A stretch of 32,630 nucleotides of DNA from Gammaproteobacteria bacterium (GTDB lineage Bacteria; Pseudomonadota; Gammaproteobacteria; S012-40): positions 1 through 32,630 of the forward strand of contig JAOUJM010000024.1 of assembly GCA_029883265.1 (NCBI GenBank), given 5' to 3'. A program made the position numbers and the translations under genes. How positions within the stretch are numbered: the first letter of the stretch is position 1; every line of letters begins with the position of its first letter. Of the stretch, positions 1-32,630 are shown piece by piece. A model generated the notes under the pieces. The model saw only the letters and a program-made list of their open reading frames with translations, did no database searches and was not told the DNA's origin.

Positions 1-819
1 CTTGGCTTCTTCCGCCATCATGGTTTTTGGATTATCAAAATGTTTTTGCCACAAATTGATTAAAGCATAAGGAGCTGGATAATGTTCTTTGCGGGCTTTT
101 TTCGCAACTTGCTTGCGCATCATTTTAGCAAGTTGAGGACGGATAAAAACATTGTTCGTCAATTTTTGTAAACGTGAAAGTTTGCGCGGTTTGGGTTTTT
201 CAATAACAACCGTACGAGCGGCCGATAACATTTGCCGAGTAGGCACGGCATAGTCAACCATTCCCAGTTTTTTTGCTTTGCGAGCGTTAACGGGTTTGCC
301 GGTTAGCATTAAATCCATAGCGGCAGGTGCACCAATCAAACGTGGCAGACGAACAGAACCGCCAAAACCAGGGTGAATGCCTAATTGGATTTCGGGAAGT
401 GATAACGTAGTTTTTGGGCCATCATCAACAATGCGATAACGGCAGGCTAAAGCCAACTCCATGCCACCACCCATGCAAAAACCATGGATCAAAGCGACCG
501 TTGGACAACGTAAGGCTTCAATTTTATTCAGTATTGATTGGCCGCGTGTAATGTGCTTGACGGCTTCTTCCATATCTTTGATTTGCGTAAATTCTTTGAT
601 ATCCGCGCCCGCGATAAAACCAGATTTTTTATCTGATACGAACACGACACCCAAAGGCGGTGTAGCCGATGCGATTTCATCCAGAATGGTTTCCAGTTCT
701 TCCAAGACTTCAACACAAAGCACATTTGCACTAGCATTTTGTTGGTCCAAGTGCAGCCATAAAACGCCATCTTCATCCGCTTCCGGTTTCCAATGTTTGT
801 ACGACGATGTATGTGACAT
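1..819 (-). CDS. fadJ: FadJ-type fatty acid oxidation multifunctional protein, N-terminal part (cut by window edge)
   Basis: This is the N-terminal 273 residues of a 3-hydroxyacyl-CoA dehydrogenase/enoyl-CoA hydratase alpha subunit; the reading frame is open to base 1. It starts MSHTSSYKHWKPEADED at the ATG at 819-817. The crotonase domain is visible: FIAGADIKEF and GFCMGGGMELALACRYR form the oxyanion hole, LPEIQLGIHPGFGG carries the second catalytic Glu, and RLPRLIGAPAAMDLMLTGK follows. These match the FadJ/FadB hydratase region, which hydrates 2-enoyl-CoA; the family's NAD-dependent dehydrogenase part would lie beyond the edge. The gene begins 10 bases after the thiolase stop on the same strand, so it is the third gene of a fadE-thiolase-hydratase operon. 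I prefer fadJ over fadB because the thiolase precedes it, as in fadIJ. The enoyl-CoA hydratase call is firm; the J/B choice is not. Confidence 0.9.
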   Translation of the reverse strand, partial: MSHTSSYKHWKPEADEDGVLWLHLDQQNASANVLCVEVLEELETILDEIASATPPLGVVFVSDKKSGFIAGADIKEFTQIKDMEEAVKHITRGQSILNKIEALRCPTVALIHGFCMGGGMELALACRYRIVDDGPKTTLSLPEIQLGIHPGFGGSVRLPRLIGAPAAMDLMLTGKPVNARKAKKLGMVDYAVPTRQMLSAARTVVIEKPKPRKLSRLQKLTNNVFIRPQLAKMMRKQVAKKARKEHYPAPYALINLWQKHFDNPKTMMAEEAK

Positions 820-829
820 GTTGTTACCC

Positions 830-2134
830 CTAAACCCTTTCTATTAACATTGCGCCACCTTGACCACCACCGATACATAAGCTGGCCATACCACGAGTTG
901 TGTTGGTTCGTTCTAGTGTTCTTAATAAATGTAGAACAATTCGTGCGCCACTGGCACCAACAGGATGACCTATGCTAATACCTCCACCGTCGACATTTAG
1001 TTTATCGCGTGGTATCTCGCCTAGTGCACCACTAATACCAATTTCATTTTTACAATAAGCATCATCTTTCCAGGCTTCAACACAGGCCATAACCTGGGTA
1101 GCGAAAGCTTCATTGATTTCCCAATAATCAATGTCTTCAATTTTTAAGTCTTGACGATCCATTATTGGTGCCATGGAATGTGCAGGGCCAAGGCCCATGT
1201 GTGCAGGGTCAAGGCCTGCCCATTCTGCATCAATGATTTTGGCTACTGGTTTTAAGTTGTATTTTTTAACTGCGTCTTCACTGGCGAGGATTAACCATGC
1301 CGCTCCATCGGTAATCTGTGCAGCATTACCAGCCGTTACTTTGCCAAATTTCCGGTCAAAAACAGGTTTGAGTTTGGATAATCCCGTCATATCTGAATCA
1401 CGACGTACACCGTCATCAGCATTATAGACTTTGCCTTTACTATCATAAATCGTAACAATTTCATCCAAATGACCATTATCTTGAGCACTGGCTAAGCGAC
1501 GATGGCTCTCAACTGAAAAAGCATCCATGTCGGAACGAGAAATATTAAAACGATGAGCAAGATTTTCTGCGGTTTGTCCCATATTCAAACCAACCACTGG
1601 ATCGGTTAAACCACGAATTAAACCAATGACAGGTTTTAAATGTTTACCGCGCAATTTAGCGATCATGGATAGCTTTGCAAAAGGTGTTTTGGCGCGTTGT
1701 AAATCTGCGAGCCAATTAACCATGTGTAAATTATATAAAATTGGTGCATGGCTCATGCTCTCAATACCGCCAGCCATGACCAAGTCTGAACGACCAGTGG
1801 CAATGTTTAATGCTGCGCAATCCAGTGACTGTAGCCCTGAAGCACAATTGCGTTGAACAGTCCATGCAGGAACTTTTTCGCCACATTCCATGCGTAGAGC
1901 TGCTACCCGTGCTATATTAACTTCGTCGGGTCCTGGCATGACACATCCTGCAATCACCTCATCCAAATCAGATGGTTCAAATGGTTGACGATCTAATAGT
2001 GGTCGACCTGCGCTGACCGCCAAGTCAATCGCGACAAAAGGGCCTGGTCTGCCTCGCGCTTTTAAGAAGGGCGTGCGTGCACCATCGATAAGATAGACGG
2101 TTCTACCCGGCAGATTTGTTTTCTTTGCCGCCAC
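830..2134 (-). CDS. fadI: FadI-type acetyl-CoA C-acyltransferase (3-ketoacyl-CoA thiolase)
   Basis: This thiolase of 434 residues carries out the last step of beta-oxidation, cleaving 3-ketoacyl-CoA with CoA. The nucleophilic Cys lies in VQRNCASGLQ. The C-terminal active site is also present: EINEAFATQ, GGGISIGHPVGASGARI with the catalytic His, and SLCIGGGQGGAML with the second Cys. Length matches FadI (436 in E. coli). The start is a GTG at 2134-2132 that lies inside the end of fadE, a 32-base overlap. It is supported by a strong ribosome-binding site (AAGGAG, complement of 2142-2147) seven bases upstream, so the overlap is probably real and implies translational coupling. The FadJ-like gene follows 10 bases downstream. 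Thiolase function is certain. It could also be annotated as a generic acetyl-CoA acetyltransferase, since FadI-specific identity is inferred from length and context. Confidence 0.9.
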   Translation of the reverse strand: MAAKKTNLPGRTVYLIDGARTPFLKARGRPGPFVAIDLAVSAGRPLLDRQPFEPSDLDEVIAGCVMPGPDEVNIARVAALRMECGEKVPAWTVQRNCASGLQSLDCAALNIATGRSDLVMAGGIESMSHAPILYNLHMVNWLADLQRAKTPFAKLSMIAKLRGKHLKPVIGLIRGLTDPVVGLNMGQTAENLAHRFNISRSDMDAFSVESHRRLASAQDNGHLDEIVTIYDSKGKVYNADDGVRRDSDMTGLSKLKPVFDRKFGKVTAGNAAQITDGAAWLILASEDAVKKYNLKPVAKIIDAEWAGLDPAHMGLGPAHSMAPIMDRQDLKIEDIDYWEINEAFATQVMACVEAWKDDAYCKNEIGISGALGEIPRDKLNVDGGGISIGHPVGASGARIVLHLLRTLERTNTTRGMASLCIGGGQGGAMLIERV

Positions 2135-4583
2135 TTGGCTTCTCCTTTTTCACATTGAATTTAAATTGATTTGCTTCAAAATCATCGACTGCGATAATTT
2201 CTTTGCGTAATTCGTTATATTCTTTGAAACGCTGATACTCCAAATCATTAATAATGCCTTTTTCTTTGGCTTCAAGTGATAAAGTATCCAAGTCTAAACC
2301 TTTAAGTGTGCCTTTTTTACGTTCTCGGTACATTCGTTTTTCAATCACGTCCATTTCATCAACCATTGTTAGCGCCGCTTCCAAACGACCGAGTGGTTCA
2401 TCTAGGGATGAGGGCACGTAAATTCCATGGGTTAAACGATCACGGGCACTAGAGGGTGCCAGTAACAAGCGTGCAACTTTGCGTCCTAAACGGTCACTAG
2501 GCGGATTCACCACACGACCTAGAGGAAAGACAAGTAAGCGCAACGCAATGCCTAACCAACGATTCGCAAAATTACTCATAATGCCGTAAAGCGCTTCTTG
2601 AATGTCATACAGACATTGTTCACATGCCCATCGCACTAAGGGTAAATCCGCATTGGGTCGACCTTGTTCTTCATAACGTTTAAGTGTGGCCGAGGCTAAA
2701 TACAATTGACTTAAGACGTCTGCTAAACGTCCAGAAATTTTTTCTTTGCGTTTTAGCGCACCACCATAAGTTAACATGGCTACATCGGCGATAAAGGCAA
2801 ATGCTGCGCTAAAGCGGGTTAGATGTTGATAGTAGCGCTCGGTTGGCCCAACCATTGGCACCAAAGTCATACGCGACGCAGTGAGGCCTAAATAAATTGT
2901 TCGTGCGGCATTTTGTAAGGTGAAACCGATATGCCCACGAATAGCATTATCAAATGTTCTTGATGCTTTCGAAAAATCTTCTTCGGCAGCCGCTTGCATT
3001 TCCGCTAACACATAGGGATGGCAACGAATAGCGCCTTGTCCAAAAATAATCATACTGCGCGTTAAAATATTTGCACCTTCCACGGTAATACTTATAGGGA
3101 TGGCTTGGTAAATTTTTCCGATCATATTGTGAGGACCTAAACAGATAGCTGAGCCCCCTTGCACATCCATGGCATCGTTGATCGCTTTGCGCATTCGTTC
3201 GGTTAGATTATATTTTAAAATCGCTGAAGGTACTGAAGGACTTTCCCCTTGATCCAATGCACTTGCTGTCATACTGCGTGCGGCATCGAGCATGTAAGCA
3301 TAACCGCCCATGCGTGCAAGCGGTTCTTCTACACCTTCAAAATAACCAATTGGTAATTTAAATTGTTTACGTATGCGAGAATAAGCACCAATGGCACGGC
3401 TCACATATTTAGTTCCACCAACACTCAGTGCAGGCAATGAAATCGAACGACCGGCAGCAAGACATTCCATTAACATACGCCAACCATTACCGATTTGTTT
3501 TTGCCCACCGATAACCCAGTCCATAGGAATGAATACATCATCGCCAGAGTTCGGACCGTTTTGAAATGCAATGCCTAAAGGATGGTGACGTCGACCGATA
3601 TTAACGCCTTCGTGATTTGTGGGGATTAGTGCGCAGGTAATACCCAAATCCTCTTTGCTACCCACTAAATGATCAGGATCACGGGTTTGAAAGGCTAATC
3701 CTAAAACTGTCGCCACCGGACCTAAAGTGATGTATCGTTTGTTCCATGTCACCCGAATACCGAGCACATCTTTTTCGCCTTTGAAATCTTGTTTGCAAAT
3801 AATTCCTAGATCGGGAATACCACCCGCATCACTGCCAGCTTCTGGACTAGTCAAGGCGAAGCAGGGCACTTCTTTACCAATCGCGAGATTAGCCAAATAT
3901 TGGTCTTTTTGTTTTTGTGTACCATAACGCATCAACAATTCAGCCGGACCTAATGAGTTTGGTACCATAATCGAAACCGCAGCTGCAATACTGCGGCTGG
4001 CAACTTTTGTCACTACACAGGAATGCCCAAAGTGTGAAAAACCCAAACCGCCTTGTTCTTCGGGAATGATCATGCCAAAAAATTTATTATCTTTTATGAA
4101 TTTCCAAACATCTTCGGGAAGGTCGTTTAGTTCTTGACTGATTTCCCAGTCATTGATCATGGCACATAGTTCTTCCACCGGGCCGTCAATGAATGCTTGT
4201 TCTTTATCGGATAAACGTGCGGCAGGGTAGTGGAGCAATTTATTCCAGTCAGGGTTACCACTGAACAAATCGCCATCCCACCAAACCGTGCCTGCTTCCA
4301 AGGCATCTTTTTCCGTTTGAGACATAGCTGGAAGAATTTTTTTGAAAAAACGTAATAAATGATCGGTGATTAATACCGTGCGCAAAGAAGATATATTTAG
4401 CACTGCAGCGCCAATAATGTAGGACAACCAAATCAGACCGAGAAAAAATGAATAAATATGTTCACTAAAGAAAACGGTATAAATCAATAAAAAAGCGCCA
4501 TAGGCAGCGGTCCAACCAAACAGGCTAATGCCTTGATAGGCGAGTATCCCGGACAATAAAATGAGTAGGGCCAAGGTAATCAT
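2103..4583 (-). CDS. fadE: Acyl-CoA dehydrogenase FadE
   Basis: The 826-residue FAD-dependent acyl-CoA dehydrogenase introduces the first double bond of beta-oxidation. Length matches the large FadE class (814 in E. coli), not the roughly 380-residue family members. Residues 1 to about 75 are hydrophobic (two or three membrane segments starting MITLALLILLSGILAY), implying inner-membrane association. The dehydrogenase core shows LTSPEAGSDAGGIPD, AAGRSISLPALS and the helical C-terminal half with VQGGSAICLGPHN. The tail is long and charged (KKEKPSGGKENKSAG). The start ATG at 4583 is preceded by GAGG (complement of 4594-4597). The gene heads an operon with the overlapping thiolase and a FadJ-like gene. 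A CAAAC-N3-GTTTG palindrome covers its ribosome-binding site and may be a PsrA-type operator. The identification is secure. Confidence 0.95.
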   Translation of the reverse strand: MITLALLILLSGILAYQGISLFGWTAAYGAFLLIYTVFFSEHIYSFFLGLIWLSYIIGAAVLNISSLRTVLITDHLLRFFKKILPAMSQTEKDALEAGTVWWDGDLFSGNPDWNKLLHYPAARLSDKEQAFIDGPVEELCAMINDWEISQELNDLPEDVWKFIKDNKFFGMIIPEEQGGLGFSHFGHSCVVTKVASRSIAAAVSIMVPNSLGPAELLMRYGTQKQKDQYLANLAIGKEVPCFALTSPEAGSDAGGIPDLGIICKQDFKGEKDVLGIRVTWNKRYITLGPVATVLGLAFQTRDPDHLVGSKEDLGITCALIPTNHEGVNIGRRHHPLGIAFQNGPNSGDDVFIPMDWVIGGQKQIGNGWRMLMECLAAGRSISLPALSVGGTKYVSRAIGAYSRIRKQFKLPIGYFEGVEEPLARMGGYAYMLDAARSMTASALDQGESPSVPSAILKYNLTERMRKAINDAMDVQGGSAICLGPHNMIGKIYQAIPISITVEGANILTRSMIIFGQGAIRCHPYVLAEMQAAAEEDFSKASRTFDNAIRGHIGFTLQNAARTIYLGLTASRMTLVPMVGPTERYYQHLTRFSAAFAFIADVAMLTYGGALKRKEKISGRLADVLSQLYLASATLKRYEEQGRPNADLPLVRWACEQCLYDIQEALYGIMSNFANRWLGIALRLLVFPLGRVVNPPSDRLGRKVARLLLAPSSARDRLTHGIYVPSSLDEPLGRLEAALTMVDEMDVIEKRMYRERKKGTLKGLDLDTLSLEAKEKGIINDLEYQRFKEYNELRKEIIAVDDFEANQFKFNVKKEKPSGGKENKSAG

Positions 4584-4588
4584 TAACT

Positions 4589-4601
4589 CAAACCTCGTTT
4601 G
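4589..4601. promoter_or_regulatory. Possible PsrA-type palindrome at the fadE ribosome-binding site
   Basis: The 13-base sequence CAAACCTCGTTTG is a perfect CAAAC/GTTTG inverted repeat with a 3-base centre, ending six bases before the fadE ATG. It fits the published G/CAAAC-N2-4-GTTTG/C pattern of the fatty-acid-responsive TetR regulator PsrA of Pseudomonas. The centre also supplies the GAGG ribosome-binding site of fadE, so the match could partly be chance. The position would fit repression by roadblock. No psrA gene is in the window. Confidence 0.4.
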
Positions 4602-4858
4602 TTAGAGAGTGATGTTTTACTTTGGGGAATATATACATTGCAAATCCTTTCTGAGCGGTTCACCGGTGTTTCCCAAAATCCCTGGTTGCGTGCGCCAACA
4701 TCTATCATGAACAGCGCTACGGCTTTGCGTAATCGGGTGACTCTCATTGTTTCCGCCTGTTGTCGTCATGCATACTGCGTTTGTAGCGGCAAACAAAATC
4801 CTTTTCTTTACATTATAACGTTTAGAGTCATCTTTTTAATACAATTCCTAAACCGGAT

Positions 4859-5989
4859 CTAAGTAAATTTTTTAATTAACTCGATAGCCTGTTTTAATCT
4901 ATCACGGGGTGTGTAGTAATGCGGTGAGAAGCGAATATTGCCACCTCGTAGAGCAGCAAAAACACCTTGTTGAGTTAGATGCTCAAACAGGACTTTTGAT
5001 TCAATTTTTTGTGGAAAAAAGCTGACAATTCCAGCATACCGGTTTGCGTCGGTGTTTGTAACTAGATTTAATTTATGGTTATTATTAATTTCCTCAAATA
5101 AAAACTCGGAGTTTTGTTTAATTTTTGATTCGATTTTTTCCATACCTACTTGTTCGATGAGTCCAAGACTGGCATTTAATGCATGAACACCAAGCATATT
5201 GGGACTGCCACATTCAAAACGACGTGCGCTTTTGGCGATTTGCCAATTTTTATTATCGAAATCACCCATTTGTTCGACCATATGCCAACCAAATTGGTTT
5301 AATTTTAAACGATCTTTGGCTTGAGGTGAGCAATAAAAGAGCGCTAATCCTTCAGCTGCCATCATCCATTTATGACCGTCGGCAATAACAAAATCTGCCA
5401 TGCATGCTTGAACATCAATTGTGTGTGCACCTATGCTCTGAATAGCATCCACCACAAAAATAATATTATTTTCTCGGCAGTATTTTCCTAATGTATTGAG
5501 ATCAATTTTCAATCCAGTCGCATATTGCACCGAACTAATCGATAATAGGCGCGTATGTTGATCAATTGCATTGATTAGTGCTTGTTCAGGTGACTCCGAA
5601 CTTAACAAATTGACTTGCTTAAAATCTACGCCTCGGTTTTTTAACGATTCCCAGATAATTCGATTCGATGGAAATTCTTCATCGCTTGAAACAATATTGT
5701 CGCCATGATTCCAATCCAGACCATAGGCAATAATTGAAAGTCCTTCTGAGGTATTCTTTAATAAAGCAATGTCATCAGTGTGGTTTGCATTGATTAAACG
5801 ACAACATTTTTCTCTTAATTCAGCTTCGGTTTTTAGCCAACGTGGATAGTGCAAAGAACCAACGCGTGCGTTTTCCTCGGCGAAGCGTTGCACAGCGTTT
5901 ACAGTGCACGCAGGCCAGGGAGAAACCGCTGCATGGTTCAAATAAATCAGATTAGGGTCAAGATTCCACTGGGATTCTATGCTTGTCAT
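4859..5989 (-). CDS. Aminotransferase class V-fold PLP enzyme
   Basis: This 376-residue fold-type I PLP enzyme belongs to the class V group (NifS, cysteine desulfurase and isopenicillin N epimerase-like). The N-terminus reads YLNHAAVSPWP, the usual start of this group. The Asp pairing with the PLP ring lies in IIFVVDAIQSIGAHTID. The Schiff-base Lys is about residue 207 in VIADGHKWMMAAEG. The C-terminal domain ends with GGNIRFSPHYYTPRDRLKQAIELIKKF. No cysteine sits in the position expected for the persulfide loop of a housekeeping IscS, so epimerase-like or other lyase activity is as likely as desulfurase. It is a single gene, 275 bases from fadE and transcribed the same way, and substrate cannot be told from sequence. 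Family is sure, function unknown. Confidence 0.85.
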   Translation of the reverse strand: MTSIESQWNLDPNLIYLNHAAVSPWPACTVNAVQRFAEENARVGSLHYPRWLKTEAELREKCCRLINANHTDDIALLKNTSEGLSIIAYGLDWNHGDNIVSSDEEFPSNRIIWESLKNRGVDFKQVNLLSSESPEQALINAIDQHTRLLSISSVQYATGLKIDLNTLGKYCRENNIIFVVDAIQSIGAHTIDVQACMADFVIADGHKWMMAAEGLALFYCSPQAKDRLKLNQFGWHMVEQMGDFDNKNWQIAKSARRFECGSPNMLGVHALNASLGLIEQVGMEKIESKIKQNSEFLFEEINNNHKLNLVTNTDANRYAGIVSFFPQKIESKVLFEHLTQQGVFAALRGGNIRFSPHYYTPRDRLKQAIELIKKFT

Positions 5990-6259
5990 TTAAAAAGCCA
6001 CTCATTTGGGTGTCAGGCAGTGTATACATTTTTATACTGATAGAACAATAAGCGTTATTCATCCACTGCTTGAATTTATCTGAGTGAAATACTACACTGT
6101 TTCTACACGTGGGGAATTTCTCTAAATAAAAAAACGTTTAATAGACGACTTCCAGATAAACACACAGAAGCAGAAATTTTCCGCGTGAACGGCTAGCAGT
6201 AGACGTTGAATTTTTGCGTGTGCCACAGGGGATAGGCATAACAAGCGGGGAAGGGAATC

Positions 6260-9181
6260 ATGGCACTTTTTGTCCGTAGGGCAGGTTCGTGCTGGATCTT
6301 AAGTTTATTTTTATTTGCGCAAACTGCGTTAGCGGCATTGCTACCTCCGGATATTAATGCCCCAAGTGATGGTTTTCTCGTCAAATTCAAAGCTGATACG
6401 ATTCGTAGTAGCCAAGTTCATACCTTGAGTACACTCGGTTTAAGCTCGCAACGACAATTCAATCTAGTCAGTGGTCTTTCCTTAGTAAGTGCTGCCCCGG
6501 GTCAGGACAAGCTTTCCATTCTTACCACCTTACAAAACAATGCCAATATTGAGTATGTGGAACCGAATTATTTAATTTCGGTTAATCTCACACCAAATGA
6601 CCCACGCTTTAGTGATCAATATGCACTAAATAATATCGGACAGACCAATGGCACCAGTGATGCGGATGTCGATGCGCTTGAAGCCTGGAATATTAGCAGT
6701 GGCAACGAAGTATTAGTTGCTGTACTGGATACTGGAGTGGATTATAATCACCCAGATTTACGCGCTAATATTTGGGCTAATCCTAACGAAACAATTAACG
6801 GTATCGACGATGATAATAACGGCTATGTCGACGACATACGCGGTTGGGATTTCGCCAATTCCGATAATGATCCATTCGATGATCATATGCATGGTACTCA
6901 TGTTTCAGGCATTATCGCAGCCGTAGGAAATAATGGAATCGGCGTTACGGGTGTTAACTGGCGCGCTAAAATAATTCCATTGAAATTTATTTCCGATGTG
7001 GGGATTGGTTCCACAGCAAATGCGATTCTCGCGCTTGAATATGCGGTTAATATGGGTGCGCGCATTTCAAACTCCTCCTGGGGAGGTGGTCCTTTTAGTC
7101 AGGCGCTATTTGATGCAATTCAAGCGGCCAATCAGGCGGGGCATTTATTTGTCGCAGCGGCGGGTAATGATGGATTGGATGCAAATGCTCCGGGAGGACA
7201 ATTGCATTATCCATCGTCATTTAATTTACCCAATATCATTTCGGTTGCAGCAAGTAACGACTTTGATCAATTGGCAAGTTTTTCAAATTACGGTGTGGTG
7301 TCGGTTGATTTAGCAGCACCTGGTTTTCAAATTCTCAGTACCTTGCCTAATGGCGTTTATAATCCAATGAGTGGTACGTCGATGGCATCACCAATGGTCG
7401 CAGGTGCCGCAAGTTTGATTTTATCAGTGGCACCGAATTTAAGCGTGGCACAATTACGCGCCACCTTACTCGACAATGTCGATGTTAAGGCTAATTTAAA
7501 TGGATTTGTTGCTACCGCTGGACGCTTGAATGTTTTTAATAGTCTACAAACCTTAGCAAGCAATTTAAGTGTGTCACCGCAAACAGCTACACTTGGCGTA
7601 GATTCCAGTCTTGCATTTCAAGTGGCTGGTGGACGTGCGCCTTACACGTGGACGCTCTCCAATACAAGTTTGGCACAAATTAATTCCGCCAGCGGTGTGT
7701 TAAGTCCTTTTGCTCCTGGTGTAGTGCAAGTCATTGTCACTGACAGTTTAGGCAACACAGCACGTTCAGGAGACATACGAATTTTGCAAGTGATGGTGCA
7801 GCCGCAAACGGCTACGATCACCATTGGGCAACAACTCAACTTTAGTGCCAGTGGTGGTGTTGCTCCATATGCTTGGCAAAGTAGCGCGCCACTTGTTGCC
7901 AATATTGATCCGCAAAGTGGAGTACTTACTGCAAACTCGCCGGGGCAAGTCAGTGTTACAGTTGTTGATGCCAATGGTATCAATGGTCGTAGTCAGTTTA
8001 TCAACATCATGCCGACGGCCGCGCTTAATCTAGCACCACGAAATGCCACGTTGGCGCCAAATGAAGGCATGGTATTTAGTGTGAGTGGTGGTATAGCACC
8101 CTATGTTTGGAATAGCTCAGATCCCATCGTTGCAAGCATTAATCAAAATGGATTATTAAGCGCACATCAGGCCGGTACAACCGTTGTTAGTGTGAGTGAC
8201 GCGCTGGGCAATTCAATCAGTACTAATTCGATTGCGGTGCAGTCACTCGGCGTTACTTTAAGCGTTTCTGAATTACAAATTAACCAAACCATTGTTCTAG
8301 ACGCGACTGGTGGTACTCCACCCTATCAATGGCGGGTGACCAACTCCGCTGTTGCGAGCATTGATAATAGTGGCGTTTTGACTGGACTGAGTCCCGGTTT
8401 GGTGCGCGTATTTATTATGGATGCAACCGGTCAGCGTGGACAATCAACTCCTGTCTTGATTACTGAATCACAACTGTTAACATTTTCACCACGTAGTGCC
8501 ATTCTCAAACCGAGTGAATCAATTTTATTGACTGTCTCCGGTGGCACACCACCTTATATTTGGGAGAGTGACAATACGGCAGTATTAGCTATCGATGCAA
8601 ACACCAATATGTTATCGGCGCAAGGTGTCGGTTTTGCGAGTTTAAAATTATTTGATGCAAGCGGTGCTAGCGCGAGTTCTAATTTGTTTGAAGTGCGTGA
8701 AATTAATGTTACACCAGCGAGTTTTAGTTTATTGCTTGGCGAGACGCTAAATTTTTCTGCGAGCGGTGGTCGTGCTCCCTATACTTGGTCAATTAAAGAA
8801 TCTGCCGTGGCCAGTATCGATAATTCCGGACTCGCCACTAGTCGCAGCATCGGTGGTTTTACTGTGGTTGCAACCGATGTTGATGGCGTTGAAGGCAGTA
8901 GTGGTTTGATAACTGTAACTGACGGTAGTGCGCCAGCGACGCATGAACTTTTGGTATTGCCCAATACTGCAACCTTGTCTGCGCGTGGCAGTGGTATTCA
9001 ATTTATTGCAAATGGTGGTGTAGCGCCGTATAGCTTCAGTTTGAGTAATACTGCTGTGGGTAGCATTAATGCAAATTCAGGTCAGTTTACGCCAAATCGC
9101 AATACAACAGGAACAACCACCATCATCCTAAAAGATGGTGATGGTCATGTTATTGAGTCTGGAACGATTTCAGTTTTATGA
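6260..9181 (+). CDS. Secreted S8 subtilase with seven C-terminal Ig-like (Big-type) repeats
   Basis: A 973-residue secreted serine protease. A signal peptide (residues 1 to about 25, ending QTALAALL) is followed by an I9-like propeptide (FLVKFKADTIRSS to IEYVEPNY, about 35-110). The subtilisin catalytic triad is complete: Asp157 in VAVLDTGVDYNHP, His211 in HMHGTHVSG and Ser374 in GTSMASPMVAG; the oxyanion Asn is in AAAGNDG. From about residue 430 to the end there are seven repeats of roughly 75-83 residues, each containing GG-x-x-PY-x-W/F (near residues 456, 530, 608, 683, 760, 835 and 918) followed by A-x-I-N/D-x-x-x-G-x-L and a V-x-D-x-x-G strand. These resemble bacterial Ig-like (Big2-type) domains. 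The ATG at 6260 has an upstream GGGGAAGGGA. It stands alone, convergent with the next gene. The repeat stalk suggests a surface-held or large extracellular enzyme; substrate unknown. Confidence 0.93.
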   Translation: MALFVRRAGSCWILSLFLFAQTALAALLPPDINAPSDGFLVKFKADTIRSSQVHTLSTLGLSSQRQFNLVSGLSLVSAAPGQDKLSILTTLQNNANIEYVEPNYLISVNLTPNDPRFSDQYALNNIGQTNGTSDADVDALEAWNISSGNEVLVAVLDTGVDYNHPDLRANIWANPNETINGIDDDNNGYVDDIRGWDFANSDNDPFDDHMHGTHVSGIIAAVGNNGIGVTGVNWRAKIIPLKFISDVGIGSTANAILALEYAVNMGARISNSSWGGGPFSQALFDAIQAANQAGHLFVAAAGNDGLDANAPGGQLHYPSSFNLPNIISVAASNDFDQLASFSNYGVVSVDLAAPGFQILSTLPNGVYNPMSGTSMASPMVAGAASLILSVAPNLSVAQLRATLLDNVDVKANLNGFVATAGRLNVFNSLQTLASNLSVSPQTATLGVDSSLAFQVAGGRAPYTWTLSNTSLAQINSASGVLSPFAPGVVQVIVTDSLGNTARSGDIRILQVMVQPQTATITIGQQLNFSASGGVAPYAWQSSAPLVANIDPQSGVLTANSPGQVSVTVVDANGINGRSQFINIMPTAALNLAPRNATLAPNEGMVFSVSGGIAPYVWNSSDPIVASINQNGLLSAHQAGTTVVSVSDALGNSISTNSIAVQSLGVTLSVSELQINQTIVLDATGGTPPYQWRVTNSAVASIDNSGVLTGLSPGLVRVFIMDATGQRGQSTPVLITESQLLTFSPRSAILKPSESILLTVSGGTPPYIWESDNTAVLAIDANTNMLSAQGVGFASLKLFDASGASASSNLFEVREINVTPASFSLLLGETLNFSASGGRAPYTWSIKESAVASIDNSGLATSRSIGGFTVVATDVDGVEGSSGLITVTDGSAPATHELLVLPNTATLSARGSGIQFIANGGVAPYSFSLSNTAVGSINANSGQFTPNRNTTGTTTIILKDGDGHVIESGTISVL

Positions 9182-9189
9182 TTTGAGGC

Positions 9190-9459
9190 TTAGCAAAAAC
9201 AATAATTGTCACAGCCTAAATCAGTGACCTGTTTTTTACAGAAATTCTTCTTGGCTAATATGCTAGCAGGAATAGAATCTGGATTGGCAATGAGTTCGTT
9301 ACGCACTACTGCGGTGAAATCGTCACCTTCAATATTGGTTATCTCTGTCCAAAATTGATAACCACTTTCTTGGACTTGCACGTAACATCCTGGCCCAAGA
9401 TTCTCTAATTCATCCGATGATAGAGCAGGGGTGTGTTGACTAGTTTCGGATTCGCTCAT
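9190..9459 (-). CDS. Small acidic protein of unknown function
   Basis: An 89-residue protein that I cannot assign. The N-terminal 25 residues are acidic and Ser-rich. The middle reads GPGCYVQVQESGYQFWTEI followed by TNIEGDDFTAVVRNEL, a strand-rich pattern like a small beta-barrel or SH3-like fold. The end is Cys-rich (KKNFCKKQVTDLGCDNYCFC, five cysteines with one earlier). A good ribosome-binding site, GGGGAG, lies eight bases before the ATG at 9459, which supports a real gene. There is no signal peptide, so it is probably cytoplasmic. It ends eight bases from the subtilase stop, tail to tail, and lies downstream of the SBBP protein on the same strand with a gap of about 125 bases. Confidence 0.65.
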   Translation of the reverse strand: MSESETSQHTPALSSDELENLGPGCYVQVQESGYQFWTEITNIEGDDFTAVVRNELIANPDSIPASILAKKNFCKKQVTDLGCDNYCFC

Positions 9460-9584
9460 GATTTGCTCCCCTGGCGAGTTTTTATGATAAAAGCTAAATA
9501 CGGCTGCAGGTTAAGCGTTTTTCACAAAAACATCAAGTTTTTTACTTATTTTGTTCTACTTTAACCAAAACAAGGCCTTTTTGA

Positions 9585-11300
9585 TCAAGCATTTAGTCTG
9601 CGGTTAAGACGAACAAAACCCCAATACCCACCAAGAAAAACAATAAAAAGATACAGCGAGAACGCTGCAGGTCTAGCGCGCGTTTTCTTTGAAACTTTCA
9701 CGCTATCCCCACCCTTAATTATAGTACCTGGCAGCGGGAAATCGAGTGCCGCAATAAACCCATCGCTTAGCCTATCACCTTGATTATTAATACAAGAACC
9801 GAATTCACCGCATTGGCTATCGGGCGCGCCCGAGGAGCCTAATAAAGCCGAAAAGGTGCTGCCGCCCACGACGATATGATGTTGATTGTGGCTTAATGAA
9901 TGAATCTGATCGGCATCTTGGCCACCAAAATAGCTAGAGTAGAGTAATCGCGCTGGAACTTGGTTTTCTATTTTGAAAAATGCAATAAACCCATCGTTAT
10001 TATTATCGCATAATTGGTTTTCACCACAGGCCTGGTCATATGCATTGTCAGTGATAGCCAAGTTGGGTGATTCGGTCATTCCAACTACAAATAAGCGAGC
10101 ATCGCTGGCAATGCTCAAATGCAAAATAGCATCGTTGGAACGGCCGCCCCAATAGCTGGAATAAAGTAAGACACCGCCTGCAGCATGGGAAAATTTTGCA
10201 ATATACGCATCATTGTGTTGCTGTGAACCATTAAGCTGGCAAGGAGTGAAATCATCGCCACAACTTCGGTCGAATGCATGACGGGTGGTGGGAAGATTTT
10301 CTGAAGCGGTTTCACCAGCAATCCATAAATTACCCAGCTCATCAAGGCCTATTGTGTTTATGGTGTCATCGTGGAGGCCACCAAAATAGCCAGCAGTTTG
10401 CAAGGACTGATCATTTTTAGAAGCAATAACATTAAAGCGTGCAATAAAACCATCAAAACCACCTGCGAGTTGGGTTTGATAAGCGGATTTACTTGGTAAG
10501 TCGATTGAATTTGTATCGCCAGCAATGTGCACATGATCAAAAACGTCAATGGCAATGCTGTGGCTTTTATCGGTACCGCTACCGCCAAAATAACTGGTAT
10601 AAGCAGGCCTTGCGGCGGCATTACGCGTATCTAATTGCATAATAAATGCGTTGCTAGGGTTTTCACCATTTGTGCTGCAAATATTCTGCTCCAGGCAATT
10701 TTTTATAAAGGCATTATCTGAGGTGGGCAGATCTGTAGAATAGGTTTCACCACTAATATAAATCCGCTGTTGTTGATCGACTGCGATAGCATGCCCAAAA
10801 TCATTTGCACTGCCACCAAAATAAGTGGCGTACACGCGATCACCTGTATCTGAATCAAGCTTAAGGATAAAGGCATCCCATTGCCCTTGATGAATTTGTG
10901 CATCGTTGGTAATAGGAAAATCAGTTGAATTCGTTTCACCCACCACATAAATAAATCCACTTTCATCCAGTACCAATTGTCGAGCACTTTCATGCTCAGC
11001 ACCGCTAAAAAATTCTGTGAAAATAAGTTGCTGGTTATGCAAATGGTATTTTGCGACAAATGCATCTAATGTGGGTTGGCCATTGCTATGGTGGCGCATG
11101 CTTGAACCGACGGCGTAAATATATTCTTCGCCATTTTCTTCACGAATGTGTGTGTCATAAACCGTATCAAACTGATCTGCGCCAACATAAGTGAAAAAAT
11201 ATTGAATATCCGCTTGCGCCCAAGCAGTCGAGCTACTCAGCAATAGCATTAGGCCGATAATTGTGGCTTGATATGGAAATAAAAATCCGTTTTTTATCAT
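9585..11300 (-). CDS. SBBP-type beta-propeller repeat protein, exported and membrane-anchored
   Basis: A 571-residue exported protein with a signal peptide (MIKNGFLFPYQ to STAWAQA). I place the start at ATG 11300-11298 because AAGGA sits eight bases upstream; an in-frame start 33 bases earlier lacks such a site and would precede the signal peptide with charged residues. The body consists of about eight copies of a repeat with the pattern Y-x-S/T-Y-F/W-GG-x-x-x-D followed by a short I-x-x-D-x-x-G-x-x-x-I/V-x-G-x-T-x-S-x-x-L/F-P strand set, the SBBP (seven-bladed beta-propeller) signature. Four copies contain an insert with two cysteines (for example CGENQLCDNNNDGF), which suggests disulfides in the periplasm or outside. 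The C-terminus has a basic linker, one membrane segment (FSLYLFIVFLGGYWGFV) and RLNRRLNA, like a sorting or anchor tail. Function unknown. A TolC-type gene lies 47 bases upstream on the same strand, so the two may be co-transcribed. Confidence 0.8.
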   Translation of the reverse strand: MIKNGFLFPYQATIIGLMLLLSSSTAWAQADIQYFFTYVGADQFDTVYDTHIREENGEEYIYAVGSSMRHHSNGQPTLDAFVAKYHLHNQQLIFTEFFSGAEHESARQLVLDESGFIYVVGETNSTDFPITNDAQIHQGQWDAFILKLDSDTGDRVYATYFGGSANDFGHAIAVDQQQRIYISGETYSTDLPTSDNAFIKNCLEQNICSTNGENPSNAFIMQLDTRNAAARPAYTSYFGGSGTDKSHSIAIDVFDHVHIAGDTNSIDLPSKSAYQTQLAGGFDGFIARFNVIASKNDQSLQTAGYFGGLHDDTINTIGLDELGNLWIAGETASENLPTTRHAFDRSCGDDFTPCQLNGSQQHNDAYIAKFSHAAGGVLLYSSYWGGRSNDAILHLSIASDARLFVVGMTESPNLAITDNAYDQACGENQLCDNNNDGFIAFFKIENQVPARLLYSSYFGGQDADQIHSLSHNQHHIVVGGSTFSALLGSSGAPDSQCGEFGSCINNQGDRLSDGFIAALDFPLPGTIIKGGDSVKVSKKTRARPAAFSLYLFIVFLGGYWGFVRLNRRLNA

Positions 11301-11347
11301 TATCCCGTCCTTACTTCTAAGTATAGCAAGCACGGGTTAGATATAAA

Positions 11348-12685
11348 TTAAGACTTTTGTAAAAAACGATTTAATTCGACTAAATCACGCTCATCAAGAA
11401 TACCGGCGTGAGCTTTTAACTGCAATTGGGTGAGTAGTGCCTGATAACGGCTAGTTGCGAGCTGATTTTGTGTCGTAAATACTTGTTGTTGTGCATCGAG
11501 TAAATCCAGATTCGTGCGCAAGCCAACTTCCAAACCTTTTTGTGTGGCGTGTAACACGCTCATACTTGTTTCCAAAGCGCGTTCGTATGCATTGATCCGT
11601 TGAAACGCGGTTTTTGCGCTTGACCATAAAGTTTGGGTTTTTAATGACGCATCCAGTTGTGCCTGACGTAAAATATTTTTTGCATAATTGACCAATGCCG
11701 CCTGTTGGCGTTTATTGGCCATGTTTTCGCCGCCCGAAAATAAGGGCAGGCTCATGCTCACACCAAATTGTAAATTTCCGCTATTCACTTGGCTATTGGC
11801 AAACGTGGAAAATTGATTTTGAAACGCCTGTGAAGCAGTAAACGCTACTTGAGGGATCATTTTGCCAAAAGCGGCTTGATGTTTTTGTTGAGCGATTTTC
11901 AGTTCTAGTTGGCTTAATCGAATGTCTACATTATTGGTTTCGACCTGTTGTTGCCAAAAATCGATTTCTTTGTCATTGATGACAGCAAGATTTTGCGACA
12001 CGTCAAGTTTGGCAAGCCGCGAAACATTTTGCTTAATCAATAAGGAAAGATTGCTTTGACTGATATCTCGTAAATTTTGTGCATCGATTTCTTCGGCAAT
12101 CGCCAATTCAAAACGAGATTGTGCTTCTAGTTTATCCGTGATGGCGGTAGAACCAATTTTAAACGACAAATTCGCACGTTGTAAAGCTTGCTCAAATGCA
12201 TTTTTTTTGGCAACAATGGCGCGTAAACTATCCTGTGCTTGTAAATATGCAAAATAAGCACTCGCGATTTTTAACAGAAAGGTTTGCTGTTGCTGCTGAA
12301 AATTAAGCGCTGCTTGTTGTTGTTGCAATTGCGCTTCTCTGAAACTCAACCAAGCGTCGCTATCAAACAACGCTTGTTTCAGACTCAATGACAATCCGTA
12401 TCGACTGGATTGACTGTCAACATCTGTACGGGAAGCATCGTCTGGATAATCCAAGCTAGCTTTGTCTAAACCGTAATCGGCATTTAGATCAATTTGTGGC
12501 AGTAGTTTGGCGCGTCCCTGAGTTTCTATTTGTTGGCCAGCCTGGTGTTGAAACTGAGCTGCTTGCAAAGTGGGGTCGTATTGTTTGGCTAGGGACAATA
12601 CATCAAGTAGATCCAGTTGAGTGGCATCCTGGCTCATCGAGGCAGGGCTGATACTAACAATGAACAAGAAAACTAAAAAACGCAT
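11348..12685 (-). CDS. TolC-family outer membrane efflux/secretion channel
   Basis: A 445-residue outer-membrane factor of the TolC family. I start it at ATG 12685, which gives a proper signal peptide (MRFLVFLFIVSISPASMSQ); the longer frame begins with a TTG and 21 extra non-signal residues. The mature protein begins LDLLDVLSLAKQYDPTLQAAQ, typical of TolC repeat 1, with LLPQIDLNADYG next. The second structural repeat starts near NNVDIRLSQLELKIAQQKHQAAFGKMIPQVAF. Long Gln/Ala-rich coiled-coil helices lie between the barrel strands, and the conserved R-x-N-L-D-L-L-D-A-Q-Q element is near the end. Such trimers form the outer-membrane duct for type I secretion or drug export, but no inner-membrane partner is in the window. 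The SBBP gene follows 47 bases downstream. No strong ribosome-binding site is seen at the chosen start. Confidence 0.87.
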   Translation of the reverse strand: MRFLVFLFIVSISPASMSQDATQLDLLDVLSLAKQYDPTLQAAQFQHQAGQQIETQGRAKLLPQIDLNADYGLDKASLDYPDDASRTDVDSQSSRYGLSLSLKQALFDSDAWLSFREAQLQQQQAALNFQQQQQTFLLKIASAYFAYLQAQDSLRAIVAKKNAFEQALQRANLSFKIGSTAITDKLEAQSRFELAIAEEIDAQNLRDISQSNLSLLIKQNVSRLAKLDVSQNLAVINDKEIDFWQQQVETNNVDIRLSQLELKIAQQKHQAAFGKMIPQVAFTASQAFQNQFSTFANSQVNSGNLQFGVSMSLPLFSGGENMANKRQQAALVNYAKNILRQAQLDASLKTQTLWSSAKTAFQRINAYERALETSMSVLHATQKGLEVGLRTNLDLLDAQQQVFTTQNQLATSRYQALLTQLQLKAHAGILDERDLVELNRFLQKS

Positions 12686-12786
12686 AGGGTTTAAATCACA
12701 TTGGTTAAACAGAGCATGGAGTATAGCTTGACGCGAGGTTTTGACCAATTATTCGTTTATTAAATTAATTAAATCAGATAATCGAA

Positions 12787-12814
12787 TTGACACTACAGGC
12801 TTTTCATACATAAT
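12787..12814 (+). promoter_or_regulatory. Sigma70-type promoter for the 12845 membrane-protein gene
   Basis: A perfect -35 box TTGACA (12787-12792) is followed after 16 bases by CATAAT (12809-12814), five of six to the -10 consensus. Transcription would start near 12821 and give a short leader with the ribosome-binding site AAGG before the ATG at 12845. This is seen directly in the sequence; activity is inferred. Confidence 0.7.
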
Positions 12815-12844
12815 TAAATCAGCCACTTAACTCAAGGTACAGGG

Positions 12845-13672
12845 ATGAACGAACTATTACAGAATCCTGCGATACAGTCAGGTATACTTCCGGGTATTCT
12901 CGCTTTTGTTATTGGTTTAGCACTTTCCCGGTTTCACCCTTGGTCAGGTTTTGCAGTGATTGCAGGGTTTTGGTTGAGTATTGATTTAACCATTGGCTTT
13001 CAACTAGACCCATTAACCTCAACACGAAAAATTATTGTTCTGAGTTTTTTTGCAGCTTTTTTCGCTGTGATTATTCAGATTGTTGCGTTTAATCAACGAA
13101 TTTTGAAACTATTTCTTGCAGCGCTGGTCTTGTTAGCGATCTTCTGGATGGTTTGGCCAGTGCTCGAACGCAAAGAACTAGCTGAGGCGATTGTTTTTTC
13201 TACAGCACTAATTATTTATAGCCTGGTATTTTTTTTCGGCCTACTGGCATTACAGAAACATCCAGTAATCAGTGCAAGCTCTGCAATTTTGCTGTCGGGT
13301 TTTAGCATCGGTTTTAGTGCCTTGCTAGGTGCATCAGCTTTACTTGGTCAATCAGCTATTGCTATTGGCGCCGCCGCGACTGCATTTGTCATGGTTCAGG
13401 TGCTGGTTAAAAATAAACAAGACTCGGCGTATATATTGCCTGTGTCCAGCGGTTTGGTTTTGTGTTTGCTCAGCGTTGCAATGGTGGTTTACGCCAAAGT
13501 GCCATGGTATTGCTTGATTTTTATTGCCATGATTCCTTGGTTGAGCCTGATACGTTTGAGTGAATCCTATAGTTTAGGAACCAAACTCAGTTTGAAAATA
13601 GCCATGTTAAGTTTACCTGCCATTTTAAGTGTTGTATTAACTTGGCAGTCAGAAGGTCCAGTTCCTTATTAG
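12845..13672 (+). CDS. Multi-pass inner membrane protein of unknown function
   Basis: A 275-residue, very hydrophobic protein with about eight or nine predicted membrane helices and almost no soluble part. The first helix is preceded by MNELLQNPAIQSG. Loops are short, the longest being around HPWSG, QLDPLTSTRK and ERKELAEAI. No motif for a known transporter or enzyme is evident to me. It has a clear promoter upstream and an AAGGTACAGGG ribosome-binding region. The YceI gene starts 31 bases after its stop on the same strand, so the two probably form an operon, and a link to envelope or isoprenoid-related functions can only be guessed from that neighbour. Real gene: confident. Function: not recognised. 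Confidence 0.75.
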   Translation: MNELLQNPAIQSGILPGILAFVIGLALSRFHPWSGFAVIAGFWLSIDLTIGFQLDPLTSTRKIIVLSFFAAFFAVIIQIVAFNQRILKLFLAALVLLAIFWMVWPVLERKELAEAIVFSTALIIYSLVFFFGLLALQKHPVISASSAILLSGFSIGFSALLGASALLGQSAIAIGAAATAFVMVQVLVKNKQDSAYILPVSSGLVLCLLSVAMVVYAKVPWYCLIFIAMIPWLSLIRLSESYSLGTKLSLKIAMLSLPAILSVVLTWQSEGPVPY

Positions 13673-13703
13673 TTTGGTTTTCTTTTTAGAAAGGAGAAGA
13701 AAG

Positions 13704-14273
13704 TTGCGTAGATTTGTATTATTTGTTTTAAGTGGTTTGTTTATTGTCAGCCTTAATCCGGTTTTTGCTGCCACTTATAATCTTGATCCCACTCATACTT
13801 ACCCTAATTTCACAGTTAGTCATTTAGGCTATTCGACCATGCATGGGCGTTTTGGTGCGACCAAGGGCACCATGGAATTGGATTTAGATAAAGGTACCGG
13901 TTCAGTCTCGGTGGTTATTGAAGCCAAGTCCATCGACACAGGATTTCATAAACGAGATGAGCATTTGCGTTCACCCGACTTTTTTAATGTGAATGAATTT
14001 CCTGAAATTACATTTAAATCGACTAAAGTAAAATTTAAAGGCGATTCAAAAGCACAAGTTGATGGCGATTTAACCATTATGGGTGTGACTAAAAACGTGA
14101 GTCTAATGGTTCATCATATTCGTTGTGCCATACACCCTTTTAACAAAAAAGAAGTGTGTGGATTTGATGCGACTACTAGCATAAAACGCTCAGATTTCGG
14201 CATGAAATTTGGTTTACCTGCAATAGGTGACGATATTGCAATCTCGCTTGAAGTCGAAGGCGTTAGACAATAA
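13704..14273 (+). CDS. YceI family periplasmic protein
   Basis: A 189-residue YceI-like protein, an eight-stranded lipocalin-like barrel that in homologues binds a polyisoprenoid. The start is set at TTG 13704 because AAGGAG (13691-13696) is seven bases upstream and translation from there gives a standard signal peptide (MRRFVLFVLSGLFIVSLNPVFA). An in-frame ATG at 13674 would add ten residues and lacks a site. The mature part shows YNLDPTHTYPNFTVSHLGYSTMHGRF, the KRDEHLRSPDFFNVNEFPEITFKST block and the GDLTIMGVTKNVSL block, all hallmarks of the family. Length compares well with E. coli YceI (191). It probably forms an operon with the upstream membrane protein. Two cysteines (in IRCAIH and KKEVCGFD) could form a disulfide. 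Family assignment is secure; ligand is inferred. Confidence 0.9.
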   Translation: MRRFVLFVLSGLFIVSLNPVFAATYNLDPTHTYPNFTVSHLGYSTMHGRFGATKGTMELDLDKGTGSVSVVIEAKSIDTGFHKRDEHLRSPDFFNVNEFPEITFKSTKVKFKGDSKAQVDGDLTIMGVTKNVSLMVHHIRCAIHPFNKKEVCGFDATTSIKRSDFGMKFGLPAIGDDIAISLEVEGVRQ

Positions 14274-14291
14274 TCGAATTTGTAATCGATC

Positions 14292-14317
14292 ATGGAGCGG
14301 TGTTCACATCGCTCCAT
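14292..14317 (+). terminator. Hairpin after yceI, possibly a terminator or a start-codon switch
   Basis: ATGGAGCG (14292-14299) and CGCTCCAT (14310-14317) form a perfect 8-bp stem with a 10-base loop, followed by only a short T-rich tail (TTATT). The first arm is repeated exactly at 14344-14351, which contains the start codon of the next gene, so the second arm could pair with either copy. As a terminator it is weak because it lacks a U-run. Confidence 0.45.
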
Positions 14318-14343
14318 TTATTCACAATGGATGGTGTTAGCCA

Positions 14344-14709
14344 ATGGAGCGGCTGGATTTAAAGATTGGTTCTGTTTCATTGATTGAAAACAATATTACA
14401 GAAATTCATTTTTACCCACACCATGAGTTGCAGATCGATGAAGTAAAACATTTGACGGAGATTTGTGCTGAATATACTCAAGGCATAAATCCCTTAATCG
14501 TCATAATCCCGCATGATTTTTCTATTAGTTTTAACGCTATTCGCCATGCAGCTAAAGCAAAAACTACCAAAAAAGTCGCTATTGTATTCGCCAAACCGGC
14601 CATGATGAGCATGTTTAACGTTGTGAGCAGTGTTCTTAAACGTTTTAATGCCGCTTACGAAACCCGTGGTTTTCATACTAAAAGTGATGCATTAAAATGG
14701 TTATGCTGA
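14344..14709 (+). CDS. STAS-like (SpoIIAA-type) protein of unknown function
   Basis: A 121-residue soluble protein with the layout of the small STAS/SpoIIAA-like family: an N-terminal strand pair (VSLIENNITEIHFYP), a helix (IDEVKHLTEICAEYT), a strand (NPLIVIIP), a helix (FNAIRHAAKAKTT), a strand (KKVAIVFAKPAM), a helix (MSMFNVVSSVLKRF) and the ending ETRGFHTKSDALKWL, which is the usual final F-x-x-x-x-x-A-x-x-W-L motif. Such proteins act in protein-protein interaction or anti-anti-sigma-like roles, but no phosphorylatable Ser in a DSSG-like context is present. The ribosome-binding site is poor (GGATGG 13 bases upstream), and the start codon lies in a sequence that can pair with the upstream hairpin arm. 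Fold by pattern: moderate. Function: unknown. Confidence 0.65.
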   Translation: MERLDLKIGSVSLIENNITEIHFYPHHELQIDEVKHLTEICAEYTQGINPLIVIIPHDFSISFNAIRHAAKAKTTKKVAIVFAKPAMMSMFNVVSSVLKRFNAAYETRGFHTKSDALKWLC

Positions 14710-14744
14710 ATAAAAAATGTTCACTTGGTTTTGAAAAACTTGTT

Positions 14745-14763
14745 CATGTTATGCACATGTTAT
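14745..14763. promoter_or_regulatory. Direct repeat CATGTTAT x2 with 11-base period, possible RHH operator
   Basis: CATGTTAT occurs at 14745-14752 and again at 14756-14763, exactly one helical turn apart. It overlaps a TATAAA -10-like box (14761-14766) upstream of a ribbon-helix-helix gene. RHH proteins commonly bind tandem short sites spaced about one turn apart, so autoregulation is plausible but inferred. Confidence 0.4.
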
Positions 14764-14798
14764 AAACTTAATTAAGATTACATCCACGGAGGCTATTT

Positions 14799-15071
14799 AT
14801 GGCGCTTGCTATTAAAAACCTTAATAAAGCAGATATACGCACTGTCGTGATGTTAAGAGATGCACAACATCAAAAGATTAAAACATTGGCTAGACAACAA
14901 AATGTATCGGCGGCTGAAATTATTCGCCAAGCGATCGATGCTTATGATCCGGATCAGCTAGACTTAGAAACCATGGCGGACGCGGCTATTTTGTCATTCA
15001 AGGAAGCCATTGAAAAAGTGGATGCCGTGGCCCATGAACTCGAAATTACGCGGGCACAACTAGAGAAATAG
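14799..15071 (+). CDS. Ribbon-helix-helix (CopG-like) DNA-binding protein
   Basis: A 90-residue protein. Residues about 15-50 fit a ribbon-helix-helix domain: a strand (RTVVMLRDAQ), helix A (HQKIKTLARQQN) and helix B after the turn (VSAAEIIRQAIDAYD). The C-terminal part (LDLETMADAAILSFKEAIEKVDAVAHELEITRAQLEK) is a long amphipathic, probably coiled-coil helix. The ATG has a strong ribosome-binding site (GGAGG eight bases before). The next gene starts four bases after its stop, so they form a pair. A direct repeat with 11-base spacing lies upstream. This could be the antitoxin-like part of a two-gene module, but the partner does not look like a known toxin. Domain call is good, role unknown. 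Confidence 0.75.
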   Translation: MALAIKNLNKADIRTVVMLRDAQHQKIKTLARQQNVSAAEIIRQAIDAYDPDQLDLETMADAAILSFKEAIEKVDAVAHELEITRAQLEK

Positions 15072-15075
15072 CTCG

Positions 15076-15273
15076 ATGGCTGTTAGTGAAAAAATATTAG
15101 AAATGTTACGCAGCTCCATGATTCTGTCAGACAAAGTCGGGCGTATCACTGATGAAGTCAAGGCCCTGAGCGAAGATGTGCGCCAATTGGATCGTCGCAT
15201 TGTGCGCTTAGAAACTTATGTCGAAATTGGCAATAAACAGCGAGCCAATAATCCTATTTTAGAAAATTCATAA
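15076..15273 (+). CDS. Small coiled-coil protein paired with the RHH gene
   Basis: A 65-residue protein, nearly all helical. The N-terminus reads MAVSEKILEMLRSSMILSDKVGRI. It is followed by heptad-like spacing through DEVKALSEDVRQLDRRIVRLETYVEI, a short coiled coil. The polar tail (KQRANNPILENS) ends in a 9-base tandem repeat. It is separated from the RHH gene by four bases and so is translated from the same message. I do not recognise the family. No catalytic residues, no signal peptide and no membrane segment are seen. It may form a complex with the RHH protein through the latter's helical C-terminus, which is an inference from order and fold only. Confidence 0.65.
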   Translation: MAVSEKILEMLRSSMILSDKVGRITDEVKALSEDVRQLDRRIVRLETYVEIGNKQRANNPILENS

Positions 15274-15289
15274 AATTCATAAAATTCAC
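15263..15289 (+). repeat. Three tandem copies of a 9-base unit over a stop codon
   Basis: AAAATTCAT at 15263-15271 and 15272-15280, then AAAATTCAC at 15281-15289. The unit contains the TAA of the preceding gene, so two in-frame stops (15271-15273 and 15280-15282) follow each other nine bases apart. It probably arose by slippage. Confidence 0.8.
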
Positions 15290-15296
15290 ACCAGGT

Positions 15297-15323
15297 CTTG
15301 TTTGTGAATTCACCACAAATAAG
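15297..15323 (+). terminator. Hairpin after the RHH/coiled-coil pair, possible terminator
   Basis: The arms at 15297-15306 (CTTGTTTGTG) and 15314-15323 (CACAAATAAG) pair over ten positions with one G-U, around a 7-base loop. There is no U-run after it on the plus strand, so it is a weak intrinsic terminator or a processing element. Confidence 0.35.
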
Positions 15324-15478
15324 GCATAACACAATCCTCGAAAAAATAATCGCCATTTCGCCTATGCGCTGAAATGCATCTTGTGATGTAAGCCTTAGCT
15401 ACCGGATTAAATCCCTCAAGTGACAGCATCAAGGTTTCGATACAAGCAAATAATCATTCAATCTTCAAGGAGAAGAAA

Positions 15479-15610
15479 ATGAAAAGCAAAATAGTGACTG
15501 TATTGTTTATGCTACTCTTTATTACCAGCCTCAATGCCTGTATGAATGGCAATAAAAATACCAAGAAAAATGATTCTGGGCCAGCGTTGACCAATATTCT
15601 TAAAAAATAG
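15479..15610 (+). CDS. Very small lipoprotein (43 residues)
   Basis: ATG at 15479 to TAG at 15610 encodes 43 residues beginning MKSKIVTVLFMLLFITSLN and then ACMNGNKN. Residues 1-20 are a type II signal peptide ending in a lipobox (LNAC, lipid-modified Cys21). The mature chain is only 23 residues, Lys/Asn-rich and ending LTNILKK. The ribosome-binding site AAGGAG is eight bases before the ATG and is among the best in the window, which supports a true gene. The mature form would be a lipid-anchored peptide in the inner or outer membrane; Met at +2 does not give an inner-membrane retention signal. I do not recognise a family. It ends just before the MerR-type promoter of the metal operon, so it is probably transcribed separately. 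Confidence 0.65.
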   Translation: MKSKIVTVLFMLLFITSLNACMNGNKNTKKNDSGPALTNILKK

Positions 15611-15627
15611 AACTCGTTGAATCAAAC

Positions 15628-15658
15628 TTGACTTGGTAGCAGGTCCAAGGTTTACTCT
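15628..15658 (+). promoter_or_regulatory. MerR/CueR-type promoter of the metal operon
   Basis: The -35 box TTGACT (15628-15633) and -10-like TACTCT (15653-15658) are separated by 19 bases instead of 17. The spacer holds the inverted repeat CTTGG (15632-15636) N8 CCAAG (15645-15649), followed by GTTTA. The geometry parallels CueR- and MerR-activated promoters, where the regulator dimer binds between boxes set too far apart. The regulator gene is not in the window. The first gene starts at 15694. Confidence 0.6.
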
Positions 15659-15693
15659 ATGCCAGCAATAGTGTTTTAGGGGTTTGTTTACAG

Positions 15694-16011
15694 GTGACTA
15701 AAAAATCCATTCTAATCTGCTTCGTTATTGTAACCTTGCTCAATAGCAGCATTAGTTTTGCGTTAATGTCTGTACAATCTTCTGCCATGTCCGAGCAGAA
15801 CCCAAATATTCACCAACATATGTCAGATACATCACAACCTATGTCCACAATGGATGATTGTGAGCTAAAGTGCGGTTCATGTGCACATTGTATCAGCTTG
15901 CTCAGTGATCATGAACAAGTGCAATATTTTCCAAGCAACAATAACTTTTTAATCGATTCTCTCGTAGCAAATTCTCTAATACCTAGCGTAGAATTAAAAC
16001 CCCCGCGTTAA
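15694..16011 (+). CDS. Exported Cys/His/Met-rich small protein, first gene of the metal operon
   Basis: A 105-residue exported protein starting at a GTG. Residues 1 to about 23 are a signal peptide (MTKKSILICFVIVTLLNSSISFA). The mature part contains several potential metal ligands: MSVQSSAMSEQNPNIHQHMSD, QPMSTMDDCELKCGSCAHC (Cys-x3-Cys-x2-Cys-x2-Cys) and DHEQV. It ends VELKPPR, like the small DUF2946-type or copper-resistance leader proteins often found first in copper gene clusters. A role as a periplasmic copper or zinc ligand is inferred. It is 58 bases upstream of the multicopper oxidase gene and directly downstream of the MerR-type promoter. No enzymatic motif is seen. The ribosome-binding site is weak (AGGGG, about 12 bases away). 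Confidence 0.65.
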   Translation: MTKKSILICFVIVTLLNSSISFALMSVQSSAMSEQNPNIHQHMSDTSQPMSTMDDCELKCGSCAHCISLLSDHEQVQYFPSNNNFLIDSLVANSLIPSVELKPPR

Positions 16012-16069
16012 AACATTCCAACAGATTTAGTTTGTATTTTGTTCTTAGTTTTGAATAAAGGAAAGTTTT

Positions 16070-17386
16070 ATGGCTGAAAAAAAACCATCAACAGAATCAC
16101 CTGCGGCCAGCAGCACCAGTACTTCGACCAGCCAAGCAAGACGCGAGTTTTTACGCTCAGCAGCCATGGTGGGCGGTGGTGTTATTGCAGTGAATACCAT
16201 ACAAAGTTCTACCGCTCACGCCGCCAATGGTCATGAACATCATGGGTCACAGCAACCATCAATGCCTGCAGCGGCTGATCAAGTGCGTGAATACAACACC
16301 ATGATGTTTCATCAACACAAAATGCAGCCGGGAAATATCATCGAGCCACCCGGCTCACCTGCGGATAATGAAGTTGACTATAAAGAGTTTGATATTGATG
16401 TTACAATTATTGAACATGAAATCCTTCCAGGTGTGACCACCCCGGTTTTTGCGTTTAATGGTCAAGTGCCAGGACCAGAATTTCATGTCAATGAAGGCGA
16501 TTGGATTAAAGTTAATTTCACTAATCGCACAGAAGAAATGCACACCATTCATTGGCATGGCATTATTTTGCCTTATACCATGGATGGGGTGCCGATGGTG
16601 ACCCAAGATCCCGTGCATCCGGGCGATACGTTTGTTTATCGGTTTCAAGCCAAACCGTCCGGTACGCGTTGGTATCATTGCCATTGGTCGACGCCCTTAC
16701 ATGCGGGTTCGGCCATGCACGGTGCGTTTATAATTCACCCAAAAGAGGAAAAATTACGAAAACGTTTTCCCTATAAGCGTGATTACACCTTGATGCTTGA
16801 AGCATGGGATGTGGATTTTATTCGGGAAGAAATGAATGGTCTGCTAGAAGGCATGAAGGAAGTCAATATGCTCATGTCTCAAGGAAAACTTGATCCACAA
16901 ACCCACGGATTTTTTCGCGATTATGCAGCATTTAAACAAGCTGTACTAAGTGGACAATATATTCCTCCCTATTTAAAAAGTCGTTCGTCAGGTGTCGAAA
17001 TTAAACCAAACTTTTTTGCCATTAATGGCAAATCCTATCCAGCAACGCAACGGTTGGCGATCAAACAGGGTGAATGGATACGTGTGCGTTTTATAAATGC
17101 CAGCGGATTACCACATTATATGCATTTGCACGGACACGACTTTTGGTGGGTAGCACAAGATGGAAATGATTTAAGCGAGCCGCGTCGTTTAAACACAATA
17201 ACCGTTGAGCCAGGTGGCACCTATGATGTAATGGTGTATGGCGATAATCCTGGTTTTTGGACTTGGCATGATCATAAGACCACACAAGTGCGTAATAATG
17301 GTATTTATCCCGGTGGAATGTTGACTGTGTTGGCTTATGAGGATTTTGAGCCAACTTATGTGCCTTCTGTTTCGGTCGATCAATAG
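16070..17386 (+). CDS. Tat-exported multicopper oxidase with type 1 copper site in domain 1
   Basis: A 438-residue two-domain multicopper oxidase. The N-terminus is a Tat signal (twin Arg 24-25 in SQARREFLRSAA), so it is exported folded to the periplasm. All four HxH pairs for the trinuclear copper centre are present: HWH 161-163, HCH 203-205, HLH 352-354 and HDH 400-402. Type 1 copper ligands are found in domain 1 (His158, Cys204, His211, Met216). In domain 2 the usual Cys of HCH is Asp401 and the following His is missing, so that domain has no type 1 site. This arrangement recalls the two-domain oxidases with blue copper in domain 1 and the nitrite reductase loop spacing. A role in oxidising Cu(I) is inferred from the His/Met-rich neighbours. 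It is the second gene of the metal operon; the next gene starts 13 bases downstream. Confidence 0.9.
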   Translation: MAEKKPSTESPAASSTSTSTSQARREFLRSAAMVGGGVIAVNTIQSSTAHAANGHEHHGSQQPSMPAAADQVREYNTMMFHQHKMQPGNIIEPPGSPADNEVDYKEFDIDVTIIEHEILPGVTTPVFAFNGQVPGPEFHVNEGDWIKVNFTNRTEEMHTIHWHGIILPYTMDGVPMVTQDPVHPGDTFVYRFQAKPSGTRWYHCHWSTPLHAGSAMHGAFIIHPKEEKLRKRFPYKRDYTLMLEAWDVDFIREEMNGLLEGMKEVNMLMSQGKLDPQTHGFFRDYAAFKQAVLSGQYIPPYLKSRSSGVEIKPNFFAINGKSYPATQRLAIKQGEWIRVRFINASGLPHYMHLHGHDFWWVAQDGNDLSEPRRLNTITVEPGGTYDVMVYGDNPGFWTWHDHKTTQVRNNGIYPGGMLTVLAYEDFEPTYVPSVSVDQ

Positions 17387-17399
17387 GAGGATGACACAC

Positions 17400-18539
17400 A
17401 TGAAAATTCATCAAATAAGATTATTCAGTGTTATTGTTTTATTGTTTATGACGAGTATGGTGTTTGCCTTAGAAGTCGATCGAGAAGTCATGCCACAAGT
17501 CCATGTAGGTGGTCGTGTCATTAACACACTAGACTTTAATTCGGAAAATGAAGCAGCATTTAATTTCAATGATAGTGCTTTGCTTATTGGCTTTGACAAA
17601 CAAACCTATAGCAAGCATAACATGAGTGCAACAATTGCAATTAGTGAAGGCGAAAACAGTGTGCAAATGCCAGTGTTGCTATCCAGCATTTGGAATAGTT
17701 GGTATCAATTGAGTATTGGGAAATCGCGTTTATTGAACACGCTTATAGAATTTCCCTTGCAACGGGATGACGATTTGCTGCAGTTCACCCATGCCTTAAA
17801 TCAGTCATCAAATCATGAAGCCGATCAACTCTATGGAAAGCTAGCGAAGCTGGATTTATTTGCGAATCGTGGATTGCATCAATTCAGTACATGGGTGGCC
17901 ACACGTGGTGAAAGCGAAGATGTAGGCAGCGCGCGAGGGGAACTAGATACGCTTGGTTTTGCATATAATTATGAACAAGCGGAAGGACGTCGTTATGTGA
18001 AACGTATTCGACAGTTTGGTTTTCTTTATGACCTGCAAAACACCGTTACTGGTGATACCGTGGGCTGGTATTCAAATATGATTGCTGGATTTGACATTAA
18101 TTTGAACCAAAATCCTAGCGCAAATTTATCCTGGTCTGCCCAATTCGTGGCCAATGAAGGTATCGCTCCTAACGTTACATTAGTCGATCTTGCTAGTGAA
18201 GCACGCGCAAGTTCTACGGCGCTGGTGACGGCACTTCGTTATACTCATCGCCCCAATTTATTAACCCGTTGGCAGGCTGCAGTTACCGTCGCTTATAAAT
18301 CTTATTCAGATGAAAACGACACACGTTTGATTTCTGCGATACCAACATTTTTCCATCGCATCGGAGAGCGTCTCGATATTCTGTATCAAATTCGTTACGA
18401 CCGGACAAATTCAAAGATTTCCAATCAAAGGACGATTACCGCACAAGTTGGTATGAGTTTTAATTTTAATATGTTGTTCAATGATTCAGTGCCTGAACGC
18501 AACACTATTCTTCAACTAGAACATCGTTATATGCGATAA
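17400..18539 (+). CDS. Outer membrane beta-barrel-like protein in the metal operon
   Basis: A 379-residue exported protein. I choose the ATG at 17400 because GGAGG (17386-17390) is nine bases upstream and the product then begins with a signal peptide (MKIHQIRLFSVIVLLFMTSMVFA). The mature chain is rich in alternating hydrophobic/polar strands with aromatic ends (for example NMSATIAISEG, WYQLSIGKSRLL, RQFGFLYDLQNTV, QFVANEG, YTHRPNLLTRWQAAVTVAYKSYS, RLDILYQIRYDR, TAQVGMSFNFNM), as in outer-membrane barrels. It ends LEHRYMR, not with an aromatic residue. It takes the place that CopB or PcoB has after the oxidase in copper operons, but I see no CopB-like Met/His-rich N-terminus. Function as a porin or metal-export partner is inferred. 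Confidence 0.7.
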   Translation: MKIHQIRLFSVIVLLFMTSMVFALEVDREVMPQVHVGGRVINTLDFNSENEAAFNFNDSALLIGFDKQTYSKHNMSATIAISEGENSVQMPVLLSSIWNSWYQLSIGKSRLLNTLIEFPLQRDDDLLQFTHALNQSSNHEADQLYGKLAKLDLFANRGLHQFSTWVATRGESEDVGSARGELDTLGFAYNYEQAEGRRYVKRIRQFGFLYDLQNTVTGDTVGWYSNMIAGFDINLNQNPSANLSWSAQFVANEGIAPNVTLVDLASEARASSTALVTALRYTHRPNLLTRWQAAVTVAYKSYSDENDTRLISAIPTFFHRIGERLDILYQIRYDRTNSKISNQRTITAQVGMSFNFNMLFNDSVPERNTILQLEHRYMR

Positions 18540-18556
18540 GTCTAAAGGTGATTAAT

Positions 18557-18850
18557 ATGAAACAGATTTTTATAGCAACAAGTTTGCTGATAATAAGTTC
18601 TACTGCTTGGGCGGAGGTCACCAGTGGTCAAATACGTGAGGCTGGTTATCAGGGTAGTCATACCATGGCACACAACGCAGGGCCTGAAGGTGGGATGCAA
18701 CGTCATTGTGAGCTAGGCGCAAGCGGCATCATGATTCTTGACAGGAAAGCTAAAGAAAAATGTGCTACTATGAAACCCATGAAAAAAATGCCAATGAAAC
18801 CCATGCCGACAAAAGAATTGTCTGGGCATGGTGATCATGCAACTCATTGA
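18557..18850 (+). CDS. Periplasmic Met/His-rich protein, probable metal binder
   Basis: A 97-residue exported protein from ATG 18557, with AGGTG seven bases upstream; an in-frame GTG three codons earlier is less likely. The signal peptide ends STAWAEV. The mature part contains HTMAHNAGPEGGMQRHCEL and a C-terminal stretch with repeated KPM (KPMKKMPMKPMPTKE) followed by SGHGDHATH. Methionine repeats plus histidines are typical of periplasmic Cu(I)/Ag(I) carriers, though this sequence does not match CusF or CopC folds that I can see. It lies between the barrel protein and the DUF2231 protein in the same operon with short gaps (17 bases each side). Metal binding is inferred from composition. Confidence 0.7.
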   Translation: MKQIFIATSLLIISSTAWAEVTSGQIREAGYQGSHTMAHNAGPEGGMQRHCELGASGIMILDRKAKEKCATMKPMKKMPMKPMPTKELSGHGDHATH

Positions 18851-18867
18851 ATGAAAGGAAGTAGGGC

Positions 18868-19536
18868 ATGGAAATAATCCCAAACTGGCATCCATTTTTT
18901 GTACATTTCACAATTGCTTTGTTTACCACAGCCGGTTTATTTGGCGTCTTGAGCATGGTGAGCAAGGATGAATCCATGGCAAAACGTTGGATGGATGTGT
19001 GTCGATGGAATTTATGGTTGGCAATGATAATCACTTTGGTAACCATCGGTGCAGGTATTCAAGCCTACAATACGGTCGATCACGATACACCCTCGCATCT
19101 TGCAATGACCGAGCATAAAAATTGGGCCTTGATTACGGGTTTGATTTTACTTGCGATCACTATCCTGAGCGTCCTAAAGTTTCGCAACAACGATAAAGCC
19201 AATCTAGTATTGGTTGGTGTATTGCTTGTTGGCATAGGGATGGTTTTTGCGACGGCCTATCGTGGTGCCGAATTAGTGTATAAATACGGCCTCGGCGTTC
19301 AATCGCTGCCCAAAGTAAGTGGTGAAGGTCATGACCATGTACATGCGGATGGTGCGAATCATGATCATGGTAACAACAAGCCTTCAATGAATGGCGCTGA
19401 CTCGGGGCATGCGCACGATAGTCTCGATATGGGGCATGACAGTTTGGATTCGACGACACATGATGAACAACATCAGCATAAAGCGCCTGATAAAAAAGTT
19501 CATGTGCATGAAGATGGCCAATCCCATACACATTAA
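18868..19536 (+). CDS. DUF2231 membrane protein with a His-rich C-terminal tail
   Basis: A 222-residue inner-membrane protein with four hydrophobic helices. The DUF2231 signature is clear: NWHPFFVHFTIALFTTAGLFG in helix 1, the second helix WNLWLAMIITLVTIGAGI, the EHKNWALITGLILLAI block and AYRGAELVYKYGLGV after helix 4. From about residue 152 to the end the tail is soluble and dominated by His and Asp (GHDHVHADG, NHDHG, GHAHD, HDEQHQH, HVHEDGQSHTH), about 18 His in 70 residues. Such tails bind Zn, Cu or Ni. In related genomes DUF2231 proteins occur in metal and copper gene clusters; here the context is the same. Helices 1 and 3 contain conserved His that could bind heme or metal. Role in transport or electron supply is unknown. 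Confidence 0.8.
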   Translation: MEIIPNWHPFFVHFTIALFTTAGLFGVLSMVSKDESMAKRWMDVCRWNLWLAMIITLVTIGAGIQAYNTVDHDTPSHLAMTEHKNWALITGLILLAITILSVLKFRNNDKANLVLVGVLLVGIGMVFATAYRGAELVYKYGLGVQSLPKVSGEGHDHVHADGANHDHGNNKPSMNGADSGHAHDSLDMGHDSLDSTTHDEQHQHKAPDKKVHVHEDGQSHTH

Positions 19537-19549
19537 GTGCTAAGTGGCC

Positions 19550-19987
19550 ATGGAAGAAGACCACTACCGTAAAACCCAGCAGAGTCTAGATCCACATGCT
19601 TGTGTATTTAAAAAGGCCTTGCTAGCACGCAAGGCCTCATGCTCATTAGCCGAGTCCATGCTTTTGGCTGAGCGCGAAACCTTTACCTGTGGAAATAAAG
19701 CGGCGCAACAACATTGTTTGGCATTTTTGCAAATCACCAAACTCCAATCCCGTTTTGTTATCAAAGAAGCTGATATGTTACAAGCGCTACCACACGCTAA
19801 AGAAATGAAATTGCAAGTCGGTAGTCTCAACGGGGTGGCAATTGAATTGTTGCAATTAAAGGATGCAATGGAAATGGATATCGCCGCCACTATGCAAAAC
19901 CTTGAACGTGACTATTCCAGTTTTGAGCAGTTGCCTTTTAATAAAATCATTCCTTATGTTCAAAATTATAAAGTCCGTGGGAAGTAA
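19550..19987 (+). CDS. Four-cysteine soluble protein of unknown function
   Basis: A 145-residue soluble protein at the end of the metal operon. It starts at ATG 19550; an in-frame GTG is six bases earlier. Four cysteines occur in the N-terminal third: DPHACVFKKALLARKASC, then FTC and QQHC (residues 18, 31, 47 and 56). This even spacing in a helical context could hold a metal or an Fe-S cluster, or form disulfides. The rest is helical and hydrophilic (LQITKLQSRFVIKEADML, IELLQLKDAMEMDIAATMQNL). No signal peptide. The 'DPHACVFKKALLAR' start resembles hypothetical proteins I associate with methylotroph and sulfur-oxidiser genomes, but I cannot name a family. It is 14 bases after the DUF2231 stop, and an FmdB-type gene follows after 74 bases. 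Confidence 0.6.
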   Translation: MEEDHYRKTQQSLDPHACVFKKALLARKASCSLAESMLLAERETFTCGNKAAQQHCLAFLQITKLQSRFVIKEADMLQALPHAKEMKLQVGSLNGVAIELLQLKDAMEMDIAATMQNLERDYSSFEQLPFNKIIPYVQNYKVRGK

Positions 19988-20061
19988 CATTTTAAAGACG
20001 GCTTGGAAGCTGCATTGGAGGATGGTAAAATCTTTCAAATTATTTTTCCGAGGAGGCCGTT

Positions 20062-20307
20062 ATGCCCACTTATGATTATCGTTGTGAAGCCAATGGGCAA
20101 GTCTATGAGGCCAAGCATGGCATGAACGAATCTATTCGTACCTGGGCTGAGTTATGCGAATTAACTGGACAAGCACTTGCGGAAATTGCGCCCGATAGCC
20201 CAGTGACCAAGCTGGCAACAGGTGGTCAAGTGGTGAGTTCGTCGAGTCTTAGAGAAAAAGCCCCCGCATGTGGTGCTGGTGCGTGTAATGCCTGTCAGTT
20301 TAACTAA
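20062..20307 (+). CDS. FmdB-type small protein lacking the zinc-ribbon second cysteine
   Basis: An 81-residue protein with the FmdB-like N-terminus MPTYDYRCEANGQVYEAKHG. In canonical FmdB proteins the motif is YRC-x-x-CG; here the second position of the first knuckle is Asn (CEANG), so the classic four-Cys zinc ribbon is incomplete. Other cysteines are Cys32 (WAELC) and three in the C-terminal ACGAGACNACQF. A variant branch with CxANG and a TW-x-E-L-C element is familiar to me, so this is probably a real subfamily. The ribosome-binding site GAGGAGG is very strong. It is probably the last gene of the metal operon or a separate unit with the same direction. Function unknown; metal or small-ligand binding is a guess. 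Confidence 0.75.
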   Translation: MPTYDYRCEANGQVYEAKHGMNESIRTWAELCELTGQALAEIAPDSPVTKLATGGQVVSSSSLREKAPACGAGACNACQFN

Positions 20308-20319
20308 AATATCCGAGAT

Positions 20320-20718
20320 TTAACGTGGCTTTTCTGAAATCTTACTTTTTATTCGATTAATAAATTCTGATCGCTCTCGTTCAGTGCGTCGCGTTGGTAC
20401 TTGCCGCACTTTGTTCGGTACCGCGTCTGTCCCGGTCTTTTTGATAATAGTGTCAATGGAATTTAAAGTTTGTTTTTCATTATCCTTTGCGCCATCCATC
20501 ACATAAGAAATTTTTCGAACCGTCGAATTTAAATTCTGTGAATTAGTAGATACGGATTTCAATTTTTCTTCCAGTTGCAACACTCGTTGTTTGACTAAAC
20601 GGGTTTCATAAGCCGCTTCCGTTAATTGATGATTTTTTAGTTTTAATAAGGTTTCCGCACGAATCCAGGCATAGGTCGTTGCGGCAGCAATAATTAATAA
20701 GAATATAGAAAGCAACAT
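20320..20718 (-). CDS. Single-pass membrane protein with coiled coil
   Basis: A 132-residue protein that begins with one membrane helix (MLLSIFLLIIAAATTYAWIRA), followed by a long helical region with heptad-like spacing (LLKLKNHQLTEAAYETRLVKQRVLQLEEKLKSVSTNSQNLNSTVRKI). The C-terminal 50 residues are basic and polar (RQVPTRRTERERSEFINRIKSKISEKPR). A ribosome-binding site (AGGACTG) lies eight bases before the ATG. It ends 12 bases from the FmdB-type gene, tail to tail, and is 168 bases from the PBP7-like gene. I do not recognise the family. The N-in orientation and the basic tail would suit binding to a cytoplasmic or nucleic-acid partner, but this is speculation. Confidence 0.6.
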   Translation of the reverse strand: MLLSIFLLIIAAATTYAWIRAETLLKLKNHQLTEAAYETRLVKQRVLQLEEKLKSVSTNSQNLNSTVRKISYVMDGAKDNEKQTLNSIDTIIKKTGTDAVPNKVRQVPTRRTERERSEFINRIKSKISEKPR

Positions 20719-20886
20719 GGTATCAGTCCTATGAGCAATGCAAGTTAAGCTTACAACACATCACTTGTTATCAGGACGAGTACTCAGTTTTGTAAGGAAC
20801 TAGGTCACAGAAAGAAACATTTTGTTTCTCAATTAAAATTGGATTAATACTAAAATTCTTATAAAAATTACTAGCGCGTTTTGATG

Positions 20887-21828
20887 CTAGGAATTAGACG
20901 CTTGAACAAAATCCACCAAGGCACGTTTTTCCGCACGTTTTAGCCAGCGTTTAATACGATTTGAATCGCCAAACTTGCTGAGTTTACCCCAGGAGTTTAG
21001 TAAAACAATAGTTACGGGACGGTCTTCAATTTCCGTGCGCATGACTAAACAATAACCCGCATCTGCGATATATCCAGTTTTGCTTAATTGAATATCCCAC
21101 GATTTGGCACGAACTAAACGATTGGTATTGAGAAATTCGATTTTCCATCCTGAACGCAAATCAGTAACACTATCTTTTCCGACCGTGCTTAATTTTCGAA
21201 TCAGTGGGTAATCAAAGGCTGCATCAACCAAACGCGCCAACTCTTTTGCGGTGGAAACATTTTCACTGTGTAAGCCAGAACTATCCGCAAAACGGGTATG
21301 CTTTAAACCTAGTGATTTTGCTTTTTGGTTCATGGCGTTAATAAATGCTTTTTTACCGCCAGGAAAGGTACGAGCCAAAGCAGCACTGGCACGGTTTTCA
21401 GAAGCGGCTAGAGCCATTTTTAAGTGGTCATAGCGCGTAAGAATGGTGCCATAGCTTAAGCGCGATCGAGAACCGCGCAAGCGATCACGATCCGCGCGTT
21501 TAATGCGAATAGGTTCATCGAGTGCAAGCTCATGATCAATAATTACCATGGCAGTCATAAGTTTGGTAATGGAGGCAATTGACATCACTTTGTCAGCCTC
21601 GCGTTCAAAAAGTAAGGTTTGGTCGAGTGAATCGACAATAACCGCGCTACTGGAACGTAAGAACAGCCGCTTAGGATTGAGCTTGTCAATCAAAACGGCT
21701 ACAGGTACCGATGGTTTTTTGCTAATGGATGTCGAGACAGCGCTTAAACTTAGTTGAGATGCTTGGTTTTCTGCGATTGCGGGACCGACAAGTAAAACTA
21801 ATATGAAAAAACTGAGGCGTTTGAACAT
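20887..21828 (-). CDS. pbpG: D-alanyl-D-alanine endopeptidase (PBP7-like)
   Basis: A 313-residue periplasmic peptidase of the S11 family that hydrolyses D-Ala cross-bridges or stem peptides in murein. I start it at ATG 21828 because GGAAGGA is about eight bases upstream and the product opens with a signal peptide (MFKRLSFFILVLLVGPAIAEN). The three penicillin-binding motifs are intact: SITK (Ser86 and Lys89), SEN in LAASENRASAALART and KTG in QLSKTGYIADAG. Ser86 follows the typical 'MSIASITKLMTAMV' block. Length and the absence of a C-terminal amphipathic anchor match PBP7 (PbpG) better than DacA/DacC. It is a single gene with about 200 bases to its divergent side. Family is certain; the exact paralogue is inferred. 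Confidence 0.88.
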   Translation of the reverse strand: MFKRLSFFILVLLVGPAIAENQASQLSLSAVSTSISKKPSVPVAVLIDKLNPKRLFLRSSSAVIVDSLDQTLLFEREADKVMSIASITKLMTAMVIIDHELALDEPIRIKRADRDRLRGSRSRLSYGTILTRYDHLKMALAASENRASAALARTFPGGKKAFINAMNQKAKSLGLKHTRFADSSGLHSENVSTAKELARLVDAAFDYPLIRKLSTVGKDSVTDLRSGWKIEFLNTNRLVRAKSWDIQLSKTGYIADAGYCLVMRTEIEDRPVTIVLLNSWGKLSKFGDSNRIKRWLKRAEKRALVDFVQASNS

Positions 21829-22036
21829 TAATATCCTTCCCGATACCAATCCGTGATAAAAATCAGTTTTCCATGCAAGAAAAACACCTGTTAATTATGT
21901 ATTTTCAGGAAAATAATCAACTCTGCTGAATGGGTATAAGGTCGGCAGAAAACTGCGGTGACTTTAAAACCCCGAAAGGCGTCAATACTATTGGGGTTGT
22001 ATTGAAACAAAACTTTTTATAGCAGTAAACTGATTT

Positions 22037-23116
22037 TTAGCGCTGCAACAGGAAGGTTGTTAAAGCAGCTATGGACCCTGCAAAAGGTAAGGTAACAAGC
22101 CAAGCAATGAGTATGGATTTGAGCGCATCGTTTTCATGAGGTTTTTGTTTGTCTCCCCAACGTATGCCCATGAGAGAACCGGTGCTGACGTGTGTCGTGG
22201 AAACCGGTATGCCAAGAGGTGATGCGAATAAAACCAGGCTAGAAGTCCCCAGGTTGGCGATTAAGCCTTGTTTTTCATCCATGCGTGTTACTTTTCCCGC
22301 AAGCACATGCAATATACGCATGCCGCCCCATAACCCACCAAAAACCATGGTTATCGTTACCGTACAGATAACTAGCAAACTGGTATATTCACCAAAAATA
22401 TTTCCGTCTTGAGCGCTAAGGGTAATCAGAAGAAAGGCAGCGATTTTGGGTACATCATTCATACCGCGGGCAAAACTAGTTGCGCCTGCGGATAACCAAT
22501 GTAGAAGATGCCAAATACGACGTTGCTTCAATACCAGTTTTGAAGGTGTGGGCGCACAGCGATAAGGATCTTCATGCCATTCAGACTCCTCGCAACAGCC
22601 TGGTTGCCATTGGGGTGTCGTTTTGGAAAATTGGCGGAATACAAGGATTAAACCCCAACATAAAAGAATGGCGATGAGTGGGCTGAGTAGTAAAGGCAAT
22701 AAGGCTTTATAGGTTACAGCACCGGTTTTGATGCCTGTTGGGCCAGCAATCATGAGTGCTGCACCAACAATTCCGCCGAGTAGGGCATGGGTGGTGGAAA
22801 CCGGTAAACCTTTTAAATTAGCGATTAACAGCCAAAACAAAGCACCACTAAGTGATCCAAATATGAAAGCTTCAGTGATAGGGAAATCGGCACTGACATA
22901 ACCACTGCTAAAAGCTTTTAGTAAAGCAGCTCCCCAGATAACAGCAGCCAAACCACCCAATGTTGTGCAAAACGCCCCCCAAGCTAAGGCTTGTTTGGCG
23001 CTACTGACACCTGCACCCATTAAAGTGGCAACGCCTTTGGCGATATCATTGGCGCCATTTGCCCATGCCAAACCCAGGACAATTAGAACCACCATTGCCA
23101 GACTCATGCTATCCAT
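22037..23116 (-). CDS. PiT family inorganic phosphate transporter
   Basis: A 359-residue membrane protein with two homologous halves. The N-terminal half has WANGANDIAKGVATLMGAG and the GLPVSTTHALLGGIVGAAL signature; the C-terminal half has RGMNDVPKIAAFLLI and GIPVSTTHVSTGSLMGIRWG. These are the PiT/PNaS phosphate permease motifs. It is shorter than E. coli PitA (499), with a compact central cytoplasmic loop that contains CCEESEWHEDPYRCAP. That loop, with three cysteines and two acidic/His elements, is unlike typical Pit loops and could be regulatory. GGAGGT before the ATG at 23116 is a strong ribosome-binding site. No adjacent phoU-like gene is present. Coupling ion (H+ or Na+) cannot be told. 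Confidence 0.88.
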   Translation of the reverse strand: MDSMSLAMVVLIVLGLAWANGANDIAKGVATLMGAGVSSAKQALAWGAFCTTLGGLAAVIWGAALLKAFSSGYVSADFPITEAFIFGSLSGALFWLLIANLKGLPVSTTHALLGGIVGAALMIAGPTGIKTGAVTYKALLPLLLSPLIAILLCWGLILVFRQFSKTTPQWQPGCCEESEWHEDPYRCAPTPSKLVLKQRRIWHLLHWLSAGATSFARGMNDVPKIAAFLLITLSAQDGNIFGEYTSLLVICTVTITMVFGGLWGGMRILHVLAGKVTRMDEKQGLIANLGTSSLVLFASPLGIPVSTTHVSTGSLMGIRWGDKQKPHENDALKSILIAWLVTLPFAGSIAALTTFLLQR

Positions 23117-23313
23117 AAAAAAACACCTCCAAGTTAGGTTTGAGATGTTTCAAGTCGAAAAACGTTACAGCTCAATAAAAATGACTTGCTTATATATTTC
23201 ATTCGAGTATGAGTAGGTACTAGGCGTGAAACTCGAATAGCGCTTCTTTCATTACGCAAATATGTGTAAAATGCTGTTTACGATACAGTAGTAATAGGAA
23301 ATAAGTACATAAT

Positions 23314-23496
23314 ATGAAAGATATAAAGCGATTATTTTTTTATGGCGGATTGTCAGTCGCGGTGATTCTGTTATTAATCAACGTTGCTGGGCAGGAAGGG
23401 GTATCAAGCGGCACGCTGGTTTTTCTTGCGATTTTTTTCGTTGTTATATTACCCGTGGTTTTGAGTATTTGGATGGTTGGGAAGCAAAAACGCTAG
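23314..23496 (+). CDS. Small two-helix membrane protein
   Basis: A 60-residue protein with two hydrophobic segments (FFYGGLSVAVILLLINVAG and LVFLAIFFVVILPVVLSIWMV) joined by a short loop (QEGVSSGT) and flanked by basic ends (MKDIKR and GKQKR). That is a hairpin with both ends in the cytoplasm by the positive-inside rule. The ribosome-binding site is weak (AGGAAAT, too far), which lowers confidence. It is 24 bases upstream of cmoM in the same direction and could be the first gene of a cmoM-msrA operon. Not recognised. Confidence 0.5.
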   Translation: MKDIKRLFFYGGLSVAVILLLINVAGQEGVSSGTLVFLAIFFVVILPVVLSIWMVGKQKR

Positions 23497-23520
23497 CCTT
23501 ATGATCCTGGAGCTGAGCAA

Positions 23521-24297
23521 GTGAAGGATCGTAATTTCGATGATTTAGTCGAAAAATTCGAGCGTAATGTTTACCAAAGTATTAAAGGCACGATACGACT
23601 CTCAGTTTTAAAACGTGACCTGCAAATGACTCTCGACAATCTTTCTTTGCAATCGTCGCCTCGGTGTCTTGATAGTGGTGCTGGAAGCGGCCGCTTCGCT
23701 CAACAATTAATAGACCAAGGATGTGAAGTAAGCCTGTGTGATATATCCGCAAAAAGTTTGCACTTGGCTAAACAGAATTTGAATGTCAAGCCTCATCAGC
23801 AATCACCCTCATTTTTAAATGTAGCCATACAAGATTTACCCGTCGAATATAATAATCAGTTTGATTTGATTCTGAATCATGCGGTGCTCGAATGGACAGC
23901 CCATCCCCAAACAATTGTGCAGCGTTTGTCACAATTATTAAAACCCGGCGGACAACTTTCGTTAATGTTTTATAATAAAGATGCTTTGGTGTGGCGTAAT
24001 TTGTTATTTGGTCATTTCAGAAAAGTCTGGAACGATGATATGGCGAACCAAGGCCGAGGTCTCACGCCGCAATTACCGATTGTTTCGGATGATGTTGAGC
24101 AGTGGTTGAAAAACTATGGATTGCGTGTTTTAAAAAGAACCGGTGTTCGGGTATTGTATGATTATTTAGATGATGATGTGTTAGCGCGTACACCCACTGA
24201 TAAATTATTACAGTTGGAATTAGAGCTAAGTGAGAATCCAAAATATTTATATTTGGGGCGTTATTTACATTTTATTTGTCAAAAGGATATTGATTAA
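23521..24297 (+). CDS. cmoM: tRNA uridine 5-oxyacetic acid methyltransferase CmoM
   Basis: A 258-residue SAM-dependent methyltransferase that converts cmo5U34 to its methyl ester in wobble tRNAs. It starts at GTG 23521 with the family's opening MKDRNFDDLVEKFERNVYQSIKGTIR, close to E. coli CmoM (SmtA). The SAM site is CLDSGAGSGRFAQQLI (motif I), then VSLCDISAKSL and DLILNHAVLEW (motif IV), LLKPGGQLSLMFYNKDALVWRNLLFG and the end GVRVLYDYL followed by LGRYLHFICQK. Length matches E. coli (261). A GGAG site lies about 10 bases before the start. msrA begins directly after the stop codon with no gap, so the two are coupled. Identification is secure. Confidence 0.93.
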   Translation: MKDRNFDDLVEKFERNVYQSIKGTIRLSVLKRDLQMTLDNLSLQSSPRCLDSGAGSGRFAQQLIDQGCEVSLCDISAKSLHLAKQNLNVKPHQQSPSFLNVAIQDLPVEYNNQFDLILNHAVLEWTAHPQTIVQRLSQLLKPGGQLSLMFYNKDALVWRNLLFGHFRKVWNDDMANQGRGLTPQLPIVSDDVEQWLKNYGLRVLKRTGVRVLYDYLDDDVLARTPTDKLLQLELELSENPKYLYLGRYLHFICQKDID

Positions 24298-24924
24298 ATG
24301 CCATTTCACAAAACGATAATGCCGACTTCGGAAAATGCCTTGCCAGGTCGCACTGAACAAATGCGCATTCATGGCACCCACATCGTTTTAGGCAGCGCTA
24401 TGTTGCCGCCTTTCCCTGAAAATTGTTCGAGCATTATTGTTGGCTTAGGTTGTTTTTGGGGTGCGGAAAAATTATTTTGGCAACAAGTGGGTGTTTATAG
24501 CACCGCCGTAGGTTATTCCGCAGGCTTTACACCTAATCCAAGCTATGAAGAAGTGTGTAGCGGCATGACCGGGCATAATGAAGTTGTATTAGTTGTGTAT
24601 GAAAACAAGCCAGATGTATTTGAAAATGTATTACGTACATTCTGGCAAGGACATAATCCTACCCAGGGCATGCGCCAAGGCAATGATGTTGGCACGCAAT
24701 ACCGCTCGGGTATTTATTTTAATTCAGCACAACAGCAACAAATAGCTGTCACTAGTCGTGATGAATATCAACTAAAACTCAATCAAAATAACTACGGAAC
24801 GATCAGTACTGAAATTTTGCCTGCAACTGAATTTTTTTACGCAGAAGATTATCACCAGCAATACTTGCAAAAAAATCCAAACGGCTATTGTGGCTTGGGT
24901 GGCACCGGTGTGTGTTTGGATTGA
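24298..24924 (+). CDS. msrA: Peptide methionine sulfoxide reductase MsrA
   Basis: A 208-residue MsrA, which reduces methionine-S-sulfoxide in proteins with thioredoxin. The nucleophile is Cys52 in VGLGCFWGAEKLFW. Substrate-pocket elements VGYSAGFTPNPSYEEVCSG and GHNEVVLVVY are present, then QGHNPTQGMRQGNDVGTQYRSGIY. Two C-terminal cysteines (Cys198 and Cys206 in NGYCGLGGTGVCLD) are the resolving pair, as in E. coli MsrA (212 residues). The N-terminal extension with NALPGRTEQM also matches the long enterobacterial form. The ATG directly abuts the cmoM stop, and the AAAGGA ribosome-binding site lies in the end of cmoM. Cytoplasmic. Confidence 0.95.
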   Translation: MPFHKTIMPTSENALPGRTEQMRIHGTHIVLGSAMLPPFPENCSSIIVGLGCFWGAEKLFWQQVGVYSTAVGYSAGFTPNPSYEEVCSGMTGHNEVVLVVYENKPDVFENVLRTFWQGHNPTQGMRQGNDVGTQYRSGIYFNSAQQQQIAVTSRDEYQLKLNQNNYGTISTEILPATEFFYAEDYHQQYLQKNPNGYCGLGGTGVCLD

Positions 24925-24943
24925 TGAGTGAGTGAAGAATCTG

Positions 24944-25801
24944 CTAGCCATCACTTAAATTAAAAACGGCTTCTATCACATCATCTTTGAGGTTCATATA
25001 ATCTTCTTTTTCTTCTAGATTGAAAGTTTGCTTGATATATTTTTTCACGCGTTTCCAGGCGAAACTTTTATCTTGTTTAGCCAGCATTTTAAATAATTCA
25101 GCAAAATGTTCAGCTAAAATAATGCAGGCTAATAATCGCTTGGTCTCTTCGTCTGGCGCTTTTTTAATGGCTTTCTTACCGCCGTGGTGATGACGAACAA
25201 CAAAGGAAATGCGATCATCCATATTCCACAAGCGGCAAAGTTTATAGCCGACAATCGCGTGGTCAACAGTAATTAATTGGCGCTCTGTTTCGATAACGTA
25301 GCCATCAGGGTCGGCATAGCTTTGTTTGATAATGTCGGGATAGTTTTTGTGCTTTTGAATTAACACGGGAATCCCACAATTGTGAAATAAGCCCGCTGTA
25401 TAGGCTTCCTCGGGATTCACCAGCCCAGTTTTTTCTGCAATTTTTTGTGCAGCACGGGCCACATCCATGGATGTATCCCAAAATTCACTCATTTGTTCTT
25501 CCAGTTCAGCACTCAAACTGGAACGTAAAATAAGCGCATTAACGATATTGGTAACAGCATCGACACCCAGCAACATAACTGCTTTTTGGATAGAGGTGAC
25601 TTTGCTACCAAGACCATAAAAAGGCGAATTAACAATTTTCAATAAGCTTGCAGATACACCCGTATCCTTGGATATTAGATCAACAATTTTAACCGTATCG
25701 CCAGCCGCTTTCTGTATATCAATTAGTATTTGTGGTTTAGGCGGAATTACCACGCCACGTAAGGCGTCTTTGATGTCTTCTGCCGTAGGTCCTGAACTCA
25801 T
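24944..25801 (-). CDS. HDOD domain signalling protein
   Basis: A 285-residue, single-domain HDOD protein. I start it at ATG 25801; the frame extends five codons to a TTG without a site. The domain covers most of the chain: RGVVIPPKPQILIDIQKAAG, VSASLLKIVNSPFYGLGSKVTSIQKAVMLLGVDAVTNIV (the typical HDOD core), then LFHNCGIPVLIQ and the DHAIVGYKLCRLW element. The HD metal ligands are degenerate, as usual for HDOD: the 'HN' of LFHNCG replaces HD. It lacks a receiver, EAL or GGDEF domain. HDOD proteins act in signal transduction and cell-cycle or motility control, often with c-di-GMP partners; nothing in this neighbourhood points to a pathway. Convergent with msrA, 19 bases between stops. Confidence 0.85.
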   Translation of the reverse strand: MSSGPTAEDIKDALRGVVIPPKPQILIDIQKAAGDTVKIVDLISKDTGVSASLLKIVNSPFYGLGSKVTSIQKAVMLLGVDAVTNIVNALILRSSLSAELEEQMSEFWDTSMDVARAAQKIAEKTGLVNPEEAYTAGLFHNCGIPVLIQKHKNYPDIIKQSYADPDGYVIETERQLITVDHAIVGYKLCRLWNMDDRISFVVRHHHGGKKAIKKAPDEETKRLLACIILAEHFAELFKMLAKQDKSFAWKRVKKYIKQTFNLEEKEDYMNLKDDVIEAVFNLSDG

Positions 25802-25943
25802 AGAATTATTCGCCAAGTTTGTTGTGCTTATGAAAACTGCTATGCTTCTGTTAATTCGGCAAAAGTCGACACGACTTTAGTCTTGCTATAAATTACGCGG
25901 TCAATGTTTTAGTTAAACACGTTTTCATTTGAGGTGATATTAG

Positions 25944-26339
25944 TTGCAGGTTCAGTACTGTTTACAAAAACAAACTCGTCGCCATTTGCCTGAGAGACAA
26001 ACAAATGAATCTATTAGTGAATTAGGTAGGGACCAGCAATTATGCTGCATCGATTGTGGCAATGTTATCACCGCTGTGCAATTTGCAATTGAGCATTTAG
26101 GCAAGCAGCGTCACTTTGTACAAAATGCAGCAGGGGAGCAATACCATATTGCTTTATACGAACAAGCGTTTGGCTGTGGCATTGCTGGAGTACCAACAAC
26201 TGACTTTACTTGGTTTCCTCCGCATAGCTGGCGGTTTGCGTATTGTAGACGTTGTCGTTTACAGTTGGGTTGGCAATTTAGTGGTAGAAAACCTTTTTTT
26301 GCATTAATTGAACGATTGCTTAAAGCTTGTGATGAATAG
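25944..26339 (+). CDS. Free-standing CULT domain protein (bacterial cereblon-like)
   Basis: A 131-residue protein made of a single CULT domain, the thalidomide-binding fold of cereblon. The start is a TTG at 25944, chosen because GAGGTG is seven bases upstream. Zinc ligands are Cys35 and Cys38 (CIDCG) and Cys101 and Cys104 (YCRRC). The three tryptophans of the ligand cage are Trp90 and Trp96 (TWFPPHSW) and Trp110 (LGWQF). Spacing W-x5-W-x4-C-x2-C-x5-W equals that of human cereblon (W380, W386, C391, C394, W400). The human His378 position is Phe88. Single-domain bacterial CULT proteins are known, for example the Magnetospirillum MsCI4 used as a structural model, but their natural ligand in bacteria is not settled. 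No signal peptide. It is convergent with the J-domain operon, seven bases between stops. Fold is very sure, function unknown. Confidence 0.88.
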   Translation: MQVQYCLQKQTRRHLPERQTNESISELGRDQQLCCIDCGNVITAVQFAIEHLGKQRHFVQNAAGEQYHIALYEQAFGCGIAGVPTTDFTWFPPHSWRFAYCRRCRLQLGWQFSGRKPFFALIERLLKACDE

Positions 26340-26346
26340 TTAATAG

Positions 26347-27108
26347 TCAACCCTTGTGATTCAATAATACCGATTTGGCTTGATTGACCTTGGCTGCGAG
26401 ATAGGTCGAACCCCCACGATCTGGATGTAGTTTCTGCATTAATTTGCGGTGAGCGCTAATAATGTCCGCTTCGCTAGCATCTTTGGAAATACCAAGAATA
26501 TCGTATGCCTCATGTGTTGTCATATCGCTAGCTACATTTGTCGTATCGTTATGGGGTGACTGACCAAAGCGTTGCCACAAGTCAGGGTGATAGCGTTCGA
26601 TAAATGCTTGAATTAAGGGAACGGCGTCTTCATCTTGTTTAACAATATACTGATAAAGTTCAACAAGCTCCTCCGGGGATAAATCATGTAAACTTTTTCC
26701 GATAAATTGTCCAGCTAAGACAGTGCCGTGCAATTCACCGGTGTCATGATCGAGTTGTAAACGTAATGTTGCTGTTTCAACTTTGGAGGCCTGTTGTTGA
26801 TTTGGCGATTTATTGCTTTGGTATTGGCGAAACAAACCATGTAAAAACGGAGCGAAACGTAAAAGTAGCGGTGCACCACGTTGCATTAAAGTGAACATCA
26901 CGCCAAAAGCCGAAGCAATCGCTGCAAATAACCAATGCATACGCCCGCTCGCGGCAAGAATTAGCAGTAATACGACGAGCACAATAAAAAACATTTTTTG
27001 CATTTGCTGGCGTGTGGCTGCACTGAGTTTGTTATTGCGCCATCGCTTATAGGTATAGACTAAAAGCAATGTAAGTGCGCCAACAAAAATGATAAGTAAA
27101 GGATGCAT
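26347..27108 (-). CDS. Membrane-anchored J-domain (DnaJ-like) protein
   Basis: A 253-residue protein with the J-domain at the C-terminus. One membrane helix opens the protein (LLIIFVGALTLLLVYTY) and one or two follow after a basic stretch (MFFIVLVVLLLILAASG and MHWLFAAIASAFGVMFTL). The middle (about 120-195) is soluble. The J-domain (about 197-253: EAYDILGISKDASEADIISAHRKLMQKLHPDRGGSTYLAAKVNQAKSVLL) has the essential HPD at residues 228-230, so it should stimulate a DnaK-type ATPase. The layout resembles the Tim14/Pam18-type proteins of the mitochondrial import motor. Third gene of an operon with a BASS transporter and a VWA protein; its ATG follows the VWA stop by two bases, with no separate ribosome-binding site. 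Confidence 0.85.
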   Translation of the reverse strand: MHPLLIIFVGALTLLLVYTYKRWRNNKLSAATRQQMQKMFFIVLVVLLLILAASGRMHWLFAAIASAFGVMFTLMQRGAPLLLRFAPFLHGLFRQYQSNKSPNQQQASKVETATLRLQLDHDTGELHGTVLAGQFIGKSLHDLSPEELVELYQYIVKQDEDAVPLIQAFIERYHPDLWQRFGQSPHNDTTNVASDMTTHEAYDILGISKDASEADIISAHRKLMQKLHPDRGGSTYLAAKVNQAKSVLLNHKG

Positions 27109-27110
27109 GC

Positions 27111-27812
27111 TTAGCTAATTTGGTGAGTGAGTTGTTTGGCCAGGTTTGGATGTCGCAATAAATGGTTTTTAAATGCTGAGCGACCACCACTGGAAAAAAT
27201 AGCGACTGCTTGAATCAATGCACTCAATTGGGCAGCGCTATTTTGGTCAAAACGTGCATAAGCGCCTTGTGACAGGTTTGCCATTTGTTGAAAACAGGTT
27301 TGTGCAGCGACATCATAGCCTTCCTGAAAAATGAAAAGTGGTAGGCCCATTATACCTGCCTGACCAGCCAAGTTACACAACTTATCGACATCTTCTTCGA
27401 CACAGTCACCGATAAAAGCCAATGCATTAACTTTTTTCTGCTGGGTTTCCTTAAGCGCGTGTTGTAATAAACGAGCAATTTGTGTGTAGCCACCGGCACA
27501 GGATACTTGGTTCATTTGCTGTAATAGTTGATTACTATCATTAAGCCAATGGCTGGCGTAGAATTCGTTGAAACCTCGGTAATAACATAACTGAATGCTT
27601 AAGCCATTTAATTGCTGCGCTTGCACAAACATTTCTGATTGCAATTGACAAGCCTGATCCCAGGTTGCTTGACGACTAGCGGTCGCATCTAAGGCAAATA
27701 TTAAACGTCCACTACTAGGTGTTTGGGTTTTCAATGGCGTATTTTTAACTTGAGTTAAAAAATTATCCACTGCCTGCTTATTGCCAGTTTTATCCAGCGA
27801 CCGATTTTTCAT
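27111..27812 (-). CDS. VWA domain protein in the J-domain operon
   Basis: A 233-residue von Willebrand factor A-like protein. The strand-then-motif GRLIFALDATASR (Asp42, Thr44, Ser46) is the MIDAS DxSxS with Thr in the second position, followed by the MIDAS Thr in GGYTQIARLL and the third element ALAFIGDCVEEDVDKL. No signal peptide or membrane helix, so it acts in the cytoplasm. It overlaps the upstream transporter gene by four bases (ATGA) and precedes the J-domain gene by two bases. A recurring pairing of VWA and small membrane DnaJ-like proteins in other proteobacteria is my recollection, not something this window shows; it would imply a chaperone or complex-assembly role. Domain assignment is good; partner and metal dependence are inferred. 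Confidence 0.78.
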   Translation of the reverse strand: MKNRSLDKTGNKQAVDNFLTQVKNTPLKTQTPSSGRLIFALDATASRQATWDQACQLQSEMFVQAQQLNGLSIQLCYYRGFNEFYASHWLNDSNQLLQQMNQVSCAGGYTQIARLLQHALKETQQKKVNALAFIGDCVEEDVDKLCNLAGQAGIMGLPLFIFQEGYDVAAQTCFQQMANLSQGAYARFDQNSAAQLSALIQAVAIFSSGGRSAFKNHLLRHPNLAKQLTHQIS

Positions 27813-28744
27813 AATTTACGGGTATGCTCGTGTTCAGTTTTTCGTGCCCAATAGGCAGCTAAGCTCATGCCGCTTATGTTGTGCCAAATACTAAATATCG
27901 CGCCGGGTAGGGCTGCCAATGGTGTAAAATATTTTATCGCTAATGCAACACTTAATCCAGAATTTTGCATGGCGACTTCAATCGCGACGGTGCGTCGAAT
28001 GGTTTTGTCATAGTGGTACATACCAACAATGAAATAGGCGATTATCAGGCCGAGTAAATTATGTAGAACAACGGCAGCAAATAAGCCAAGACTGAGTTGT
28101 TGAATATTGGCATGATTGAGCGCAACGATGATTGCAATAATAATTATGATCGCAAGACTGGCCAGCATGGGAAAAATGGCTTGCAATCGTTGTATTTGTT
28201 GACGAAAAAATTGATTAATAGTGATTCCTATTAGTAAAGGAAGCAACACAATTTTAATCAAGTTGAATAACATATCCTGGGCTGGTACAGGCACAGTTTG
28301 ATGGATGAATAGCCAAACCAAAGCTGGCATTAGAAACGCTGCAACCACAGTGGATACGAATGTCATACTAATTGAAAGTGCAACGTCAGCTTTGGCTAGA
28401 TAACAAATAACATTCGATGCGGTGCCACCTGCGGTACAGCCTAATAAAACCATACCGATGATTAAATCCGGTGATAGTGAAAAAAAGTTTGCTAGGCCGA
28501 AGGCGAGGACAGGCATAATGCTATATTGCAGTATCAAAGCGAGAGCGATGACTTTTGGTTGCCGCAACACCCGAATAAAATCTTCAAATCTCAACCCCAG
28601 CCCCATAAAAAATAGAATAGCCATCAATAAGGGAATTATGAGAAATTTCGCATCAAGCAGATAAGAATGAGCAAAATAGGCAAATACGCTTGCCAACAAA
28701 GCCCAAAGCGGAAAATAATGTGTGATTACATTCATGAATTGCAT
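27809..28744 (-). CDS. Bile acid:sodium symporter (BASS) family transporter
   Basis: A membrane protein of about 311 residues with nine or ten helices. Family marks are ILFFMGLGLRFEDFIRVLRQPK, GMVLLGCTAGGTASNVICYLAKADVALSISMT (sodium-site region) and EVAMQNSGLSVALAIKYF with the crossover Asn. The longest frame begins at a GTG at 28759, but I place the start at ATG 28744 because GGTGGA is about ten bases before it; another ATG is at 28735. The divergent alkB-like gene starts only two bases from the longest frame, so the first five codons would leave no room for control elements. First gene of the BASS-VWA-DnaJ operon, ending in the ATGA overlap. Substrate unknown: organic anions or keto acids are typical. 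Confidence 0.85.
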   Translation of the reverse strand: MQFMNVITHYFPLWALLASVFAYFAHSYLLDAKFLIIPLLMAILFFMGLGLRFEDFIRVLRQPKVIALALILQYSIMPVLAFGLANFFSLSPDLIIGMVLLGCTAGGTASNVICYLAKADVALSISMTFVSTVVAAFLMPALVWLFIHQTVPVPAQDMLFNLIKIVLLPLLIGITINQFFRQQIQRLQAIFPMLASLAIIIIIAIIVALNHANIQQLSLGLFAAVVLHNLLGLIIAYFIVGMYHYDKTIRRTVAIEVAMQNSGLSVALAIKYFTPLAALPGAIFSIWHNISGMSLAAYWARKTEHEHTRKL

Positions 28745-28761
28745 TTTATCAAATTCCACCC

Positions 28762-29349
28762 ATGGTGAAACAACAAATTATTACGAATGATGGCCAATTG
28801 GACTATTATCCACAGTGGTTAGATCAAACCCATGCGGAGCAATTAATGTTCATTTTTGTTCACGCATTGCAATGGCAACAAGAAACCATCAAAATGTTTG
28901 GTCGCGAACATCTTTCGCCCCGTTTGGTGTGTTGGTATGGCGATGACGGCGTGAGCTATCGCTACTCAGGTGTGGATCATGTTGCCAAGGGTTGGCACAC
29001 GGATCTTTTGTTGTTACGCAATCGTCTTAAGATGCAGTTGAGTGCTGAATTTAATTCCGTATTGGGTAATTATTATCGCGATGGCAATGATTACATGGGG
29101 TGGCATTCGGACAATGAAAAAGCACTCGGTATGAATCCCGTTATTGCCTCTTTAAGTTTAGGTGTAACGCGACGTTTTAGTTTGCAACATAAAACCAGCA
29201 AACAAAAATTCAAATTAGATTTAAATTCTGGTGATTTATTAGTGATGGCTGGTGAATTACAACATCACTGGCGTCATGCTTTATTAAAAAGCAAATTAAT
29301 TACAGCACCAAGAATCAATTTAACATTTCGTCGAATAATTCAATTCTGA
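28762..29349 (+). CDS. AlkB-like 2-oxoglutarate/Fe(II) dioxygenase
   Basis: A 195-residue AlkB homologue close to ALKBH2/3 in layout. The nucleotide-recognition lid contains SPRLVCWYGDDGVSYRYSG. The iron ligands are His115 and Asp117 (MGWHSDNE) and His172 (HHWRHAL), and the 2-oxoglutarate-binding arginines are in RINLTFR. SLSLGVTRRFSLQHKT is the usual neighbouring strand. The enzyme would oxidatively remove methyl groups from N1-methyladenine or N3-methylcytosine in DNA or RNA. No ribosome-binding site is evident before ATG 28762, and the region is shared with the divergent BASS gene. Its last 35 bases overlap the tail of the DUF3445 gene on the other strand. No Ada-box or SOS motif seen. Family is secure, substrate inferred. 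Confidence 0.9.
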   Translation: MVKQQIITNDGQLDYYPQWLDQTHAEQLMFIFVHALQWQQETIKMFGREHLSPRLVCWYGDDGVSYRYSGVDHVAKGWHTDLLLLRNRLKMQLSAEFNSVLGNYYRDGNDYMGWHSDNEKALGMNPVIASLSLGVTRRFSLQHKTSKQKFKLDLNSGDLLVMAGELQHHWRHALLKSKLITAPRINLTFRRIIQF

Positions 29350-30277
29350 TATTTGAAAATCCTTTGTAAGCCAACACATCATCTGGCATGGAATCAATTG
29401 CGCTTTTAATGATATTTCTTTGCATTAATGAAAGTTCATTCACTGCATAAAAATAAGTACGAATAAAAAATAACATGGCGTGTTGTTCAGGCAAGCCTAT
29501 ACAAACTTGGCGCTCCACTCGTAAGAAACTAATATCAATTGTCTTTAAGTGTTGGCGACCATACCATGTTTCTTTACTCACATTTTTTGGTGGAGTGGGG
29601 TGTTGGTTGAGTTGAGTATTGCTAGCCAGACCCCAGGCAAAACGCACAAATGGACTTTTGTGCAAAATACTTTGCAATAATTTTTTTCGATTATGCTTAA
29701 TTGTATGCATGCCTGGCACTGTGTCATGTGCCTGCAAAAATGATTGACCGATTTTTTCTTTGGCCGCCCAATGATTGGGGAAGCATAAATGCAAGAAACT
29801 GATTCGATCCCGGGGTTCGGATAAGTCAACAAAACAAAAATCTTCTTGTAGCAAACTGAGGATGGCATGGGGGCCAGATTTAATCGAACCTAGAAAGGAA
29901 TTATGCTTGATGGATAATAAATTGAAATCCTTATCAAATGATAATTGGGTGTTGGTGCGATTGTCTTGGAGTAACCCGAGATCTGGCATGAAGGTGAATA
30001 TGTTTGGATATTCGTAGGTGATTTGTTGGATCAACCAACGACTTAAGAATTGTTGCTGGGAAAGCTTAAAATCTTGGTCAATTGCATATTTGTCAAATGC
30101 TTCATTTAATGATGCTTGTTTTTGTTGGTAATATTCGGGCCATGATTGATCCAATTGAAAAATCCGTCGGTCATGTTCGCCATTGCCGAAATCCTTGTCT
30201 AATTTATATAGGCCGGGTTTGAATGCAAATTTTGCATCAATTGGGAAATAAAATGCAGAGTTGGGTAGGGAAATCAT
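29315..30277 (-). CDS. DUF3445/heme-dependent oxidative N-demethylase-like protein
   Basis: A protein of about 320 residues of the DUF3445 family, whose characterised member is the heme-binding subunit of a dimethylamine mono-oxygenase (HODM). The conserved C-terminal block is visible: ISFLHLCFPNHWAAKEKIGQSFLQAHDTVPG, then FLRVERQVCIGLPEQHAMLFFIRTYFYAVNEL. The start is either the GTG at 30286 or the ATG at 30277; I give the ATG, but a predicted promoter -10 box (AATGAT, 30295-30300 on this strand) would put the transcript start near 30288, so a leaderless GTG start is just as possible. No accessory reductase or ferredoxin gene is nearby, unlike the known HODM operon. It follows a Crp/Fnr-type gene on the same strand and overlaps alkB tail to tail. 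Heme binding and substrate are inferred from the family. Confidence 0.78.
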   Translation of the reverse strand: MISLPNSAFYFPIDAKFAFKPGLYKLDKDFGNGEHDRRIFQLDQSWPEYYQQKQASLNEAFDKYAIDQDFKLSQQQFLSRWLIQQITYEYPNIFTFMPDLGLLQDNRTNTQLSFDKDFNLLSIKHNSFLGSIKSGPHAILSLLQEDFCFVDLSEPRDRISFLHLCFPNHWAAKEKIGQSFLQAHDTVPGMHTIKHNRKKLLQSILHKSPFVRFAWGLASNTQLNQHPTPPKNVSKETWYGRQHLKTIDISFLRVERQVCIGLPEQHAMLFFIRTYFYAVNELSLMQRNIIKSAIDSMPDDVLAYKGFSNIRIELFDEMLN

Positions 30278-30323
30278 AAACGCCACGATTATCTATCATT
30301 ATGGCGTTTATTTTATGTGTCAA
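30276..30323 (-). promoter_or_regulatory. Promoter with palindromic operator for the DUF3445 gene
   Basis: On the minus strand a perfect -35 TTGACA (30323-30318) is followed after 17 bases by AATGAT (30300-30295), four of six to -10. A 10-base inverted repeat brackets the -10: ATAAACGCCA (30276-30285) and TGGCGTTTAT (30302-30311), with 16 bases between arms. One arm is in the promoter spacer, the other covers the transcript start and the start codon. This suits a repressor site, or an mRNA hairpin if transcription starts further upstream. Confidence 0.6.
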
Positions 30324-30373
30324 CTCATTCGCTGTAAACCGGCATATGCCAATAAGGCAGCGATATTTGCTAA

Positions 30374-31036
30374 TTATAAACCCGATTCAAGTTTGCTCGC
30401 ATCAAGCAATTTAATATGTCCTCGATTACACTCTAAAATGCCGTTGATTTGGAATGATTTTAATAAACGCGATATCACTTCCCGAGCGGTGCCGAGGTCT
30501 CTCGCCAAGGCTTCGTGGGTGCATTGGATAATATTATTTTGTGCTTTTTGTAAAAGTAACTTGCGTAGACGATGCTCAAGTGGTTCATAAGCAATAGATT
30601 CAAGCGATCCTAGTAAAAGCTGTAATTCATTATCCACTTTACCAAAAACAAAATTGCGAAAAGATTCAGATTGTAGGAACATCTCAAGAAAAATAGTTTT
30701 ATTGAGTAAAAAAACAGTACTGTCTTCTTCAGCGATATAATCCACTTGGTGGTAATCACCTGCAAGCAGCGAGGTGGCAGACAAGCTGCAACACTCACCG
30801 CTTTGTAGGCGTTGAATGGTTAGTATTCTTCCTTCATCGGTGGTTCGCTCCAGACGCAAGCGTCCTTTGAATAACCAAATAAAACTATGACAGTGCTCCG
30901 ACATGCGAAACAGCGTATGACCTTTGCCAATGCTGCGCCGTGTAAAAGAAGTTGTCGGGACTTGCTGAAAAAGATTGTTTAAATCAATTTGAGAAGTATT
31001 CTGAAAATCAAATGAAAACGCGAGATTACTAGACAT
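30374..31036 (-). CDS. Crp/Fnr family transcription regulator
   Basis: A 220-residue regulator with an N-terminal cyclic-nucleotide-type beta-roll (about 25-145: IGKGHTLFRMSEHCHSFIWLFKGRLRLERTTDEGRILTIQRLQSGECCSLS) and a C-terminal winged helix with CTHEALARDLGTAREVISRLLKSFQING as the recognition region. It lacks the FNR cysteine cluster at the N-terminus, and the cAMP-contacting residues of Crp (RPGTARTS-like) are absent, so it senses something else. A Cys pair (GECCSLS) in the roll could be redox- or metal-responsive. The gene lies 96 bases upstream of the DUF3445 gene, same strand, and may regulate it. No obvious TTGAT-N4-ATCAA site is present in the 239-base region before it. Family sure, effector unknown. 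Confidence 0.88.
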   Translation of the reverse strand: MSSNLAFSFDFQNTSQIDLNNLFQQVPTTSFTRRSIGKGHTLFRMSEHCHSFIWLFKGRLRLERTTDEGRILTIQRLQSGECCSLSATSLLAGDYHQVDYIAEEDSTVFLLNKTIFLEMFLQSESFRNFVFGKVDNELQLLLGSLESIAYEPLEHRLRKLLLQKAQNNIIQCTHEALARDLGTAREVISRLLKSFQINGILECNRGHIKLLDASKLESGL

Positions 31037-31251
31037 AATAGAACTTCCTCACACAACAGCCACATGCGAAGTGTCGACTGTGTAAAACGCCTTTGCAAGT
31101 GCTAATTTTGTTTCATAATGTAACGTCGAAGCGACTCAAAAAAGTAATTAATGTTAGGATCATTTTAAAAACGACAACTGTTTGATTAAGCAAAAAATGT
31201 TACTTAAAAGATTAATAACAAGAATGTTTCTGAATTAAATATTTCAATCAG

Positions 31252-31268
31252 GCGAAAAAATATTTCGC
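31252..31268 (-). terminator. Small hairpin after lexA, weak terminator candidate
   Basis: GCGAAA (31252-31257) and TTTCGC (31263-31268) form a 6-bp stem with a 5-base loop, just eight bases beyond the lexA stop. There is no U-run after it on the minus strand, so termination is uncertain. Confidence 0.3.
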
Positions 31269-31275
31269 GAATTAG

Positions 31276-31884
31276 TTAACGGTATTGACGCATTTGACCA
31301 ACCAAAACACCTTGAATTTGTACTCGCTGGCTGTCATAACAGAGGGGCATCATAGATGCGTTGGCAGGGTGCAGGAAAATTTTTTCATGTTTCTGTTCAA
31401 AGTATTTTAGACTTACTTCCTGTTGGTCAATTAAAGCAACCACAATATCGTTTTTCTGCGCTTGATGACAATGTTCGATAATCACCCAATCGCCATCTAT
31501 TATGCCGGCGTCTATCATGGAGTCACCTTTGACACGTAAAACGTAACAAGGTTTGTTTGTTCTTAAATGTGATGGTACTTCGATAGGTTCGGCATTTTCA
31601 ATTGCTTCAAAAGGAATACCCGCAGCGATATCGCCAAGAAAGGGCAAACAATGCGCATCTTCTGAGGATGAAAAAATATTTTTTAAACGAATTCCCCGTT
31701 GTTTGCCCGACATAGGTTCCAATAAACCAGCATCGACGAGTGCTTGAATGTGTTTGTGCATTGAACCACGAGATCTGACGCCAAGTGCGTGACACAACTC
31801 ATCAAGGGACGGGGGGTATTCAAATTGATTTAAGTGCGTTTCTAAAAAATGATATATCTCTTGTTGTCGCTTAGTTAAATTCAT
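31276..31884 (-). CDS. lexA: SOS repressor LexA
   Basis: A 202-residue LexA. The N-terminal winged helix (LTKRQQEIYHFLETHL, PPSLDELCHALGV, RSRGSMHKHIQALVDAGLLE) is followed by the hinge and the S24 peptidase domain. The self-cleavage site is Ala88-Gly89 (GDIAAGIPFEA); the catalytic dyad is Ser122 (VKGDSMIDAGI) and Lys160 (QEVSLKYF). Length equals E. coli LexA. The recognition helix differs from the enteric type (RSRGSMHKH instead of RSPNAAEEH), in agreement with a non-enteric operator upstream. A GGGGGAGG ribosome-binding site precedes the ATG at 31884. Divergent from a DNA helicase gene across a shared operator. Identification is secure. Confidence 0.96.
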   Translation of the reverse strand: MNLTKRQQEIYHFLETHLNQFEYPPSLDELCHALGVRSRGSMHKHIQALVDAGLLEPMSGKQRGIRLKNIFSSSEDAHCLPFLGDIAAGIPFEAIENAEPIEVPSHLRTNKPCYVLRVKGDSMIDAGIIDGDWVIIEHCHQAQKNDIVVALIDQQEVSLKYFEQKHEKIFLHPANASMMPLCYDSQRVQIQGVLVGQMRQYR

Positions 31885-31903
31885 GGGCCTCCCCCTTTTT
31901 TTT

Positions 31904-31947
31904 GTTCTCTATTTGTTCTATAGTATAGCATAGAACCTATAGAGAAC
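31904..31947. promoter_or_regulatory. Shared lexA/helicase operator: two GTTC-N7-GTTC boxes in inverted order
   Basis: GTTC-N7-GTTC lies at 31904-31918 and its mirror GAAC-N7-GAAC at 31933-31947; the whole 44-base block is a near-perfect palindrome centred at 31925/31926. GTTC-N7-GTTC is the LexA box described for Alphaproteobacteria. The block fills most of the 73-base gap between lexA and the helicase gene and overlaps likely -10 boxes of both (for example TATAGT), so one protein could repress both. Confidence 0.75.
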
Positions 31948-31957
31948 GGTTTATACC

Positions 31958-32630
31958 ATGGAATTGGCAGAAAAAATAGCAGAAATACAAGAAGATAAGT
32001 CAGAGAGTCGGTTTTATGCACAACTTAAATCTCGCTTCAAGGATAGAATCACTGGCGAATTAATTGTTCCTGCAAGTTCTGGCGTATTTGAGCCACTACC
32101 GAGCGAGCTTGACCCACGAATTGTTCAAGCCTTGCGAGCGAAAGGCATACACCAGCTCTACAGCCATCAAGCTCAGGCTTGGAAAATCATTCGTGCAGAA
32201 CAACATTGTGTACTAGTGACGCCAACTGCCTCAGGCAAAACGCTTTGTTATAACCTGCCGGTGATTCAATCAGTATTGCACAATAAAAACAAAGCGCTTT
32301 ATTTGTTTCCAACCAAAGCACTGGCGCAAGACCAAGTAGCGGAATTACTTGAGTTAAACCGTGCTGCCAATTTGAATCTACGGGCACACACTTTTGATGG
32401 TGACACACCAGGTGACGCCCGAAAAGCAGTGCGCATTCATGGTGATATTGTGGTGAGTAACCCGGATATGTTGCATCAAGGTATTCTACCGCACCACACC
32501 AAATGGGCACAGTTCTTTGAAAGCCTCGCCTATGTGGTCATTGATGAAATGCATATTTATCGTGGAGTGTTTGGTTCGCATATGGCAAACGTGTTGCGAC
32601 GATTGCAGCGAGTGTGTCAGTTTTCCACCG
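31958..32630 (+). CDS. MrfA/YprA-type DEAD/DEAH-box DNA helicase, N-terminal part (cut by window edge)
   Basis: 224 residues of a superfamily 2 helicase are visible, open to the right edge. The N-terminus ends in LPSELDPRIVQALRAKGIHQLYSHQAQAWK (Q-motif-like region), followed by Walker A VTPTASGKTLCYNLPV (Lys94), ALYLFPTKALAQDQ (motif Ia), THTFDGDTP-like RAHTFDGDTP, VVSNPDMLHQGILP and the Walker B DEMH at 196-199 (VIDEMHIYRGVFGSH). The order and wording match the YprA/Hrq1/MrfA helicases, which in Bacillus act in repair of mitomycin C crosslinks and carry a C-terminal DUF1998 zinc domain, which would lie beyond the edge here. Divergent from lexA over a shared LexA-type operator, so an SOS role is likely. 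The subfamily is inferred from the first third only. Confidence 0.85.
   Translation, partial: MELAEKIAEIQEDKSESRFYAQLKSRFKDRITGELIVPASSGVFEPLPSELDPRIVQALRAKGIHQLYSHQAQAWKIIRAEQHCVLVTPTASGKTLCYNLPVIQSVLHNKNKALYLFPTKALAQDQVAELLELNRAANLNLRAHTFDGDTPGDARKAVRIHGDIVVSNPDMLHQGILPHHTKWAQFFESLAYVVIDEMHIYRGVFGSHMANVLRRLQRVCQFST

What the first reader, a model, noticed from the sequence alone, without database searches (positions are those of the whole stretch)
25944..26339. Single-domain bacterial cereblon (CULT) protein with complete zinc and tri-Trp sites
Seen: Cys35, Cys38, Cys101, Cys104 and Trp90, Trp96, Trp110 with exactly the spacing of the human cereblon thalidomide pocket. Known: this fold binds thalidomide-type imides and cyclic imides from degraded proteins; bacterial single-domain forms exist, but their cellular role is unclear. 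Odd: human His378 is Phe here, which would change a ligand hydrogen bond. The gene is convergent with a membrane J-domain/VWA operon, so a link to protein quality control is worth testing but is only suggested by position.
Basis: partly seen in the sequence, partly recalled or inferred. Interest (0 to 1): 0.72.

Follow-up and report, generated by a model that had tools for sequence, protein, structure and literature searches.

The report
Bacterial single-domain cereblon-like (CULT) protein
This is an ordinary but unusually diverged bacterial relative of the human thalidomide-binding protein cereblon; its binding pocket is intact, but the suggested link to the neighbouring chaperone-type genes does not hold up in other genomes.

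Summary
ORF 25944-26339(+) encodes a 131-aa, single-domain CULT protein. Sequence matches: Magnetospirillum cereblon isoform 4 (MsCI4), E 2.5e-13; cereblon chains, E about 1e-8 to 1e-9. The AlphaFold2 model (pLDDT above 90 over the domain) overlays thalidomide-bound MsCI4 at about 1 A over about 100 residues. The four Cys and three Trp are present.

Two interpretive points fail. Phe at the human His378 position is not odd: MsCI4 has Phe77 there, 69% of 91 bacterial relatives have Phe, and the ligand hydrogen bond comes from the backbone (PMC8900816). The J-domain/VWA link has no support: the VWA-J pair is conserved in 9 of 9 other genomes without CULT beside it, and none of 91 other CULT loci carries the VWA gene. 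No gene type recurs widely beside CULT.

What is unusual is divergence elsewhere: NPxG reads NAAG (Pro 97% elsewhere), the loop Gly is Pro (Gly 95%), the Tyr of human Y384 is His (19% share it), Cys71 is Leu (Cys 97%). Best explanation: a cytoplasmic zinc beta-tent protein binding cyclic-imide or uracil-type groups. Physiological ligand and role are inferred, not shown.

The parts
25944..26339 (+). CULT (cereblon-type thalidomide-binding domain) protein, 131 aa, TTG start
25931..25937 (+). likely ribosome-binding site GAGGTGA, 6 nt before the TTG start
   Evidence: read directly from sequence
26046..26057 (+). first zinc CxxC (Cys35, Cys38)
   Evidence: 100% conserved in 90 aligned relatives
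26124..26135 (+). tip of the inserted hairpin, NAAG (residues 61-64), where the family has NPxG
   Evidence: Asn 100%, Pro 97% in relatives; motif described in PMC4449219
26205..26231 (+). ligand loop FTWFPPHSW (residues 88-96): Phe88 (= human His378), Trp90, Pro93, His94 (= human Tyr384), Trp96
26244..26255 (+). second zinc CxxC (Cys101, Cys104)
26271..26279 (+). third cage Trp110 and cage-base Phe112 (human-like; MsCI4 has Tyr101)
   Evidence: PMC8900816
26347..27108 (-). membrane protein with C-terminal J-domain, convergent neighbour, judged NOT part of the CULT system
   Evidence: Pfam DnaJ E 1.2e-10; conserved with the VWA gene in genomes without adjacent CULT
27111..27812 (-). VWA-like protein, operon partner of the J-domain gene, judged NOT part of the CULT system
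   Evidence: weak Pfam VWA_2 E 0.0098; pairs with the J-domain gene in 9 of 9 genomes

Best explanation
A cytoplasmic, single-domain CULT protein of the MsCI4 type. A zinc ion held by Cys35/38/101/104 pins two beta-sheets into the beta-tent, and Trp90, Trp96 and Trp110 form an aromatic cage over Phe112. The cage binds a small planar ring with an imide or uracil-type face through backbone bonds from Phe88 and Trp90. The most likely natural role is recognition of such groups, either free (uridine-like) or at the C-terminus of damaged proteins (cyclic imide), acting as a reader that needs a partner, since the protein has no second domain. Shown here: family membership, residues and predicted fold. 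Inferred from MsCI4 and human cereblon: ligand binding. Conjecture: the physiological ligand and downstream partner.
For: MsCI4 and cereblon matches by sequence. Predicted fold at Z 18.8, 1.1 A over 101 residues to thalidomide-bound MsCI4 Y101F, which like this protein has Phe at the cage base; Z about 17 to human CRBN. All four Cys, Trp110, Asn61, Gly109 and Phe118 are 100% conserved in the relatives and kept here. MsCI4 binds thalidomide and uridine, and its two canonical ligand hydrogen bonds come from backbone atoms (PMC8900816, PMC4449219). Human cereblon binds C-terminal cyclic imides (PMC11974815). The first 30 residues are polar and poorly predicted, with no signal peptide apparent by eye.
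Against: Several near-invariant positions differ: P62A, C71L, G93P, H107Q, G120A; His replaces Tyr at the human Y384 position, whose Ala mutant is deficient in thalidomide binding (PMC4449219). The terminal branch is the second longest in the tree (2.77 against a median of 0.78), and Pfam Yippee-Mis18 misses it although it matches 51 of 54 members of the alignment. Cage geometry was judged from backbone overlay only. No binding data exist for this protein.
Confidence: 0.7

Rival explanations
1. A component of a protein quality-control pathway together with the adjacent membrane J-domain and VWA proteins.
For: Convergent position, stop codons 7 bp apart; cereblon reads a mark of damaged proteins; a peptide methionine sulfoxide reductase A-like gene lies 1 kb away (24298-24924).
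Against: VWA-J pair conserved in 9 of 9 other genomes without CULT in the fetched flanks. Of 9 genomes with a full-length membrane J orthologue one (G026) has CULT, about 260 kb away, near the background of 15 in 185. None of the other CULT loci has the VWA gene; one has any J-domain match (L050). The same-family genome G003 has CULT but no membrane J orthologue.
Confidence: 0.04
2. A fast-diverging CULT protein whose cage now binds a different ligand, or binds imides only weakly, because the hairpin tip and the ligand loop have changed.
For: NAAG for NPxG, Pro for loop Gly, His for Tyr, Leu for Cys71; second longest branch. MsCI4 Pro51 and Phe77 line the channel by which larger ligands leave the cage (PMC8900816).
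Against: All cage, backbone-bonding and zinc positions are kept; His94 is found in 19% and Pro93 in 4% of relatives; the model is confident.
Confidence: 0.22
3. A decaying, non-functional remnant of a CULT gene.
For: Divergent; sparse distribution (15 of 185 relatives, 21 of 398 genomes of the phylum).
Against: Intact frame, good ribosome-binding site, and all invariant functional residues kept at about 30% overall identity to relatives.
Confidence: 0.04

Closest known systems
MsCI4 (cereblon isoform 4, MGR_0879) of Magnetospirillum gryphiswaldense, PDB 4V2Y/4V32
   Same: Single CULT domain, two CxxC, three cage Trp at the same spacing, Phe at the human His378 position, acidic residue before it; model overlays at about 1 A.
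   Different: About 30% identical; Phe112 instead of Tyr101 at the cage base (human-like), NAAG instead of NPAG, Pro93 instead of Gly, His94 instead of Tyr83.
Thalidomide-binding domain of cereblon (CRBN; human, mouse, chicken structures)
   Same: Fold (Z about 17), zinc site, tri-Trp cage, Phe at the cage base.
   Different: No LON domain, no DDB1-binding region, no ubiquitin ligase context; two residues shorter between the first CxxC and the cage.
Yippee / Mis18 and MsrB (SelR) beta-tent families
   Same: Related zinc beta-tent fold (PMC4287342); most CULT relatives score weakly on Pfam Yippee-Mis18.
   Different: The window protein itself has no Pfam match and its best sequence and structure matches are all CULT proteins.

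Membership tests
CULT domain family, bacterial group (PMC4287342) | Two CxxC motifs for one structural zinc | tested here: met
   Cys35/38 and Cys101/104, 100% conserved in 90 relatives; zinc content itself not measured
CULT domain family, bacterial group (PMC4287342) | Three cage tryptophans | tested here: met
   Trp90, Trp96, Trp110 align with MsCI4 Trp79/85/99 without gaps
CULT domain family, bacterial group (PMC4287342) | Beta-tent fold | tested here: met
   AlphaFold2 model, Z up to 18.8 to MsCI4
CULT domain family, bacterial group (PMC4287342) | Protein consists of the CULT domain alone | tested here: met
   131 aa; domain spans residues 31-128, preceded by about 30 poorly predicted residues
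[quoted passage not shown]
   NAAG here; Pro is present in 97% of relatives, Ala in 1%
CULT domain family, bacterial group (PMC4287342) | Binds thalidomide, uridine or cyclic imides | not testable with these tools
   needs purified protein
Cereblon proper (CRBN, E3 substrate receptor) | LON domain and DDB1-binding region before the CULT domain | tested here: not met
   Only about 30 residues precede the domain

The most novel reading that the evidence does not exclude
A CULT protein whose hairpin tip and ligand loop (NAAG, Pro93-His94) have been remodelled around an intact tri-Trp cage, giving a ligand preference different from MsCI4 and human cereblon; the natural comparison would help reveal what bacterial CULT proteins bind.
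Probability: 0.2. Interest if true: 0.45.

Novelty: new member of a known kind. Interest (0 to 1): 0.25.

Why it matters
Bacterial CULT proteins are standard stand-ins for cereblon in drug design, yet their own role is unknown. This member adds a natural variant with a human-like cage base (Phe) and altered surrounding loops. The neighbour survey of 92 loci shows that gene context does not point to one pathway, which is useful negative information.

Tried and rejected
J-domain/VWA link: rejected by neighbour and co-occurrence surveys. A conserved partner of any type: pooled ORF clustering over 92 loci and Pfam tallies of the adjacent genes gave only lineage-limited neighbours (HemD/tetrapyrrole methylase 7 of 82, TauE 5, FIST 3 upstream; EF-G 4, SLT 4 of 78 downstream). 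Mobile or viral carriage: no match in IMG/VR, phage or plasmid collections (one query each, so mainly close relatives are excluded). Pfam and NCBIfam on the window protein: nothing significant. Tree placement of the window protein: unresolved, long branch, no supported group. Empty-site comparison: not possible, because the flanking HDOD and SBF genes are not beside the J-VWA pair in relatives.

Full report
What is there. ORF 25944-26339 on the + strand starts with TTG preceded by GAGGTGA at a 6-nt spacing and encodes 131 residues. It is the only CULT gene in its genome. The reverse strand of the same stretch is full of stops. The gene converges with the J-domain gene, with stop codons 7 bp apart.

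Identity. phmmer against solved structures gives MsCI4 at 2.5e-13 and cereblon chains at about 1e-8 to 1e-9, with no other family below 0.09. A profile of 54 relatives gives 9e-37 and 1e-22. AlphaFold2 from that alignment gives mean pLDDT 87 and above 90 over the domain. Foldseek and VIA-align put all best matches on MsCI4 (Z 18.8, 1.1 A over 101 residues; 0.7 A over 98 for 9htq) and then on human cereblon (Z about 17). This includes the thalidomide complex of MsCI4 Y101F, whose cage base is Phe as in the window protein.

Residues. In 91 other bacterial CULT proteins found by search (Trp90, Phe91 and Trp96 were partly selected by the search pattern), the four Cys, Trp110, Asn61, Gly109 and Phe118 are invariant, and the window protein has all of them. 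The position of human His378 is Phe in 69%, His in 14%, Trp in 7% and Tyr in 5%; MsCI4 has Phe77, and the bond to the glutarimide comes from the backbone (PMC8900816). The real departures are Ala62 for Pro (97%), Leu71 for Cys (97%), Pro93 for Gly (95%), Gln107 for His (91%), Ala120 for Gly (91%), and His94 for Tyr (79%; His 19%). The hairpin that carries NPxG steadies the first cage Trp, and the Tyr is the one whose Ala mutant in human cereblon is thalidomide-binding deficient (PMC4449219). The protein has the second longest branch in the tree, and Pfam Yippee-Mis18, which matches 51 of 54 members of the alignment at E up to 1, misses it. It is a diverged member with an intact core.

Spacing. 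From the first cage Trp onwards the spacing equals the human one (human numbers Trp380/386/400 from PMC8900816; human Cys numbers from my own knowledge); between the first CxxC and that Trp it equals MsCI4 but is two residues shorter than cereblon (stretch lengths).

Distribution. 15 of 185 relatives, including the window's own genome, and 21 of 398 genomes across the phylum have the gene. In named genomes it occurs in Gamma- and Alphaproteobacteria, sulfate-reducing lineages, Myxococcota, Acidobacteriota and single genomes of other phyla. This widens the 2015 list of mainly delta-proteobacteria (PMC4287342), partly because of more genomes and renamed taxa. One relative's contig (G013:C16, 33,742 bases) has the same length as a contig named Gammaproteobacteria (QILK01000204.1) and the same CULT protein, so the window's class is most likely Gammaproteobacteria (inference). 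No viral, phage or plasmid copies were found.

Neighbours. The membrane J-domain protein and the VWA-like protein are a gene pair in 9 of 9 other genomes, none with CULT in the fetched flanks; eight of those genomes have no CULT match, and the ninth (G026) has it about 260 kb away. Among 92 CULT loci none besides the window has the VWA gene, and one other has a J-domain match. Tallies of the directly adjacent genes show no recurrent type beyond lineage-limited cases. Many loci were on short contigs, so the survey covers up to 8-10 kb each side, less in some. The quality-control link by position is therefore not supported; a link by biochemistry remains open, because cereblon reads C-terminal cyclic imides on damaged proteins (PMC11974815).

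How it most likely works. Zinc-pinned beta-tent, tri-Trp cage over Phe112, backbone bonds from Phe88 and Trp90 to the imide or uracil face of a ligand, cytoplasmic, acting as a reader that needs a partner. Fold and residues are shown by computation; binding is inferred from MsCI4; ligand and partner are conjecture.

Noticed in passing
window 24298-24924: Peptide methionine sulfoxide reductase A-like gene (GCFWGAEK motif) 1 kb from the CULT gene, after a CmoM-like methyltransferase. MsrA relatives occur near CULT in only 2 of the other loci (L048, L100).
   Followed up: partly
L021, L028, L041, L044, L048, L065, L080, directly upstream of CULT: In seven loci, mostly Desulfobulbaceae or deltaproteobacteria, CULT follows a HemD/tetrapyrrole methylase gene on the same strand, some overlapping, suggesting co-transcription with siroheme synthesis in that lineage.
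   Followed up: partly
L035, L097, L102, L103, L107, directly upstream of CULT: In five gammaproteobacterial loci a TauE/SafE exporter gene lies directly upstream on the same strand, in L035 overlapping CULT and in L103 within 3 nt.
   Followed up: partly
window 26347-27812: A membrane protein with C-terminal J-domain and a VWA-like protein form a conserved two-gene unit in many related genomes; the VWA-like protein barely matches Pfam and may be an undescribed family.
   Followed up: partly
window 6260-9181: Large subtilase-type protein (973 aa) with many repeated Ig-like segments after the protease domain.
   Followed up: no
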